Shown here: positions 1-64,000 of the stretch, one piece after another
How positions within the stretch are numbered: the stretch's first letter is position 1
Layout: each line of letters starts with the position of its first letter
DNA from: Stigmatella aurantiaca DW4/3-1
Lineage (GTDB): Bacteria; Myxococcota; Myxococcia; Myxococcales; Myxococcaceae
Assembly: GCF_000165485.1 (NCBI RefSeq)
Contig: NC_014623.1
Span: 6,280,893-6,344,892, forward strand
Reading direction: 5' to 3'
DNA length: 64,000 nucleotides
The notes under the pieces: generated by a model
What the model saw: the letters and a program-made list of their open reading frames with translations, nothing else
The model's database searches: none
Told to the model about the DNA's origin: nothing
Position numbers and translations under genes: made by a program

Positions 1-3000
1 AACAGACACGCCGTGCCTCTGGAGCGCCACCATCTGGATGCGCAAGGCGTCATCGATGAGCTGACCGAGGTCGCACTCCTCCGTGAGCAGCGACGTCCTG
101 GCGTAGATCTGTTGCACCTGGACAATGGCGCGGATGTGCTCGACGTGCTGGCCCATCGCATCCAGATCCCCCAACAGTTGGGTCTGCTCACGCACCAGCT
201 CGTCGGCGAGCGCCGCCAAATATTCCGGCAGGTGTCCACCGCGCGCCCCCAGCGCCAAGAAGGAGGTCAGGGACTCGCGGTGTTTCAGCAGCAGGGCCGT
301 GGCCTGTTTCAACCGGCTCACGCGCGAGGCGCCCACCGCCTTGTGCATCGTCTCCAGGTTGATGACGGCGCTGGTCAGCACATTGCCCACGTTGTGCAAC
401 ACGTTGGAGGCCACCTCGGACATGCCCACCTCTCGCGCCGTGTCCACCAGCCGCGCCTGGGCTTGCTTCAGCTCATGCGTGCGCTCCTCCACCCGCCGCT
501 CCAGCTCATCGTTGGCCTGGCGCAGTTCTCCCTTGGCGCGCTGCACGTCCGCGTACAGCCGCGCGTTGTCGATGGAGATGGCTGCTTGCGAGGCGATGTA
601 TCCCAGCAGCGTCAGGCGCGCGGGGCTGAAGGCGTTGGTGGCCAGGTTGTTCTCCAGATACAGCACCCCGGAGAAGTGTTCCTGACGCATCAGGGGCAGG
701 CACAGCACCGAGCGCGTCCCGCTGCGCTCCAGGTACGCGTCGGATGAGAACGGATGGGAACGGGAGGCGTCGCCGATGAGCACGGGCTCGCGGGTGCGCC
801 GGACATAGGCGAGGAGCGTCCACGGCAGTTCGGGGACCTCTTCTCCCGCGGGAACGATCGCGCTGCCCGGCACGCCACTCGAGGTGGCCGCCACCGTGAG
901 CGTGTCCCCGTCTGGCAACAACAAGGTCCCGCGCTGGGCACCCGCATTCTCGATGGCCGCCCGCAGCAGCGTGGTCACCAGCCGCTCCAGGACAATCTCT
1001 CCTGAAATGGCCTGCTGCGCCTTCACCACCGTGAGCGCGTCGACCCAGGCCGCGTCCGTACTGCTGGTATCGGTGCCGTCCGCGGCCGGTATGGCGATGA
1101 GGTGTGGCCACTGAGCATCCAGGTGCTGAACCTTGCCCAGGGCTCCCCAATGCTTGTAGGCGGCCCGGGCCTCGCGCGCGAAGGCATCGGCGGCAATGGG
1201 CGACTGCCGCGCGCGCCAGAAGTTCGCCGACAGCTCGCTGGCCAGCCCCACGTGGTGGACGGCACCGCTCTGGCGTGCCAGCCGGATGGCCTCCTCGTAA
1301 GACCGTATCGCCTCCTCTGAGCGCCCCTCCAGGCGCGCCAACTCACCCGTGACCATCCGCTCGAGGGCAAGGAAGTTCTCGGGGCAATTCGCGGACCACT
1401 CCGCGAGTTGTTGACGGTGAAGCTCGATGTCCTCGAGAAACCGCCGCTGCTCCTCCGGCGTGGCCCGCCCGAAGCACGCGGCCAGGGTCAGGGCGCGGTA
1501 GAAGTGGTGTTCTCTCCAGGCGATGCTGCCTTTCATGGACCAAAGGAGCCCGGCCGACGTTTCCGCTGCTTCCAGGGCCTCTGCGTAGGCGCCACACATG
1601 AAGCGCGACTGAAGCTTGAGGATCCAATACTCGCACCGCATGGTGCTCATGCGCGCGGGCGTCAGCTTGGCCTCGAAGGACTGCTCATCGAAGCCCTCCC
1701 CGCTCATTGTGGTGAACGAGAGCGAGCGCCCGCGCAGTTGCTGAACGTAGCGCAAGGTGGACAGGAACGAGTCCTGCGCATCCAGGAGCCCAGCCTGGCT
1801 CACGAACCCGTTGCATCTGACCGCGCCCTGGTAGACCTCATCGAGGTTCTGTCCCATGGCAAGGCTCACCTCCATGAGCGAGACGCAACTGTAGCTGGCC
1901 ACCACGAAGTCTCCCGATTGGAGACCGTGCTGGAAACAGCTCTGGAGGAGTTCCTGCGAGACGGACAGGGGCTGGTTCCAATTGCTGCTCAGATGCAGGC
2001 ACAGGAGCATGAGCGCCCGGTAGGACGTCAGGTCGTACCGTTCGACGAACGCACGGGCGAGCAGGCACAAGGCATGGCCTTCCCGGTACCTTTTGAAGAA
2101 AGAGCCGGACACGGCTCCGAGCCAGCTGAATCCAGGCACCGCCTCGTCTGTAAAACCGTGGCGCAGGGTGAACGAAACCATCCGGCACAGGACGATGATG
2201 AGCAGGTGGTTGTCGGTGATGTAAGCCGGTCCATAGAGTGCGCTGAGGGCACTCATCGCCACCTTCATGTCCGGGTCGGTCATGAGGGGCAGGTCGATGA
2301 AGCTCTCGATGGACCGCTGCCCGATCAACGCCTCCATCTCCTCGTGGGCGGTCACCACCTCCTCCCGGGTGGGGTGCGGTGACAGGGGCATGCCCAGGCG
2401 CGCCAGGCACTCCAACATGCACGTGATGGCCCCCTGGATCTCGCCCACCGCCAGACAGATGCTGCGCTTCAGGCAATAGGCGGCCGTGGAGTCCGCAGGG
2501 GTCCGCGCCCGGGAAAGGAGTTCCTCCACCAGGCTGCGCGCCTCAGCGATGTTGCTGCTCTGCAACTCGCACTTTGCCCGGGCGAGCCGTACCCTGAACG
2601 CCAGCTCGTAATCCGTCTCCCAGCCATCTCCTGGGATGAGCGCGAAGGCCGCCTTGAAGTAGGCAATGGCGGGACGATGCGCCACCGCCGAGGCGGCCTT
2701 CTTGCCTGCCTCCGCGTTGAGCCGTGCCACCTGGTGCCGCTCCGCGGGCTCGTCGATCAGCTCCGCCCCGGCGTTGAGCTGGCTCAGCACGTCGAAGAGC
2801 GTCTCGCCCACCTCCGCCTGGGACAGGTTCTCGAGCAGCAACCGGCCGACGCGCAGGTGGACCGCCTTGCGCTCCGTCTCGGAGAAGAGGGCATGGGCCG
2901 CCTGCTGGATGCGATCGTGGAGGAAGCGGTACTGCTCCAGGCCCACGCGCGCCAGCATCCCTTCCTGGAGCGCGGGCTCGAGCCCCTGCTCCACCTCTCC

Positions 3001-4917
3001 CCGCTCCCCCAGGCCGACGAGGGTGCCCAGCACCGGGACCGAGAAGACATTGCCGACACAGGCCGCCAGCCGGAGCAAGTGCTGCGTCCCAGCGGGAAAC
3101 TGGCGCAGCTTGTCCACCATGAAGTGGACGACGTTGTCCGAGTAGCCCCGCGTCCGGACGCCCTGGGCATCCCACCCCCACCCCCCGGGGATTCGCACCA
3201 GCAAGCCATCCTGGTTCAGCGTCACCATCCACTGGAGCAGGAAGAAGGGGTTTCCCCCCGTCTTTTCGTGCGCGAGCGCCGCCAGCGGACCGGCGACGTC
3301 CGCACTCACGCCCGGGAGCATATCGGCCACGAGCTGTTCCACCTGTTCCAGGTTCAGCGGCTCCAGCCGGATGCCGGTCACTGGAACCCCCGCCTGACGC
3401 GTCTCTTCCAGCACCGGCATCAGCGGGTGGGCGGCGCTCACCTCGTTGTCACGGTAGGCGCCAATCCACAGCACCGGGGGCATCTCCGGCTGGGTCAGCA
3501 ACTGCTGGATGAGCTTGAGGCTGGCCAGGTCCGCCCACTGCAGATCATCCAGGAACATCACCAGCGGATGCGCGGTGGTGGCAAACACCTGCAGGAACTT
3601 CCACACCACCCGGTGGAGGCGATGCTTCGTCTCGTTGGGAGGCAGCACCTGGAGCGGCGGCTGTGCGCCCACCAAGACTTCCAACTGCGGCACCAGGTCC
3701 ACGAGCACCTGGCCATCGCCCTCCCAGGCCTGAAGCACCCGCTCGCGCCACCTCGCCAGTTCCTCGTCGGAGCCCGCGAGCAACTGCTGCACCAGCCCGC
3801 GAATGGCCTGCGCCAGGGTGGCGTAGGGAATGTCCCGCTGGAACTGGTCGAACTTGCCGCGAAGGAAGAACCCTCGCCGCTGCACCACCGGCTTGTACAG
3901 CTCCTGCACCACCGAGGATTTGCCGATGCCCGAGTAGCCGCTGACCAGGAACAGCTCCGGCCTGCCAGTCCGGGCCACCCGCTCGAAGCCCTGGAGCAAC
4001 GTGGCGACTTGCGCCTCGCGCCCATAGAGCCGCTGGGGCAACTGGAATTGATGGGAAGTGTCCTGTGTGCCTGGAATGAACCCTTCCAGCGCGTTCTGAC
4101 CCAACGCCTCACGGCATCGTTCCAGGTCCGCGGACAGCCCCTCCGCGCTCTGGTAACGCTCCTCCGCCACCTTGGCCAGCAGCTTCATGACGATGGCCGA
4201 CAAGGCCAGCGGCACCTCGGGGTTGAGCTCGTGCGGCGGCCTCGGATGCTGGGCCATGTGCGCGTGGAACCACTCGAGCGCATCTCTCCCTTGAAACGGC
4301 CGCTGCCCCGTGAGCAGCTCGTAGAGCGTCACGCCCAGTGAATAGAAATCCGTCCGGTAGTCCACCGCCCGGTTCATCCGCCCGGTCTGCTCGGGCGACA
4401 TATACGCCAGCGTGCCTTCGATCTGATGGGCCGGCACCGCCTCCAGGTGTTCCACCTTGTGCAGCGTGGCCACCCCGAAATCGATCAGGCGCGCCTGCCC
4501 GGACGGCTCGAGGATGATGTTGGAGGGCTTGATGTCCTTGTGGATGACGTTGTGGCAGTGGATTTCCGCCAAGGTCGAGGCCAGGGAGATGGCCACGCCC
4601 AGGCACTGCGACACCCCGAACGGTTGGCCCACGGACTCGGACAGGGGCTCGCCCTGCACCTTCTCCAACAGAAGCACCGGCCGCTCGCGGATCCGCTCAC
4701 AGGCGTAGGGCTTGGCCACGCCGCGCACGGCTTGGAGCCGCTGGAGGATTCCAAACTCGCGCCGGTAGCGCTCGCGCTCGTTGGGGCCCGGCGTGGGGGC
4801 TATCGGCGTCTTGAGGATGACGGGCAGCCCATCGGCCTCACGCACCGCCTGGAAGAGCACGTTGGAGCCTGTCGCTCGAATCGTGCCCAGCACCTTGTAG
4901 CCAGGAATGTCCACCAT
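1..4917 (-). CDS. Giant hybrid Ser/Thr kinase - AAA/TPR ATPase - GAF - histidine kinase (3' end beyond window)
   Basis: An unbroken minus-strand frame of 1639 codons from ATG at 4917 to the window edge; the C-terminal ATPase half of the histidine kinase lies outside. Residues about 1-270 are a Ser/Thr kinase: catalytic loop HKDIKPSN with Asp128, DFG, and a SPE activation segment. Residues about 300-600 are a STAND/AAA-type ATPase with Walker A GYSGIGKS at 327-334 and a Walker B ending LDDLQWAD. A long helical middle of TPR-like appearance follows. A GAF domain lies at about 1290-1450, then a coiled linker and an H-box with LHNVGN (His1508). This matches the trifunctional kinase/ATP-binding/sensor kinase proteins common in myxobacteria. 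The gene follows xerC on the same strand, 172 bases downstream. The input signal is unknown. Confidence 0.9.
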   Translation of the reverse strand, partial: MVDIPGYKVLGTIRATGSNVLFQAVREADGLPVILKTPIAPTPGPNERERYRREFGILQRLQAVRGVAKPYACERIRERPVLLLEKVQGEPLSESVGQPFGVSQCLGVAISLASTLAEIHCHNVIHKDIKPSNIILEPSGQARLIDFGVATLHKVEHLEAVPAHQIEGTLAYMSPEQTGRMNRAVDYRTDFYSLGVTLYELLTGQRPFQGRDALEWFHAHMAQHPRPPHELNPEVPLALSAIVMKLLAKVAEERYQSAEGLSADLERCREALGQNALEGFIPGTQDTSHQFQLPQRLYGREAQVATLLQGFERVARTGRPELFLVSGYSGIGKSSVVQELYKPVVQRRGFFLRGKFDQFQRDIPYATLAQAIRGLVQQLLAGSDEELARWRERVLQAWEGDGQVLVDLVPQLEVLVGAQPPLQVLPPNETKHRLHRVVWKFLQVFATTAHPLVMFLDDLQWADLASLKLIQQLLTQPEMPPVLWIGAYRDNEVSAAHPLMPVLEETRQAGVPVTGIRLEPLNLEQVEQLVADMLPGVSADVAGPLAALAHEKTGGNPFFLLQWMVTLNQDGLLVRIPGGWGWDAQGVRTRGYSDNVVHFMVDKLRQFPAGTQHLLRLAACVGNVFSVPVLGTLVGLGERGEVEQGLEPALQEGMLARVGLEQYRFLHDRIQQAAHALFSETERKAVHLRVGRLLLENLSQAEVGETLFDVLSQLNAGAELIDEPAERHQVARLNAEAGKKAASAVAHRPAIAYFKAAFALIPGDGWETDYELAFRVRLARAKCELQSSNIAEARSLVEELLSRARTPADSTAAYCLKRSICLAVGEIQGAITCMLECLARLGMPLSPHPTREEVVTAHEEMEALIGQRSIESFIDLPLMTDPDMKVAMSALSALYGPAYITDNHLLIIVLCRMVSFTLRHGFTDEAVPGFSWLGAVSGSFFKRYREGHALCLLARAFVERYDLTSYRALMLLCLHLSSNWNQPLSVSQELLQSCFQHGLQSGDFVVASYSCVSLMEVSLAMGQNLDEVYQGAVRCNGFVSQAGLLDAQDSFLSTLRYVQQLRGRSLSFTTMSGEGFDEQSFEAKLTPARMSTMRCEYWILKLQSRFMCGAYAEALEAAETSAGLLWSMKGSIAWREHHFYRALTLAACFGRATPEEQRRFLEDIELHRQQLAEWSANCPENFLALERMVTGELARLEGRSEEAIRSYEEAIRLARQSGAVHHVGLASELSANFWRARQSPIAADAFAREARAAYKHWGALGKVQHLDAQWPHLIAIPAADGTDTSSTDAAWVDALTVVKAQQAISGEIVLERLVTTLLRAAIENAGAQRGTLLLPDGDTLTVAATSSGVPGSAIVPAGEEVPELPWTLLAYVRRTREPVLIGDASRSHPFSSDAYLERSGTRSVLCLPLMRQEHFSGVLYLENNLATNAFSPARLTLLGYIASQAAISIDNARLYADVQRAKGELRQANDELERRVEERTHELKQAQARLVDTAREVGMSEVASNVLHNVGNVLTSAVINLETMHKAVGASRVSRLKQATALLLKHRESLTSFLALGARGGHLPEYLAALADELVREQTQLLGDLDAMGQHVEHIRAIVQVQQIYARTSLLTEECDLGQLIDDALRIQMVALQRHGVSV

Positions 4918-5089
4918 GCATGCGCTCCAGCGGACATGACGGGCTCCCTACCTCATCGCCTCCGCACCCCGAACGGTATCTGTTCGCAAGAACACTGTCC
5001 GGACAGACGCCCTGCTCCCCAGGCGCCCGTGAGCAGGTGGCCTCGCACGGGCTCGGTCCCGAGCTCCCCCTCACGCTTGCCTGTCTGGC

Positions 5090-6016
5090 TCATGCGCGTG
5101 GGTGCGCCGCGTCGTAGACCTGCTGAAGCTGCTCCACCGTGACGTGGGTATAGCGCTGTGTCGTGGAGAGGCTGGCGTGCCCCAACAGCTCCTGGATGCT
5201 GCGCACGTCCGCCCCTCCGCCCAGCAGGTGCGTGGCGAACGAGTGGCGCAGCGCGTGCGGGCTCACCTTGCGCGTCAGGGCGCACTTCACCACGTACGTG
5301 TCCAGGTGCCGCGCAATGCTGCGTGGTGTCAGGCGTCCGCCCCGGTAGTTGAGGAACATCGCCTCGGGATCCTGCCCCGCGTGCGGCGTGGCCAGCAGCT
5401 CCCCCCGCCTCGCCAGGTAGGCCTCCAGCGCCCGGATAGAGGGCTCATTGACCGGGCACAAGCGCTCCTTGCCCCCCTTGCCCATGACCCGGACGATGCG
5501 TCCGCTCCGGTCCACGTCCAGCAGGTTCAGTCCGCACAGCTCGCTGATGCGAAGGCCCCCGCCATAGAGGATCTCCAGGATGGCCCGGTCCCTCAGGCCC
5601 AGCACCGTCTTGAGCGAGGGCATCTCCAGGATGGCGAAGACCTCGTCCACCGGGAGCACCTTGGGCAAGCTCTTGGGCAGCTTGGGACTCTTCACCAGCT
5701 TCGCCGGACTGGCCGAGAGCAGCTTCTGGCGCACCAGGTACTTGTAGAAGGACTTGATGCTCGCCAGCCGCCGTCCACGGCTCGCGGGCGCATGATCCAC
5801 CGACAACGTGCCCAGGTACCCCCGGATCGCCGCATGCGTGCCCGCCAGCAGCGAGAGCTTCATCGTGCCGACGAGGTACTTCTCGAAATCCACGAGATCG
5901 ATGAGGTAGTTGCGCACCGTGTGCGGGGACGCCCCCTTCTCGTGCTCGAGGTGGATCCGGAACTTCTCCAGCAGTGGCGACAGCGGCTCCATGTCCTGAA
6001 GCGTAGACGGCTTCAC
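5090..6016 (-). CDS. xerC: Tyrosine recombinase XerC-like
   Basis: 308 residues, the usual XerC/XerD length. The N-terminal SAM-like core-binding domain spans about 14-100 and the catalytic domain about 118-300. The catalytic set is visible: Arg156 (GGLRISEL), Lys180 in the GKGGKER turn, His254 and Arg257 (HALRHSFATHLL), His280 (LLGHASLS) and nucleophile Tyr289. Such enzymes resolve chromosome dimers at dif together with XerD and FtsK. No att-like repeats or phage genes lie nearby, so a housekeeping role is more likely than a mobile integrase. The start shown is GTG; an in-frame ATG eight codons later (5992) is an alternative. It lies 19 bases after the DcrB-like gene and is probably co-transcribed. 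XerC rather than XerD is inferred from overall resemblance. Confidence 0.88.
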   Translation of the reverse strand: MKPSTLQDMEPLSPLLEKFRIHLEHEKGASPHTVRNYLIDLVDFEKYLVGTMKLSLLAGTHAAIRGYLGTLSVDHAPASRGRRLASIKSFYKYLVRQKLLSASPAKLVKSPKLPKSLPKVLPVDEVFAILEMPSLKTVLGLRDRAILEILYGGGLRISELCGLNLLDVDRSGRIVRVMGKGGKERLCPVNEPSIRALEAYLARRGELLATPHAGQDPEAMFLNYRGGRLTPRSIARHLDTYVVKCALTRKVSPHALRHSFATHLLGGGADVRSIQELLGHASLSTTQRYTHVTVEQLQQVYDAAHPRA

Positions 6017-6035
6017 GCCGCCCGCAAGCTTCCCC

Positions 6036-6542
6036 TCACGCGGCGATGCTGCGCATGAACCGGAAGTGCACGCCCTTGGGGCGGATGCGCGGGGACATCG
6101 GGGTCGCCACCGGCGCGTTGCCCAGAAACACCGAGGCGAAGAGCTTCTCCGCCGTGGGACGGCTCATCGCCATCCGCTCGGCCAGCTGCGTATACGTGAA
6201 CGTGTGCACCAGGCCGCCGCTCATCACGTAGAACTGGAGCTGCGCCAGCTTCACGCCCCGCGCGACGTGCGTGTACTCACGGAGGAAGCCGTTCTGCGTG
6301 CCGAAGGTGGCCGGGCCTTCGGACACCAGCTGGAACTGCTCCGTCACCTTGTTCAGCATCGGCAGCACCCGCGCCGCGTGCTGCGCCAGCGACTCCCGGG
6401 GGGCGGACGGTTCGGAGGACACCGCCAGGCTGCTGCGGAACCCCTTCTCCATCGGCCCCACCGCGACAATCTGCGTCGCGTCCGACCAGCCCTCCGGCAG
6501 TGACATCCGCAGGTTGCCGTGCTGCATCGTTCGCGAGCTCAT
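6036..6542 (-). CDS. DcrB/DUF1795-like small protein
   Basis: 168 residues. The start at 6542 is fixed by a strong ribosome site GGAAGGA about 11 bases upstream; a longer in-frame ATG at 6608 lacks one. There is no signal peptide. The fold resembles the DcrB/PsbP-like DUF1795 family: an N-terminal strand with a LPEGW motif, a mid segment on error or variance of a fitted quantity typical of these proteins, and a C-terminal helix before FASVFLG. In myxobacteria such proteins often accompany secretion or Rhs/VgrG-type genes, but none are seen here. The function is unknown. It is the first gene of a likely operon with xerC, and the AT-rich upstream region has a pair of direct repeats (6641-6671). 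Confidence 0.7.
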   Translation of the reverse strand: MSSRTMQHGNLRMSLPEGWSDATQIVAVGPMEKGFRSSLAVSSEPSAPRESLAQHAARVLPMLNKVTEQFQLVSEGPATFGTQNGFLREYTHVARGVKLAQLQFYVMSGGLVHTFTYTQLAERMAMSRPTAEKLFASVFLGNAPVATPMSPRIRPKGVHFRFMRSIAA

Positions 6543-6640
6543 GGGCGTGTCCTTCCAATCTGGGCCGAAGGGTCCGCTCGGTGTTCCGTGGCGGCCTTTT
6601 ATCCACATTGTCGCACCATGTACTCCATTTGTTTCCTGTG

Positions 6641-6671
6641 CACCTACCTTATTTCCCTTACACCCACCTTA
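6641..6671 (-). repeat. Two direct repeats CACCYACCTTA spaced 20 bp
   Basis: CACCTACCTTA at 6641-6651 and CACCCACCTTA at 6661-6671 (10 of 11 identical), with starts exactly 20 bases apart. They sit in the AT-rich gap upstream of the DcrB-like gene and just past the end of the beta-propeller lipoprotein gene. About two helical turns of spacing is typical of tandem regulator sites, so an activator site for the DcrB-like/xerC operon is possible. This is inference from spacing and location only. Confidence 0.4.
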
Positions 6672-6708
6672 GAAGACAAGAAAGCAGCTTGCCTACATTG
6701 CCTTACCT

Positions 6709-8310
6709 CTATGGCTGGGCAGGGGCGACGTACACGCCAGGGGCCGAGCCCTGCTGGACGAGGAAGACCACCCGCGAGTCACCCTCTCCGGCGAAGTAGG
6801 CGGGGATCTGCACCCGCTGCTCGAGCGTCTTCCGGGCCTGCGTCTTCACGTCGTAGACGGCCACATCGTAGGTGTCCGAGTCCATGCGGGCGTAGGAGAC
6901 GAGCACGCGCTGGCCATCCGTGGACAGCTTGTAGCTGAAGATGCCCTGAAGCCAGGTGGCGGGCTCGGGCTGCGTCTTCGGCAGCGCCAGCGCCTTGAAG
7001 TCACACGCCCGGCCCTCCCGGATGCAGTTCGTCCGGAAGACGACCTCACGGTCCCCCGGCGTGAAGCCGTAGCCGAAGACGCCCGGGTGCACCTTCTCCG
7101 CCGCCTCCGCCCCCACCGGGTAGATCATCAGGTCCACCGAGTAGATGGGCTTGAGGAAGCGCGAGAGGAATGCCACGTACTTGCCCTCCGAGCCCCAGGT
7201 GAAATTGGGGACGCGGCTGCCCACCTGCTTCGTCGTCCCATCCGGCAACTGCACCACGCTCATCAGCCCCGCGCGCGCCGAAGGGTCATACCGCTCCAGG
7301 AAACCCAGCGCCTGGGAGTCCGGCGCGAAGGCGAACTCCTCCACCCGCTCCCCCACCTTGCGCCCGGCGCTCCCATTGGCGGGGCCCACGAACAGATCTC
7401 CCAGCTGCTCGGGCTTGCCGTTCTCCGTGCGCGCCAGCCACCGGCTGTCCGGCGAGAACCCGAACGCCTTCGTCCCCGTGGCCACCTGCCGGGGCTTCAG
7501 GTCCGCCACGTCCGCGATGAACAAGTCGTACATGCCGCGCACGGCCTCGCTGCGCACCTGCCACGCCACGTGGCGGCCGTCCTTGGACACCTCGTAGTCC
7601 CCGGCGTAGTCCCCCAGCTTGCGCGGGGCTTCCGCGGCCTGCGCCACCCGCACCACCGCCAGCCCGCCCGCGGCCACCAACTTGCGCTTGAAGAGCAGCA
7701 CCTGGCCATCCGGGGTGAACTGGGCGGTGGACACCTCGCCGCCCACGTCCTGGAAGGGGCCCTTCGGCAACGGCCCCAGCTTCAGCACCCCGCCATCCAC
7801 GAACGCCACCCGCTGCCCATCCGGGCTCGGCAGCATGTACGTCACGTTCTCGCCCAGCTTCACCGGCTCGGCGGTGGGATCCGTCAGGGACTGCGCGTAC
7901 AGCGCTCCGGCCTGGCTCGCCGGGTTGTAGCCCCCCAGGAACAGCACGTGGCCCGTCTCCGGCGTGAACAGCAGGCCGCCCGGCACATTGGTGACGCCCT
8001 CCCCCACCTTGCGCGGCGTGCCCCCCGTCACCGGGACGAGGTACAGCTCCCCCAGCACCATCTGCGGGGGAATCCCATCGAGCCGGGGCTTCTTCGCCTC
8101 CAGCAGGTAGGTGAGGAACTGCCCGTTCGGGCTCACCCGCAGATCCGCCGCCCGGCCCGGGGCCAGCAGCGTCCCCATCCCGCCCACCAGCGGGCCCTTG
8201 CTCCGGCCCGAGGCACCGCCGCCGCTCCCACCGCCGGCCTCCTCGCGCTTGCACCCCGCACCGCAGAGCGCCAGCAGCACGCCCACCCCGACGAGACGAC
8301 GAAACCGCAT
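6709..8310 (-). CDS. TolB/WD40-like beta-propeller lipoprotein
   Basis: About 533 residues from ATG 8310, with ribosome site AGAGGAG 6 bases upstream. An N-terminal signal ([20 protein letters not shown]) gives a lipoprotein with Cys20 as probable lipidation site; the lipobox GAGC is atypical at -3. A Gly/Ser linker follows, then repeated strands of the TolB/PD40 kind (DLRVSPNGQFLTYL, LPSPDGQRVAFV, QFTPDGQVLLF, GFSPDSRWLA, AFAPDSQALGF), giving a propeller of six to eight blades. The start codon overlaps the trmFO stop (TGATG), so translation is probably coupled. The M. xanthus WD-repeat lipoprotein AglU has a similar design; whether this is its orthologue is not decidable here. It probably acts in the periplasm or on the outer membrane. 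Confidence 0.82.
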   Translation of the reverse strand: MRFRRLVGVGVLLALCGAGCKREEAGGGSGGGASGRSKGPLVGGMGTLLAPGRAADLRVSPNGQFLTYLLEAKKPRLDGIPPQMVLGELYLVPVTGGTPRKVGEGVTNVPGGLLFTPETGHVLFLGGYNPASQAGALYAQSLTDPTAEPVKLGENVTYMLPSPDGQRVAFVDGGVLKLGPLPKGPFQDVGGEVSTAQFTPDGQVLLFKRKLVAAGGLAVVRVAQAAEAPRKLGDYAGDYEVSKDGRHVAWQVRSEAVRGMYDLFIADVADLKPRQVATGTKAFGFSPDSRWLARTENGKPEQLGDLFVGPANGSAGRKVGERVEEFAFAPDSQALGFLERYDPSARAGLMSVVQLPDGTTKQVGSRVPNFTWGSEGKYVAFLSRFLKPIYSVDLMIYPVGAEAAEKVHPGVFGYGFTPGDREVVFRTNCIREGRACDFKALALPKTQPEPATWLQGIFSYKLSTDGQRVLVSYARMDSDTYDVAVYDVKTQARKTLEQRVQIPAYFAGEGDSRVVFLVQQGSAPGVYVAPAQP

Positions 8311-9662
8311 CACGCGCTCCTCTGCAGCGACTGGGCAACCGCCACGGTGGGCAACCACGCGAGCAGATCCTCCTGGGCCCGCGCCGCGTACCGCGCCCGT
8401 TTGTCCGCCTTCTTCACCCGCCCGGGCAGCGGCGGGAACAGGCCGAAGATGATGTTCGAGGGCTGGTGCGGGTAGTCCGGCGGGTGCGCTTCGCCCGTCA
8501 CGTGCCGGTACAGCGAGCCCAGGGCCGTGGTGGCCGGGGGCGGGACGAACTCATGCCCCATCAGCCGCGCCTGCACCGCCAACGCCGTCAGGTAGCCACA
8601 CGCCGAGGACTCCACGTAGCCCTCCACCCCCGTAATCTGTCCCGCGAAGAACAGCCGCCGCTCCGCCTTCAGCGACAAGTCCTTGTCCAAGAGCCGCGGC
8701 GAGTCGATGAACGTGTTGCGGTGGATCTGCCCCATCCGCAGGAACTCCGCGTCCTTCAGCCCCGGAATGCAGGTGGTGAAGATGCGCTTTTGCTCTCCCC
8801 ACGTCAGCCGCGTCTGGAAGCCCACCATGTTCCACGCCGTGCCCGCCCGGTCCTCCATGCGCAGCTGCACCACCGCGTAGGGCGCCTGCCCCGTGCGCGG
8901 GTCCATCAGCCCCACGGGTTTCATGGGCCCAAAGGCCAGGGTCTCGTCGCCGCGCTCCGCCATCACTTCGATCGGTAGACAGCCTTCGAAGTATTTCGGT
9001 TCCTCGAAGCTGTGCGGCGTGAGCTTCTGGCCCGCCTTCACCTCGGCGATGAAGCGGTAGTACTCCTCGCGGTTCATCGGCAGGTTGAGGTAGTCGTCGC
9101 CATCGCCCTTGCCGTAGCGGCTCTGCCGGAAGGCAATCTCCAGGTCGATGGAGTCCCCCGAAACGATGGGCGCGATGGAGTCATAGAAGTAGAGCTTTTG
9201 CCCCACGTACCGCTCCAGCTCCCGGGTGAGCGCATCCGAGGTGAGCGGGCCCGTGGCCACCACCACCACCCCATCCGGCAACGTCTCCACCTCGCCGCCC
9301 ACCACCTCCACCAGCGGGTGCTCGCGCACCGCCTGCGTCACCGCGCCGGAGAACTGCTCCCGGTCCACCGCGAGCGCATCCCCGGCGGGCACCCGGTGCG
9401 TGTCCGCCCGGCCCAGGATGAGCGAGTCCACCGCGCGCAGCTCCGCGTGCAGCAACCCGATCGCGCTCTCGGGGTTGTCCGAGCGGAAGGAGTTGGAGCA
9501 CACCAGCTCGGCCAGCTGATCCGACTTGTGGGCCGGCGAGCGCTTCTGCGGCTTCATCTCCCGGAGCGTCACGGCCACCCCTCGCCGTGCGAGCTGCCAG
9601 GCGCACTCACTGCCCGCCAGCCCTCCACCAATCACTGTCACGCGCGGCTTCGCTTCCGGCAT
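8310..9662 (-). CDS. trmFO: TrmFO, folate/FAD-dependent tRNA (uracil-54-C5) methyltransferase
   Basis: 450 residues, typical of the family. It forms ribothymidine at position 54 of the tRNA T-loop using methylenetetrahydrofolate and FADH2. The N-terminal dinucleotide-binding motif is [18 protein letters not shown]; the characteristic CSNSFRSD segment and [13 protein letters not shown] follow, and [16 protein letters not shown] near the C-terminus closes the FAD site. The start at 9662 is chosen because MPEAKPRV begins right before the FAD strand and GAGGAG lies just upstream; an upstream in-frame ATG at 9746 would add an unrelated tail. The last base overlaps the start of the downstream lipoprotein gene. 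Confidence 0.96.
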
Positions 9663-9808
9663 CTGTGGCTCCTCGGAGGGCCCATCCAGCCCCCGTCCGG
9701 ACGCTGTTAGCAGGACTGCCCTCCCCTTTCCCAGCAGGGAAAACACCCCGGGGCCGCCCCGTCCTTGGACAGCACACGCCTGCCCGTCCGCCCCCCAACC
9801 CAGCAGTT

Positions 9809-9826
9809 GGCTCCCGAGGGGGAGCC
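9809..9826. other. Perfect 7-bp hairpin in trmFO-dksA gap
   Basis: GGCTCCC-GAGG-GGGAGCC in the 265-base gap between the divergent trmFO (minus) and DksA-like (plus) genes. No T-run follows on either strand, so a simple terminator is unlikely. It could be a leader structure or protein site. Apart from this I see no clear promoter in the gap. Confidence 0.3.
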
Positions 9827-9927
9827 GGTTTCCCTACCTGCCGGGCACCCCTACGTTTCTCGCGTTCACCCAGCGGGAAGCAGCACCCGATGAGCATCTT
9901 CACCTCGTGAGGGAGCAGCGTCTGACC

Positions 9928-10314
9928 ATGACCCGAGTCAACGAACTTCTGAAAATCCGGCAACTCCTTCAGCGCCGCCGCCGGGAGATCCTCACCGTGA
10001 GCCTGGGGACCCACCGGGAGCTGGCGGCCCTCAAGGAGCAGGAAAAAGACCCCGAGTACGAGGAGGGCGCGCAGTCCGAGCTGGCCGACTACACCCTGTC
10101 CAGCCTGGTGGAATCCCAGCGCCGGGAGATCATGCTCATCGACGCCGCGCTGCGGCGCATGGACGAGGGCGTCTTCGGGGAGTGCGTGGACTGTGGCATC
10201 GAGATTCCCCTCGATCGCCTGGAGGCCATGCCCTTCGCCATCCGCTGCGAGGAGGACGCGACCAGCCACGAGTTGGAGACGCGCGGCGGGCGCATGGCCA
10301 CCCCGTCCCTGTAG
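9928..10314 (+). CDS. DksA/TraR-family regulator with a three-cysteine finger
   Basis: 128 residues. A long N-terminal helical hairpin (about 5-75, with acidic DPEYEEGAQSELAD near the tip) is followed by a DksA/TraR C4-type finger. The finger reads Cys86-x2-Cys89-x17-Cys107-x2-Asp110, so the fourth zinc ligand is Asp instead of Cys. DksA-family proteins enter the RNA polymerase secondary channel and tune transcription with ppGpp. The coiled-coil tip carries no obvious DxxDxA motif, so it may be a paralogue rather than DksA itself. ATG at 9928 is preferred; GGGAG lies 13-18 bases upstream, and an in-frame GTG at 9907 would add seven residues. Confidence 0.85.
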   Translation: MTRVNELLKIRQLLQRRRREILTVSLGTHRELAALKEQEKDPEYEEGAQSELADYTLSSLVESQRREIMLIDAALRRMDEGVFGECVDCGIEIPLDRLEAMPFAIRCEEDATSHELETRGGRMATPSL

Positions 10315-10356
10315 TGGAAGACCGCGGGCCGGGACGTGTGCGTCCCGCGTCCCCGC

Positions 10357-10959
10357 CTACTCCGCGCCCTCTTTCATGAGGACCACGAACCGGTAGTTCT
10401 CCAGCTCGTTCTGGCCCGCGGTGTAGAGGATGGTGAGCAGCATGTCGTAGGGGATCTTCTTGTCCCCGATGATCGACACCTCTTTGCTGAAGGGGGCCGC
10501 CGGGTTGCGCTCGGCGATGAACTTCAGCTTCTCCACTTCCTTCTTGAGCTGGGCATCCAACCCCACCACGAGCCGGCCCTGGAGCTGCTCCGGGGGCACC
10601 TGCCCGTTCACCAGCCGGACCGCCTCCTTGTCCCCCACCAGGATGTTCTTGGGGGTGATGGTGATGGCCACCGTGTCCTTGGGCGTGGCGCGGGTGGTGG
10701 AGATGGGGGGCCGCACATCCTCCGAGGCGGTGACCGCCGCGGACGATGAGGCGAAGGACTTGAGCAGGAACACCAGGAGGATGGTCATCATGTCCATCAT
10801 CGCGGTGATGTTCAGCTCTTTGATCTCGCCGGCGGCCTCACGCTCCTTGCGCTTCTTGCGGGCCATCGCCTTGCGGAAGCGCATCCGCTGGAGCCGCTCC
10901 TCCTGGGCGGGCGTCTGCACCGGAGGGGACGCCGGAGGGGAAAAGGTCGCACCCGCCAT
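10357..10959 (-). CDS. TolR/ExbD-type motor subunit (second copy)
   Basis: 200 residues. A charged cytoplasmic N-terminus (RKKRKEREAAGEIKELN) leads into a single membrane helix at about 51-70 carrying the proton-path Asp56 (ITAMMDMMTILLVF), followed by a periplasmic domain. The family couples the proton gradient to work in the periplasm with a TolQ partner. It is the third gene of the operon, 2 bases after the first TolR. In M. xanthus the gliding motor AglRQS has the same TolQ-TolR-TolR layout and AglS needs an Asp near residue 60, which fits; but other TolQR operons (for example AglX-AglV) exist, so the symbol is left open. Confidence 0.88.
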   Translation of the reverse strand: MAGATFSPPASPPVQTPAQEERLQRMRFRKAMARKKRKEREAAGEIKELNITAMMDMMTILLVFLLKSFASSSAAVTASEDVRPPISTTRATPKDTVAITITPKNILVGDKEAVRLVNGQVPPEQLQGRLVVGLDAQLKKEVEKLKFIAERNPAAPFSKEVSIIGDKKIPYDMLLTILYTAGQNELENYRFVVLMKEGAE

Positions 10960-10961
10960 GC

Positions 10962-11480
10962 TCAGAACCCCGCCAACGTGACGTCCGGGAACAAGAGCCG
11001 CCGTGGGGAGCCCGGCGTCTCCCGGCAGGTGTCCATCGTCTGAATGAGCGTGTCGTACTGCACGTCCGCGTCCGCCGCGATGATGACCTTCGTCTCGGTG
11101 GGGAAGGCCTTCTTGATCTCCAGCATGTTGGCGCCGAGCGCCTCGAAGTCATAGCTCCCATCCGCCTTGAGGGGGATGGTGGGCGCCTTGCCATCGCCGA
11201 GGATGGTGTTCTCGCTGTTGACGAAGTAGCCCTTGCGGGAGATGAGCACGCTGAGCGTCAACTTGGGCTGATCGCCCGCATCTTGCTGAACGCCCGCGGA
11301 CGGGCCGCCATAGCTGGGCGCGCTCACGTTCAAGATGCCGAACGAGGCCAGGCCGGTGATGGACAGCAGCATGAAGATGATGAGGTTCATGAGGATGTCG
11401 AGGTAGGGGACGATGTTCAGCTCCCCCATCTCCTCTTCCTCACGAGGCTTCAGCTTCCGCCGCGAGAAATAGAACGCCAT
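10962..11480 (-). CDS. TolR/ExbD-type motor subunit (first copy)
   Basis: 172 residues with start ATG 11480. The short N-terminus MAFYFSRRKLKPREEEEMGE precedes a membrane helix at about 22-45 with Asp28 (NIVPYLDILMNLIIF), the proton-carrying residue of ExbD/TolR/MotB proteins. The periplasmic part contains the family segment KVIIAADADVQYDTLIQTMD. The AglQ subunit of the M. xanthus gliding motor is known from a D28N mutant; the Asp here is at the same number, which supports but does not prove that identity. It lies 21 bases after the TolQ gene and 2 bases before the second TolR, so the three are one operon. Confidence 0.88.
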   Translation of the reverse strand: MAFYFSRRKLKPREEEEMGELNIVPYLDILMNLIIFMLLSITGLASFGILNVSAPSYGGPSAGVQQDAGDQPKLTLSVLISRKGYFVNSENTILGDGKAPTIPLKADGSYDFEALGANMLEIKKAFPTETKVIIAADADVQYDTLIQTMDTCRETPGSPRRLLFPDVTLAGF

Positions 11481-11501
11481 GCGGTGCTCCCCCCGCTCAG
11501 G

Positions 11502-12236
11502 TCAGGCGGCCCGGGTATCCGCGTCGCCCGACTCACCGGCGTTGCGGCGCGACAGCAGGTTCTCCAGCCGCAGCGCGTTGAGCTCCACGCTCTCCACCAT
11601 GCCCTTGGAGTACGAGGTGAGGATGAGGTGGAAGATGATGCAGAGCACGGCGATGGAGAGCGCGAAGGCCGTGTTGTTCATGGCCTTGGAGATGCCGTCC
11701 GACAAGAGCTGCTGCTTCTGCTCCGCCGGCACGTTGCCGAGCGCCTGGAAGGTGCCGATGAGGCCGAAGATGGTGCCCACCAGCCCGACGAGGGTGGCGA
11801 TGTTCGCCAGCGACCACAGCCAGGGGATGCGGGCGCCCACGTGCGGGGTGTGCTCGACGAGGGCCTCTTCCACGGCCTTGGCCACTTCAATCTCGCCGCG
11901 GTTGGCGCGGGTGAGGCCCGCGCGGATCACCTTGGCCAGGGGGGCGTTGGGCGCCGCGCTGCACAGCTTCACCGCGCGGTCCACGTTGCCCGTCATGACG
12001 AGCTTGGAGATCTGCTCCATGAAGGGCGGGGCGTGGAGGTTGTAGCGGAACATCAGCGTGAAGAAGCGTTCGGCCGCCACCGCCAAGGAGCAGGCAAACC
12101 AGAACAGGTTCACGAACATGAAGGGACCGCCGTCCTTGAAGAACTTCACGACGGAGTCCACGACACCCAGCTTGCCGCCCTCGGGAGTGGCCGTCAGCAG
12201 CACTCCGTCCAGCAGGTCGCTCATCATGAGGATCAT
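11502..12236 (-). CDS. TolQ/ExbB/MotA-type proton channel subunit
   Basis: 244 residues with three membrane helices: about 35-55 (FMFVNLFWFACSLAVAAERF), about 140-165 (SLANIATLVGLVGTIFGLIG) and about 185-210. The stretch LVGLVGTIFGLIGTFQAL is the hallmark of the TolQ/ExbB/MotA family. It forms the pentameric channel around two TolR-type subunits in the inner membrane. It is first in the TolQ-TolR-TolR operon. A second start three codons in (ATGATGAGC) is possible; AAAGGA lies about 12 bases before the start used. The best-known operon of this layout in myxobacteria powers gliding motility (AglRQS). General envelope energisation is the alternative. Confidence 0.9.
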   Translation of the reverse strand: MILMMSDLLDGVLLTATPEGGKLGVVDSVVKFFKDGGPFMFVNLFWFACSLAVAAERFFTLMFRYNLHAPPFMEQISKLVMTGNVDRAVKLCSAAPNAPLAKVIRAGLTRANRGEIEVAKAVEEALVEHTPHVGARIPWLWSLANIATLVGLVGTIFGLIGTFQALGNVPAEQKQQLLSDGISKAMNNTAFALSIAVLCIIFHLILTSYSKGMVESVELNALRLENLLSRRNAGESGDADTRAA

Positions 12237-12329
12237 CGCGCTGCGAATCCTTTCGACGCCCGCGGGTCCGGCTCGCGCGTGCTTTCACGGACGGTGGACT
12301 TCCCGGCAGGGATCGGGCTCCACTTTTTA

Positions 12330-12362
12330 GAGGGCGCCTGACGAAGGTGTCAAGGCGCCCTC
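12330..12362. terminator. Strong hairpin between topA and the TolQ operon
   Basis: A 9-bp perfect stem: GAGGGCGCC at 12330-12338 and GGCGCCCTC at 12354-12362, with a 15-base loop, placed right after the topA stop (minus strand) and before the TolQ start. On the minus strand it is followed by TAAAAAG, not a T-run, so it is not a textbook intrinsic terminator. It may stop transcription with Rho or protect the topA mRNA end. Confidence 0.45.
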
Positions 12363-12390
12363 CCCCTCTGATCCTGGAATGCTTGGTTCC

Positions 12391-14919
<2,529 letters not shown>

Positions 14920-14928
14920 GACCTCTCC

Positions 14929-16050
14929 TCAAATCCTCTCGAACAACCTGCCCGGGTGCTGGATCAGCAACCCAGACAGCTCCAGTTCCACCAGCGCGCT
15001 CGCGAGCGCCGCGGGTGAAAGCCGGACCGCCGCCAGCACTTCTTCAAATGTGCGGGGAACCCGATCCAACACCTCATAGGCCCCCTTCGCTTCCGCGGAG
15101 AGCACCTCCCACCCCTCCCCTGTCCCGGGCGGGACCGCCAACACGGGGCGGGCCCCCACGAACTCCCAGACGTCCTTCACCGAGAGGCATGCCCGCGCAC
15201 GCCCCTGCTGAATCAGGCCGTTGCAGCCCACCGCGGCCTCGTTGCGGACATCCCCCGGCAGGGCCAGCACGGGACGCCCCAGCGCCTCCCCGGCCACCGC
15301 GGTGTACAGCGCCCCGGAGTCCTTCCCCGCCCGCATCACCACCACCGCGTCCGACGCGCCAGCGATGAGGCGGTTGCGCCGGGGGAAGGTGGACCTGCTC
15401 GCCCGGACGCCGGGGGGCAGCTCACTGAAGAACACGCCCCCTCGCTCCAAAAAGTGAGGAAGCAGGCGGGCTTGGGGTGGGTCTAGCTCGTCCAGCGCCG
15501 AGCCAAGGAAGGCCCAGGTCTCTCCCCCTGCATCCAGGGCGCCCCAGTGGCAGGCCCGGTCCACCCCCATGGCGGCCCCCGACACCACCCCCACACCGCC
15601 CTCGGCCACCTGCCGCGCGAAGTCCCGCGCATAGGGAAGAAAGCCCTGCTCTGGGTGCCGGCTGCCCACCATGGCCACCCGGCGCCGCGGAGGCCCCACG
15701 TGGCCCTTGTAGAAAAGCAGGGGGGGCGCGTCCGGCGTTCCCACGAGGCGCTCGGGGTAGCCCGGCGCCCCGGAGAAGGCCACCTCCACGCCGCTGGCCG
15801 CGCAACGCGCCAGGGTGCGCTCGGCCAGCAGGGGCAAGTCCTCCCCCGACGCCAGCCGCTGCCGCACGGGACCGGAGACAGGCGCCTGTCCCGCCCACTC
15901 ACGCACGGGCCGGGAAGCCAACGCCCCCAGGTGCCCACCGGCGAAGGCGCGCAGGGCCTCCAGGGTCTTCGGGCCCAGGCCCGGGACCGACCAGAGCGCC
16001 AACGTGGCGCATTGGTCCGCCGATAGAATGTGCGATAAGGTGTGCGCCAT
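14929..16050 (-). CDS. dprA: DNA-processing protein DprA
   Basis: 373 residues. DprA binds incoming single-stranded DNA and loads RecA during transformation. An N-terminal SAM/HhH-like region (WSVPGLGPKTLEALRAF) precedes the Rossmann core: VAMVGSRHPEQGF, VSGAAMGVDRACHWGAL, FPRRNRLIAGASDAVVVM and VLALPGD, all typical. A C-terminal winged helix spans about 310-373 (FEEVLAAVRLSPAALASALVELELSGLL). A TATATA box lies on the minus strand at 16083-16078, but no clear -35 was found. A run of eight G before the start is an odd ribosome site. The gene is 9 bases upstream of topA, an arrangement common in many bacteria. Confidence 0.95.
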   Translation of the reverse strand: MAHTLSHILSADQCATLALWSVPGLGPKTLEALRAFAGGHLGALASRPVREWAGQAPVSGPVRQRLASGEDLPLLAERTLARCAASGVEVAFSGAPGYPERLVGTPDAPPLLFYKGHVGPPRRRVAMVGSRHPEQGFLPYARDFARQVAEGGVGVVSGAAMGVDRACHWGALDAGGETWAFLGSALDELDPPQARLLPHFLERGGVFFSELPPGVRASRSTFPRRNRLIAGASDAVVVMRAGKDSGALYTAVAGEALGRPVLALPGDVRNEAAVGCNGLIQQGRARACLSVKDVWEFVGARPVLAVPPGTGEGWEVLSAEAKGAYEVLDRVPRTFEEVLAAVRLSPAALASALVELELSGLLIQHPGRLFERI

Positions 16051-16163
16051 AGAACCCCCCCCGGCGTGGTTCCCACCTATATAGATGATGGGCCCGACGG
16101 AAGGCGGCGCGACACATAAACACCGGATCGGCAGCGGTCAAGCAACCCGTCCGGAGGGAGACC

Positions 16164-17351
16164 TCAACGGCTTGCAGTAGGTGCTTTGCCTACACGAAGT
16201 TCGGCCTGATCGCCGGGGACGATTTCGCGCAGGGAGGACGTCAACAGGCAGTTGGAGGCGCGCTCCTTCACCTCGGTGACGAGGCACAGGCCAATGGCCT
16301 CCACCGGCAGCGCCTTGTCCTTCTGGGTGGGATTGAGCAGCGTGCCTCCGACGGTGTCCTCCTGGCGCACGATGGTGAAGACATTGCCGGTCTCGACCCC
16401 ATCCGCGCTGCCCTTGTCCACCACCATCAGGCTGTGCTCGCCGGTGAGCGTCAGGTACGGCACCAGGGCCGTGACGATGTAGCCCTTGAGCGGCTTGCTG
16501 TTGGGTTTGACGGCGATGCGGTCGGTCAGCTTCTCGCCGTACGGGCCCACCAGATTCGTGCGCTCGATGGGGTTCCAGGTGTCCTGGATCTGCGCGGTGA
16601 CGAACTTGTCCCCCACGGTCAGCACCTTCAGGGTGCCATTGAGCTCCGTGAGGTAGCCCACCTTGCGCTTCTTGTTCACCGGGTGCTGCACTTCCTGGAC
16701 GGTGCGGAAGATGAGGTAGCGGTCTCCCACCTTGGCGTCGGTCTTGCGCTTGAAGCGCACGTAGACCTTGTCCGGGAAGGAGAGCATCTCCGCGTCGGAG
16801 AAGGAGTTGTCGATCCGCCCCGCCTCGTCCACTTCCTTCTGGGTCACGAAGGCCTGCGTGGTGACGAGCGTGGTGCCCTGGGGCTGGTAGGAGATCTTCC
16901 CGGAGACGCTCACCAGGTCCTCGCCGCTCAGCTCCGTGGCCGCCTGAATGTCGTCGGTCGTGTCGTCCGGACCGATCCCCGTCTCCACGCGCGAGGGCAC
17001 CTCCTCGCCCGCCGGGAAGAAGCGCACCCGGTTGCCAGGGTAGATCCAGTGCGGGTTGGCGATCTCCGGGTTGTAGGACCAGACCTTGGGCCAGTACCAG
17101 GGGCTGCCCAGGTACTGCTGGGAGAGATCCCACAGGGTGTCGCCCCCCACCACCGTGTGCACCTCGCCGGGGGCCGTCTCCCGGGCCCCCGCGACGTTGG
17201 GCACCCGGGTGGAGCGGGGCTCGTCAGCGACGTCCGCGCCCTCCGTCTCACCGCCTTCGGGGTCCTCGGCTTCCGCCTCCTGGGCGCGGGCCAGGCCAGG
17301 CGGCGCGATGACCAGGGCCAGGAGGAGCGATGTCAGGATCCGGGAGCGCAT
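16164..17351 (-). CDS. Exported LysM peptidoglycan-binding protein
   Basis: 395 residues. A cleavable signal peptide (MRSRILTSLLLALVIAPPGLARA) is followed by an acidic linker and one LysM domain at about 63-112 (VHTVVGGDTLWDLSQQYLGS ... WIYPGNRVRF). The rest, about 130-390, is a beta-rich region of unknown family with a conserved-looking DKVYVRFKRK/GDRYLIFR segment. Proteins of this form are common in myxobacteria and are thought to sit on peptidoglycan. The YbgF-like lipoprotein gene lies 25 bases upstream on the same strand, so both are likely co-expressed envelope proteins. The specific role is unknown. Confidence 0.85.
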   Translation of the reverse strand: MRSRILTSLLLALVIAPPGLARAQEAEAEDPEGGETEGADVADEPRSTRVPNVAGARETAPGEVHTVVGGDTLWDLSQQYLGSPWYWPKVWSYNPEIANPHWIYPGNRVRFFPAGEEVPSRVETGIGPDDTTDDIQAATELSGEDLVSVSGKISYQPQGTTLVTTQAFVTQKEVDEAGRIDNSFSDAEMLSFPDKVYVRFKRKTDAKVGDRYLIFRTVQEVQHPVNKKRKVGYLTELNGTLKVLTVGDKFVTAQIQDTWNPIERTNLVGPYGEKLTDRIAVKPNSKPLKGYIVTALVPYLTLTGEHSLMVVDKGSADGVETGNVFTIVRQEDTVGGTLLNPTQKDKALPVEAIGLCLVTEVKERASNCLLTSSLREIVPGDQAELRVGKAPTASR

Positions 17352-17376
17352 CGGACGACTTCCTTTCGGACTTCAG

Positions 17377-18183
17377 CTAGGGCGACAGGGACGCGAGCCG
17401 CTGCTCTGCTTGTGTCGCGGCGGCCGTCCCTGGGAACTGGGTGATGACGCGGGTGTAGAGCGCGCGGGCGTCTTCCGGCTGCTTGAGCTTCAGCCGGCAT
17501 TCCGCGAGCCGGAGCATGCCGTCGAGCACGGCATCCCCCGCGGGGTAGTTGTTGATGAGGCGCTCGAAGAGGCGGGAGGCACCGTCGAGATCCTTGAGGC
17601 CGATCAAGCCCAGCCCGCTGAAATAGAGCGCGTTGTCGGCGTGGGCGTGGCGCGGGTTCTGCTCGGCGAAGGCTTGCAGCCGCACCACCCCGGCCTCCAC
17701 GTTGCCCGTGCGCAAGGCCGCCACGGCCTGCTCGAACTCCGCGTCCAGAAGGGCCGTGTTCACCGGCTCGGAGGCGGGGGCATCCGCGGGCGCGGAGCTG
17801 ACGAACATCTCCATCTGCTCGTTGTCCGGCTCCATCACGTCCACCTGGACGGGCAGCGTGGGGGCAGGCTCGGACTTCGGCTTGAGCTTCACCACCGTCA
17901 AGGAGGGAACCTCATGCGTCCGCGAGGCGGGGGCCGCGGAGGCGGGCGCGGCCAGCTCCCCGGGCGCCTTCGCGGAGGCAGGACGGGCGCTGAGAACCGA
18001 GGCGCTGCGCTCCATGCGCTCCACCTTCTCGTTCATGCGTGCCTGCTGCTCCCGGAGCGCACGCAACTCCGCGCGCAGCGCGGCTAACTCCGCCTGAGAG
18101 GCAGAGCCGGTGGCGCACGCGGCGAGCATGCACAACGGAACGGCGGCGAGCAGCCGCCAGAGCATGAAAGGACGCTTCAGCAC
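17377..18183 (-). CDS. YbgF/CpoB-like TPR lipoprotein
   Basis: 268 residues from GTG 18183 (CGGAG four bases upstream); an ATG six codons later (18165) is an alternative. The signal peptide ends in the good lipobox LAAC, so it is a lipoprotein. A coiled coil at about 30-60 (ELAALRAELRALREQQARMNEKVERMER) leads to a Pro/Ala linker and three TPR-like units at about 155-265 (AVAALRTGNVEAGVVRLQAF; ADNALYFSGLGLIGLKD; AECRLKLKQPEDARALYTRV). This is the layout of YbgF/CpoB, the last protein of Tol-Pal operons, which links cell wall synthesis and outer membrane constriction. The Tol-type motor genes are about 6 kb away on the same strand. Confidence 0.8.
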   Translation of the reverse strand: MLKRPFMLWRLLAAVPLCMLAACATGSASQAELAALRAELRALREQQARMNEKVERMERSASVLSARPASAKAPGELAAPASAAPASRTHEVPSLTVVKLKPKSEPAPTLPVQVDVMEPDNEQMEMFVSSAPADAPASEPVNTALLDAEFEQAVAALRTGNVEAGVVRLQAFAEQNPRHAHADNALYFSGLGLIGLKDLDGASRLFERLINNYPAGDAVLDGMLRLAECRLKLKQPEDARALYTRVITQFPGTAAATQAEQRLASLSP

Positions 18184-18242
18184 GGTTCTCCGGAGGCGAG
18201 GATAGAGAGCGGCCTCGGAGACGGTCAAGAAATCGGCCGGGC

Positions 18243-19004
18243 TCAGAAGCGGTGAAGAACGAAATTGATGTGACGCCCCGTGCGGCCCGCGTCCCGCCGG
18301 TGCGAGAAGAAGTGCGCGGCGTCACAGGAGTTACACTCTTGTAGCACATCCATGTGAGGAACCTTCACCCCCAGGCGCCGCAGCGTCAGGACCACCGCGC
18401 GGGGCAGATCCAGGCGGAACTCGTCCCCTCGCGCCACCACCACCTCCGCGCCGAAGCGCGTGGCGAAGCGCCGAGCGAGTTCCTCGGAGACGACATAGCA
18501 GCACTGTTGGATGGCGGGGCCCACGGCCACCAGCAGCTTCTCGGGCTTCGCGCCGCGCGCCACCAGCGCCTCCACCGCCCGGGCCGAGATGTCCGCCTCC
18601 GTGCCACGCCAGCCCGAGTGCACCGCCGCCACGTGCTGGCCTTCGGGGTCCACCAGGAGCACCGGCACGCAGTCCGCCGTGGACACGCCCACCCACTGCC
18701 CGGGCTGATCCGTCCAAAGCGCATCGGCCTCGGTCTGCTGTGGACGCAGCGTGGCGGAGCCCTCGCCTGGAATGGCCTGAACCACCCGGTCTCCGTGGAC
18801 TTGTTTCACCGTGGCCAACGCTCCCAGGGGTGCACCCGCGGCCTGCGCCAGACGCTGGTAGTTCTCGTCCACGCGCTCCCGCACATCTCCGGTGGCCAGC
18901 CCCAGGTTGAGCGCGGCGAAGGGTCCCATGGACACGCCTCCCGACCGGGTCGAAAAACCGTGAGGCACGGGCAAAAGCGGCGAAGTGATGAACAAGGGCT
19001 CCAT
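18243..19004 (-). CDS. pgeF: PgeF/YfiH purine nucleoside phosphorylase-like protein
   Basis: 253 residues from ATG 19004, which has GGAG seven bases upstream; a longer frame reaches 19085 without support. Family hallmarks are PHGFSTRSGGVS, NLGLATGD, VKQVHGDRV, TADCVPVLL, AAVHSGWRGT, GPAIQQCCYVV and FFSHRRDAGRTGRH. The zinc-binding His/Cys set (His of KQVHG, Cys of TADC, His of VHSGW) is present. This family (DUF152, 'polyphenol oxidase', LACC1-like) acts on purine nucleosides and also edits peptidoglycan precursors (PgeF). It is divergent from the diguanylate cyclase gene and convergent with nothing; the YbgF-like gene follows 59 bases downstream. Confidence 0.92.
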   Translation of the reverse strand: MEPLFITSPLLPVPHGFSTRSGGVSMGPFAALNLGLATGDVRERVDENYQRLAQAAGAPLGALATVKQVHGDRVVQAIPGEGSATLRPQQTEADALWTDQPGQWVGVSTADCVPVLLVDPEGQHVAAVHSGWRGTEADISARAVEALVARGAKPEKLLVAVGPAIQQCCYVVSEELARRFATRFGAEVVVARGDEFRLDLPRAVVLTLRRLGVKVPHMDVLQECNSCDAAHFFSHRRDAGRTGRHINFVLHRF

Positions 19005-19172
19005 TGCAGACTCCACGGTAACCCACCCGTTCCAGGAGGACATCGTTCTCAGGGAAATCCCATTGTCGAAAGAAAATTCCTCCACGAACGTTTGACAGCC
19101 TCAAGCCGTCCACCTGAAAATTCCAACCCTGTGGGTCTGCTGGAGCTGGCTCCGGCGGCTCATCCCGAGAAT

Positions 19173-21101
19173 ATGGCCTTGGGCTCGCACACCATCGGCA
19201 GGAAGCTCCTGTGGAGCATCGCCATGCCGGGCTTTCTCGTCGCGTTGCTGGGCGCGGGCTATTTCTGGCACGAGACGCAGCAAGCCCTTCAAGAGACCTC
19301 GCGCGACGAGGCTCTGGCCCTGGCACAGTTCGTCACCTCCACCTTCACCCTGCCCCAGGCGGATCGCGAACACCCTCACGGCGCGGTGTCCGAGGTCATC
19401 TCGTCCAACACGCTCCTGCTGCGCTCCGTGAAGGAGCTTCGCATTCTCGCGCCCACCGGGCAGATCCGCTGGTCACGCGAGCGCGGAGAGGAAGGCCAGG
19501 TCCTCCCCGGGCATGCACGCCTGGCCGAGACCGTCCCCTCGGGCCAGATCCACGCCTCGGGCACGGGCACGGAGCTCCTCCAGCCGCTCGGCGGCGCCGA
19601 GTGTTCCGGCTGCCACACGGCCCACACGGCCTCTCTGGGCATGCTCCAGCTGCGGGTGTCGGAGCCACGGCTCAGCCGCCAGCTCACCGAGGGCTTTCTC
19701 TTCGTGGTGACGGGGGCGATGCTGTTCGTGGGACTGCTGGCCCTGGTCACCACCCTGTCGCTCCGGTTCTTCATCACCCGGCCGCTGCGTCGGCTGGCGG
19801 CGGTCATGCGACGGGCGGAAGAAGGCGATCTGCTGGTGCGGGCGGAGGTGCGTGGCTCGGATGAGATCTCCCTGCTCAGCGCGGCCTTCAATCAGATGCT
19901 GGGACGCCTCACGTCGATGAAGGTGGAGGAGATCGACACCCAGCGGGATCTGGTGGTCACCAAGGACAAGCTGGCCCTCAAGGAGAAGCTGGAGGAGCGC
20001 ATCACGGAGCTGTCGTTGCTGTTCGACGTGGCCCATTCGCTCAACTCCACGCTGGAGTTGGAGGAGATGCTCGAGCGCATCACCCGGCTCATCGTGGAGC
20101 GGCTGAAGATCCCCGACTTCTCCATCATGCTGCTCAACCCAGAGGGCACGCTGGAAGTGCGCTGCGCCTGGCCGAAGAACCAAGGCATCGAGGGGCTCGC
20201 GTTCAAGCTGGGCGAAGGGGCCTGTGGCCGCGCCGCGGAGACGCTCCGGGCCGTGTATCTGACCGATGTCTCGGACCCATCCAGCGTGTTCGCCCGACGC
20301 AACCTGGTGGGTGAGTCGGACCGGGGGGCCCTGCTGTCCGTGCCCATGGTGCACATGGATGTGCTGCTGGGGGTGATCAACTTCCAGCGCCCCGTGGTGG
20401 CCAGCTTCTCGCCGGAGGAGCTGGAGTTGCTCACGGCGGTGGCGGATCAGGCCGCCACGGCGGTGAAGAATGCCCGGCTGCACGAAGAGACCGTGCAGCT
20501 CACCATGACGGACCCGCTCACTGGCGTGCCCAACCGGCGCCACCTCTTCACCCGGATGGAGCAGGAGCTGGCGCGGGCCGAGCGCTATCAGACGCCCCTG
20601 TCCATCCTCATGGTGGACGTGGACTACTTCAAGCGGCTCAATGACGCGGCGGGCCATCGGGCAGGCGACGAGACGCTGCGCAAGGTGTGCGATGTGCTGC
20701 GGACCCGTGTGCGCAAGGTGGACACCCTGGCGCGCTATGGCGGCGAGGAGTTCATGATCCTCCTGCCGCAGACCTCCAAGGCCGATGCGCTCGAGGTGGG
20801 CGAGAAGCTGCGGCGCGCGGTGGCGGATGCTCCCTCCCTGACCTCTTCCTCCCAGCCCACGGGCCACGTCACCATCTCCATCGGCGTGGCCTGCTACCCC
20901 GTGGACGCCACCCACCAGGACATGTTGATGGACTGCTCGGACTCCGCGCTCTACGCCAGCAAGCGCGGGGGCCGGAACAAGGTGACGGCTTACGAGCCCG
21001 GCATGGAGATCCACCCGGGCCGCGAGCGGGGGCCGCACGTCAGCCGCCCGTCCACCGAGGGTACGCGCGGGTTGACGCCTCCAGGGGTGGCCAAGGCCTG
21101 A
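19173..21101 (+). CDS. Membrane diguanylate cyclase: periplasmic CxxCH sensor - HAMP - GAF - GGDEF
   Basis: 642 residues from ATG 19173. It makes cyclic di-GMP. TM1 spans about 12-30 and TM2 about 175-200; between them is a periplasmic sensor of about 140 residues containing ECSGCHTAH, a c-type heme attachment motif. HAMP follows (about 200-250), a short coiled coil (SMKVEEIDTQRDL...), a GAF domain at about 280-430, and GGDEF at about 455-615 with active-site RYGGEEF and the inhibitory I-site RKVD five residues before it, so product feedback is expected. The motif suggests sensing of redox state, oxygen or NO through bound heme. The start is chosen because it precedes TM1 directly; the frame stays open far upstream without coding character. 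Confidence 0.92.
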   Translation: MALGSHTIGRKLLWSIAMPGFLVALLGAGYFWHETQQALQETSRDEALALAQFVTSTFTLPQADREHPHGAVSEVISSNTLLLRSVKELRILAPTGQIRWSRERGEEGQVLPGHARLAETVPSGQIHASGTGTELLQPLGGAECSGCHTAHTASLGMLQLRVSEPRLSRQLTEGFLFVVTGAMLFVGLLALVTTLSLRFFITRPLRRLAAVMRRAEEGDLLVRAEVRGSDEISLLSAAFNQMLGRLTSMKVEEIDTQRDLVVTKDKLALKEKLEERITELSLLFDVAHSLNSTLELEEMLERITRLIVERLKIPDFSIMLLNPEGTLEVRCAWPKNQGIEGLAFKLGEGACGRAAETLRAVYLTDVSDPSSVFARRNLVGESDRGALLSVPMVHMDVLLGVINFQRPVVASFSPEELELLTAVADQAATAVKNARLHEETVQLTMTDPLTGVPNRRHLFTRMEQELARAERYQTPLSILMVDVDYFKRLNDAAGHRAGDETLRKVCDVLRTRVRKVDTLARYGGEEFMILLPQTSKADALEVGEKLRRAVADAPSLTSSSQPTGHVTISIGVACYPVDATHQDMLMDCSDSALYASKRGGRNKVTAYEPGMEIHPGRERGPHVSRPSTEGTRGLTPPGVAKA

Positions 21102-21114
21102 CCGCGGGGACGGC

Positions 21115-21711
21115 TCAGCGGGGCCCCACCAGGGGACGCACCGTGGGCAGCATCAGGTCCGCCCACTGGTCGTACCCCGCGTCCGATGGGTGGAAGCCAT
21201 CGTGGCAGAAGAAGTCGGATCGCTTGGGGAGGAATTCCCGGCTGGCCGTGTAGAGGTCCACCAGGTGCATTCCGTGCGTGTGGGCGACGGCGTGGAGGGC
21301 TTCGTTGAAGGGCTCGATGCGGCCCTCGTAGAGGTGGCTGGGCACCAGACGCGCCACCGGGGCCAGGGCCATGTCCGGAATGTTCACCACCACCAGGGAG
21401 GCCCCGGTCGGCTTCAGCCGCCGGGCGATGCGGTCGAGCCCTTCCCGGAAGTCCTCCAGCGCGGTGCCGCGCCAGAGATCATTGGTCCCAATCCCCAGGG
21501 TCACCAGCGTGGGCTGGCTCGCCACCGCCCGCTTGAGCTGCGAGGTGATGACATCCTGGACCACCGCGCCGCTCATGCCCAGGTTGGTCAGCCCCAGCGA
21601 CCACCCCTCCTGGCGCAGGCGCGAGGCAAGCCGCTCGGGGTACCCCCCGCCACGGCTCGCCCCGACCCCGACCGCCGAGCTGTCCCCGAGCGCGACGTAA
21701 TTGACGCTCAC
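21115..21711 (-). CDS. SGNH/GDSL hydrolase
   Basis: 198 residues without signal peptide. Block I is YVALGDSSAVGVGA (nucleophile Ser11), block III GIGTNDLWRGTA, and block V DGFHPSDAGYDQWA with catalytic Asp and His. This is the TesA/lysophospholipase-like SGNH esterase fold; the substrate is unknown (acyl esters, or O-acetyl groups on glycans). The start lies 19 bases after the HtrA stop, so both are probably one transcript. The stop faces the diguanylate cyclase stop with 13 bases between. Confidence 0.88.
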   Translation of the reverse strand: MSVNYVALGDSSAVGVGASRGGGYPERLASRLRQEGWSLGLTNLGMSGAVVQDVITSQLKRAVASQPTLVTLGIGTNDLWRGTALEDFREGLDRIARRLKPTGASLVVVNIPDMALAPVARLVPSHLYEGRIEPFNEALHAVAHTHGMHLVDLYTASREFLPKRSDFFCHDGFHPSDAGYDQWADLMLPTVRPLVGPR

Positions 21712-21730
21712 CCTGGCCTCCTCACGCGCC

Positions 21731-23173
21731 TCAGGGAACCTGCAGGGCGCGCAGGAGCCGGCTCTCTCCTCCCGGTCCCATCACCCGCAGCAGCAGCGTG
21801 GTGCCAGAGGCCGAGGCGCGGATGATCTTCGCCAGGTCCTGCGCGCTCCGCACGGGCTTCTGGTTCGCTTCGACCACGAGCATGCCCGCCGCCAGCTCCG
21901 CGCGATCCGCCGGAGAACCGGGGACCACATCGGTGATGAGCGCGCCCTGCGCGTTGGTGAAGCCCGCCTGCTGCGCGGTGCGCGGATCCAGGTTGTCCAG
22001 CGACAACCCCACGCGCGCCTTGGAACTCTCCTCGGACTCGCCCGCCGAGCGGCTTCCGATCTTCTCCAGGTCAGGCCGCGTGCCCAGCGTCACCTTCACG
22101 TCCTGCTTGTTGCCGTTGCGGTAGAGCGTCAGCGTGGACGTGGAGCCCGGCCGCTTGAGCGCCACCGAGCGGGTCAGCGAGCCTCCCGAGCCAACCTTCT
22201 GTCCGTCGATGGCCACGATGACGTCGTCCAGCTTCACGCCCGCCTTGGCCGCCGGAGAGTCGGGACGCACGTCGTTGACGATGGCCCCCTCCTGCACGGG
22301 CAGCTTGAGCGCGCCGGCGATGGCGGCGTTCAGGTCCTGGATGCCCAGGCCCAGGAAGCCGCGGGTGACGGAGCCTTCCTTCTCCAACTGGGGCAGCAGC
22401 GCCTTGACCAGGTTGCTGGGGACCGCGAAGCCGATGCCCGTGCCGCCGCCCACGATGGCGGTGTTGATGCCAATGACTTCCCCCTTCATGTTGAAGAGCG
22501 GGCCGCCCGAGTTGCCCGGGTTGATCGCCGCGTCCGTCTGAAGGAAGTCATCGAAGGGGCCTGCCTGGATGTCGCGCGCCTTGGCGGAAAGGATGCCCAG
22601 GCTGACGCTGGAGGCCAGGCCGAAGGGGTTGCCGATGGCCACCAGCCAATCGCCCACGCGCAAGGCCTCCGAGTCTCCCAGCGCCACGGTGGGCAGCCCC
22701 TCGAGCTTGCCCTTGAGCTTGATAACGGCCACGTCCGTCAAGGGATCGCGTCCGACCACCTCCGCTGGGAAGGAACGCCCATCATTGAGTCGCACGACGA
22801 TGGAAACCGCGTCCTCGACGACGTGGTTGTTGGTGAGCACCAAGCCCTTCGCGTCCACGATGAAGCCCGAGCCAGCCCCCTGGCGGACGGACTCCCCTCC
22901 GGGTCGGCCGCCGCCGAAGAAGCGGTCGAACAAGGGGTTCTGCTCCATGGACTTCGAGCGGCCCACGCGGGCCGCCACGTCCACATTGACGACCGCGGTC
23001 TTCACCGAGTCGATCAAGGGGGCCAGGGAAGGCAGCGCCTGGGCCTCTCGCGTGGCGGGCTGGACGTTGCCAGCGGGTTGGGCGAGCGCTGGCTGGGCCA
23101 GTGCTCCCGAGGAAAGAACAAAAGCGATCGTGGCGACCGCGGTGTTTCGGAAACGAAGCGTTCGGGGGTTCAT
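21731..23173 (-). CDS. HtrA/DegQ-type periplasmic serine protease, two PDZ domains
   Basis: 480 residues. A signal peptide ends near residue 26-31 (SSGALAQPALAQ). The trypsin-like domain, about 50-270, has the triad His117 (TNNHVVEDA), Asp147 (DPLTDVAVIK) and Ser222 (INPGNSGGPLFN). Two PDZ domains follow at about 280-370 (GFLGLGIQDLN) and about 390-475 (GVLITDVVPGSPADRAE type). DegP/DegQ-family proteins degrade or refold misfolded envelope proteins. The oligomerising LA loop is short (SKSMEQNPLFDRFFGGGRP), more like DegQ/DegS-type members than DegP. It is the first gene of a pair with the SGNH hydrolase. Confidence 0.95.
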   Translation of the reverse strand: MNPRTLRFRNTAVATIAFVLSSGALAQPALAQPAGNVQPATREAQALPSLAPLIDSVKTAVVNVDVAARVGRSKSMEQNPLFDRFFGGGRPGGESVRQGAGSGFIVDAKGLVLTNNHVVEDAVSIVVRLNDGRSFPAEVVGRDPLTDVAVIKLKGKLEGLPTVALGDSEALRVGDWLVAIGNPFGLASSVSLGILSAKARDIQAGPFDDFLQTDAAINPGNSGGPLFNMKGEVIGINTAIVGGGTGIGFAVPSNLVKALLPQLEKEGSVTRGFLGLGIQDLNAAIAGALKLPVQEGAIVNDVRPDSPAAKAGVKLDDVIVAIDGQKVGSGGSLTRSVALKRPGSTSTLTLYRNGNKQDVKVTLGTRPDLEKIGSRSAGESEESSKARVGLSLDNLDPRTAQQAGFTNAQGALITDVVPGSPADRAELAAGMLVVEANQKPVRSAQDLAKIIRASASGTTLLLRVMGPGGESRLLRALQVP

Positions 23174-23273
23174 ATCCCTCCCAAGCTAAAGCGAGATCGG
23201 ACCTCGGCAAGCGAATCGGCCAACCGGGGCCAGGGGATAACAGTGGACTGCCTCCCCTCTTCCCGAGCCTGCA

Positions 23274-24863
23274 TCAGAGGGGGCGGTACACCCGATAGTC
23301 GATTTCTGGAAAGAGGTTGTTCCGCGCCTCGACCTGGGAAAGCCATCCCTCATCAATATTCCCGGCCCGCACCTGTTCGCTCAGCCGCAGGAAGCGCAGG
23401 ATATGCTCCTGGGTGCGCTGAACTGCGTACTCCACCATGGTGCCCGTCTTCATGATGAAGGCCCAGTCCGAGGACTGGGCGAGCATCAGCTCGCGGGCCG
23501 CCTGATTGAGGGCGCGGCGGGTCAACGCCGAGGCATCGGGATGCGCCTGGGCCAGGGCCACCATCTGCCGGGCGCACGGGTGCAGGTGCCGGTAGATCCA
23601 ATCGTTGGAGCCGTCCAGCCACATGGTGGCGTAGCCGCCCGAGCCCCACGAGGACAGCGCGGGCGTGGCCACCTGGTTCTCCGGGGACTCGCGCAGGTCG
23701 TCCGAGGGCGTGACCAGCCGGAGCACCTGGGAGTCCCGGGCCACCTGGCGGATGAGGCTGCCCAGGAACTGCGGCCCCTCGAACCACCAGTGGCCGAACA
23801 GCTCCGCGTCATAGGGGGCCACCACCACCGGCCGGCGGCGGTTCATCCGCGAGGCCAGGAACGCGACCTGTTGCTCGCGCTTGCGCAGGAAGTCGGTGGC
23901 GTGCAGGGCCGCGCGCTCCCGCGCCTCCCAGGGAGAGTATGGAAGCTTGTCCTGGGTCTTGCCCGTGATGCGGTAGTACTTGAAGCCGGTGTTCTTGCGG
24001 TCCCCGGTGGGCTGGATGAACGGGCGAATGTAGTCCAGGTCCAAGTCCCACCCGATGTCCCGGTAGAACTCGCGGTAGAGCGGATCGCCTGGGTAGCCAC
24101 TCTCCGCGCTCCACACCTGCTGGGAGCTCTCCGGATCCCTCGCGTACGCGGCCACGCCCGCCTCCGTGTACACAGGCGCGAATGGGCCATACAGCGGGCG
24201 AGGCGAGGCGTCCGTCAAGCCGTGCGTGTCCACGAAGAAGTAGCGGATGCGCTCGGCGGCCAGGAAGCGCTCCAGCCCTGGGTAATAGCCGCATTCGGCC
24301 AGCCAGATGCCCGGAGGATCCCTGCCAAACGTCTGCCGGTAGTGGCTGGCCGCCACGGTGATTTGCGCGCGCACCGCCTCGGGCGTGTCCTGCATGAGCG
24401 GCAGGAAGCCGTGGGTGGCGCAGCAGGTGAGGATCTCCAGGTACCCCGCGTCCTGAAGCTTCCGGAACGCGCCCACGAGATCTCCCCGGTAGCGCCCGTG
24501 CCAGGCCACCCGGAGCGCCTCGAAGTGGTCCTGGTAGAAGCGGGCGATGGGGCCAAAGGTGGCGTCGTTCTGGGTGCGGTGGGCCTCGAGCGCGCCCAGC
24601 TCGCAGAGCCGGTCCAATCTGCGCGCATAGCGCTCCATCAACAGCCCATCCCTCAGCATGCTGACGAGCGTCGGGGTGAGCGACATCGTCACCCGGAACG
24701 GAATCCCCTCCTCCACGAGCTCGTCGAAGACGAGCAGCAGCGGCAGGTAGGTCTCGGAGATGGCCTCGTAGAGCCAATCCTCCTCGAGGAAGTCCTCGTG
24801 CTCCGGGTGGCGGACGAACGGAAGATGCGCATGGAGAACCAGCGCCAGGGAGCCCTGACTCAT
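23274..24863 (-). CDS. GH57 alpha-glucan branching-type enzyme
   Basis: 529 residues, the usual length of GH57 branching enzymes. N-terminal LALVLHAHLPFVRHPE starts the (beta/alpha)7 barrel. The nucleophile is Glu190 (IWLAECGYYPG) and the acid/base Asp352 (APYDAELFGHWW), close to positions known for the Thermus enzyme. A C-terminal helical domain (about 400-525) is the DUF1957 type. It introduces alpha-1,6 branches into glycogen-like polymers; some relatives have other transferase activity, so exact product is inferred. It starts 10 bases after the DUF4912 gene, and the two are a conserved-looking operon. It acts in the cytoplasm. Confidence 0.92.
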   Translation of the reverse strand: MSQGSLALVLHAHLPFVRHPEHEDFLEEDWLYEAISETYLPLLLVFDELVEEGIPFRVTMSLTPTLVSMLRDGLLMERYARRLDRLCELGALEAHRTQNDATFGPIARFYQDHFEALRVAWHGRYRGDLVGAFRKLQDAGYLEILTCCATHGFLPLMQDTPEAVRAQITVAASHYRQTFGRDPPGIWLAECGYYPGLERFLAAERIRYFFVDTHGLTDASPRPLYGPFAPVYTEAGVAAYARDPESSQQVWSAESGYPGDPLYREFYRDIGWDLDLDYIRPFIQPTGDRKNTGFKYYRITGKTQDKLPYSPWEARERAALHATDFLRKREQQVAFLASRMNRRRPVVVAPYDAELFGHWWFEGPQFLGSLIRQVARDSQVLRLVTPSDDLRESPENQVATPALSSWGSGGYATMWLDGSNDWIYRHLHPCARQMVALAQAHPDASALTRRALNQAARELMLAQSSDWAFIMKTGTMVEYAVQRTQEHILRFLRLSEQVRAGNIDEGWLSQVEARNNLFPEIDYRVYRPL

Positions 24864-24873
24864 GCGTGCTGCC

Positions 24874-26373
24874 CTATCGCCCCCGCCCCGACTGGGACGG
24901 CTTCCAGTCCCCCCCCAAGGCGCCCTCTGCCTGCCCGGGCCTGCCCGGAAGCTGCTCGGAGGCCCCCCCGGAACGGCGGGAGAAGCCCTCCAGGTACTTC
25001 TCGAGCTCCACGCGCTGCTCGGAGGAGCCCACCGGACGCCGCGAGAAGTCCAGGTACTGCTCGGGCGCCCCCGCAGGGCGGGACGACTCCAGATACCGGG
25101 ACAGCTCCAGGCTCTGCTCGGACGACCCGGTGGGACGAGAGGATTCCAGGTACCGCGCCAGCTCCGGGCTCTGCTCGGAGGAGCCCTGCGGGAGCCGGGA
25201 AAAGGCCAGGTGTTGCGCGGACGGGGCCGGTGAGGGCGGAGGCAAAACCTGGGGCCCGGGAGGAGGCCCCTCTCCAGGCACCTCGGCAGGGCGGCGCTCC
25301 CGCTTCACCTCGGGCACATGCGCCATTGCCTCGCTGCCCGGCAGCGGCACACGGTGCCAGGTGATGTATTCGTGCTCCTCGGCGGTGGGAACCCGGGCCG
25401 CAACGGCGGGCGCCAGGGACCCGGCCGCGCCGGGCGGGGACACCGGGGGCGGCGGAGGCATGCGCATGAAGCGCACCGACGTGTCCTCGGAAGGCCCCTC
25501 CTGCGGCAGCGTGATGCGCTGGCTCGACTGCGCCAGCCGGCGCGCGCGGCCATCCCGGCCGACGAAGTAGGCCTCCACCCGGTAGGCTCGCCCGGGCGGC
25601 AGTCCATAAATGTAGAAGCTGCGCGACTCGAGCGGGAACTCCTCCTCGCGCACCCGCTTCTCGCCGTCGAACACGCGCAGGAAGGCCCGGGGTTGCTCCA
25701 GCCCTTCGAGCGCCCGGCTCCGGGTGATGGCACTGAAGTTCCAGGTCACGAACAGCGTGGACGGATCCCTCGCCAGCGCCACGGCGAGATCCTCCCCGTA
25801 GTCCACCGGCAGTTCCCCCAGATTCTCCTCATAGCCCACGGTGCCCCCCACCCCACGGGGGGCCTGGTCCTCCGTGAGGTGGTGGCGGCGCGCCTCTTCC
25901 TCTCCCTGCACCTTCGCCACGAAGAAGCCCTCGACCAGCGGCTCCGCGAAATGCTGCGGAAAGGAACCGTCCGCCGCGTGCTCCCCTTCCCCCAGGCCCT
26001 CGCCATCCTGGGAGCGGGAGGACTTCACCCGGCGCGGAAAATTCACCACCTGTGCGGGCTTGAGGGCTCCCTCCGGCACGGGCGCGGGGGTGGGAGGAAC
26101 AGGAGGGGGCGCGGCGGCCTTCTCGGGAGCCTTGCGCGGCGGCGGTGGAGGGGCCTGCTCCCGGGGAGGCGGTTTTGAGGCGGGCTGCTTCTTTCGCGGC
26201 AACCACTCGGACAACTTGAGCCGTGAACGCAGGGCCAGGGCCTTCAGCACGGGGACGAAACCCGCCAGAGCCGCGATGAGCTCCTTTTTGGTGAGCTTGC
26301 TGTAACCGCGGCCCAGGTGCTTCCGGGCCAGCTCCCGCAGGTGCTTCACGGTGACGCTCTTGAGGTCGTCCAT
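24874..26373 (-). CDS. DUF4912 protein with N-terminal SAP/Rho-N-like motif and C-terminal repeats
   Basis: 499 residues. Residues 1-40 resemble a SAP/Rho N-terminal motif (VKHLRELARKHLGRGYSKLTKKELIAAL). A Pro/Lys-rich linker follows to about 120. The DUF4912 domain at about 185-300 contains LPVDYGEDLAVALARDPSTLFVTW and the SFYIYGLPPGRAYRVEAYFVG strand, an Ig-like fold. The C-terminus is a low-complexity tail with repeated SEQ-x-ELxRYLE units (see 24950-25215). DUF4912 proteins are often next to GH57 enzymes and are suspected to bind glycans or help the enzyme; here GH57 follows after 10 bases. The function itself is not established. Confidence 0.85.
   Translation of the reverse strand: MDDLKSVTVKHLRELARKHLGRGYSKLTKKELIAALAGFVPVLKALALRSRLKLSEWLPRKKQPASKPPPREQAPPPPPRKAPEKAAAPPPVPPTPAPVPEGALKPAQVVNFPRRVKSSRSQDGEGLGEGEHAADGSFPQHFAEPLVEGFFVAKVQGEEEARRHHLTEDQAPRGVGGTVGYEENLGELPVDYGEDLAVALARDPSTLFVTWNFSAITRSRALEGLEQPRAFLRVFDGEKRVREEEFPLESRSFYIYGLPPGRAYRVEAYFVGRDGRARRLAQSSQRITLPQEGPSEDTSVRFMRMPPPPPVSPPGAAGSLAPAVAARVPTAEEHEYITWHRVPLPGSEAMAHVPEVKRERRPAEVPGEGPPPGPQVLPPPSPAPSAQHLAFSRLPQGSSEQSPELARYLESSRPTGSSEQSLELSRYLESSRPAGAPEQYLDFSRRPVGSSEQRVELEKYLEGFSRRSGGASEQLPGRPGQAEGALGGDWKPSQSGRGR
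24950..25215 (-). repeat. Degenerate tandem repeats in the DUF4912 tail
   Basis: Four to five units of about 14-19 residues inside the DUF4912 gene, of the form SSRPTGSSEQSLELSRYLE: SRLPQGSSEQSPELARYLE, SSRPTGSSEQSLELSRYLE, SSRPAGAPEQYLDF, SRRPVGSSEQRVELEKYLE, then a broken copy GFSRRSGGASEQLPG. In DNA they appear as recurring CTGCTCGGA blocks. They probably form short amphipathic helices on a flexible tail. Confidence 0.75.
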
Positions 26374-26473
26374 AGGCTGCTGGGCTTAGGCCGCCGTCCA
26401 CGAGGGGTCAACGAGGCTGTGTTTTTTTCTGTTCGTCGCACGACCGCTCTCCCCCGTCACGGCCGATGACACC

Positions 26474-29035
26474 TTGGAAACGGACCGAGTATCCTGGGCC
26501 CGCTTGAGCGACCTGCCCAGACTCCTGCTGTGCAGCTTCGACGTCATCCCCGGACCGTCGGGCTCGTCGCGCCGACTGACCGAGTACCTCAAGGCGTTGC
26601 CGGATCGCTTCACCGTCGTGGTCCTCTCGGCCAAGACGCCGGATCACTCCCACATCGAGAAGTACCAGGGCGCGCGCCTGCTGCGCGTGCCCGTGGGCTC
26701 GGGCGACCTGGCCTCGCGCATCCAGACCTTCGAGCGGGCCGTGCGGCGCCAGCTCGAGAGCGAGGAGTACACCCTCGCCCACTTCATGGATCCGTTCGGT
26801 GGCTATGCCCTGTGCGAGTTGAAGGGCGATTACGGCTACCGCCTCATCTATGAAGCACAAACTTTCTCATCCCAGGAGCTGCCCTACACCCACCCCCAGA
26901 CCGAGGGCGACAAGCGCTTCCTCGCCAAGGTGCGCCGTCAGGAGCTGTTCTGCCTGATGAACGCCGACCGGGTCATCACCGGCTCTCAAACCACCCGAAC
27001 CTACATCCAGTCCCTGGGGGCCAGCACGGAGCAGACCCGGGTCCTCCGGTCGCCCGTGGACCTGGCCCCCTACGTGCCCGAGGTGCTCGGAACGCCGGAT
27101 GGCACCCCGATGCGGATGATGTACCTGGGCAGCCAGGCCGGGTGGCAGGGGCTGCCCGTGCTCCTGCGGGCCATGGCCCTGGCGGTGGAGCAGCAGGCGC
27201 AGGTGCGGCTCACCCTGGTGGGGGCGCGCCACCCGGACTGGCAGCCCCATCTGGAGGATCTCGCCAAGGAGTTGGGCATTCAGGAGCACGTGGAGTTCCA
27301 GCCCCCGGTCCTGCACGACGACATCGCCAAGGTCCTGGCGCTCTCGGATGTGGGGGTGTTGCCGCTGGACGACGTGGACCGCAACCGCCTCCAGGGAGGC
27401 CCCCTCGCCAAGGTCTCCGAGTACTTCGCCGCGGGCCGGCCGGTGATCACCGCGGACCTTCCGGTGACCCGAGAGCTGATCCCCGGCGACGCCGCGGTCT
27501 TCCACGCGCCCGGAAATGCCCGGGATCTGGCGGAGCGCATCATCGAGCTGGCCCGGGATGTTCCACGCCGCGTGGAGCTGGGACGGCGGGCCCGCGCGTT
27601 CGCGGAGCAGGAGTTCGACGCGGGCGTCATCCGCGGACAGCTCCTGGACATCTATGATGATCTGCTCGGTCAGGCCATGCCGGCCGCGGGCCGACCGAGC
27701 GACGAACTCGCGCCCACGATGGTGGGCACCCCCACGGGCCGCCTCGCGCACCTCATGAGCTCCACCGAGGGCAAGCAGGCCTCGGGTCGCGAGAAGCCCG
27801 CGACGCCCACGGCCGGGGACGTCCCCCCCGAGCCCAGCAAGTCCCCCGCGGTCCCGCCGCCGCCAAAGAAGAAATCCCCCCGTGAGGATCTGCCCCTCGT
27901 GCTGGGGCAGGTGCTGGACGAAGGCCTCGACACCCGCCTGATCAAGACGGAACCCGACGTGCGGCCCAACGAGCCCCCAGTGGTGATGGGCCTGCCCCTT
28001 CGGGACAGTGGAACTGCACGGACGGATAAGGGAACCGAGGATCGGGCGCTCGCCCCCCGTGAGGGCCTGCCCTCGACCCCTCCTCCGCTCCGGCCACCTG
28101 CCCCCGCACGAAAAGAGGAGCGCTCGGCGTCCCCCTCTCGCTCGATGCCCGCCCTCCCGGCGCAGGAGCCCCCCACCCCCATCGTTCCCATCAAGACCCT
28201 GGAGCGAAATCGCCCTTCGGGAACCTTCCGGGTGGAGCCTCCGCCGATCATCCGTCCCTCGGCCCCCGCCCCGGGGCAGGGGCCCCGGGAGGGGAAGCCC
28301 GCCCCAGAGCCCCTTCCTCCCCCGGACGCCTCCGACAAGGCCCGGACCCCGGCCACGCCCCCTGCCCTGCCCTCCCGCGCCGCGCGCCTCTCCGGGACCT
28401 GGCCCACCATTTCCCCGAAGCCAGTGCCGGTAGAGCCGCCCCCCAAGGCCGCCCTGGACGAAATTCCTGAAAGCGACGCCCAGGAGATCTCGGGCGACGA
28501 GGCCCAGGAGATCCCGGAAAGCAAGGCCCCGGGCGCCTCCAAGGCCACAGGACTCAGTCCCACGGCCACCCCGCCATCAGTGCGCCCCCGGACAGAAGAG
28601 CCGGAGGAGATCAGCAACGAGGAGATCCACGAGGCGGGCGAAGGCGTGGTGGAAGGCGTCGAGCTCGCCGAGGGCATCGAACTCGCGGAAGGTGTCGAGA
28701 TCGCGGAAGGTGTCGAGATCGCCGAAGGCGTCGAGCTCGCCGAGGACGCGCCCGAGGCCGGAGCAGACGACGTGCTCGATGCGCCTGCTCCGGACACTCC
28801 CCCTTCCGCCGAACAGCCCCTGGCCGCCGCGCCCTCGGAGCCGCAGGCCCCTGTGTCGGTGCTTGATCCCTGGTTTGCCCAACTGGCCCACGGCTACTGC
28901 CCGCCCGAGGGGGCCCAGTTCGCCCGCCATACCCCCCCCACCACTTTTCCGGGACGTGATGAGGAGCCGACAGATCCGTCCCGCGAACCTCCGCCCCCCC
29001 GCCTCCAAGGCGCCGCGCGGGGCAAGTCCTCGTGA
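26474..29035 (+). CDS. GT4-type glycosyltransferase with long disordered acidic tail
   Basis: About 850 residues. The first 400 form a GT-B glycosyltransferase of the GT4 kind: N-terminal LLLCSFDVIPGPSGSSRRL, an inter-domain strand MRMMYLGSQAGWQGLPVLLRAM, and a C-terminal nucleotide-sugar site with LQGGPLAKVSEYFAAGRPVI in place of the usual EGFG motif. The second half (about 400-853) is Pro/Ser/Glu-rich and predicted disordered, with an EGVELA repeat near its end (28652-28741). No membrane helix is seen. The start is unsure: TTG at 26474 or TTG at 26504 (LSDLPRLL) are both possible and neither has a good ribosome site. The AglZ-like gene follows after 108 bases on the same strand. The sugar and acceptor are unknown. 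Confidence 0.8.
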   Translation: METDRVSWARLSDLPRLLLCSFDVIPGPSGSSRRLTEYLKALPDRFTVVVLSAKTPDHSHIEKYQGARLLRVPVGSGDLASRIQTFERAVRRQLESEEYTLAHFMDPFGGYALCELKGDYGYRLIYEAQTFSSQELPYTHPQTEGDKRFLAKVRRQELFCLMNADRVITGSQTTRTYIQSLGASTEQTRVLRSPVDLAPYVPEVLGTPDGTPMRMMYLGSQAGWQGLPVLLRAMALAVEQQAQVRLTLVGARHPDWQPHLEDLAKELGIQEHVEFQPPVLHDDIAKVLALSDVGVLPLDDVDRNRLQGGPLAKVSEYFAAGRPVITADLPVTRELIPGDAAVFHAPGNARDLAERIIELARDVPRRVELGRRARAFAEQEFDAGVIRGQLLDIYDDLLGQAMPAAGRPSDELAPTMVGTPTGRLAHLMSSTEGKQASGREKPATPTAGDVPPEPSKSPAVPPPPKKKSPREDLPLVLGQVLDEGLDTRLIKTEPDVRPNEPPVVMGLPLRDSGTARTDKGTEDRALAPREGLPSTPPPLRPPAPARKEERSASPSRSMPALPAQEPPTPIVPIKTLERNRPSGTFRVEPPPIIRPSAPAPGQGPREGKPAPEPLPPPDASDKARTPATPPALPSRAARLSGTWPTISPKPVPVEPPPKAALDEIPESDAQEISGDEAQEIPESKAPGASKATGLSPTATPPSVRPRTEEPEEISNEEIHEAGEGVVEGVELAEGIELAEGVEIAEGVEIAEGVELAEDAPEAGADDVLDAPAPDTPPSAEQPLAAAPSEPQAPVSVLDPWFAQLAHGYCPPEGAQFARHTPPTTFPGRDEEPTDPSREPPPPRLQGAARGKSS
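28652..28741 (+). repeat. Five tandem 18-bp units (EGVELA) in the glycosyltransferase tail
   Basis: Five hexapeptide units EGVELA, EGIELA, EGVEIA, EGVEIA, EGVELA encoded at 28652-28741 in steps of 18 bases, inside a Glu-rich disordered tail. The two central DNA copies differ by a single base. A slippage-prone tract; the copy number may vary between strains. Confidence 0.85.
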
Positions 29036-29113
29036 ACCAGCCAACCGAGCACGCCGCGGAAACTTCCCTGCCTTGCCAACGATAGGTAGGCTGTCCCGGT
29101 TTTCACTGCACTC

Positions 29114-29131
29114 TTCGCGATCCGTCGCGAA
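29114..29131. promoter_or_regulatory. Palindrome TTCGCGA-N4-TCGCGAA before the AglZ-like gene
   Basis: A perfect 7-bp inverted repeat (29114-29120 and 29125-29131, spacer TCCG) ending 12 bases before the ATG at 29144 and 2 bases before the ribosome site GAAGGA (29134-29139). It could be a repressor operator or an mRNA hairpin that controls access to the ribosome site. Which of these applies cannot be told from sequence. Confidence 0.5.
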
Positions 29132-29143
29132 TCGAAGGACTTC

Positions 29144-32100
29144 ATGGAGCGTCGGGTCCTCATCATCGAAAGCCAGAATGACTTTGCCCTCAGCATGGCC
29201 ACCGTGCTCAAGAGCGCGGGTTACCAAACGGCCATGGCCACCACCGCGGCGGAAGCCCAGCGGGAGATGGAGAAGCGCCGGCCGGATCTCGTGGTGCTCC
29301 GCGCGGAGCTCCCGGACCAGTCCGGCTTCACCCTCTGTGGCCAGATCAAGAAGGGGAAGTGGGGCCAGAACCTGAAGGTGTTGCTGTTGTCCTCCGACAC
29401 CGGCCAGGACGGGCTCAACCAGCACCGGCAGACGCCAGGCGCCGCGGACGGCTACCTCATCATCCCCTTCGAAATGGGAGAGCTGGCCTCGCTCAGCTCC
29501 GACATCATGCCCCCCGGGACCCAGGAGGACGCCGAGGATGCGTCGCTGGACTCGGCGCTGACCGGCAGTGGCCCGCGCGAGGCCCCGCCGCCCATGCCGC
29601 CGCCCCTGAAGGCCCCGCCGGCCGGTGGACCGCCCAAGCTCCCCAAGCGCGAGCGCCGCAGCGCCATCACCGACGAGGACCGGGGCTTCCTGGACCGGGC
29701 CTTCCAGTCCATCGCGGACCGCAAGGCGGAACTGCTCGCCGAGTCCCGCCAGCTCAAGCGCACCCCGCCCAAGCGCGAGCTGATGGGCACCCCCGAGGGG
29801 AAGATCCAGGTCCTGCGTGACGAGCTGAAGGTGCGCGAGGCGCAGCTGGCGCGTCTGTCGGAGATCTGGAACGTGCGCGAGCGCGAGCTGGTCTCCGTCG
29901 AGGACCGCCTCCACGAGAAGGACGTGGAGTTGCAGGGCCTGAAGATGCAGGTGGATGACCTGCTGCGCCGCTTCAACGAGGCGCAGACGGCCATGCTCCA
30001 GAAGGAGCGTGAGCACGGCGCCACGGTGGACGACCTGCTCCTGCAGAAGTTCTCGGCCGAGAAGGACCTCATCGAGGTCGTCGCGGCCAAGGAAAAGGAC
30101 ATCAACGTCCTCAAGCGGGAGGTCAACAACCGGGACGAAGAGCTGTCGCGCCGCGCCACGGAGCTGGACACCGCGCGCACCGAGTACGACAAGCTGGAGA
30201 GGCAGTACGGCGTCGCCACGCTGGAGTTCGAGGTCCGCGAGCAGAAGCTCGACGAGACGATTCGCGGGCACGAGGCGGACATCGCCCAGCTGCGCAAGCG
30301 CGGCGAGGAGCTGGACAGCACCCTGGCCCAGACCGTCAGCGAGCGCGACCAGCGCTACGCGGAGCTGGAGGGGGAGATCCAGGCCCTTCAGGAGCGCCTG
30401 CAGCAGACCGAGCAAGAGCGCGACACCTCCGTGCGCGCCCTGGAGCAGCGGGCGCTGGCCGCCGAGGACCATGGCGCCCAGTCCGACGCGGAGATCGAAC
30501 GGCTCAAGGCCGAGCGCGCCGCGCTCGAGGCCCGGCTGAACCAGCAGATCGCCGAGTTGGAAGCGGACGTTGCCCGCACCATTGGCGAACGCGACCAGCT
30601 CAAGCAGGAGAAGGACGCGCAGGAGGAAGAACTCACCCAGCAGCTCAACGAGCGCGACGCGAAGCTCGCCACCCTCGAGCGCGAGCTGGCCGACACCATC
30701 GCCCGCAACGAGCACCACGAGGCGGAGCTCAACTCCACCATCCAGCAGCACCTGGAGCGCATCGGTGAGCTGGAGGGCGAAGTCGAGGCCCTCAAGGCCC
30801 ACCTGGCCGATCGCGAAGCCGAGCTGACCTCCGAGCTGGAGGCCCTGGGCCAGGCCAAGGATGCCCTGGAGACGGACCTCACGGGCCAACTCGAGGCCTC
30901 GCAGCGGACCGGCGAGCAGCTCCAGGCGCGCATCGTCTCCCTGGATGAGACGATCGCCCAGCGCGACAGCACCATCGAAGGGCTGCAGACGGACGTCTCT
31001 GACCGCGACGCCAAGATCGCGGATCTGACCGGCAACTTGGAGGCCACCTCCCAGACGCTCGCGGAGACCCAGGCCACCCTGGCCACCACGGAGGAGACGC
31101 TCTCCACCACCCGCGGCGAGCTGGAGGCCACCTCCCAGACACTCTCCGAGACCCAGGCCACCCTGACCCGGACCGAGGAGACGCTCTCCACCACCCGCGG
31201 CGAGCTGGAGGCCACCTCCCAGACGCTCTCCGAGACCCAGACCACCCTGGCCACCACGGAGGAGACGCTCTCCACCACCCGTGGCGAGCTGGAGGCCACC
31301 TCCCAGACGCTCTCCGAGACCCAGACCACCCTGGCCCGGACCGAGGAGACCCTCACCAGCACCCGGGGCGAGCTGGAAGCCACCTCCGAGGCGCTCGCCA
31401 AGACCCAGGCCACCCTGGCCACCACGGAGGAGACGCTCTCCACCACCCGTGGCGAGCTGGAGGCCACCTCCCAGACGCTCTCCGAGACCCAGACCACCCT
31501 GGCCACCACGGAGGAGACGCTCTCCACCACCCGCGGCGAGCTGGAGGCCACCTCCGAGACGCTCGCCAAGACCCAGGCCACCCTTCAGCAGACCCTCGCG
31601 GAGCTGGCGCAGACCACCACCATCCGCGACGAGCTGTCCGTCGAACTGGACGATGCCCGCTCCACCCTGGAGTACACCCGGAGCGAGCTGGCCCTCACCT
31701 CTCAGTCCCTCTTCACCCGCGATGGTGAGCTGAAGACCGCTCGCGGCGAGATCGACCGGCTCACGGGCGCGCTCAGCGCCACCGAGCAGGCCAAGGCGGC
31801 GCTGGAAGAGGACCTCACCGGCCAGATTGGCCAGTTGCGCGCCGATCTGTCCGAGACCCAGGGCAACTACGAGGCCGAGCGCTCCGCCCACGCGAAGCTC
31901 GCCGAGGAGACCACGGCGCAGATCCACGCGCTCACCTCCGAGCGCGACGGGCTGAGCCAGCAACTCAGCACCACCCAGGAGACGCTGTCCTCCACCCAGG
32001 ATCAGCTCGCCCAGACGCGCGACTCGCTCGACGACGAGCAGACGGCGCACGAGGCCACCCAGAAGCGGGCCGCCCAGGTTCAGGCGGACCTGGAATCGCA

Positions 32101-33475
32101 GCTCAACGACGCGAAGGATCACGGCCAGGATCTGGCCGAGCAGCTCGCCCACACGAAGCAGGAACTGGGCGAGCGCGTGGCCGAGGTGACGCAGCTGACC
32201 TCTCAGCTCGCCCACACCGAGGATGCCCGGCACGATCTCGAGGTGCGGCTCCACACGCTCACCGAGGAATCTCAGCGCCGCGAGGAGATGCTCCAGAACG
32301 ACCTCTCCGGCAAGAGCCAGGAGCTGTCGGACACCCTGCGCAAGCTCTCCTCCGTCACCCAGGAGAAGCAGCGTCAGACCGAGGTCCTCACCCGCGAGGT
32401 GACCGCCAAGACCGAGCAGATCAAACAGCTCGAATCCAAGCTGGAGGCCCAGACCGCCGAGGCCAAGCGCCAGACGGACACGCTCCAGCAGCAGGTGGCC
32501 CAGCTTGGCGGGGAACTGGAGGGGGTGCGCAAGGAGAGCGCCGAACAGCTCCGCGCCGCGAGCAACGCCCAGGCGAAGCTCACCTCCGAGCGCGACAGCC
32601 TCGCCGGCCAGCTCCAGCAGTCCGAAGCCCGGCTCCAGCAGCAGAATCAGACGCAGACCAACGAGCGCGCCGAGGCCAAGCGGGCCGCGGACGAGCTGAC
32701 CCGGAAGCTCGCCGCCGCCGAGGCCCGCATCACCCAGCTCACCCAGGAGGGCCAGCAGCGCGCCACGGAGGCCGACGCGAAGCTCAAGGAGGCCCAGACG
32801 CAGCTCACCACCCGGGCCCGGAAGATCCAGGAGTTGGAGCTGGCGGTGGAGAACTCGGTCAGCACCAAGGCACGGCTGGAAAAGGAACTCACCGCCAAGG
32901 CCACCGCCGCCGAGGCCAAGGCCAACGAGACGACCGCCAAGCTCGCCACCCTCCAGCGCGAGCGCAAGGAGCTCGAGGCCAAGCAGCTCAAGGAACTCGA
33001 AGACCTCAACGCCAAGCAGAAGGCGGAGCTGGAGCGCCGCGACGCCATCAAGGCCCAGGAGGTCACTCGCCTCCAGCAGTCCGTTCAGGAGAAGAGCAAG
33101 GCGCTCAAGGTCGCCGAGCTGGAACTGGCCCGCTACAAGAGCAAGTCCCCGGCCCCCGCCGCGGCCCCTGCCGCCGCCAAGCCCGGAGCGAAACCGGCCG
33201 CGGTCGGCGCAGAGGACGAGGAAGCGGCCGTGAAGACCCAGGTCAACACGGCCGCCGCGTCGGCGGCACGCCCGGCCGCCAAGGCCGCGGCCCCCGCCGC
33301 GCGCCCAGCGGCCCCCGCCGCCAAGAAGCCCGCGGCCCCCGCTCCGGCCCCGGACCCGGATGGACTGCCCGAGGACTTCGCCCCGGGCGATCGCACCGTC
33401 ATGGTGCCGCTCGCCTCGATGAAGAGCGAAGACGATGACTGGTCGTCCATCGTGGACGATCTGGACAAGTCGTAA
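29144..33475 (+). CDS. aglZ: AglZ-like gliding motility protein: pseudo-receiver plus giant coiled coil
   Basis: 1443 residues. Residues 3-118 are a response-regulator-like domain that cannot be phosphorylated in the usual way: the acceptor Asp is Arg53 (VVLRAELPDQSG) and the conserved Lys is Ile107 (YLIIPFE); only Glu9 remains of the acidic pocket. A linker of about 100 residues (Pro-rich) follows. Residues about 220-1370 are almost continuous coiled coil with a 28-residue repeat block (31037-31590). The tail is Ala/Pro/Lys-rich and ends DDDWSSIVDDLDKS. M. xanthus AglZ has the same plan (pseudo-receiver plus coiled coil, about 1400 residues), binds MglA and marks focal adhesions; FrzS is similar but much shorter. 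A clear ribosome site (GAAGGA) sits five bases upstream. Confidence 0.8.
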   Translation: MERRVLIIESQNDFALSMATVLKSAGYQTAMATTAAEAQREMEKRRPDLVVLRAELPDQSGFTLCGQIKKGKWGQNLKVLLLSSDTGQDGLNQHRQTPGAADGYLIIPFEMGELASLSSDIMPPGTQEDAEDASLDSALTGSGPREAPPPMPPPLKAPPAGGPPKLPKRERRSAITDEDRGFLDRAFQSIADRKAELLAESRQLKRTPPKRELMGTPEGKIQVLRDELKVREAQLARLSEIWNVRERELVSVEDRLHEKDVELQGLKMQVDDLLRRFNEAQTAMLQKEREHGATVDDLLLQKFSAEKDLIEVVAAKEKDINVLKREVNNRDEELSRRATELDTARTEYDKLERQYGVATLEFEVREQKLDETIRGHEADIAQLRKRGEELDSTLAQTVSERDQRYAELEGEIQALQERLQQTEQERDTSVRALEQRALAAEDHGAQSDAEIERLKAERAALEARLNQQIAELEADVARTIGERDQLKQEKDAQEEELTQQLNERDAKLATLERELADTIARNEHHEAELNSTIQQHLERIGELEGEVEALKAHLADREAELTSELEALGQAKDALETDLTGQLEASQRTGEQLQARIVSLDETIAQRDSTIEGLQTDVSDRDAKIADLTGNLEATSQTLAETQATLATTEETLSTTRGELEATSQTLSETQATLTRTEETLSTTRGELEATSQTLSETQTTLATTEETLSTTRGELEATSQTLSETQTTLARTEETLTSTRGELEATSEALAKTQATLATTEETLSTTRGELEATSQTLSETQTTLATTEETLSTTRGELEATSETLAKTQATLQQTLAELAQTTTIRDELSVELDDARSTLEYTRSELALTSQSLFTRDGELKTARGEIDRLTGALSATEQAKAALEEDLTGQIGQLRADLSETQGNYEAERSAHAKLAEETTAQIHALTSERDGLSQQLSTTQETLSSTQDQLAQTRDSLDDEQTAHEATQKRAAQVQADLESQLNDAKDHGQDLAEQLAHTKQELGERVAEVTQLTSQLAHTEDARHDLEVRLHTLTEESQRREEMLQNDLSGKSQELSDTLRKLSSVTQEKQRQTEVLTREVTAKTEQIKQLESKLEAQTAEAKRQTDTLQQQVAQLGGELEGVRKESAEQLRAASNAQAKLTSERDSLAGQLQQSEARLQQQNQTQTNERAEAKRAADELTRKLAAAEARITQLTQEGQQRATEADAKLKEAQTQLTTRARKIQELELAVENSVSTKARLEKELTAKATAAEAKANETTAKLATLQRERKELEAKQLKELEDLNAKQKAELERRDAIKAQEVTRLQQSVQEKSKALKVAELELARYKSKSPAPAAAPAAAKPGAKPAAVGAEDEEAAVKTQVNTAAASAARPAAKAAAPAARPAAPAAKKPAAPAPAPDPDGLPEDFAPGDRTVMVPLASMKSEDDDWSSIVDDLDKS
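31037..31590 (+). repeat. Six and a half 84-bp tandem repeats in the coiled coil
   Basis: Units of exactly 84 bases (28 residues, four heptads) starting at 31037, 31121, 31205, 31289, 31373 and 31457, with a partial seventh at 31541. The unit begins LEATSQTLSETQ and ends TEETLSTTRGE. DNA identity between units is very high, including at third positions (units 3 and 6 are near copies), pointing to recent duplication or gene conversion. Four heptads keeps coiled-coil register, so copy number changes would lengthen the rod by fixed steps. Confidence 0.9.
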
Positions 33476-33531
33476 GGGCGACTGGCACTCCGGGGCGCGA
33501 CCTTTGTCAGGCCGCGCTCTGGGGCGCCCTT
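33474..33531. terminator. Hairpin between the AglZ-like gene and the convergent small gene
   Basis: AAGGGCG at 33474-33480 (overlapping the stop codon) pairs with CGCCCTT at 33525-33531; an inner GCGCG/CGCGC stem strengthens it. It lies between two convergent genes and lacks a long T-run. A bidirectional transcription end is likely but not certain. Confidence 0.4.
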
Positions 33532-33556
33532 CCCTGCCCTGGGGACCCAGGGCTGC

Positions 33557-33769
33557 CTACAGGGCCGCGCGGGCCTCTCGCACCAGATCCTTGAAGTGCA
33601 GCGTGGCCACCACGTCCCGCCAGGTCACCGCACGGCCAGCGGCCTGCTCCCGGGCCACGCGCCACCGGGCGCGCAAGGTGCGTGTCGTCACGTAGGCAAG
33701 CAGCAGGGGAAACCCCCCTGGCAGGAGCGCCACCGCCATCGCCAACACCATCTTCAGCCACACCCACAT
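33557..33769 (-). CDS. Small one- or two-helix membrane protein
   Basis: 70 residues from ATG 33769, with a ribosome site GAGGTG eight bases upstream. Residues 2-28 (WVWLKMVLAMAVALLPGGFPLLLAYV) form one long or two short membrane helices broken by PGG; the rest (about 30-70) is a basic cytoplasmic segment. Third-position GC is strong over the whole frame, which supports coding. No family is recognised. It lies alone on the minus strand between the AglZ-like and MoxR genes, and the frame continues upstream over non-coding sequence, so the true start is best at this ATG. Confidence 0.6.
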   Translation of the reverse strand: MWVWLKMVLAMAVALLPGGFPLLLAYVTTRTLRARWRVAREQAAGRAVTWRDVVATLHFKDLVREARAAL

Positions 33770-33974
33770 GACCACGCACCTCGACAAAACCGGAATACGC
33801 AGAGTTAGATGCACAGCTTGTGCCTCCGCTGCGAAAAAAATTTCCATGAGTCGTTCCAAGAGGTTGCACGTAGGGTGAGGTAAGATCCCCCCGGCGGCTG
33901 CTTCAAAACCCTGGCATTTTTGCCACAGGGCCCCACACATCCTTGGATAAATTCCCCACCATGAGTTCCCTTCC

Positions 33975-34916
33975 GTGAGCCCTCTTCCTGCCCCGTCCCC
34001 AGTTCGCACCTTCGCCAGCGTGGAGGACGCGGCAGCCCGCCTGGAGCAGGTGGGGTACCTGACCTCCTCCGAGATCGCCACCGCCTGCTTTCTGGCGGAT
34101 CGGATGGACAAACCCATCCTGGTCGAGGGCCCCGCCGGGGTGGGCAAGACGGAGCTGTCCAAGGCGCTCGCCCAGGCCTTGGGCCGGGAGTTCATCCGGC
34201 TCCAGTGCTACGAGGGGCTGGACGAAGCCAAGGCGCTCTACGAGTGGGAGTACGCCAAGCAACTGCTCTACACCCAGCTTCTGAAGGACAAGATCGGCGA
34301 GATGGTGTCGGGCACGGGCACGTTGGCGGAGGCGGCGGACCGGCTGGCCTCGGGCGACGCGGTCTTCTTCTCCGAGCGCTTCCTGCTGCCGCGGCCCATC
34401 CTCAAGGCCCAGCTGTCCGAGCACCCCGCCCTGCTGCTGGTGGACGAGATCGACAAGGCGGATCCCGAGTTCGAGGCGTTCCTGCTGGAGGTGCTCTCGG
34501 ACAACGCGGTGACCATCCCCGAGTTGGGAACCTTCCGGGCCAAACACATCCCCCGGGTCATCCTCACCTCGAACAACGCACGGGAGCTGTCGGACGCGTT
34601 GAAGCGGCGCTGCCTGCACCTGCACATCGACTTCCCGGACCGCGAGCGCGAGTTGCGGATCGTCCGGGCCCGGTTGCCGCAAGTGGCCCAGACGCTGGCC
34701 GAGCAGGTGGTGGAAGCCGTGGCGGCCCTGCGCACGCTGGACCTCAAGAAGGCGCCGTCGATCAGCGAAACCCTGGACTGGGCCCAGAGCCTGGCGTTGC
34801 TCAACGCGGAGTCGCTGAGCAGCGACCTGGTGCTCTCCACGCTGAACCTGGTCCTCAAATACGAGGGCGATATCGAAAAGGCCAAGGCCCACCTGTCCGA
34901 GATCGCACAGGCCTGA
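33975..34916 (+). CDS. MoxR-family AAA ATPase
   Basis: 313 residues from GTG 33975. Walker A EGPAGVGKTELS at about 51-62, Walker B ALLLVDEIDKAD, sensor 1 ILTSNNARELSDALKRRC; the C-terminal lid spans about 230-310. MoxR ATPases act as chaperones that help assemble metal enzymes or complexes, usually with a VWA-domain partner; no VWA gene is adjacent, so it may work with a distant partner. The insert AKQLLYTQLLKDKIGEMVSG is like that in the subgroup commonly paired with cox-type or VWA proteins. The upstream gap (33770-33974) shows no strong promoter. Confidence 0.88.
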   Translation: MSPLPAPSPVRTFASVEDAAARLEQVGYLTSSEIATACFLADRMDKPILVEGPAGVGKTELSKALAQALGREFIRLQCYEGLDEAKALYEWEYAKQLLYTQLLKDKIGEMVSGTGTLAEAADRLASGDAVFFSERFLLPRPILKAQLSEHPALLLVDEIDKADPEFEAFLLEVLSDNAVTIPELGTFRAKHIPRVILTSNNARELSDALKRRCLHLHIDFPDRERELRIVRARLPQVAQTLAEQVVEAVAALRTLDLKKAPSISETLDWAQSLALLNAESLSSDLVLSTLNLVLKYEGDIEKAKAHLSEIAQA

Positions 34917-35014
34917 ACGCGGCCCCAGGATATTTCCTGCTTTGACGGGCCCCATGGCATGTGAAACAAGGCCAACCGGCCCATCCCTTCCTCTAAAAAA
35001 CCAAGGATCGCCCG

Positions 35015-35962
35015 ATGAGTTCTACGTCGTCCTCCGTACTGCGCGCTGATCAGATCTGGATCGACGGCAAATTCGTGAAATGGGACGAGGGCCACATGCA
35101 CGTGATGACGCACGCGCTGCATTACGGCCTGGGCGTCTTCGAGGGCATCCGCGCTTACCGGACGCATGACGGCCGCCTGGCGGTGTTCCGCCTGCGCGAG
35201 CACATCCAGCGGCTGATGGACTCGGCGCACATCTGCATGTTGAAGATGCCGTTCACGACCGATCAGCTCGTGGAGGCGTGCCTGGAGTTGCTGCGCAAGC
35301 AGCGGGATCTCTTCTCCAACGGCGCCTACCTGCGGCCCATCGCCTTCATGGGTGACGGCGCCATGGGCCTGGGCGCGGTCAACCCCACCCGCGTCGTCAT
35401 CACCGCCTGGGACTGGGGCGCATACCTGGGTGACAAGGGCATGCGCGAGGGCATCCGCGCCAAGGTCAGCTCCTTCACCCGCATGCACGTCAACGTCAAC
35501 ATGGTGCGCGGGAAGATCTCCGGCCAGTACGTCAACTCCATCCTCGCCAAGCGCGAGGCGGTGCTGGGCGGCTATGACGAGGCCATCTTGCTGGACATCA
35601 GCGGCTTCGTGGCCGAGGCCTCCGGCGAGAACATCTTCATGGTGAACAAGAAGGGCATCATCAAGACCCCGCCCCTCTCCTCGCCCATCCTCGATGGCAT
35701 CACCCGCGACACGGTGCTCAAGCTCATCCGCGACAGTGGCCGCAGCGTGGAGGAAGTCACCTTCACCCGCGACGCGCTCTACATCAGCAACGAGATCTTC
35801 TTCACCGGCACCGCCGCGGAGATCACCCCGGTGCGCGAGGTGGACAACCGCACGGTGGGCGAAGGCAAGCCGGGCCCCATTGCCCAGTTCGTCCAGGACA
35901 CCTACTTCCGGGTCGTCCGCGGCCAGGAACCCCGCTACGCCGAGTGGTTGACCTACATCTGA
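35015..35962 (+). CDS. ilvE: Branched-chain amino acid aminotransferase
   Basis: 315 residues, class IV PLP aminotransferase. It moves amino groups between glutamate and the keto acids of Leu, Ile and Val. Motifs seen: LHYGLGVFEGIRAY, LREHIQRLMDSA, the PLP Lys in RGKISGQYVNS, and EASGENIFMV, DGITRDTVL, FFTGTAAEITPV. The ribosome site is AAGGAT six bases before ATG. It is 98 bases after MoxR and 52 before the AAA ATPase gene. Myxobacteria depend on branched-chain metabolism for iso-fatty acids, so this gene may serve both directions. Confidence 0.93.
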   Translation: MSSTSSSVLRADQIWIDGKFVKWDEGHMHVMTHALHYGLGVFEGIRAYRTHDGRLAVFRLREHIQRLMDSAHICMLKMPFTTDQLVEACLELLRKQRDLFSNGAYLRPIAFMGDGAMGLGAVNPTRVVITAWDWGAYLGDKGMREGIRAKVSSFTRMHVNVNMVRGKISGQYVNSILAKREAVLGGYDEAILLDISGFVAEASGENIFMVNKKGIIKTPPLSSPILDGITRDTVLKLIRDSGRSVEEVTFTRDALYISNEIFFTGTAAEITPVREVDNRTVGEGKPGPIAQFVQDTYFRVVRGQEPRYAEWLTYI

Positions 35963-36014
35963 CCACGCACCGCCGCGTGCCGGGCGGCCTCCAGATCGGC
36001 TAAAAGACCCGACA

Positions 36015-37349
36015 ATGCCCCCGGCCGGCCGCTCGGACGACAACCCCTTCAACCTCGAGAATCCATCGATTCTCGACATTGCTCCTCCAGAGCCGAAGTC
36101 CCTGGAGGAGACCGGCTTGAAGATGGGGCTGCTGTCGGACATCGCCCTGAAGTTCCTGTACTACTCGGGCACCGGAACGGGCATGGCCATCGCCGAGGAG
36201 CTGTGCCTGCCCTGGCCCGGCGTCATCGAGCGCGTGGTGGACTTCGTGGCCACCGAGAAGCTCGTGGACCTGCGCGGCGGCAAGGGCTTTGGCCGCGCCT
36301 CGGTGGAGTTCGTCCTCACGGAGAAGGGGCGCGAGTACGCGCGCGATGCGCTGACCCGCACCACCTATGTGGGCCCCGCCCCGGTGCCCATCGATCAGTA
36401 CAACGCCCTCATCACCAGCCAGACCGAGGAGAACCCCGTCGTCAGCCGGGAGGATCTGCTGATGGGGCTCTCCCACCTCACCGTCACCGAGGAGCTGCTC
36501 GACAAGCTGGGCCCCGCGGTCAACTCCAGCCGCTCCCTGTTCCTCTATGGGCCTCCGGGCAACGGCAAGACGAGCCTCGCCGAGGCCATCTCGCGCATGT
36601 TCGGCGGCGAGGCCTTCGTCCCCTACTGCCTGGAGATCGACAACCAGATCATCAAGGTCTTCGACAGCCTCAACCACTCCCCCGTTCCGCTGGAGGTCGG
36701 CCGGGACGGGGCGGGACGGCGGCAGACCTTCGAGATGGACCACCGCTGGCAGCTGTGCCGCCGCCCGGCGGTGGTGGTCGGCGGCGAGCTGACGCTGGAG
36801 ACGCTGGATCTCATCTACTCGGAGACGGCGCGCTTCTACGAGGCCCCGTTCCAGGTGAAGGCCAACGGCGGCATGCTGCTCATCGACGACTTCGGCCGCC
36901 AGAAGGTCCACCCCACGGACCTGCTCAACCGGTGGATCGTCCCCCTGGAAAAGCGCATCGACTTTCTCACCCTCCACACGGGCAAGAAGTTCGAGATTCC
37001 CTTCGAGCAGCTGCTGGTCTTCTCCACCAACCTGGACCCCAAGGAGCTGGTGGACGAGGCCTTCCTGCGCCGCATCAAGTACAAGATCGAGGTGAAGAAC
37101 CCGGACGAGGAGACCTTCCGGGACATCTTCCAGCGGGTCTGCGAGGCCGTGGGCATCCCCTACGTCGACCAGGCCATCACCTACCTCATCGAGGCCTACT
37201 ACAAGCCGCGCAACATGCAGATGCGCGCCTGCCACCCCAGGGACCTGGTTTCCCTGATCAAGGACGCCGCGAGATACCGGCAAATCCCCCCTGCCCTCTC
37301 GAAGGATTTGCTCGACCAGGCCTGCGAGGTCTTCCTGGTCGATCTGTGA
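36015..37349 (+). CDS. Winged-helix / AAA ATPase of unknown function
   Basis: 444 residues. An N-terminal helical/winged-helix-like domain at about 35-115 (MAIAEELCLPWPGVIERVVDFVATEKLVDLRG) precedes an AAA domain: Walker A LYGPPGNGKTSLAEA (about 178-190), Walker B GGMLLIDDFGRQ, then VFSTNLDPKELVDEAFLRRI as sensor and second region. A short C-terminal helical part follows. Proteins of this design are widespread in delta-proteobacteria and often annotated only as ATP-binding. The N-terminal domain may bind DNA or a partner protein. It is followed after 123 bases by the degenerate Fic gene. No target is known. Confidence 0.85.
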   Translation: MPPAGRSDDNPFNLENPSILDIAPPEPKSLEETGLKMGLLSDIALKFLYYSGTGTGMAIAEELCLPWPGVIERVVDFVATEKLVDLRGGKGFGRASVEFVLTEKGREYARDALTRTTYVGPAPVPIDQYNALITSQTEENPVVSREDLLMGLSHLTVTEELLDKLGPAVNSSRSLFLYGPPGNGKTSLAEAISRMFGGEAFVPYCLEIDNQIIKVFDSLNHSPVPLEVGRDGAGRRQTFEMDHRWQLCRRPAVVVGGELTLETLDLIYSETARFYEAPFQVKANGGMLLIDDFGRQKVHPTDLLNRWIVPLEKRIDFLTLHTGKKFEIPFEQLLVFSTNLDPKELVDEAFLRRIKYKIEVKNPDEETFRDIFQRVCEAVGIPYVDQAITYLIEAYYKPRNMQMRACHPRDLVSLIKDAARYRQIPPALSKDLLDQACEVFLVDL

Positions 37350-37472
37350 AATGAGGGTTTTATTTGTCCTAACCACGCGGAATTTCTAGAATCAGCCTCT
37401 GGTTTCAATTCCCGGTCGACCGCTCGGTCCAGCTGACGTGACGGGAAGCGGGCACGAAGGAGCCGCAGGTCC

Positions 37473-38306
37473 GTGAAGGAACGCTACCAAGAGATCGATG
37501 AGAAGAACGAGACGCTGCGCGACTACCTCGGCATCTTCAAGGACAAGTCCCGCGACTTCCTCGAGAAGTTCGAGATGTCGTGGATCTACCACGACGCCGC
37601 GCTCGAGGGCGTCGTGTACACGCAACAAGAGCTGCTGGCGGCGTTGTTCCCCGGGAAGATCGCCGCCGAGGCCTCGCTGATGCCCGTGGTGCTGGAGGTG
37701 CGCAACCACAAGGCCGTCTGCGACTACATCCGTGAGGAGGCGTCCACCAGCAAGAAGACCGCGCAGATCACCCTGACGCAGATCAAACGCATGCATGATC
37801 TGCTCATCGGCAACACGCCCGAGGCGATGGCGGCCCGCGCGGCCACCGAGCGCCGGGAGCGCACCGAGAAGGAGCTGTCCAAGGAGCGCGAGCGCGCCGG
37901 CTTCCGCAAGGACATGCCGCTGCACCGCACCTACTTCCACGACATCGCCCAGCCCGCGAAGATCCAGCCCGCGCTGGACAAGCTGGTGGACTACACCGCG
38001 AGCGCCGAGTTCCGCGAGTTCCACCCCATCAAGCAAGCGGCCACGGTGCAGCACATGTTCCTGCAGATCTTCCCCTTCACCGAGCACAGCGGGAAGGTGG
38101 GCCGGATGTGCACGAACCTCATCATGCTGCGCAACAACTACATGCCGGTCATCATCCACTCCATCGACCGGCAGAAGTACTACGAGGCCTTCCGCGGCAA
38201 CGTGGCCGGCTTCCGCACCCTGCTGATGGATGCGATCGAGAACTCGCTCGACAACGGCATCAAGTACTTCAAGGATCTCAACCGGCGGTACAAGGCCATC
38301 AACTAG
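37473..38306 (+). CDS. Fic-fold protein lacking the catalytic histidine
   Basis: 277 residues from GTG 37473 with AAGGAG upstream. The overall Fic helical fold is suggested by IHSIDRQKYYEAFRG-type helices and the loop motif, but the signature HPFxDGNGRxGR reads FPFTEHSGKVGR (200-211): His becomes Phe200, and Asp-Gly-Asn-Gly-Arg becomes Glu-His-Ser-Gly-Lys. AMP transfer by the usual mechanism is therefore unlikely. An N-terminal DAALEGV segment resembles the (S/T)xxxE(G/N) inhibitory helix but lacks the Ser/Thr. It may have become a binding or structural protein. The next gene, endonuclease IV, starts 9 bases downstream. Confidence 0.8.
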   Translation: MKERYQEIDEKNETLRDYLGIFKDKSRDFLEKFEMSWIYHDAALEGVVYTQQELLAALFPGKIAAEASLMPVVLEVRNHKAVCDYIREEASTSKKTAQITLTQIKRMHDLLIGNTPEAMAARAATERRERTEKELSKERERAGFRKDMPLHRTYFHDIAQPAKIQPALDKLVDYTASAEFREFHPIKQAATVQHMFLQIFPFTEHSGKVGRMCTNLIMLRNNYMPVIIHSIDRQKYYEAFRGNVAGFRTLLMDAIENSLDNGIKYFKDLNRRYKAIN

Positions 38307-38315
38307 GCCCGCCCC

Positions 38316-39149
38316 GTGCTCCTCGGCGCTCACGAGTCCATTGCAGGCGGCGTGAGCCAAGCCTTCGCGCGGGCCGAGGAACACGGCGCGCGCAGCCTGC
38401 AAATCTTCACGAAGAACGCGCGGGGCTGGAACGCGCCCCCGCTCACCGAGCCGGAGCGCCGCGCCTTCCGGGCCGAGGCCCGGCGCAGCGGCCTGCCCGC
38501 CATCGCCCACGGCAGCTACCTGGTGAACCTGGGCACGGAGGACCCCGTGCTGCGCGACAAGTCCATCGCGTGCGTGACGGAGGAGCTGACGCGCTGCGAG
38601 CGGCTGGGCATCTCCTGCCTCGTCATTCATCCGGGCACCCACCCGGATGAGAAGCGCGGGCTGGCCCTGGTGGCCGAGGGGCTCGACGAGGTGCACCGGC
38701 GCACCCCCCGCTTCCGCTCCCGTATCTGCCTGGAAATCACCGCCGGCCAGGGCCACTGCCTGGGCTGGCGGTTCTGGCACCTGACGGAGATTCTCTCGCG
38801 CGTGTCGAGGGAGGACCGGCTGGGCCTCTGCCTGGACACCTGCCACCTCTTCGCCGCGGGGTATGATTTGTCCTCCGAGGAGGGTTACGAAGCAGTGATG
38901 GCCGAGTGCGATGCGGCCGTGGGCCTGGAGCGCGTGCGCTGCTTCCACCTCAACGATTGCAAGAAGCCGCTCGGGTGCCGCGTGGACCGGCACGAGGAGG
39001 TTGGTCAGGGAACAATCGGGCGGACGGCCTTCCGCTGCCTCGTGAATGATTCGCGGTTCGTCAACACCATTGGGGTACTTGAGACCCCCTCCCCGGAACG
39101 GTATGCGGAGGCCCTCCGGCTTCTCGAATCCCTCCGTCGAAGGCAGTAA
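38316..39149 (+). CDS. nfo: Endonuclease IV (AP endonuclease)
   Basis: 277 residues from GTG 38316. It cuts DNA 5' of abasic sites using three zinc ions. The N-terminus LLGAHESIAGGVSQAFARA matches the family; other sites are GSYLVNLG, LVIHPGTHPDEKRGL, CLEITAGQGHCLG (for LE-T-GQG), LCLDTCHLFAAGYD and FHLNDCKKPLG with HEEVGQGTIG. His, Glu and Asp metal ligands are all present. It lies between the degenerate Fic gene (9-base gap) and the DHH phosphoesterase gene (12-base gap) and is very probably in one operon with them. Confidence 0.95.
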   Translation: MLLGAHESIAGGVSQAFARAEEHGARSLQIFTKNARGWNAPPLTEPERRAFRAEARRSGLPAIAHGSYLVNLGTEDPVLRDKSIACVTEELTRCERLGISCLVIHPGTHPDEKRGLALVAEGLDEVHRRTPRFRSRICLEITAGQGHCLGWRFWHLTEILSRVSREDRLGLCLDTCHLFAAGYDLSSEEGYEAVMAECDAAVGLERVRCFHLNDCKKPLGCRVDRHEEVGQGTIGRTAFRCLVNDSRFVNTIGVLETPSPERYAEALRLLESLRRRQ

Positions 39150-39161
39150 ATAAGAGAGCCC

Positions 39162-40277
39162 ATGCCTGCGACACAGTCCGCCAACCCCCGCCGCCCCCTG
39201 GCCACGGGTGAGCCCGAAGACCCTCTGCCACCTCGGCTCGCCCACCTGCCTGCCCGGGACAAGCTGGAGCGCCTGCTCAAAGTGGCCCGTGGGAAGAAGA
39301 AGGCCCTGATCCTCACCCACGACAACCCGGACCCCGACTCCCTGGCGGCCGCCGTCACCCTGGCCCACATTCTGGAGCGGCGGGCGGGCATGGAGGCCCG
39401 GGTCGGCTACGGCGGAATCATCGGACGCGCGGAGAACGTGGCCTTCGTCAAGGTGCTGCGGCTTCCCGTCTCGCACGTGTCTCAGCTCGACTTCGACGGT
39501 TATGACTTCTTCGGCCTGGTGGACACGCAGCCGTCGGTGGGCAACCACTCGCTGCCCGCCCGGCTGCGCGCGGATGTGGTGATTGATCACCACCCGCTCC
39601 GGGACGAGAGCCTGCAAGCCCCCTTCGCCGACGTGGGAGGCGATTTCGGCGCCACCGCGACGATGCTGGTGGAGTACCTGCGCGCGGCCCGCCTGGAGCC
39701 CTCGGTGGACGTGGCCACCGCGCTCTTCTACGGCATCAAGGCGGACACGCGGGACCTGGGGCGCGAGACGACCCAGACGGACATCGACAGCTACCTGTGG
39801 CTGTTCCCGCGCTGCGACAAGTACCTGCTGAGCCAGATCGAGCACCCCGAGGTGCCGGCGCGCTACTTCCAGCTCTTCCACACGTCCATCGAGCGGGCCA
39901 AGGTGTACGGCACCGCCATCGTCACGGACCTCGAGGAGGTCTACTCGCCGGACATGGTGGCCGAGATCGCCGAGCGGATGATGTTCCTGGACGGCATGAA
40001 GTGGTCGCTGGCGTATGGGACGTTCCGCAATCAGCTCTTCGTCTCCCTGCGGGTGAAGGACCGGCGGATGAACGCGGGGCGGCTGATCCGCGAGACGTGT
40101 GAGGACTTTGGCGGCTCCTCGGGAGGCCACGGCAGCATGGCGGGCGCGCGCCTGCCGCTGTCCGGCAAGGCCAGCCAGCGCAAGGCGCTCAAGCGCGAGC
40201 TGGTGAGCCGGTTCCTCGAGGCCTTCGGGGTCGCCGATCAGCGGCCCGTGTCGCTGCTGGCCGCCCAGGACGCGTGA
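39162..40277 (+). CDS. DHH/DHHA1 phosphoesterase (NrnA-like)
   Basis: 371 residues. The DHH domain has THDNPDPDSLAAAVTL (motif I), LVDTQPSVGN (motif II) and VIDHHPL (motif III); the DHHA1 domain near the end has the glycine-rich GGSSGGHGSMAGARL. These enzymes degrade short RNA or DNA oligonucleotides (nanoRNase), pAp or cyclic dinucleotides such as pGpG. The family member resembles the NrnA group, but the extra N-terminal tail of about 45 residues is unusual. Its stop overlaps the cysteine desulfurase start by four bases (GTGA), so both are translationally coupled. Confidence 0.9.
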   Translation: MPATQSANPRRPLATGEPEDPLPPRLAHLPARDKLERLLKVARGKKKALILTHDNPDPDSLAAAVTLAHILERRAGMEARVGYGGIIGRAENVAFVKVLRLPVSHVSQLDFDGYDFFGLVDTQPSVGNHSLPARLRADVVIDHHPLRDESLQAPFADVGGDFGATATMLVEYLRAARLEPSVDVATALFYGIKADTRDLGRETTQTDIDSYLWLFPRCDKYLLSQIEHPEVPARYFQLFHTSIERAKVYGTAIVTDLEEVYSPDMVAEIAERMMFLDGMKWSLAYGTFRNQLFVSLRVKDRRMNAGRLIRETCEDFGGSSGGHGSMAGARLPLSGKASQRKALKRELVSRFLEAFGVADQRPVSLLAAQDA

Positions 40278-41431
40278 TCTACTGGGATCACAACGCGGCC
40301 ACGCCGCTGCTCCCCGAGGTCTCCCAGGCCCTCGCCCAGGCCATCCTGGAGGGGGGCTCCGGCAACGCCTCCAGCATCCACCGGGCTGGCCGTGAAGCCC
40401 GGGGGCGTCTGGACGCCGCGCGGGCCCGGATCGCCCGGGTGCTGGGGTGCGAGCCCAAGGAGGTGTGCTTCACCAGCTCGGGCTCCGAGGCGGACGCGCT
40501 GGCGCTGAAGGGCGCCTTCCTCACGCGCAAGGATCCGCTCCGGCGGCGCATCGTCACCTCCTCCATCGAACACCCGGCGGTGCTCGCCACGATGGCGCAG
40601 TTGGAGAAGCTGGGCGCGGAGGTGGTGCGGCTCCGGCCCGGCGCGGACGGCCGGGTGTCCCCCGAGGCGGTGCTGGAGGCCCTCACGCCGGAGACGGCCC
40701 TGTGCTCCTTGATGTGGGCCAACAACGAAACGGGCGTGGTGCAGCCCGCGAGGGAGGCCGCCCTCGCCTGCCGCAAGCGCGGCATTCTCTTCCACACGGA
40801 CGCGGTGCAGGCGGTGGGCAAGCTGCCCGTGAGCCTGCGCGAGGTGGACGCGGACCTGCTGGCGCTCTCCGCCCACAAGTTTGGCGGGCCCGCGGGCGCG
40901 GGCGTGCTGGTGGTGCGCAAGGGCGTGGACCTCCAGGCGCTCACCCCGGGACACCAGGAAGGAAGCCGCCGGGGAGGGACGCAGAACGTGCCCTACGCGG
41001 AGGCCTTGTCGCTGGCGCTGGAGTTGTCCCAGTCCCGGCAGGAGGCCTCCAGTGCCCAACTGGGCGCACTGAGAGATCTCTTCGAGCGCGAGGTCCAAGC
41101 GCGCATCCCCGGCGTCCGCATCAACGGAGGCGCCGCGCCGCGCGTGCCCAACACCAGCAACCTGGCCTTCCACGGCACGGATGGAGAAGCCTTGCTGATC
41201 GCCTTGGATCTGGAAGGCATCTGCGTCTCCTCGGGCTCGGCCTGTGCCTCGGGGACGCTCTCCCCCTCCCATGTCCTTCTGGCCATGGGGCTCACGCCGG
41301 AGCAGGCCCACGGCTCGCTGCGCTTTTCCCTCGGCGCGGGCACCACCCAGGGCGAAGTGCAGCGCGTCGTGGAAGCGCTCGAGACCCACGTCCCCCGCGC
41401 GCGCGCCATCGCCGCCCGGGACCTGGCGTGA
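40274..41431 (+). CDS. Cysteine desulfurase (NifS/IscS family)
   Basis: 385 residues starting at GTG 40274, which overlaps the upstream stop by four bases. It takes sulfur from cysteine for Fe-S clusters or thiolated tRNA. Motifs are YWDHNAATPLLPEV, TSSGSEADALAL, EHPAVL, ANNETGVVQP, the PLP Lys in LSAHKFGGPAGAG, and the active-site Cys in SSGSACASG. The short Cys loop (SGSACASG) fits group I (IscS/NifS). No iscU or iscR is near, so it may be a stand-alone copy serving tRNA thiolation or DNA repair enzymes. Confidence 0.93.
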   Translation: MIYWDHNAATPLLPEVSQALAQAILEGGSGNASSIHRAGREARGRLDAARARIARVLGCEPKEVCFTSSGSEADALALKGAFLTRKDPLRRRIVTSSIEHPAVLATMAQLEKLGAEVVRLRPGADGRVSPEAVLEALTPETALCSLMWANNETGVVQPAREAALACRKRGILFHTDAVQAVGKLPVSLREVDADLLALSAHKFGGPAGAGVLVVRKGVDLQALTPGHQEGSRRGGTQNVPYAEALSLALELSQSRQEASSAQLGALRDLFEREVQARIPGVRINGGAAPRVPNTSNLAFHGTDGEALLIALDLEGICVSSGSACASGTLSPSHVLLAMGLTPEQAHGSLRFSLGAGTTQGEVQRVVEALETHVPRARAIAARDLA

Positions 41432-41447
41432 CGCGCCGGAGGGAAAC

Positions 41448-42383
41448 TCAGTCGCTGGTTCCGAACAGGCCTCGGACGACGGCGGCAATGGCCAAGGGCG
41501 TCCCCACGCGCTCGTCATAGTGGGGCGTGAGGGCCTGGGCGTAAGCCTCCGCCGAGGGGAAGCGGTCCTCGGCCCGCGCGGCGAACCCTCGGGAGATGAG
41601 CTCCTCCAGGGACTCGGGAATCTCGGGCCGCAGCACATGGAGGGGCCGGTAGCGCCGGTGGCTGATGTTGAAGAACACCTCTTCCGGGTTGTTGCCCGTG
41701 AAGGGGCGCTCCAGGGTCAGCAACTCGTAGAGCACCACGGTGGCGGCCCACAGGTCCGCCTCCGGCGTGACGCGCCCTCGCAGCGACTCGGGAGACAGGT
41801 AGTAGGGCTTGCCCAGAACCTCCTCGCCATCGCGTGAGCCGTCCACGAACGCCCGGGCCACCCCGAAGTCTCCGAGTTTGATCTCCCCCACCCGGGAGAT
41901 GAACAGGTTGGAGGGAGAGACGTCGCAATGGACGATGCCCAGCGCATCGCCGCGCGGGCCCGTGGCGGTGTGCGCGTACGCCAGCGCATCGAGGAGCACC
42001 TTGCCCAGGTACACCGCGAAGTCCACCGGCAACGGGATGCCCCGGTGCTTGCAGCGGCGAAGGATCTGTCCCAGGTCCCGGCCGTCCACCAACTCCATCA
42101 CGATGTAATAGGTGTCGCCGGCGATCCCCACATCCAGCACCTTGACGATGTTGGGGTGATCCAACTGCGTGGAGAGGTCCGCCTCCCGGATGAAGAGCTC
42201 GACCGAGGCGGGATCCTTCACGAGCGAGGGGAGCAGCCGCTTCAGGGCCACCATCCACCCTTCGTAGCGGCCCGAGAGCACCTTGGCCCGGTACACCTCG
42301 GCCATTCCCCCCTTTCCAAGCTGTGCCAACAGCTCGTAGTTGCCAAAGACCCGGGGCTGTCGGGGCGTGGCGGGGGGGTTCAC
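41448..42383 (-). CDS. Ser/Thr protein kinase, small soluble form
   Basis: 311 residues, essentially just a kinase domain. P-loop LGKGGMAEVY at about 22-31, ATP Lys in MVALKRLL, catalytic loop IVHCDVSPSNLF with Asp, DFG in LGDFGVARAF, and SPE in YYLSPESLRG. The HRD Arg is Cys here (HCD), as in many myxobacterial kinases. There is no transmembrane segment. Its ATG overlaps the TPR gene stop by four bases (ATGA), so the TPR protein is probably a partner. Substrates are not known. Confidence 0.92.
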   Translation of the reverse strand: MNPPATPRQPRVFGNYELLAQLGKGGMAEVYRAKVLSGRYEGWMVALKRLLPSLVKDPASVELFIREADLSTQLDHPNIVKVLDVGIAGDTYYIVMELVDGRDLGQILRRCKHRGIPLPVDFAVYLGKVLLDALAYAHTATGPRGDALGIVHCDVSPSNLFISRVGEIKLGDFGVARAFVDGSRDGEEVLGKPYYLSPESLRGRVTPEADLWAATVVLYELLTLERPFTGNNPEEVFFNISHRRYRPLHVLRPEIPESLEELISRGFAARAEDRFPSAEAYAQALTPHYDERVGTPLAIAAVVRGLFGTSD

Positions 42384-43342
42384 GGGTTCGGGGTTCCGGG
42401 ACCTGAGATTCCGCGTGAGAAAGCCGCCTTCTTCTCTTTCGACCGCTTCACGAGCGCCTGAAACTCCCGGTCATTGCCCAGTTGGCGGACCAGGTCGGGA
42501 TCTCCCTCGATGACTGTGTGCAGTTCGTAGCCCAGGTCGACCGTCTGCCGCAGGAAGCCCAGTGCCCTCTTCTTGCTGCCTGCCTGGGCATGGGCACAGC
42601 CCAGCATGTAGAGGATGTTCGGGTTGTTCGGCTGAAGCTTGGACGCCCGGTCCAGCGAGGCGATGGCCGCCGTCACCTGCCCCAGCTTGAGCTGGCTGGA
42701 GCCCAACCCCAGGTTCGCGGACCAGGTCGGGTCATTGTCCACGCTGCGCTGGAAGGCCTCCGCCGCCTCCTTGTATTGCTTGTTGAGGTAATACCGCTCC
42801 CCCTTCTCCAGCTCGGCGCGGGCCAGCTCGAACTTCGGGTTGCCCCGCTTGCCCGCCAGCTCGGCGGCCAGGGTGGGAGCCCCCGCCCCGGCGCTGACCG
42901 CGGCCTTCTCCGGGGGAATGGCCTGAAGAACGAACCGCTTGTCGCTCAGCACCGGCGACTCGCACCCGCTGCGAAGCCGCACATGGGCCATCAAGATCTG
43001 GGTGTCCTCGTTATAGAAGCCCAGGATGGAGTAGGCTTGCTCCGGCATGCAGCCGTTGCCGGTCTGACAAACTTTCAGCCACCCGACGAACACCGAGCCC
43101 TGGAGGGTGCCCTCCAACACCTTGCCCTTGCCCACCTGGGAGCAGACCGCCCCGCTCTGAGTCTGAACCCCCGAGAGCGTCTCGCCCTCGAGCATCAGCT
43201 CGAACTGGCCATAGTGCTCGGCCCGAAACGGCCCCGGGGACAGAGGCCGCGCGGCGGCCAGTCCAGGCACCAGGAGCAGGGCCACGGCGAGGCCGGTTAT
43301 AGAAGACGCGGGGGCCATGGAGAGGGCGGACGGGCGCATCAT
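42380..43342 (-). CDS. Exported TPR-repeat protein
   Basis: About 320 residues. The N-terminus has a signal peptide (SSITGLAVALLLVPGLAAARP), so the protein is exported. A beta-rich region (about 30-130) is followed by TPR repeats at about 170-290 (ERYYLNKQYKEAAEAFQRSVDNDP; ANLGLGSSQLKLGQVTAAIASLDRA; NPNILYMLGCAHAQAGSKKRALGFL). The start is chosen at the double ATG (43342/43339); no good ribosome site is visible, and the frame is open further upstream to 43411. The gene precedes and overlaps the Ser/Thr kinase gene by four bases. The divergent neighbour is the 6S RNA. Confidence 0.8.
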   Translation of the reverse strand: MMRPSALSMAPASSITGLAVALLLVPGLAAARPLSPGPFRAEHYGQFELMLEGETLSGVQTQSGAVCSQVGKGKVLEGTLQGSVFVGWLKVCQTGNGCMPEQAYSILGFYNEDTQILMAHVRLRSGCESPVLSDKRFVLQAIPPEKAAVSAGAGAPTLAAELAGKRGNPKFELARAELEKGERYYLNKQYKEAAEAFQRSVDNDPTWSANLGLGSSQLKLGQVTAAIASLDRASKLQPNNPNILYMLGCAHAQAGSKKRALGFLRQTVDLGYELHTVIEGDPDLVRQLGNDREFQALVKRSKEKKAAFSRGISGPGTPNP

Positions 43343-43382
43343 AGGAGGGGGACTGCGGCGTTGTAAACGTACGCGGGACACC

Positions 43383-43411
43383 TTGACCTGGCCAGGAGCC
43401 GTCCTTATCAT
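43383..43411 (+). promoter_or_regulatory. Sigma-70-type promoter for 6S RNA/fthC
   Basis: TTGACC (43383-43388), a 17-base spacer, and TATCAT (43406-43411), close to the consensus TTGACA-17-TATAAT (five of six in each box). It would start transcription near 43418, upstream of the 6S RNA candidate. Confidence 0.5.
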
Positions 43412-43454
43412 TTGATCCGGATCTTTCGAGGAAACTCCAACAAGTTCGAGGACT

Positions 43455-43640
43455 TAAGAGACCTATTTTCCGGGTTGTTCAAAGGCTGTCCCCTGCGGGG
43501 CGCGTGATGCCCAGCAGAAATTCGAACCGATACGTCCATCACGGGGGCCGTTTCGGGTTCCATGCGCAAGCCCTCCCTCCTCGCGGGGGATGAGGGAAGC
43601 CTACGGAGCCATGACTTCGGTCCCCACCTGGCTTCTAGAG
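43455..43640 (+). ncRNA. ssrS: 6S RNA (SsrS) candidate upstream of fthC
   Basis: A 361-base gene-free stretch (43343-43703) contains this. The 6S-like features are: the 5' arm around TTCAAAGGCTGTCCCCTG (43479-43496), a 3' arm around GAAGCCTACGGAGCC (43596-43610) and TCCCCACCTGGCTTCT (43621-43636). AGGCT pairs with AGCCT and TCCCC with GGGGA in the inner stem, and AGAGACC pairs loosely with GGCTTCT at the base; a central bubble lies between. In many proteobacteria ssrS lies directly before the 5-formyl-THF cyclo-ligase gene (ygfA), as here. 6S RNA binds sigma-70 RNA polymerase and reduces transcription in stationary phase. Ends are approximate; the promoter at 43383-43411 suggests a longer 5' precursor. 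Confidence 0.65.
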
Positions 43641-43703
43641 GGTTCAATGGACGCTGGGCACACGGCCATGCGGCGGGGGACTTTTTCTGTGGAGCGGCAG
43701 GCG

Positions 43704-44327
43704 GTGAGCGAGACGGTGGCGGCAGAAGAGGCGGCGAAGAAGCAGTCCTTGCGCGATGAGCTGACAGCACGTCGCAAGGCGATGACGCCAGACCTCATCG
43801 ATGGGCGAGGGTTGAAGGTGCAGTCTCGGTTCCTGGCATCGCCGTACTATCAGAAGGCCAGGACGGTGGCGCTGTACGCGCCAATCCGAGGAGAGGTGCC
43901 GACGCGGGACATTCTGATCGCGGCGTTGCAGGACGAGAAAATCGTCTGCTACCCGCTGTCCCACGTGCATGGGCGCATTCTCTCCTTCCGGGCCATCAAA
44001 TCGGAAGCCGAGCTGGAGCCGGGAAGGCTGGGGGTGCGAGAGCCCACCAACTCCTCGGATCTGGTACCGGTGGACCAGATCGATCTGTTCGTGGTGCCCG
44101 GGTTGGGCTTCACGAGAGACGGCAAGCGGCTGGGCCGGGGTGGTGGCTACTACGACGCCACCCTGCGGGCCGCGTCGGCCCGGAGCCGTCGGGTCGGTCT
44201 GGGGTTCAATGACCAGGTCGTCCCGTGGCTGCCCGTAAACGGGGACGATGTGGACATGGACCTCATCGTCACCGAGAGCGAGTCCCTGCGCGGCCTGTAC
44301 CGGGACTGGGACTTTCTCGACACGTAG
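43704..44327 (+). CDS. 5-formyltetrahydrofolate cyclo-ligase
   Basis: 207 residues from GTG 43704, chosen because GGAG lies nine bases upstream and the family starts close to KKQSLRDELTARRKAM; longer in-frame starts would overlap the 6S RNA. Typical motifs: the N-terminal basic helix, VALYAPIRGEVPT, YPLSHVHGRILSF, LFVVPGLGFTRDGKRLGRGGGYYD and VGLGFNDQVVP. The enzyme uses ATP to make methenyl-THF from 5-formyl-THF. Its placement behind 6S RNA is conserved in many proteobacteria (ygfA). It precedes tyrS by 119 bases. Confidence 0.9.
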   Translation: MSETVAAEEAAKKQSLRDELTARRKAMTPDLIDGRGLKVQSRFLASPYYQKARTVALYAPIRGEVPTRDILIAALQDEKIVCYPLSHVHGRILSFRAIKSEAELEPGRLGVREPTNSSDLVPVDQIDLFVVPGLGFTRDGKRLGRGGGYYDATLRAASARSRRVGLGFNDQVVPWLPVNGDDVDMDLIVTESESLRGLYRDWDFLDT

Positions 44328-44446
44328 CGGGTGAACAGCCCCGGGAGGAGGGGCCGTCGGACCCGGATGACGGGCCGCGCGTCCCCTCTCCTTCGTGACA
44401 GAAGGGGCTCGTTGCGGGAGCCGTTTCGGCTAAGGTCCCGCGCGCC

Positions 44447-45709
<1,263 letters not shown>

Positions 45710-45810
45710 CGGGTGCCCGGATGAATAAGCCAGCAAGCAAGCGGTCCAAGCTCTCAAGCCCCCCGTACAGGTGAGGGCCCACGGACCTCCCAGGTATGCT
45801 GCCGAGCGCC

Positions 45811-46866
45811 ATGCCACGCCTTTTCGCCCTGCTGCTTCTCTCCCTCCCCCTCTCCGTCCTGGCCTCGGGCCCCGGGGCCTTCATCTCCTCCATCCGGGTG
45901 GAGGCGGTGGCCGAGCCGGAGTCAAAGGAGGCCGTCTTCACGGTGGAGCCGGACACCTCCTATCCCCTCCTCAAGAAGGGAGGGCCCGGGCGCAAGTGGT
46001 GCAAGCTGCGCGGCGCCACGGGCGAAGGCTGGGTGCTCTGCGACGGCGCGGAGGAGACCGCGGTCACCGCGGCGCCGGGCGCGGTGGAGCTGGCCGTGGC
46101 GGACAAGGCCCCGAGCGCCGAGGTCCTCTCCACGATGGCCCCCGAGTCTTCGGGGTGCGCGACCACGTGTGAGCACCCTCGCCTCTTCTCGCAGCTTCCC
46201 GCCGTGTCCGAGGTCGACCGGGAAGTCCTCGCCCTCTGCCCCTCCCGGCCAGATGTCTCGGTGAGCGCGGAGGCCATCCACCAATTCTTCGCCAACCACT
46301 ATGAGGACAAGGCCCTCCAGCACGCGCTGGCCGTGGCGGGGAGGCCGCTGGAAGGCCCCGAGGCCCGGCAGGCCAACCTGACGTGGCTCACGGGCCTCTG
46401 GGTGGGCACCGGTCCGCACAACGCCTTCACCTATGTCTTCTGTGGGGACGACTGGATGCGCGGGACCATCGGCGGGCTGCACTTCCTGCCCCGCTACGCG
46501 CAGCTCGAGGCCGAGGGGAAGATCTGCTTCACCGGCCCCGCGCGAAGCGACGCGGAGGCGTTGCAGGGAGACAACTACCTCATCCAGTTCCGTGGGGTGG
46601 CGCCTTGGTCCTGCGGGGAGAAGAAGGTGGGCGGGTTCTCACGCTCGCAAGACGCACTGAGCATCGCGGCCATCGGAGCGCAGGCCTTCGCGAACTGCTG
46701 CGCGCGGGACGGCGCGAAGAAGGAGGGCGGCGTCTACTCGGTGCCAGAGCTGGACGGTGCCGCCTGGAAGATTCGCTGCGGCACGCGCAACGGCACCTAC
46801 GGCATCTCCTCGCTCTACCCCACCAGCGAGAGCCCCACCTGCTCGGGGCCACAGGCCACGCGGTAG
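45811..46866 (+). CDS. Exported EndoU-like protein with N-terminal SH3-like part
   Basis: 351 residues. A signal peptide (MPRLFALLLLSLPLSVLASG) leads to an SH3-like stretch (about 30-75, with LLKKGGPGRKWCKL and GEGWVLC) and a Cys-rich linker. From about 195 on the sequence follows the EndoU (XendoU/placental protein 11) pattern: AFTYVFCGDDW, IGGLHFLPRYAQLEAEGKICF, AIGAQAFANCCA, and a C-terminal WKIRCGTRNGTYGISSLYP like the KYIGSAYP strand. EndoU enzymes cleave RNA after uridine using two His and a Lys. The first His is Tyr208 here, while His224 (GLHF) remains. It may be an inactive relative or use another residue. An upstream ATG (45796) is an alternative start. Confidence 0.65.
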   Translation: MPRLFALLLLSLPLSVLASGPGAFISSIRVEAVAEPESKEAVFTVEPDTSYPLLKKGGPGRKWCKLRGATGEGWVLCDGAEETAVTAAPGAVELAVADKAPSAEVLSTMAPESSGCATTCEHPRLFSQLPAVSEVDREVLALCPSRPDVSVSAEAIHQFFANHYEDKALQHALAVAGRPLEGPEARQANLTWLTGLWVGTGPHNAFTYVFCGDDWMRGTIGGLHFLPRYAQLEAEGKICFTGPARSDAEALQGDNYLIQFRGVAPWSCGEKKVGGFSRSQDALSIAAIGAQAFANCCARDGAKKEGGVYSVPELDGAAWKIRCGTRNGTYGISSLYPTSESPTCSGPQATR

Positions 46867-46921
46867 TCCGCTTCCACTCCCCACTCCCCCTGCCTGGACA
46901 AGGCTTTTGAAGCCGATGGGC

Positions 46922-46966
46922 TTGCTTCGGGCCTGTGCCAGCGCCATAATTTGGTCATGCGACCAA
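46922..46966 (+). promoter_or_regulatory. Promoter and dyad over the start codon of the oxygenase-WD40 gene
   Basis: TTGCTT (46922-46927), a 17-base spacer and CATAAT (46945-46950) form a promoter-like pair whose start point would fall at about the ATG (46957). The perfect inverted repeat TTGGTC-ATGC-GACCAA (46951-46966) follows the -10 box at once, with the start codon inside the loop. No ribosome site is visible. This suggests a leaderless mRNA or an operator/hairpin that blocks the start. Confidence 0.45.
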
Positions 46967-48483
46967 TTTACTCCGGTTCCGCAGAGATCGTCCGCGAGGC
47001 GGCCGACGTCCGGACGTCCCTGCCCTGCTTCCTGCTCCGAGGGGTGTTCTCCCGGAGCGAATGCCTGCGCCTCATCGAGGAGGCGGAAGGCGCGGGTTTC
47101 CAGGCCACCGGAGGGGATTACCCACCCTCCTACCGGGACAACGACCGGCAGGTTCATGACGACGGGGCGCTCGCGGAGGCGGTCTTCACGCGCCTCCGGC
47201 CGTTCCTCCCCGAGCGGCTGGTGGACGCCGAGGGAGAGGCCTGGCGGCTGAGGGGGCTCAACCCGCGCTTCCGCTTCTGCCGCTACCGGGGAGGCCAGCG
47301 CTTCTGCATCCATCGGGATGGCGCCTATGCGCCCAGCCCGTCGGTGCGCTCTCACCTGACGTGCATGCTCTACCTCAATGACGCCGAGGACTTTTCAGGT
47401 GGAGCGACCCGCTATTACGCCGAACGGTCCGAGGGGTCCGAGTTGCTGGGCGCGGTCCGTCCCCAGGCGGGCACCCTCATCGTCTTCGACCATGCGCTCT
47501 GGCACGATGGCGAGGCGGTCTCCGCGGGGACCAAATATGTCCTGCGGACCGATGTCCTCTATGAGCGTGAGGCCTCCACCCACGGCGCGCGGGCCGATCT
47601 CCCAGCCAATGTCCTCACCGGCCACCAAGGATACGTCTGGAGTGTGCTGGCGCGCCGGGATGGCACCCTGGCCACGGCTTCCCGCGATGGCACCGTGCGG
47701 CTGTGGCGCCTTTCGGAAGGACGGTGGGCCCCCGAGGCTGTGCTGACCGGTCACACCGCCTCGGCCGTCGCCCTGGCGGAGGACACCCAGGGCCGACTCT
47801 GGAGCGCTTCGCGCGACCGGACCGTCCGCCGCTGGGAAGGTGGCACCTCCCACATCGTGGGGCGCCATGAGGGGGCCGTGTTGAGCCTGGCCCCGCTCGA
47901 GGACGGGCGCGTGGCGAGCGGCGGGGCGGATGGGGTCATCCGGCTGTGGTCCTCCGCGGGGACGCCTCCTGAAGTCCTGCGAGGCCATACGGGCTGGGTC
48001 TGGGCCCTGGCGCCTCTGCCGGGAGGGGGGCTCGCTTCGGCTTCCGAGGATGGAACGGTGCGCCTGTGGCAAACCGCCCCCGCCCGCGAAGCCGCGCCGC
48101 CCACGCCGACAGGCGCCCCGGTCCGCGCCCTCGCCGTGCTGCCAACGGGGGGCCTCGTCTCGGGCCACGCCACGGGCGAGCTGACCCTCTGGGCGCTCGC
48201 CTTCACCCCTCACCCCACCCTTCAGGCCCTGCGCTCCCAGCGCATCCACGCGGGGGCGGTGTGCGCCCTGGCCGCCCTGGACCAGGGAGTCTTAGCCAGC
48301 GGTGGAGAAGACGACGGCCTCCACCTCACCCGCCTGCCAGACTTCACCGCCCTCGGCCGCTTCCACCACGCGGGCTTCGTCCGCGGGCTGGCCGTGCTGC
48401 CCAACGGCCAGCTCGCGAGCGCCTGCTACGACACCACCGTGCGGCTGTGGCACGCCCCCGCCCCCGGCCTCGGAATGGCCTGA
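46957..48483 (+). CDS. 2-oxoglutarate/Fe(II) dioxygenase fused to a seven-blade WD40 propeller
   Basis: 508 residues. Residues about 15-205 are a prolyl-4-hydroxylase-like dioxygenase: iron ligands His119 and Asp121 in FCIHRDGAY and His183 in DHALWHDGEAV, and the 2-oxoglutarate Arg197 in KYVLRTDVLY. Residues about 215-505 contain seven WD40-type units, for example VLTGHQGYVWSVLARRDGTL and ASRDGTVRLWRL, LRGHTGWVWALAPLPGGG, SASEDGTVRLW, FHHAGFVRGLAVLPNG. A hydroxylase fused to a propeller suggests it binds a partner protein and hydroxylates it, or is docked on a complex. No signal peptide is seen. ATG 46957 is used; the frame reaches a TTG at 46951. Confidence 0.9.
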   Translation: MRPIYSGSAEIVREAADVRTSLPCFLLRGVFSRSECLRLIEEAEGAGFQATGGDYPPSYRDNDRQVHDDGALAEAVFTRLRPFLPERLVDAEGEAWRLRGLNPRFRFCRYRGGQRFCIHRDGAYAPSPSVRSHLTCMLYLNDAEDFSGGATRYYAERSEGSELLGAVRPQAGTLIVFDHALWHDGEAVSAGTKYVLRTDVLYEREASTHGARADLPANVLTGHQGYVWSVLARRDGTLATASRDGTVRLWRLSEGRWAPEAVLTGHTASAVALAEDTQGRLWSASRDRTVRRWEGGTSHIVGRHEGAVLSLAPLEDGRVASGGADGVIRLWSSAGTPPEVLRGHTGWVWALAPLPGGGLASASEDGTVRLWQTAPAREAAPPTPTGAPVRALAVLPTGGLVSGHATGELTLWALAFTPHPTLQALRSQRIHAGAVCALAALDQGVLASGGEDDGLHLTRLPDFTALGRFHHAGFVRGLAVLPNGQLASACYDTTVRLWHAPAPGLGMA

Positions 48484-48487
48484 CGGC

Positions 48488-49114
48488 TCAGGGCGCGGCG
48501 GCGGACGGGGGGGCGGCGGCCTTCAAGCGCAGGCCCACCAAGTACACCTCCATGCTGGCCCCGCGCGTGGCCTCGGGCCGGACCACCTTGACCTCGTCGT
48601 AGCTGGCGCGCACCTGGTCGCGAAATGCCTCGAAGTCGCCGCCCATGAAGAGCTTGGCCACGAAGCTCGAACCGGGCCGGCCTCTTTCCACCGCCACCTC
48701 CAGCGCCTTGCCCGCGAGCCGCAGGCTGCGCGCCTCGTCCGTCGCCTTGATGCCGCTCGTCTTGGGCGCCATGTCCGAGATGACCGCGTCGAGCGGCCCC
48801 TCGTACAGCGCCCGCAGCCGCGCGTCGAAGTCGTCCGCCAGCACGTCCAGCACCGCCGTCGTCACGTGCTTCTGGGGGAACGGGCGAATGGCGACGATGT
48901 CCACGCCGATGACCCGTCCGGACAGGCCCACGGTGTCGGCGAGAATCTGCAAGAAGCCCCCGGGAGCAGCGCCAAGGTCCAGCACCACCCCCCCTTTCTT
49001 CACGACCGGGAAGCGCCTTAAAATTTCGTCGACTTTGAAGGCGGACCTGGCGCGGAGCCCCTCTTGTTTGGCTTTCTGGAAATAGTGGTCTTTCGGACGG
49101 TAGGGCTTGCCCAT
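48488..49114 (-). CDS. rlmE: RlmE/FtsJ 23S rRNA 2'-O-methyltransferase
   Basis: 208 residues from ATG 49114 (MGKPYRPKDHYF), the usual family start; the longer frame to 49213 adds no conserved residues. It methylates U2552 of 23S rRNA. The K-D-K-E catalytic set is visible: Lys in RSAFKVDEI, Asp in ISDMAPKTSG, Lys in FVAKLFMGG, Glu in MEVYLVGL. The SAM motif is VLDLGAAPGGFLQIL. It is convergent with the oxygenase-WD40 gene (4 bases apart) and divergent from the small membrane protein gene at 49212. Confidence 0.93.
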   Translation of the reverse strand: MGKPYRPKDHYFQKAKQEGLRARSAFKVDEILRRFPVVKKGGVVLDLGAAPGGFLQILADTVGLSGRVIGVDIVAIRPFPQKHVTTAVLDVLADDFDARLRALYEGPLDAVISDMAPKTSGIKATDEARSLRLAGKALEVAVERGRPGSSFVAKLFMGGDFEAFRDQVRASYDEVKVVRPEATRGASMEVYLVGLRLKAAAPPSAAAP

Positions 49115-49211
49115 GGTTGGAGGGGTCCCTACCATCGGGCACTGTCTTCCGAAAAGGTGGGGGCGGTCGCGGGTGTCGGATACCCGTGGATGGGACGAAC
49201 CGGGAGGGTCC

Positions 49212-49637
49212 ATGGGTACGCGTAGCGTGGTCGCAGCGGTCAGCGTTGCCCTGGTCTCCGCCGGAGCCGCGATTTACTGCTACACCCGGGCCGAAGCCCT
49301 CCACTCCGAAGCCCGCTGGCTGCTCGAGCGGGGCAACGCCCAGGCCCTCGAGTATGCCCAGCGCCTGGACAGCACGGTGGCGGACGAGCAACTGAAGACG
49401 TTCTCCTCGCGGCGCTCGGTCATGGAGAAGGCGCACCTGTGGCAGCGCGGGCAAATGCTCGGCGTGATGGGGGCGGCGCTCTCCATCCTGGCTGCCTACA
49501 TGCTCTTCCTGCTGCGGCGCCTGGATTCGCAGCTGGATGACGCGACGGGCGAAGAGTTCCAGCAGCCCCCGCCCTCCTCCAGCCCGCCGCCTCCCTCGAA
49601 GTCCCCTCCAGCGTTCGTGCCCAGCCCTCACCGCTGA
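49212..49637 (+). CDS. Small two-helix membrane protein
   Basis: 141 residues from ATG 49212, with a strong ribosome site GGGAGG five bases upstream. The first membrane helix is at about 4-22 (VVAAVSVALVSAGAAIYCY); a helical periplasmic segment of about 55 residues follows, then a second membrane helix at about 77-97 (MLGVMGAALSILAAYMLFLL). The C-terminus is Pro/Ser-rich. No family is recognised. The zinc-ribbon gene lies 54 bases downstream on the same strand. Confidence 0.75.
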   Translation: MGTRSVVAAVSVALVSAGAAIYCYTRAEALHSEARWLLERGNAQALEYAQRLDSTVADEQLKTFSSRRSVMEKAHLWQRGQMLGVMGAALSILAAYMLFLLRRLDSQLDDATGEEFQQPPPSSSPPPPSKSPPAFVPSPHR

Positions 49638-49691
49638 GCGCTCGCCGCGGCTGGCGCCGTGCTGGCAAGATGGCGCCCCCACGGAGGTGCC

Positions 49692-49979
49692 ATGCCTGGC
49701 TGCGCCCACTGCGGACGTCCGCTCGACATCGTTGGAAACCAGGTGGGGCGGCGCGACACCTGCCCTCACTGCGGCGAAGAGGTGCACTCGTGCCGCAACT
49801 GCCGCCACTTCGAGCCCTCCGTGGCCAAGCAGTGCAAGGAGCCCTTCGCGGACGTGCCCTCGGACAAGGACGACGCCAACTTCTGTGAGCTGTTCCAGAT
49901 TGGCGAAGGGGGCCTCCACGTCAAGGAGAGCCGCGACGCGCTGCTCTCCGCCGCGGAGGCCCTGTTCCGCAAGAAGTAG
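49692..49979 (+). CDS. Small zinc-ribbon protein
   Basis: 95 residues with a perfect ribosome site (GGAGGTG) just before ATG 49692. The N-terminal half has three Cys pairs, CAHC, CPHC and CRNC, the first two forming a zinc ribbon of about 20 residues (PGCAHCGRPLDIVGNQ ... DTCPHCGEEV); the pair CRNC with Cys in QCKEPF and FCELF probably forms a second metal site. The C-terminal helix carries SAAEALFRKK. It has the look of a regulator or assembly factor of the zinc-ribbon kind, but no function is assigned. It ends three bases before the convergent phosphofructokinase stop. Confidence 0.8.
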   Translation: MPGCAHCGRPLDIVGNQVGRRDTCPHCGEEVHSCRNCRHFEPSVAKQCKEPFADVPSDKDDANFCELFQIGEGGLHVKESRDALLSAAEALFRKK

Positions 49980-49982
49980 ACC

Positions 49983-51272
49983 CTACTGCTGGGTCATCAG
50001 CTTCAGGCCCGCATCCGGGGTGACCTCGGGCTCGTCTTTCACCAGGTGGAAGAACTGGTCCCGGAACGCCTCGGGCGTGAGGTGGGTCGTCGTGGCGAGG
50101 CGGGCCAGTTCCTCGGGCTTGTTGAAGTCCTCGCGCTTGAGGCGGAGCATGAACCCCCGGGCGATCTGGTAGCGATCGGAGTCCACGTCCACCAGCCGCA
50201 CCCGGGGCATTCCCGTGTCCGGGTTCTTCATCGTCTGGAAGGACAGGGGCTGGAACTGGCCGTTGATGATGGCCACCACCGCCTCGGTGCCTCCCTGGAT
50301 GATGTAGCGGGCCGCGCAGTGCCCCAGGTCTCGCGTGTATTCCATGTCGAAGGGAATGGGGTCGGCGCAGCGCACCTCGTAGCCGATGTACTTCGGAATG
50401 AGCGTGGCCTTGAGGCCCAGCCCCGCGAGCCGCTCCTTCACCCCCTTCTCCAGCACCTCCCCCAGCTGGATGTCCGCCACGTGGAGGTTGCCCATGTGGT
50501 CCCTCGGCAGCTCCGTGTACTTGGCCAGATCCTCGGGGATGATGCAGTCGGCGAGCCCCTCGGCCAGCAGCGCGATGCCATCCGGCCGCCCGTACGCCAG
50601 CCGCTTGAGGACCGAGCCCGTCAGGATGTCGACGACGGTGGCGAAGGGGACCTTCTTGCCGCGGAACTCCTCGGGGATGAGGGTGACGGTGGCCCCCACC
50701 GCCTTGCCGATCGACAGCGCGAGGTGGCCCGCCTTGCGGCCCTGAGCGACGACGAAGTACCAGCGCGAGGTGGTCTTCGCGTCGACCATGAGGTTCTTCA
50801 CGATGTCCACGCCGACGTGACGCGCGGTCTGGAACCCGAAGGTGCTCGTGTCGTGGGGCAGATCGATGTCGTTGTCGATCGTCTTGGGAACGTGGACCAC
50901 CCGGATCTTCCCCCGGGTCTTCTCCGAGATAATCTGCGCCAGCGTCGCGGTGCCATCACCACCGATGGTGATGAGCATGCCCACGCCCAACCGCTCCATG
51001 GCGTCAATCGTCCGCTGGAGGTGCTCGGGAGAGCGGGTGGGGTTGGCGCGGGAGATGCCAATGTGCGAGCCGCCCCGGAAGTGGATGCGGCTGGTGTCCG
51101 CGATGGTGAGCGGCACCACCCGGGAGATGTCCCCCTCGGAGAGCCACTTGAATCCATCCTGGATGCCAAGCACCTCCACCCCCGAGAGACAGGCCCGGAT
51201 GGTGGCCGCTCCGATGACACTGTTGATGCCTGGAGCAGGTCCTCCAGCGACGACGATGGCGAGCTTCTTCAT
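49983..51272 (-). CDS. 6-phosphofructokinase (mixed-type group)
   Basis: 429 residues from ATG 51272 (GGAG just upstream); a longer frame upstream to 51449 has no conserved content and overlaps the marR promoter. The N-terminal phosphate-binding motif is VVAGGPAPGINSVI, then GGDGT at 104-108, PKTIDND at 129-135 and IEEFRGKK-like later segments. The Gly after GGD fits ATP use, while the Lys in PKTIDND is typical of the pyrophosphate/group II branch, so cofactor choice is not certain. M. xanthus has a phosphofructokinase controlled by the Ser/Thr kinase Pkn4; no kinase is adjacent here. It is divergent from marR. Confidence 0.9.
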   Translation of the reverse strand: MKKLAIVVAGGPAPGINSVIGAATIRACLSGVEVLGIQDGFKWLSEGDISRVVPLTIADTSRIHFRGGSHIGISRANPTRSPEHLQRTIDAMERLGVGMLITIGGDGTATLAQIISEKTRGKIRVVHVPKTIDNDIDLPHDTSTFGFQTARHVGVDIVKNLMVDAKTTSRWYFVVAQGRKAGHLALSIGKAVGATVTLIPEEFRGKKVPFATVVDILTGSVLKRLAYGRPDGIALLAEGLADCIIPEDLAKYTELPRDHMGNLHVADIQLGEVLEKGVKERLAGLGLKATLIPKYIGYEVRCADPIPFDMEYTRDLGHCAARYIIQGGTEAVVAIINGQFQPLSFQTMKNPDTGMPRVRLVDVDSDRYQIARGFMLRLKREDFNKPEELARLATTTHLTPEAFRDQFFHLVKDEPEVTPDAGLKLMTQQ

Positions 51273-51377
51273 GTCTCCAGCCTCGAAGGGGTTCGCCGCA
51301 TCCTGGCCCGAGGAGGGGGGGGAATCAGCAAAAACCTGAGGAATCTTGAGGATCTCTCCGCCCAGCCCAGAGGGGGT

Positions 51378-51405
51378 TTGACAGATATAACAGTGCTTAT
51401 ACAAA
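51378..51405 (+). promoter_or_regulatory. marR promoter with TATAA-N6-TTATA operator
   Basis: TTGACA (51378-51383), a 16-base spacer and TACAAA (51400-51405). Within the spacer lies the inverted repeat TATAA (51386-51390) - CAGTGC - TTATA (51397-51401), placed to be blocked by a bound MarR dimer. The predicted start point is within a few bases of the ATG (51412), so the mRNA may be leaderless. The tract is unusually AT-rich for this genome. Confidence 0.5.
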
Positions 51406-51411
51406 TACGGC

Positions 51412-51894
51412 ATGGAGGCTTCCGCCACACTCGGCACCCTGCTGCGCACCCTGCTGGACCACCTGGATGGGGCGGTCGAGGAGGCGTACCGGAACCAGGG
51501 GCTGGACTACCGCCCGCGCTACACGCCGGTGATGAAGGTGTTGCGCCACGAGCCCGCGACCATCCGCGAGCTTGCCACCCGGGCGGGCCTCAGCCACTCG
51601 GCGATGAGCCAGACCATCGCGCAGATGACCCGGCATGGGCTGGTGACGGCCAAGCCCGGCCAAGACGCGAGGGAGCGCATCATCACCCTCACCCCGAAAG
51701 CGGCCGCGATGCTGACGGCGCTCGAACGGCAGTGGCGGGTGACCGAGGCGGCGGCGCGCTCGCTCGACACGGACCTTGGCATGCCGCTGGCCGACGTGCT
51801 GCGCCAGGCGATCGACGCACTCGACCGCCGTTCCTTCGGGGACCGCATCGCCCAGGCGGCCACTTCTCTTTCAGACAGCCAGGAGTCCCGATGA
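51412..51894 (+). CDS. MarR-family transcriptional regulator
   Basis: 160 residues. Winged-helix domain at about 30-105: helix-turn-helix ATIRELATRAGLSHSAMSQTIAQMTRHGLV, then the wing with DARERIITLTPKA. The dimerisation helices are at both ends. MarR proteins repress their own operon and respond to small molecules. It overlaps the S41 peptidase gene by four bases (ATGA), so it very likely controls that gene; a candidate operator lies in its promoter. The inducer is not known. Confidence 0.93.
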   Translation: MEASATLGTLLRTLLDHLDGAVEEAYRNQGLDYRPRYTPVMKVLRHEPATIRELATRAGLSHSAMSQTIAQMTRHGLVTAKPGQDARERIITLTPKAAAMLTALERQWRVTEAAARSLDTDLGMPLADVLRQAIDALDRRSFGDRIAQAATSLSDSQESR

Positions 51895-53252
51895 CCTTCT
51901 TTCGCTTTGCCAATGCCCCGATCGCCGCGGTGGCGCTGATGCTCGCGGCCCTGCCGGGCCTCTCCTGGGCCCAACAGCCCACGAAGACGGACACCCCAGA
52001 GCCCAGTGCGGTCCTGTCGCCCGCCCAAGCCGACGCGGCCTTCCAGGCCATCGTCGCCGAGCTGGACCGGTCCTATGTCTTTCCCGAGAAGCTGCCCACG
52101 ATCCGGGCCGCGCTCCATCAAGCCAAGGCCGCGGGGCGCTATGACGTGGACACCCCCTCGGTGTTCGCGGAACGGATCACCGAGGACATGAAGGCAGCAA
52201 GCGCCGACGGACACCTCTACCTGTACTACGCGCCCGCCGAGTCCGCAGCGGCCAAGACTTCCCGGGCGGAGGGGCCCAAGCCCGGTGACGCCCTGGACAC
52301 CTTCCTGCGGGCGCAAGCGGCGCGAGACCACCATGGCTTGTCCGACGCCCGGCTCCTCGCCGGTAACCTGCGATACCTGCGCATCACGGGCTTCGAGTGG
52401 ATCGAGGACGAAACAGGGGCGGTCTACGACGACGCGATGCGCTTCCTACGGGACGCGGACGCGATCATCATCGACATCCGCGGAAATGGCGGCGGCTCGC
52501 ACGCGGCGGTGCGGTATCTGACCAGCCACTTCATGGACAGCGATCAGCTGCTGTTCACCTTCCTGAAGCCGGGCGAGCCTCCCAAGCAGTCCCACACGCT
52601 GGAACACCTTCCGGCCGGCCGCATGAAGGGCAAACCGCTGTATGTGCTGATCGACGGCGGGGTGGCCTCGGCCGGTGAGGACTTCGCCTATCAGGTCAGC
52701 CAATTTCGCCTCGGCGAGTTGGTCGGCGAGCGCACCGCGGGCTCCGCCAACAACAACCTGCTCGTGCCGGTCGATCCCGGCTTCATGTTGAGCGTCTCCT
52801 ACGGCCGGCCCGTCCACGCCGTGAGTGGGGGAAACTGGCAGGGAACTGGAATTGCGCCCACCGTTCCGGCCGAGTCCTCAACGGCCCTGGACGTGGCGCA
52901 ATCGCTGGCCCTGAAGCGGCTGGCCACCCGCCCAGACGCAACGCCTCGGCAGCGGGCGGAATACGCGTGGGCCCAGATCGGGCTCGAGGCACGGCGCCAC
53001 CCTCCCGCCGTCACCGTCGCCCGCCTGAAGACGCTCGCGGGGCGTTATGGCCAGGCCACCGTGACCTTCAAGAATGACGCGCTGTGGCTGTCCACACGGC
53101 CGGGCGGCCCCACCCGGCGAATGACCCCCCTGACGGAGGACGGCCTGTTCGCCATCGAGGGCAACGAGATGCTCCGGGCCCGCTTCACCTCCGCCGGCTT
53201 GGAGACCCTCTGGAGAGGAGATCCGAACCCGCGCCGGTTCCCGAAGAAGTGA
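51891..53252 (+). CDS. Exported S41-family (tricorn-like) peptidase
   Basis: 453 residues starting with an ATGA overlap to marR. A signal peptide MTFFRFANAPIAAVALMLA...LSWAQ is followed by an N-terminal helical region and the S41 core at about 150-345. The probable nucleophile is Ser260 (GGVASAGEDFAYQV), with NGGGSH and GERTAGSANNNLL as oxyanion and structural parts. The C-terminal region (about 350-450) looks like the beta-barrel/DUF tail found in these retinol-binding-type peptidases, with a lipocalin-like LDEF-type pattern. Under MarR control it may take part in detoxification or processing of an exported peptide. No PDZ domain is seen. Confidence 0.88.
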   Translation: MTFFRFANAPIAAVALMLAALPGLSWAQQPTKTDTPEPSAVLSPAQADAAFQAIVAELDRSYVFPEKLPTIRAALHQAKAAGRYDVDTPSVFAERITEDMKAASADGHLYLYYAPAESAAAKTSRAEGPKPGDALDTFLRAQAARDHHGLSDARLLAGNLRYLRITGFEWIEDETGAVYDDAMRFLRDADAIIIDIRGNGGGSHAAVRYLTSHFMDSDQLLFTFLKPGEPPKQSHTLEHLPAGRMKGKPLYVLIDGGVASAGEDFAYQVSQFRLGELVGERTAGSANNNLLVPVDPGFMLSVSYGRPVHAVSGGNWQGTGIAPTVPAESSTALDVAQSLALKRLATRPDATPRQRAEYAWAQIGLEARRHPPAVTVARLKTLAGRYGQATVTFKNDALWLSTRPGGPTRRMTPLTEDGLFAIEGNEMLRARFTSAGLETLWRGDPNPRRFPKK

Positions 53253-53354
53253 ACAGCGAGCGGCCAGCTCGCATTGAGAGGCGGTATCCCGAAGGGTAGC
53301 GTGGAGCAAGCAGGCCCAGGTGGACTTCACCCAAAACCCAAGGAGTTTTGCCCC

Positions 53355-53657
53355 ATGCGAATCACCGCGCTTCTGGTTGTCTGTGTCACGGGTCTCACCC
53401 TCGCGATGGCAGGTTGTGGAGGCACCGTCGAGTCCGAGCCGTCCCAGGCGCCCGAGTCCACCCTCGCTGGGCAGCAGGTCTCCCAGGAAGACGGCGCCGA
53501 AGGAGAGGTCTCGGAGATGGCCGGTGGCTGTCCCAGGATCTGGGTGTGCCCCACCACCGAGGCCAGCTACGGCACGGCCGCGCAGTGCAGGACCGCGTGT
53601 GGCGGTGCCACTTGCTATTTGGATTACGCGTGCAACGGCTCGTGCATCTGCCCCTGA
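53355..53657 (+). CDS. Small cysteine-rich lipoprotein
   Basis: 100 residues from ATG 53355, with ribosome site AAGGAG nine bases upstream; a longer frame to 53274 lacks one. The signal peptide ends in lipobox LAMAGC, so it is lipidated. An acidic spacer (about 20-55) precedes a C-terminal domain of about 44 residues with eight Cys (GGCPRIWVC, QCRTACGG, TCYLDYAC, GSCIC), expected to form four disulfides. Small Cys-rich lipoproteins of this sort are typical of myxobacteria; no function is known. It is 102 bases after the S41 gene and its stop faces the acyl-CoA dehydrogenase stop. Confidence 0.8.
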   Translation: MRITALLVVCVTGLTLAMAGCGGTVESEPSQAPESTLAGQQVSQEDGAEGEVSEMAGGCPRIWVCPTTEASYGTAAQCRTACGGATCYLDYACNGSCICP

Positions 53658-53708
53658 TGGGCGCCGTCACGAGCGCCCCGGTGGGGGACTGCTCCCCCCC
53701 TGCCTGAT

Positions 53709-54848
53709 CTAGAAGTTGTAGATCTTCGAGAGGATCTCCTTCATCACCTCGGAGGTCCCTCCTCCGATGGTGATGAGGCGGATGTCCCGCCATGCCCGGG
53801 CGATGGGCGTCTCCTCGATGTAGCCCATGCCCCCGAAGAACTGCTGGCAGTCGTAGGCCACGCGCTGCGCCAGATCTCCCGCGAAGAGCTTCGCCATGGA
53901 GATCTCCTTCACCGCGTTCTCCTTCTGATCGAAGACCGCCACCGCGTGGTACGTGAGCCGCTTGGCGGCCTCGATGGCGGTGAGGTGCTCGACGAACTTG
54001 TGGCGCCACACCTGGAACTTGAGCAGCGGCTTGCCGAAGGCCTCCCGCTCGGTGCCATAGCGCAGCGCGTCCTCCACCATGCGCTCCATGCCCGCCACCG
54101 CCGTGAGCGCGGTCACCAGCCGCTCGCCCTGGAAGTTGGTCATGATGGAGTAGAAGCCCTCGTTCTCCGCGCCCAGCACGTAGCGCCGGGGGATGCGGCA
54201 GTCCTCGAAGAAGAGGATGGCCGTGTCCGAGGAGAGGTTGCCCACCTTGTCGAGCTTCTTGGACACCGAGAAGCCCTTCACGTCCGTGGGGAACGTCACC
54301 AGGGAGATGCCCCCGTAGCCGGCCTCGCCCGTGCGCACCCCCAGCGTGATGAAGTCCGCCCGGGTGCCGTTGGTGATCCACATCTTCGAGCCGTTGATGA
54401 CGTAGTCGTCGCCGTCGATGCGCGCCGTCGTCTTCATGTTGGCCACGTCCGAGCCCACCCCCGGCTCGCTCACGCCCAGCGCGGCGATCTTCTCTCCCTT
54501 GAGCGCGGGCTCCAGGAACTCGCGCTTCTGCTCGTCCGTGCCGATCTCGTTGATGATGGGCGTGGCCATCTGGCCCTGCACCAGCAGCGCCATGTTCACG
54601 CCCGCGTTCTGGCTGCGCGACAGCTCCTCGCAGAACGCCGTCACGAACCAGTAGTCCAGGCCACTGCCGCCGTACTTGGGATCGTGGTTGATGCCCAGGA
54701 AACCCAGATCGCCCGCCTGTTTGAAGATCTCTCGCGGGAAGATACCCTCCCGGTCCCACTCCAGTGCGTGCGGCGTCAGCTCCTTCTCGACCCAAGCACG
54801 GACAGTCTTGCGGAATGCCTCGTGCTCCGCGGTGAAGGGGGTGAGCAT
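53709..54848 (-). CDS. Acyl-CoA dehydrogenase
   Basis: 379 residues, normal for the family. It oxidises acyl-CoA to trans-2-enoyl-CoA with FAD. Motifs: [20 protein letters not shown] (FAD/substrate loop), [32 protein letters not shown], the FGKPLLKFQ helix and C-terminal [21 protein letters not shown]. The common catalytic Glu site in YEGTSE reads GGGTSE, so the base must lie elsewhere, as in isovaleryl-CoA and long-chain types. The ribosome site is weak (AAGGAG appears about 10 bases before ATG). Divergent from the hypothetical gene at 54923. Confidence 0.93.
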
Positions 54849-54922
54849 GGCGGCTCCTTGGAAAGGTTGATTCCCAAGTCAATAGCAGGCGATGTCCTCC
54901 TGAACAAGCCTCCGGCCCCGCC

Positions 54923-55999
54923 ATGATCTCCCTTCGTCTGCTGGTCCTTGGACTCGCCGCGGCTTCGCCCGCGGCCCCCCCCTCCACGGCCGAGCAGCTT
55001 CACGCGGTGTGTCAAACCCATGCCCTGGAGCCCAGCAACCCCTGGGCCCTCGCCCACGGCATCACCCTGGAGGGCCGTGACGTGCGCGCTCGCGACGGGC
55101 GCCGCGCCGTGGACGTCATCGTCTCGGACTTCCTGCGCCGGGACGAAGCCCCGGGAGGCCGAGGGCTGTACTTCGAGTCCTTCACCGCCCAAGGCCACCC
55201 CGTGCAACCCCACCCCGCCCTCCTGGAGAAGACGCTGGTGCTGGCCGGGGTCCCGCTGGGCCGGACGTTCCGGACGGAGGCGGGCCCGGTGACGCTGAAG
55301 CGGTTGATGGAGGCGCTCCAGCGGAACTTCCACCCCACCCTTGCCTCCTCCCCGGAGGGCGCATGGGCACTGGATGCGCTGGGCCATGTCCTCACGCCCG
55401 GGGCCACGTTCCGGAACGGCACGGGCGAGACGGTGCGCTTCGACGCGGTGATGGACGAGGCGCTCGTCACCCTGGAGCGGGAGCAGTCGGAGCTGGCCGA
55501 GGGAATGAAGGCAGGGCTGCCCCAGGTGCCCAAGCGCAAGCAGGGCATCTACGCGCACCCGTGTGGAGGGCTGCACTTCTTCCAAGCGGTGGCGAGTTGG
55601 GCGCGCCACCCCGCCGTGCGCCAGGCGTGGGGAGGACGGCTGGAGGTCCAGGTGGATGTACTCCTCTACCGGCTGGGCTCGGAGGCCCGTCAGTACGAGG
55701 CCGCGCTGGCCGCGGCGCCCCAGCACCGGTTGGCGCTCCTCTCCCAATCGCTCAAGTTCTACGGCCACTTTCTGGAGACGCTCGGGCGCTACCGGAAGGA
55801 GAACGGCTGGCGCCCCTCCCCCTCTCAGCAACAGACCGTGGTGCGAGCCCGCCAGTTGCTGGAGGCCACGGTCCGCAGGCTCGGCGAGGCCCAGGCCTTT
55901 CAGCGGATGCCCGTGCTGGCGAAGGAAGAGCCTCAGCTCTTCTGGGATCTGCTCGGAGACTCCTGCCATGCGGCGCATGGCCTCGACCTCTGGAAGTAA
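54923..55999 (+). CDS. Exported hypothetical protein
   Basis: 358 residues. A signal-like N-terminus (MISLRLLVLGLAAASPAAPPSTA) suggests export. The rest is mixed alpha/beta with no motif I recognise; HAVCQTHAL, QGIYAHPCGGLHFFQAV and GDSCHAAHG give a few Cys and His that could bind metal. Codon bias supports coding. It is divergent from the acyl-CoA dehydrogenase and convergent with the fatty acyl-AMP ligase gene (9 bases between stops). Confidence 0.75.
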   Translation: MISLRLLVLGLAAASPAAPPSTAEQLHAVCQTHALEPSNPWALAHGITLEGRDVRARDGRRAVDVIVSDFLRRDEAPGGRGLYFESFTAQGHPVQPHPALLEKTLVLAGVPLGRTFRTEAGPVTLKRLMEALQRNFHPTLASSPEGAWALDALGHVLTPGATFRNGTGETVRFDAVMDEALVTLEREQSELAEGMKAGLPQVPKRKQGIYAHPCGGLHFFQAVASWARHPAVRQAWGGRLEVQVDVLLYRLGSEARQYEAALAAAPQHRLALLSQSLKFYGHFLETLGRYRKENGWRPSPSQQQTVVRARQLLEATVRRLGEAQAFQRMPVLAKEEPQLFWDLLGDSCHAAHGLDLWK

Positions 56000-56008
56000 T
56001 CCGAAGGC

Positions 56009-57760
56009 TCAGGAGGGCGGACGGGGCCACACCCCCGCGACGAGGCGATCCTTCCCCTGGCGCAGCCACGCGACCCAGGACTGGAGCCACCGCTCCCCAC
56101 GCTGCCGCGCCCCGAGCACCGAGCCCAGGACGAGCCTCCGAGCCCGATGCTTCAGCAGGTCCACGCGCAGATCCCGGGAGGTGGCCACGCGGATGTGTCC
56201 CTGCTCGTAGGCCTCGGTGATGGCCCTGCGCTGGAGCTTGCCGCTGCTCGTCTTGGGAAGCTGCCCATAGCGGATGAACAGCACGTCCTCCAACGCCACG
56301 GTGACGCCCATCGCCTCCAGAATCGCGGCGGCCACCTGACGCTGGCCCACGGACCTGTCCTCCAGCACCTCCGGGCCGTTCACTTCGGCGAGCACCACCA
56401 CGCGCCCCTGGGCCTGGATGACCGCCGATCTGCCGGACCGGATGAACGCGAGGCGCTCGACGGCTTGCTCGAAGTCACTGGAGAAGTAGCTCTGGCCGTT
56501 GATCTTGATCCGGTCATTGAGGCGGCCCGTGATGAACAGCTCCCCATCCTGCATGAAGCCCAGATCGCCCGTGGGGTAGAAACCCTCCTCGCCGCGCAGG
56601 GGGCGCTCGTCCGCGTAGTACGCCTGTGCCAGGCTCCCGCTTCGCAGTTCGATCTGGCCCAGCTCGCGCTCCCCGCTGACGCGGCCTTCTTCGGTCCGCA
56701 ACCTCACCTCGAACTCGCTCAGGGGATACCCCACGGAGATGGCCGGTTGTCCGTGAGGGCCCGTGACGACCCGCCACCCCTCCTCCCCCACGCACGAGAC
56801 CATCAGCACCACCTCGGCCATGCCGTAGCAGGGCTTGATCGCCTCTCGCCGCAAGCCCTGGGGGGCAAGCAGCACCGTGAAGCGCTCCAGGTTGGCGATG
56901 TTGATGGGCTCGCTGCCCAAATAGACGGTCCGCAGCGCCGACAGATCCAGCTCTCGCAGTTCCTCCGCCCCGAGTCCGTTCAAGATCTTCAGCGTGTAAT
57001 CGATCGCGAAGTTCGGAATGACGGCCAGGGTGCCGCGGTGCTCCGACAGGAACTCCAGCCAGCCCATCGGATCCATGAGGAAACTCATGGGCTGGGTGAG
57101 GAGGCTGTCGCAGTGCCCGTACATGCACGCCAGCATCCCGCCCACCAACCCCATGTCGTGGTACAGCGGCAGCCAGCTCACGCACCGATCCTGGGCGCAC
57201 AGCGCTCCCTGGTTCTGGATCATCCGCAGGTTGGCGTGGAGGTTGCGCCAGGTGATGGGCACCCCCTTCGGAAAGGCCGTCGAGCCCGAGGAAAACTGCA
57301 CGAACGCCAGCGCGTCCTCCTCGGGCACCCGCGGGCGCGCTCCCGCGAGGCGGGCCCCCGCGGGCGGAAGCGGCACACGCACGAGGGCCAACTCCAGCGA
57401 GCGCACGCTTGGCACATCCAGGATGCGGTTCACCCCATGGCGTGAGGACAGACGCGACAGGAAATCCCGGTAGGCGCCCTTGGGCGTGCTGAGAATGTAG
57501 GGCTTCACCGAAAATGGCACCGCCCCCAGCGCCATCAGTCCGAAGAAGGAGAGGATGACGGCCTCGGACGTCTCGAACGGAAACAGGATCCGGTCCCCGG
57601 GCTGGATCCCCTGGGCGCGGAAGTGCTCCGCGCAGGCGGCGATCCGCTCGGGCATCGCCCGGTAGGCGAGGAACGAGCCGCGGTGGCCAAAATCCTCGAA
57701 GAGGTGCAGGCCCCGCTGGGGATCCGCCGCGGCGAGCCGCTCGAAGAGGGTATCGGACAT
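56009..57760 (-). CDS. Fatty acyl-AMP ligase (FAAL-like)
   Basis: 583 residues. ANL-superfamily adenylate-forming enzyme: A3 motif FVQFSSGSTAFPKGV, A4/A5 region VSWLPLYHDMGLVGG, the substrate segment MSFLMDPMGWLEFLSEHRGT, IKPCYGMAEVVLMVS, the hinge GELFITGRLNDRIKING, and catalytic Lys in LPKTSSGKLQRRA. YHDMGLVGG and PCYGMAEVVL are typical of FAALs, which make acyl-adenylates and pass them to an ACP rather than CoA. The C-terminal extension of about 45 residues is basic. It is the last gene of the operon with the thioesterase (15-base gap), diiron protein and ACP. The exact fatty acid is unknown; a CoA ligase is the alternative. Confidence 0.88.
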   Translation of the reverse strand: MSDTLFERLAAADPQRGLHLFEDFGHRGSFLAYRAMPERIAACAEHFRAQGIQPGDRILFPFETSEAVILSFFGLMALGAVPFSVKPYILSTPKGAYRDFLSRLSSRHGVNRILDVPSVRSLELALVRVPLPPAGARLAGARPRVPEEDALAFVQFSSGSTAFPKGVPITWRNLHANLRMIQNQGALCAQDRCVSWLPLYHDMGLVGGMLACMYGHCDSLLTQPMSFLMDPMGWLEFLSEHRGTLAVIPNFAIDYTLKILNGLGAEELRELDLSALRTVYLGSEPINIANLERFTVLLAPQGLRREAIKPCYGMAEVVLMVSCVGEEGWRVVTGPHGQPAISVGYPLSEFEVRLRTEEGRVSGERELGQIELRSGSLAQAYYADERPLRGEEGFYPTGDLGFMQDGELFITGRLNDRIKINGQSYFSSDFEQAVERLAFIRSGRSAVIQAQGRVVVLAEVNGPEVLEDRSVGQRQVAAAILEAMGVTVALEDVLFIRYGQLPKTSSGKLQRRAITEAYEQGHIRVATSRDLRVDLLKHRARRLVLGSVLGARQRGERWLQSWVAWLRQGKDRLVAGVWPRPPS

Positions 57761-57775
57761 GGGGCCTCGTGCTGC

Positions 57776-58204
57776 TCAGGGGGGACTGACACGTGACGCC
57801 TCCAGGAACTCCTGGAGCGAGCACAGGGAGCGGCTCTGCGCGTGGACGAAGGCCGCTTGCACGCGGGCCTCCACCGCCAGCCGTGTGCCGGCGTCGATGA
57901 GGATCTGCTGGTGGAAGCGGACCCGGTAGTGAAGCTCCTCCGGGTCGCGCAGCTCTTCTTCGTGGGGGAACTCCAAGCGGGTGTGGACCACCACCTCCTG
58001 CGGGGAGATCTCCTTGCGGTAGTCCACCTCGATCCGCAGGGTCAGCGCCACCACCTGCGCCACCTTGCGCAGCGCGTTGCGCTCCATCCATGCCCAGCGG
58101 CCCGCCTCCAGGTACTCCAGGGCGGTGGCGTTGTTCACATGGCCGAGGCTGTCCAGATCATTGGGCCGGACACGCAACGTCAGCACGGACTCTTCGAAGC
58201 GCAC
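57776..58204 (-). CDS. Hotdog-fold acyl thioesterase (4HBT-like)
   Basis: 142 residues with the hotdog pattern: RVRPNDLDSLGHVNNATALEYLEAGR carries the Asp catalytic motif (DSLGHVNN) of the 4-hydroxybenzoyl-CoA thioesterase/FatA-like group, then a central helix and the sheet ending FHQQILIDAGTRLAVEARVQAAFV. It probably releases the acyl product from ACP or CoA. It starts 3 bases after the diiron gene and ends 15 bases before the FAAL gene. Confidence 0.88.
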   Translation of the reverse strand: MRFEESVLTLRVRPNDLDSLGHVNNATALEYLEAGRWAWMERNALRKVAQVVALTLRIEVDYRKEISPQEVVVHTRLEFPHEEELRDPEELHYRVRFHQQILIDAGTRLAVEARVQAAFVHAQSRSLCSLQEFLEASRVSPP

Positions 58205-58207
58205 GGC

Positions 58208-59206
58208 TCAACACCCGACCAGGTCCATCCAGTAGTCCTCCACCTCCTCGGCGGAGGCGCACGCCACCCCGGTGATGCGCCGGAGCGAGTGCAGGATGAG
58301 CGACCGCTTGCGATCCAGCGCCTCGGGCGCCGCGGCCGTCCGGCCCGCTTCGTTCTCGAGGTGATCCCACCAGTTGATGTGGGTCCCCCGGTCCTCCACG
58401 TGCTCGCGCGCGCTGCCGTAAAGCTCGCCCTCTTCGCGCAGGAAGAAGTGCGCCACGGCGAAGGCTTCCTTGGCGGGGTAGGCCCCGCTGTCCACCAGCG
58501 CCTTGGCGAACGAGATGAAGTACTGCATGTGCTGCACTTCATCGGCCCCCACGTGCTTGAACAACGCCTTCAGGCCGGGGTCGGTTACCTGCCGCATGTA
58601 CTGGCCATAGTTGACCGAGGCGATGCTCTCGGAGAACGCCAGCATCGTCACCGTGCGCAGCAGGTCATCGTCCGGGAACACCTTGCGGTACTCGATGACC
58701 GCGTCATCGCTGAGTGGCTCGAAGCCCGCGCGCATGGCCAACTGCGTGAAGCTGGTCTCGTGGTGCGCCTCCTCCTCGTTCCAGTAGCGGCTCCAGGTGC
58801 CGAGCGCCTGGATGATGGAGGCCACCACGTTGTCCTGACCTACCCAGCGCCGACACTCCTTGTCGGCCAGCCGCGCCATGCGGTCCGCGCTCGGCTTGGC
58901 GGTCATCTCCGCCTTCCCGGCGCTCCAGACCACGAACCGGTCCCTCTCGGTGAGCTGCTCCAGGCGGACGGAGTCCACCAGCGCGGTGGCGCTCCAGCGG
59001 CGCGCCTCGTGCAGCCGGTGTTGATCCCAGGTGATGTCCACCAGGCGCCGGCCCTCCTCCTTGAAGGCCCGGTAGAGATCCACCACCACCGTGGGCCGCC
59101 GGGGCGGCTCCAGCTCCGCGGGGCTCTCCACCAGCCCCGACATGCGCACCAGCGCGTCTTCCAGCAATGCGGGTTTCACGAGCCCGTGCTCACGGACGGC
59201 GGCCAT
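58208..59206 (-). CDS. Soluble diiron acyl-ACP desaturase-like protein
   Basis: 332 residues from ATG 59206, overlapping the ACP stop by one base (TGATG). A four-helix diiron site is visible: Glu100, Glu145-x2-His148 in WNEEEAHHETS, Glu193 in FSESIASVNYG, Glu223-x2-His226 in GADEVQHMQYF. This matches the ligand set of plant and bacterial acyl-ACP desaturases (Glu, ExxH, Glu, ExxH) and the helix spacing is near that of the stearoyl-ACP delta-9 enzyme. Relatives such as AurF and other ferritin-like oxygenases act on carrier-bound or aromatic substrates, so hydroxylation is also possible. It is placed between the ACP and thioesterase genes. Confidence 0.85.
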   Translation of the reverse strand: MAAVREHGLVKPALLEDALVRMSGLVESPAELEPPRRPTVVVDLYRAFKEEGRRLVDITWDQHRLHEARRWSATALVDSVRLEQLTERDRFVVWSAGKAEMTAKPSADRMARLADKECRRWVGQDNVVASIIQALGTWSRYWNEEEAHHETSFTQLAMRAGFEPLSDDAVIEYRKVFPDDDLLRTVTMLAFSESIASVNYGQYMRQVTDPGLKALFKHVGADEVQHMQYFISFAKALVDSGAYPAKEAFAVAHFFLREEGELYGSAREHVEDRGTHINWWDHLENEAGRTAAAPEALDRKRSLILHSLRRITGVACASAEEVEDYWMDLVGC

Positions 59207-59496
59207 CAAACCGGCCTCCCTTGCTGGCACTCCCGGACAAAGAGATCCACAACCTGGGAGATAGGGGTATCCAGAGAAAGCGCCGGAAGCCGGACGCGAA
59301 TCGCATACTGTTTGCGCAAGGCATTGGAGGACTTGGCGAACGCTTCCATCAAGTCCACGCTGTTGGTCATCCGGTCCGAGCGCGCGATGACCTCCGCCAA
59401 CGTGAGGTCCGCGCCGAACAGCTCCTCGGCGTTCAACCCCACGTTCTCGCAGAACTTCTGACAGATGAAGTCCTTCAATTCGCCGACGTCAGCCAT
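59206..59496 (-). CDS. Acyl carrier protein of the FAAL operon
   Basis: 96 residues with ribosome site GGGAGGTC nine bases upstream. It is an ACP with phosphopantetheine site Ser46 in RMTNSVDLMEAF (normally DSLD; Asn instead of Asp). The tail is longer than in AcpP and ends IAIRVRLPALSLDTPISQVVDLFVREC-like. It is not near fabF or fabD, so it is a dedicated carrier for the FAAL/desaturase/thioesterase genes that follow. Translation of the next gene is coupled through TGATG. Confidence 0.88.
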   Translation of the reverse strand: MADVGELKDFICQKFCENVGLNAEELFGADLTLAEVIARSDRMTNSVDLMEAFAKSSNALRKQYAIRVRLPALSLDTPISQVVDLFVRECQQGRPV

Positions 59497-59563
59497 CCGA
59501 TTGACCTCCCTGGCGTTGCCGGGCGACAGAATTACCGCCCCGCTATATTGATTCAGCCAGTTT

Positions 59564-59611
59564 GAAAACCTCCGCCAAGGGCTACCTGGTCCGTAGGCTC
59601 AGGAGGTTTTC
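59564..59611 (-). terminator. Intrinsic-type terminator after the CaiB-family gene
   Basis: GAAAACCTCC (59564-59573) pairs perfectly with GGAGGTTTTC (59602-59611), a 10-bp stem with a 28-base loop that itself has a CTAC/GTAG pair. It starts nine bases after the CaiB-family stop and, read on the minus strand, ends in GGAGGTTTTC with its U-tract. It separates that gene from the ACP operon. Confidence 0.7.
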
Positions 59612-59619
59612 TCAATTCC

Positions 59620-60831
59620 TTATGAAACATCTTCGGAATCATTGGAGACAACTGGAATAGTGATTTTTAGACGCAGCAGCTCGTCCGCGCTGAAACCGGC
59701 CTCGGTGAGGATCTCCCGGGAGTGCTGGCCGAGCTCCGGCGGGGGCCGCAACGGCGTGGGGCCCATCCGCAAGGGGGTCAACAGGTGGGTCACCCTGCGC
59801 CCACGCTGCGCGTCATTGGCCTCCACGAAGAGTCCGCGGGCCTGGAGCTGCGGGTCCTTCCATACCTCATCCCCCTCGAGGACCGGCTCGATGCACAGGT
59901 CCGTGCCCGCGAAGCGCTCCTGCCAGTAGGCCAGGGGGTGCTCGGCGAAGAGCCGCGCCAGTTCCGCCTTCACGCGCGCGCCCGCCTCCGCCGTGTCGTA
60001 GCCGTCCGCGAAGAGGTCCATGCGCCCCAGCCGCTCGCACAGGCCCGAGAAGAACTTGGGCTCCAGCGCGCCCACGGCCAGCCACCGGTCATCCTGGGTG
60101 CGGTAGAGGCCGTAGCACGCGTAGCCGCCGTTGAGCGCCTCGCGCCCGCGCTGGAGCGGCGCGCCTTGCTCGCCCTGGATGAGCCGGGCCGCCAGGTGCA
60201 TGTGCAGGAAGGCCAGCGTCCCATCCGTCATGGAGACATCGACGAGGCGCCCGCGCCCGGTGCGCTCGCGCTCATGGAGCGCCGCGAGAATGCCCACCAG
60301 CGCGAAGAGGCTCCCGCCGCCGATGTCCCCCATCTGCACGCCCGGAAAGGCCGGCGCCCCGCCCGCGGCCCCGCCGTACGCGAGCACCCCGGCGCGCGCC
60401 GCGTAGTTGAGATCATGCCCCGCCTTGAGCCGGTCCGGCCCCGTCTGGCCGTACCCGGAGATGGCGCAATAGATGAGGCGCGGGTTCTCCGCCCGGAGCA
60501 CACCCTCGCCCAGGCCCAGCTTGTCCATGACGCCGGGGCGGAAGCTCTCCACCAGCACGTCGTAGCCGCGCACCAGCCGCTTGAGCGCCTCGCGCCCCTC
60601 GGGGGACTTCAGATCGAGCGTCAACGAGCGCTTGTTGCGGTTGAGCCCGTAGAACAGCGCGCTCTCGCCCTCGCGAAAGGGGGGCATCTGCCGGATGTAG
60701 TCTCCCCCCTGGGGCTCCTCCACCTTGTCCACGGTGGCGCCCAGGTCCGCGAGGACGAGCGTGGCGTAGGGGCCCGGCAACAGCCGCGAGAGATCCAACA
60801 CCTTGAGGCCAGAAAGGGGGAGCGTGTCCAT
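59620..60831 (-). CDS. CaiB/BaiF-family CoA transferase (racemase-like)
   Basis: 403 residues. Family III CoA transferase/alpha-methylacyl-CoA racemase fold: LSRLLPGPYATLVLADLGATV, DLKSPEGREALKRLV, VESFRPGVMDKLGLG, GYGQTGPDRLKAGHDLNYAARAG and DVSMTDGTLAFLHMHLAARL. The Asp of GHDLNY is the site expected for racemases or for the aspartyl-CoA intermediate of transferases. It may act on 2-methyl branched acyl-CoA, which myxobacteria make in quantity. It is separated from the ACP operon by a terminator and preceded by the SCP2 gene 111 bases upstream. Confidence 0.9.
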   Translation of the reverse strand: MDTLPLSGLKVLDLSRLLPGPYATLVLADLGATVDKVEEPQGGDYIRQMPPFREGESALFYGLNRNKRSLTLDLKSPEGREALKRLVRGYDVLVESFRPGVMDKLGLGEGVLRAENPRLIYCAISGYGQTGPDRLKAGHDLNYAARAGVLAYGGAAGGAPAFPGVQMGDIGGGSLFALVGILAALHERERTGRGRLVDVSMTDGTLAFLHMHLAARLIQGEQGAPLQRGREALNGGYACYGLYRTQDDRWLAVGALEPKFFSGLCERLGRMDLFADGYDTAEAGARVKAELARLFAEHPLAYWQERFAGTDLCIEPVLEGDEVWKDPQLQARGLFVEANDAQRGRRVTHLLTPLRMGPTPLRPPPELGQHSREILTEAGFSADELLRLKITIPVVSNDSEDVS

Positions 60832-60942
60832 GTGGATCCGGGAGGAGAGAAGACGGCAACGGCGCGGCTCCCAGGAGGGAGGACGCGCCGTTTCAGCCGG
60901 GCGCGCCCCCTTCAGGAGCGCACCGGAGCGCCACGAAGGGCG

Positions 60943-61269
60943 TTACGCCAGCAGCTTGGCCAGCTTCATCGCCAGCCCCATGTCCATGGGCTTGAACTTG
61001 AGCTTGCCCTGCATGGCGGCCATCTGCGCGTTGAGCTTCTTCTCGATGATCTTCACGAAGTCGTCGCTGCTCACGGTGATGGTCATCTTCGACTCACCAT
61101 CGATCCCCTTGGCAACCCAGTCCGAGTCCTTCGTGAGGTCCACCGTCCAGGTGCCGCCCCCCTCCCCCGTGATGTTGAAGTGGATGATCGCGTTGATGTC
61201 CTTGCCCAACTCCGGCTTTGCCTTCAGCCGGTTGGGGAGGTCCGTCTCGAGGAATTGCGCCGCCGTCAT
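60943..61269 (-). CDS. SCP2 sterol-binding domain protein
   Basis: 108 residues from ATG 61269 with CAGGAGA nine bases upstream; the longer frame to 61308 has no site. A full SCP2 lipid-carrier domain: LPNRLKAKPELGKDINAIIHF, GGGTWTVDLTKDSDWV, MTITVSSDDFVKIIEKKLNAQMAAMQGKLK, ending FKPMDMGLAMKLAKLLA. SCP2 proteins carry acyl chains or isoprenoids; here it is near acyl-CoA enzymes on the same strand. The phosphoserine-rich C-terminus seen in eukaryotes is absent. Confidence 0.92.
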   Translation of the reverse strand: MTAAQFLETDLPNRLKAKPELGKDINAIIHFNITGEGGGTWTVDLTKDSDWVAKGIDGESKMTITVSSDDFVKIIEKKLNAQMAAMQGKLKFKPMDMGLAMKLAKLLA

Positions 61270-61340
61270 CGGTCCGTCTCCTGTCAAATTGACTGGTGAG
61301 TCAATCACAGGTGGACCGTAATGTTCTGCCCCCTACCGGG

Positions 61341-61769
61341 TCAAGCACGAGGAAGGTGGGAGGAGATCGCCTTGGAGGCCGGATCGAGCGCGCGGCGGAC
61401 CATGTCGAGCAGATCATTGAGCTCGAAGGGCTTGGCCAGGTGTCCGACGGCGCCGATGTCCACGGCCTTGGAGCCCACGTTGCGGTCCGCGCTCAGCACG
61501 ATGAGCGGGATGCTGGAGATGGCGGGCGGACGCTGGCGCATGCGCTGGGCGAACTCCCACCCATCCATCACCGGCATCATCAGGTCCAGCAGGATGAGCT
61601 GAGGCGGGTCGGGCTCCAGGCGATCCAACGCCTCCTTGCCATTGCGAGCCCGGCGGATCTCGAACCCCTCGGCCTCGAGAATCTCCGAGAGGGCCTCCAG
61701 GATGTCCGGATCGTCATCCACCACCAGGATGACGGTGGAACCACTGCTGTGTGAGATTGAAGAAGCCAG
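61341..61769 (-). CDS. Single-domain response regulator with unusual start
   Basis: A CheY-type receiver of about 127-143 residues: acidic pocket VVDDDPDI, phosphoacceptor in LILLDLMMPVMDG, Thr/Ser in VLSADRNV and Lys in HLAKPFE. The usual start is a problem: the first GTG (61724) falls inside the first beta strand (ILVVDDD). The only good ribosome site, GGGAG (61780-61776), is six bases before an in-frame CTG at 61769 (and three before ATT). The coordinates here use CTG. The histidine kinase is divergent, so the pair may work together. No output domain is present. Confidence 0.8.
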   Translation of the reverse strand: MASSISHSSGSTVILVVDDDPDILEALSEILEAEGFEIRRARNGKEALDRLEPDPPQLILLDLMMPVMDGWEFAQRMRQRPPAISSIPLIVLSADRNVGSKAVDIGAVGHLAKPFELNDLLDMVRRALDPASKAISSHLPRA

Positions 61770-61855
61770 AATCTTCTCCCGGGGGGACGCCCTTTCAGAT
61801 TTTCTACCAATCCAGTCCAGAGGGGCTCAATAAAATCGAGTCTGTCCCCACGGCC

Positions 61856-61871
61856 GGGCAGGCACGTTGCA
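61856..61871 (+). promoter_or_regulatory. Sigma-54-like promoter for the histidine kinase gene
   Basis: GGGCAGGCACGTTGCA: a GG at 61857-61858 and GC at 61869-61870 separated by ten bases, the -24/-12 spacing of sigma-54 promoters (consensus TGGCACG-N4-TTGCW). The -12 box TTGCA is good, the -24 box is weak. It lies about 60 bases before the start of the kinase gene. Confidence 0.35.
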
Positions 61872-61931
61872 AAACCGACAGTCGCTGCCCACCCTTTCCC
61901 GAGATTCGTTGAACCGCGCTCGGGAGGCGAG

Positions 61932-62948
61932 ATGGGTCAGAGGGACCAAGGAGTGGAAGATAGGGCGCGGCAACCCCCTGGGCTCGTGCTGATTCCACGC
62001 CAAGGCGCCCCTCGGCTGCTGGGCCGGCTGCTGCTGGAGCACCTGGAGCTGGAGGCCCTTCCGCCCTTCATCGAATCGGCGAGCGATTTGATGGCGGCGG
62101 CCGGTTTCCAGCCCCGTCCGGGCGTGGCGAACTGCTGGGAGCGGGAGGGGCGAGAGCTCGGGGTGGCCGAAGAGGTGCTGGAGGACGGGACGCGGTGGAT
62201 CGCCACCTGGCTCGTCGGGGAGAAGGCTCCAGAGGTGACGCACGAGCGGGTGCGCTACCTGTCCTTGGCCTCGCACGATTTGCGAGGCGCATTGGCCAAC
62301 ATCCGCTCCTACGCGGCCCTGCTCCTCAACGGCCGCATTGCCCTGGAGCCCAAAGTCCACCGGGGCATGGAGACCATCCTGCGCAACGCGGATCGGGCCC
62401 TGGCCTTCTCCCAGGACTTCTTCGACGCCAGCCGGGCGGATCTGAACGCGTTGGCCTTCGAGCAAGAGCCGCAAGCGCTCGAACCCTTGCTTGCCACCGC
62501 GGTCGAGCGGCACCAGCCGGCGGCCCGGGTGGCCGGGGTGACGCTGGAGTTGGAGGCGCCCCTGGCCTTGCCCCTGGTGAACATCGACGGGGGGCGCATC
62601 CAGCACGCCGTGGAGGCCTTCGTGCTGAATCAGCTGGGCCGGGCCCAGGCCGGGGAGCGGATCCTCGTGCGGGCCGTGCCCGGACACTCGGGGATCCGCA
62701 TCGAGGTGCAGCGCGAGGGCAAGCCCCTGTCCGAGGAAGAGGCGGAGCAGGTGTTCCAGCGGGAGGAGCGCGCCTTCCGGGAGAAAAAGCTGGAGGACGC
62801 ACTGCGCGTCCACCTGGCCCTCCAGGAGGTCGAGGTCCACGGCGGCCGTGTGGGGGTGGAGACCGGCCCGGGCAGCACCACGCTGTTCCTCTCGCTCCCG
62901 GGCACGCTTTCCCGGGAACTCGCCGGCACAGCGGCCTTGCATTCTTGA
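61932..62948 (+). CDS. Histidine kinase with degenerate ATPase domain
   Basis: 338 residues, soluble. A short N-terminal sensor of about 100 residues precedes the HisKA helix pair with His115 in YLSLASHDLRGALANIRS. The ATPase part is poorly conserved: the N-box is only LNQLGRAQAG (no clear Asn-x-x-x-Asn), and G-boxes are hard to find, though VGVETGPGSTTLFLSLP resembles the G2/end strand. It may act mainly as a phosphatase or phosphotransfer partner for the divergent response regulator. Ribosome site GAGGCGAG lies just before the ATG. Confidence 0.8.
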   Translation: MGQRDQGVEDRARQPPGLVLIPRQGAPRLLGRLLLEHLELEALPPFIESASDLMAAAGFQPRPGVANCWEREGRELGVAEEVLEDGTRWIATWLVGEKAPEVTHERVRYLSLASHDLRGALANIRSYAALLLNGRIALEPKVHRGMETILRNADRALAFSQDFFDASRADLNALAFEQEPQALEPLLATAVERHQPAARVAGVTLELEAPLALPLVNIDGGRIQHAVEAFVLNQLGRAQAGERILVRAVPGHSGIRIEVQREGKPLSEEEAEQVFQREERAFREKKLEDALRVHLALQEVEVHGGRVGVETGPGSTTLFLSLPGTLSRELAGTAALHS

Positions 62949-63023
62949 GGGGCTCCTCAGTTCACTGGCGGGGCACGGGCCAGACCGGTATGCTCCGCCC
63001 GCTGACTTCCGAGGAGTGGTGCG

Positions 63024-63263
63024 ATGGGTCTCAAGATGTCGGAAATCCTGCTGATTATGGGCGTGCTGCTGCTCCTGTTCGGAGCGTCGCGGCTGCCACA
63101 GCTCGGCTCGTCTCTGGGCAGCGCCATCCGCAACTTCAAGCGCGGCTTCGGGGGCGAGGGAGAGTCCGCCGCCGAGGAGAAGAAGCCGCAGAACGGGGCG
63201 CTCGCCAGCACCACCACGGTGGAGCAGAACCCCTCGGCCAAGACGCCCAGCCACCAAGGCTGA
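63024..63263 (+). CDS. tatA: Twin-arginine translocase subunit TatA/E
   Basis: 79 residues with ribosome site GAGGAG eight bases upstream. A membrane helix at about 5-21 (MSEILLIMGVLLLLFGASRLP) with the TatA hinge FGASRLPQLG is followed by the amphipathic helix GSAIRNFKRGF and an acidic, disordered tail. TatA forms the pore for folded Tat substrates. No tatB or tatC is adjacent; in many myxobacteria they lie elsewhere. Confidence 0.93.
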   Translation: MGLKMSEILLIMGVLLLLFGASRLPQLGSSLGSAIRNFKRGFGGEGESAAEEKKPQNGALASTTTVEQNPSAKTPSHQG

Positions 63264-63358
63264 GCGCCTTCTTCCCGCCCGCGTGAGCCACGCCCGTCCC
63301 GCCCCGCGCACCGCGAGGCAGGCCGGGCGTCTTCGTTGAACGGGTGTCCCGGGAGCGC

Positions 63359-63382
63359 GTCCCCTCCGCCCGAGGAGGGGAC
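63359..63382. terminator. Hairpin between tatA and the acyl-CoA ligase gene
   Basis: GTCCCCTCC (63359-63367) and GGAGGGGAC (63374-63382) with a six-base loop: a perfect 9-bp stem between two convergent genes. No T-run on either strand. It probably serves as a transcription end for both directions. Confidence 0.5.
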
Positions 63383-63400
63383 CCCCGGCGGGCCCGGCCG

Positions 63401-64000
63401 TCAGTCGCCGCCTTTGCCCCCCTCGTACAGCTTGCCGATGATGGTGGCGTACTTCTGGCTGCAGAACTTGCGCTTTACCTTGAGCGTCGGCGTCAACTCG
63501 CCGCTCTCCTGGGTGAAGTCCGCGTCCATGATCTCGAACTTCTTGAGGGTGCTGTAGGGCGGCTGGTCCGCGTTGACCTTGTTGAGGATCTCCTGGACCG
63601 CGGCGCGGATCTCCGGGCGCTTGCCCAGCTCCGCGTAGGAGCCCACCTGGATGCCCTTGTCCAGCAGCAGCTTGCGCGCGGGCTCCTCCGCCACGGTGAC
63701 GAGCACCACGAGGAACGGGCGCTGATCGCCATAGACCATCGACTGGCTGATGAGCGGGAACGTCTTCAGCGTGTTCTCGATGTTCTGGGGCGCGACGTTC
63801 TTGCCGCCCGCGGTGACGATGATGTCCTTCTTGCGATCGGTGATGCGCAGGTACCGGTCCGCGTCCAGCTCGCCGATGTCCCCGGTGTGGAACCAGCCAT
63901 CCGGCTCCAGCGCCTCGGCGGTGGCGGTGGGGTTCTTGTAGTACCCCTTCATCACGCACGGGCCGCGCACGAGGATCTCGCCGTCCGAGGCGATCTTGAT
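63401..64000 (-). CDS. Long-chain acyl-CoA ligase, C-terminal 199 residues (5' part beyond window)
   Basis: An open minus-strand frame of 200 codons from the window edge to the stop at 63401. It is the C-terminal part of an AMP-binding long-chain acyl-CoA synthetase: EILVRGPCVMKGYYKNP, GWFHTGDIGELD, RYLRITDRKKDIIVTAGGKNVAPQNIEN and the end segment LTPTLKVKRKFCSQKYATIIGKLYEG. It converts fatty acids to acyl-CoA for beta-oxidation or lipid synthesis. It resembles the FadD15-type (LTPTLKVKR) enzymes. Confidence 0.92.
   Translation of the reverse strand: MKIASDGEILVRGPCVMKGYYKNPTATAEALEPDGWFHTGDIGELDADRYLRITDRKKDIIVTAGGKNVAPQNIENTLKTFPLISQSMVYGDQRPFLVVLVTVAEEPARKLLLDKGIQVGSYAELGKRPEIRAAVQEILNKVNADQPPYSTLKKFEIMDADFTQESGELTPTLKVKRKFCSQKYATIIGKLYEGGKGGD

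Follow-up and report, generated by a model that had tools for sequence, protein, structure and literature searches.

A Four-Gene Operon of Stigmatella aurantiaca as a Possible Reduced Form of a Mobile Cassette for Oxidation of Carrier-Bound Fatty Acids

Introduction

Within a 64,000-nucleotide stretch of the Stigmatella aurantiaca DW4/3-1 genome (the window), a short run of four minus-strand genes raises the question of whether a bacterium may carry a small, self-contained pathway that activates a fatty acid, modifies it on a carrier protein and releases it, and, if so, what kind of chemistry such a pathway performs. An earlier note, made from the letters of the window, had read the genes as encoding an acyl carrier protein (ACP), a soluble diiron protein, a thioesterase (TE) and a FAAL-like ligase. 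The analysis reported here makes it somewhat probable that the operon is a pared-down version of a mobile cassette for acyl-ACP oxidation, in which a fatty acid would be loaded onto the carrier, oxidized there and then hydrolyzed.

Organization of the Operon and Its Fuller Form

All four open reading frames were found exactly where the earlier note had placed them and with the spacing that it gave: the ACP and diiron genes overlap by 1 base, a 3-base gap separates the diiron and TE genes, and a 15-base gap separates the TE and ligase genes (Table 1). A terminator had also been proposed just before the ACP gene. The perfect inverted repeat is indeed present there, with a folding energy of -20.5 kcal/mol (z=-2.0), but its stem is followed by no T tract and the terminator scan made no call at this site; the repeat is only terminator-like. 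No gene for a redox partner, a membrane desaturase (IPR005804) or a rubredoxin was found in the window operon.

Table 1. Genes, junctions and inverted repeat of the operon (positions in the window)
Feature	Position	Strand	Remarks
Ligase gene	56009..57760	-	583 aa
TE/ligase junction	57761..57775	-	Relatives hold an alpha/beta hydrolase gene here; absent in window
TE gene	57776..58204	-	142 aa, GTG start
Diiron/TE junction	58205..58207	-	Relatives hold an AcpS-type transferase gene here; absent in window
Diiron gene	58208..59206	-	332 aa counted from ATG
ACP gene	59206..59496	-	96 aa
Inverted repeat	59564..59611	.	Perfect 10-bp repeat, 28-nt loop; between upstream CoA-transferase gene and ACP gene

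The four genes form a reproducible cassette, although not a whole one. The fullest form comprises six genes, encoding the carrier, the diiron enzyme, an AcpS-type phosphopantetheinyl transferase, a hotdog thioesterase, an alpha/beta hydrolase and the ligase. The transferases of relatives match the Pfam family ACPS with 31.8, 32.6 and 38.0 bits against a gathering score of 25, and the hydrolases match Hydrolase_4. Relocation of these two genes within the S. aurantiaca genome was rejected, as only distant homologues were found there: for the transferase a 32%-identical AcpS at 5779482, and for the hydrolase distant hydrolases with about 35% identity over part of their length. The compact form is also not ancestral, because the transferase-bearing form, often with the hydrolase as well, occurs in all four phyla considered below and in near relatives. 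The four-gene state is therefore derived, the window genome having lost the transferase and the hydrolase.

Relative to Hyalangium, the window cassette lacks the transferase, the hydrolase and a second carrier-diiron pair, and the window-type diiron clade sits on a long branch (0.43) in the tree. These features would suit a copy in decay that has ceased to make the product of its ancestors. Such decay appears very improbable, given that four genomes of the window genus carry every one of the four reading frames intact, that the catalytic residues are conserved and that the genes remain tightly spaced.

Distribution and Co-inheritance

The cassette is found in bacteria of at least four phyla, and the gene order ACP, diiron enzyme, (phosphopantetheinyl transferase), TE, (hydrolase), FAAL is fixed in Myxococcota, Actinomycetota, Cyanobacteriota and Pseudomonadota. 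Of 96 genomes of the family Myxococcaceae, 24 carry the diiron gene and exactly the same 24 carry the ligase gene, a coincidence for which the chance is 1/C(96,24)=4e-23 if relatedness among the genomes is ignored. Co-occurrence in other genomes, on which the earlier reading depended, is thus borne out, and chance adjacency of four lipid genes is ruled out by the identical distributions together with the conserved order. The cassette also sits on Nostoc plasmids and on one Xenorhabdus plasmid; on the Nostoc plasmids it is an isolated operon with no PKS or NRPS genes beside it. That the genes travel as a unit, and can stand alone in this way, agrees with the earlier proposal of a self-standing set that activates, modifies and releases a carrier-bound acyl chain.

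This distribution bears on the role of the cassette. It is present in 7/7 genomes of the window genus and in 15/17 genomes of another genus (g6, which includes Corallococcus genomes), and such near-universality might point to lipid remodeling, in which recycled fatty acids would be edited for membrane or storage lipids with no secreted or specialized product; the alpha/beta hydrolase of relatives could free fatty acids from lipids for this purpose. We consider this role unlikely, since elsewhere the cassette is patchy and plasmid-borne, is absent from a further genus of the same family (g19), and in a Saccharothrix cluster lies beside genes for an MFS exporter, ThiS, a ThiF-rhodanese and an acyl-CoA dehydrogenase. 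Lipid remodeling concerns the role of the product and is compatible with desaturation, hydroxylation or other chemistry.

Stigmolone, the Stigmatella pheromone, was considered as a possible product of the cassette. No paper was found that connects the two, and a product peculiar to Stigmatella would sit poorly with so wide a taxonomic spread.

The Carrier Protein

The window ACP has no significant Pfam match, and none of the 34 members of the carrier family matches PF00550 (PP-binding) at E<=0.1. As the sequence libraries gave no match, its identity comes from predicted structure. The AF2 model, for which plasmid-record sequences were left out, has a pLDDT of 86 and places Ser46 at the opening of helix 46-64; carrier proteins make up nearly all of its best VIA-align matches (Z 6.5-9.1). 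Within the motif N-S-V-D-L-M-E, Ser46, N45, D48, L49, M50 and E51 are invariant across the family. On this model, the protein is a cryptic carrier with Ser46 as the putative phosphopantetheine serine, in agreement with the assignment in the earlier note. Most relatives have an AcpS-type transferase dedicated to the cassette, which implies a carrier in need of arming.

Hyalangium has a tandem duplication of the carrier-diiron gene pair, and sequence identities of the diiron enzyme correlate better with those of the ACP (Spearman 0.82) than with those of the TE (0.55) or the FAAL (0.66). Because the two genes were duplicated together and co-vary best, the carrier is probably the substrate holder of the diiron enzyme.

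The Ligase and the Thioesterase

Pfam directly supports the earlier identification of both enzymes. The ligase matches AMP-binding (E=4e-44) as well as AMP-dom_DIP2-like, its best PDB matches are FAALs, and its top PDB and NCBIfam matches are mostly FAAL models. The catalytic lysine K508 and the motif WLPLxHDMGL are invariant in 15 relatives, and a C-terminal tail is confined to myxobacteria. In each of the 15 family members examined, the FAAL-specific insertion (FSI) after CYGMAE is about 20 residues shorter than that of 3PBK. Judged by sequence, the ligase belongs to the FAAL clade, with its insertion shortened, and it would load ACP rather than CoA. As about 20 residues of the FSI are missing, it may still load CoA; the FAAL-specific helix has been described to reject CoA more strongly than does the FSI (PMC8460268).

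The thioesterase matches 4HBT_2 (E=6e-15) and Acyl-ACP_TE_C (E=3e-6), its PDB matches are hotdog thioesterases, and the active-site motif RPNDLDSLGHVNN is kept across the family. This hotdog (4HBT_2) protein is the putative release enzyme.

The Diiron Enzyme and Its Reaction

The diiron protein is a soluble, remote relative of acyl-ACP desaturases with an E/ExxH/E/ExxH metal site. The window protein has no significant Pfam match, scoring 12.2 bits against FA_desaturase_2 (PF03405) where the cut-off is 22.7, while a Streptomyces orthologue scores 24.7 bits, above the cut-off, and the family profile matches DesA2 (1za0) with E=1.8e-5. Its AF2 model (pLDDT 86) has a predicted ferritin-like fold, with Z of 16-17 among its nearest structures, which are 6d9f, VlmB, R2lox and the ivy and castor acyl-ACP desaturases, and of 15-16.5 across the castor and ivy enzymes. 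The desaturase-type ligands proposed earlier stand for E100, E193 and E223/H226, whereas the pair given as E145/H148 was off by one: the orthologues of Nostoc and Xenorhabdus have Phe at position 148, and E146/H149 takes its place. The ligands E100, E146/H149, E193 and E223/H226 are invariant in the core, sister and remote sets. Equally invariant in these sets is Ala196, three residues past the third-helix Glu, at what is presumably the position of the active-site Thr199 of the castor desaturase; no member has Thr at this position.

Since VlmB, 6d9f (with ADO activity) and R2lox align at the same Z as do the desaturases, other diiron chemistry on an acyl-ACP or a nitrogenous group must be weighed, namely halogenation (CylC), N-N oxygenation (VlmB), deformylation (ADO) or self-crosslinking ligand oxidation (R2lox), and CylABC is a known case of a FAAL and an ACP combined with a dimetal halogenase (PMC8406957). 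By sequence, the enzyme is nevertheless closest to acyl-ACP desaturases, the metal site is complete, and the operon has no partner gene that handles halide or amine or forms an aldehyde, so that such chemistry seems quite improbable.

Hydroxylation, for example at C-2 or C-3, by the same architecture with release of a hydroxy fatty acid deserves more weight, although it too is rather unlikely. It is favored by the invariant Ala and by a sister set, about 35% identical and in the same order, in four Streptomyces, whose conserved block encodes an FMN-dependent alpha-hydroxy-acid dehydrogenase (PF01070, E=1.5e-130) and a PLP aminotransferase-like protein, a combination that would suit a chain from 2-hydroxy to 2-keto to amino acid. 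At such low identity, however, the chemistry of the sister may differ, and its block genes are absent beside the window cassette and the other core cassettes. Four actinobacterial core cassettes instead adjoin a crotonase, with 72-85% identity, and this neighbor is better explained by an enoyl intermediate.

Proposed Mechanism

For the preferred reading, an acyl-ACP oxidation cassette, the following steps can be envisaged. Ser46 of the carrier would be armed by another phosphopantetheinyl transferase of the cell, because the cassette's own has been lost. The ligase would then use ATP to adenylate a free fatty acid for loading onto the carrier, and the diiron enzyme, supplied with oxygen and with electrons by a ferredoxin or comparable donor of the cell, would oxidize the bound acyl chain, most likely to a double bond and possibly by hydroxylation. 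Finally, the hotdog thioesterase would hydrolyze the modified acyl-ACP to a free acid. The analysis establishes the gene set with its conservation, order and co-inheritance, the intact catalytic residues, the predicted folds of the carrier and the diiron enzyme, and the co-duplication of these two; the substrate, the type and position of the reaction, the direction of flow and the role of the product are inferred. Counting against this explanation are the sub-cut-off Pfam score, the invariant Ala, the short FSI, the loss of transferase and hydrolase, the lack of a redox partner in the operon and the sister dehydrogenase.

Comparison With Known Systems

In design, the operon resembles the alkyne/polyyne and CylABC cassettes, from which it differs in gene content. 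In jamABC and polyyne cassettes, as is proposed here, a FAAL loads a stand-alone ACP and a desaturase acts on the carrier within a small mobile cassette; the seven-gene polyyne cassettes for cepacin, caryoynencin, collimonin and protegencin combine FAAL, ACP, desaturases and a thioesterase (PMC8406139), so that a thioesterase takes part there too. Those systems depend on more than one membrane desaturase (IPR005804) together with a rubredoxin, whereas here there is one soluble ferritin-like diiron enzyme, a carrier with no Pfam PP-binding match and, in relatives, a transferase and hydrolase of the cassette's own. In cyanobacteria, CylABC comprises a FAAL, an ACP and a soluble dimetal-carboxylate halogenase (PMC8406957), and CylA, CylB and CylC likewise place a soluble dimetal enzyme on a carrier-bound fatty acyl chain; compared by published arrangement only, CylC modules feed PKS lines, whereas the present cassette has its own thioesterase and stands alone in Nostoc. 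The earlier note drew the comparison with JamABC, but the polyyne and CylABC cassettes are closer in design.

The soluble desaturases of plants (castor, 1AFR) and mycobacteria (DesA2, 1ZA0) share the ferritin-like fold, the metal site and acyl-ACP as presumed substrate, but similarity to them is remote, and the present enzyme has Ala at the presumed Thr199 position and is encoded together with a carrier, a ligase and a thioesterase of its own. Stand-alone FAALs (PMC11837247) resemble the cassette ligases in overall sequence, the WLPxYHDMGL region, the catalytic lysine and a neighboring ACP partner, and differ in the longer insertion seen in 3PBK. No description of this gene set was found in the literature, which is weak evidence, as open-licence papers only were covered.

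Significance

A bolder reading, which we offer tentatively as possible but doubtful, is that of an undescribed, transferable system for carrier-specific fatty acid oxidation with its own carrier family and its own arming and release enzymes. The free oxidized acid would serve as a signal or antibiotic, the cassette would have passed from myxobacteria to actinomycetes and separately to Nostoc and Xenorhabdus plasmids, and a duplicated carrier-oxidase pair would have gained a new specificity in the window genus.

Terminal alkynes, polyynes and chlorinated acyl chains come from small FAAL-ACP-oxidase cassettes. In the cassette described here, a soluble diiron enzyme replaces the membrane desaturase, and Pfam misses the carrier. 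It may give rise to a new class of oxidized fatty acids, encoded in fruiting myxobacteria, Frankia and Streptomyces and on cyanobacterial plasmids. The cassette is compact enough to be reconstituted in E. coli, and an acyl-ACP oxidase in soluble form would make a useful tool.

Gene content and chromosomal setting

The four minus-strand genes of the window lie where the earlier note had placed them, with the overlap and gap sizes that it gave; Pfam clearly assigns the thioesterase to 4HBT_2 and the ligase to AMP-binding plus AMP-dom_DIP2-like, and neither the small protein nor the diiron protein has a significant family match in the Pfam and NCBIfam comparison. However, what that note called a compact operon is not the complete cassette, which is one of six genes: an AcpS-family phosphopantetheinyl transferase (120-155 aa) sits between the diiron and thioesterase genes in most relatives, and an alpha/beta hydrolase gene between the thioesterase and ligase genes in many. 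All six are found in Hyalangium, Citreicoccus, Corallococcus, several Streptomyces, and Catellatospora; the Xenorhabdus cassette has six with a partial transferase match, and the Nostoc cassettes have five, without the hydrolase. Four genomes of the window genus carry only the ACP, diiron, thioesterase, and ligase genes at the cassette locus, and a fifth (L005) retains the transferase. Because relatives have six genes and no close copy of the missing transferase or hydrolase was found elsewhere in the window genome (a single contig of 10,260,756 bases), the window operon is a reduced descendant. The synteny of the flanking genes shows that the cassette occupies a conserved chromosomal site in both Corallococcus and Citreicoccus. 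Among 11 actinobacterial cassettes, the hydrolase occurs in seven and a crotonase (72-85% identity; L044, L050, L052, and L112) in four, never together, the crotonase being confined to cassettes without the hydrolase.

Coordinates of the cassette-related features (L, locus; G, genome)
Feature	Location	Strand	Remarks
ACP; diiron; thioesterase; ligase genes	window 59206-59496; 58208-59206; 57776-58204; 56009-57760	-	
Ligase gene, with basic C-terminal tail of ~60 residues	window 56009-57760	-	tail seen in myxobacterial members only
Flanking genes: 358-aa hypothetical protein, CoA-transferase III, SCP2 protein, response regulator, kinase-like	window 54923-55999 (+) and 59620-62948		syntenic in Corallococcus, Citreicoccus
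440-aa FA_desaturase_2-like diiron protein, 4HBT thioesterase, PP-binding ACP, FAAL	L126:6207-10130 (G120)		separate operon, other myxobacterial genus
Diiron gene in two frames	L114:1577-2434 (G202)		metagenomic Deltaproteobacteria; break around last ligand helix
FAAL, cyclopropane-synthase-like methyltransferase (CMAS), ACP	L120:6784-10491 (G074)		adjacent genes
Neighbors of Saccharothrix sp. ST-888 core cassette	L112:632-16029		

Distribution

A few genera of myxobacteria, together with Frankia, Streptomyces, Saccharothrix, and Catellatospora, carry diiron orthologues of 55-94% identity, and others of ~54% identity lie on two conjugative Nostoc plasmids and one Xenorhabdus plasmid. Of the 96 genomes from the window's family, the 24 with the diiron gene are also the 24 with the ligase gene. 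The core set is rare in Streptomycetales (2 of 392 genomes, with the ~35%-identical sister set in four others) and across a wide Actinomycetota sample (1 of 396, that one being the centre genome itself). The actinobacterial sequences of the diiron tree group in a single clade (support 100/100), nested with moderate support (91/97) within the myxobacterial sequences, an arrangement that fits transfer from myxobacteria to actinomycetes. The split frame at L114, with a transferase-thioesterase-like ORF downstream, represents a frameshift or an assembly error.

Diiron enzyme, carrier, and ligase

The diiron protein model is ferritin-like (pLDDT 86); its Foldseek E-values are all above 0.001, and VIA-align Z scores of 16-17 are tied among 6d9f, VlmB, R2lox, and plant acyl-ACP desaturases. 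The family profile matches DesA2, a mycobacterial acyl-ACP desaturase (E=1.8e-5), and a Streptomyces member lies above the Pfam desaturase cut-off. Invariant ligands across 35 core, four sister, and three remote sequences, one metagenomic core sequence being gapped at this region, are E100, E146, H149, E193, E223, and H226. The second pair had thus been read one residue early, as Glu145/His148; Phe at position 148 in Nostoc and Xenorhabdus excludes H148 as a metal ligand. Position E193 +3 is always Ala, the castor desaturase equivalent presumably being Thr199, and standard desaturase chemistry should therefore not be assumed.

None of 34 carrier members matches Pfam PP-binding. The predicted structure (pLDDT 86) nevertheless has the carrier arrangement, with Ser46 opening a helix, and the proteins that it most resembles structurally (Z up to 9.1, with 2.4 A over 80 residues) are, with few exceptions, carrier proteins; the adjoining AcpS gene in most relatives provides independent support. 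In the core family, with tree structure ignored, diiron identity follows carrier identity best (Spearman 0.82, vs 0.66 for ligase and 0.55 for thioesterase), and ligase, transferase, hydrolase, and thioesterase identities correlate mutually at mostly 0.88-0.94 (transferase-hydrolase 0.72). These correlations indicate that the small carrier is probably the diiron enzyme's own partner. The two genes are tandemly doubled in Hyalangium and one near relative, the first pair being of window type (71-78% identity to the window genus) and the second of Corallococcus type. A long branch (0.43) leads to the window-type diiron clade, which may point to changed specificity.

Compared with PDB and NCBIfam entries, the ligase is nearest to FAALs, and it retains the WLPLxHDMGL region and catalytic Lys508. 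The FAAL-specific insertion is ~20 residues shorter in all 15 aligned members; because the FAAL-specific helix is reported to outweigh this insertion in CoA rejection (PMC8460268), ACP loading is still likely. In aligned stretches, actinobacterial and cyanobacterial ligases stop near residue 525.

Related cassettes and proposed product

The design is shared with alkyne and polyyne cassettes (PMC8406139) and CylABC modules (PMC8406957), but a soluble rather than membrane oxidase, a cryptic carrier, and its own transferase distinguish the present cassette, of which no description was found in the open-licence papers searched. The L126 operon is an independent assembly of similar design. In addition, the trio at L120 is a possible module for on-carrier acyl methylation or cyclopropanation.

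In four Streptomyces (L121-L124), the sister cassette (order ACP-diiron-transferase-thioesterase-FAAL) lies inside a conserved block with a ScbR-like TetR regulator, a LipP1-type esterase, a PLP aminotransferase-like protein, a TIGR03086 protein, an FMN-dependent alpha-hydroxy-acid dehydrogenase, and an additional adenylating enzyme, an uncharacterised biosynthetic cluster whose products are perhaps lipidic amino acids. The Saccharothrix cassette adjoins genes for another FAAL-like ligase, for a sulfur carrier (ThiS) and a ThiF-rhodanese protein, and for an MFS exporter and two acyl-CoA dehydrogenase-like proteins; the group, part of which is present also at L045-L047 and L050, suggests a sulfur-containing lipid product.

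Overall, the most economical reading is that the ligase would load an acyl chain, the diiron enzyme would oxidise it on the carrier, and the thioesterase would hydrolyse it. The crotonase beside four actinobacterial cassettes fits an enoyl product, and the dehydrogenase and aminotransferase-like protein of the sister block fit a hydroxylated one; for the core family, desaturation is reasonably favoured over hydroxylation. It is the product of this cassette that is the point of interest.
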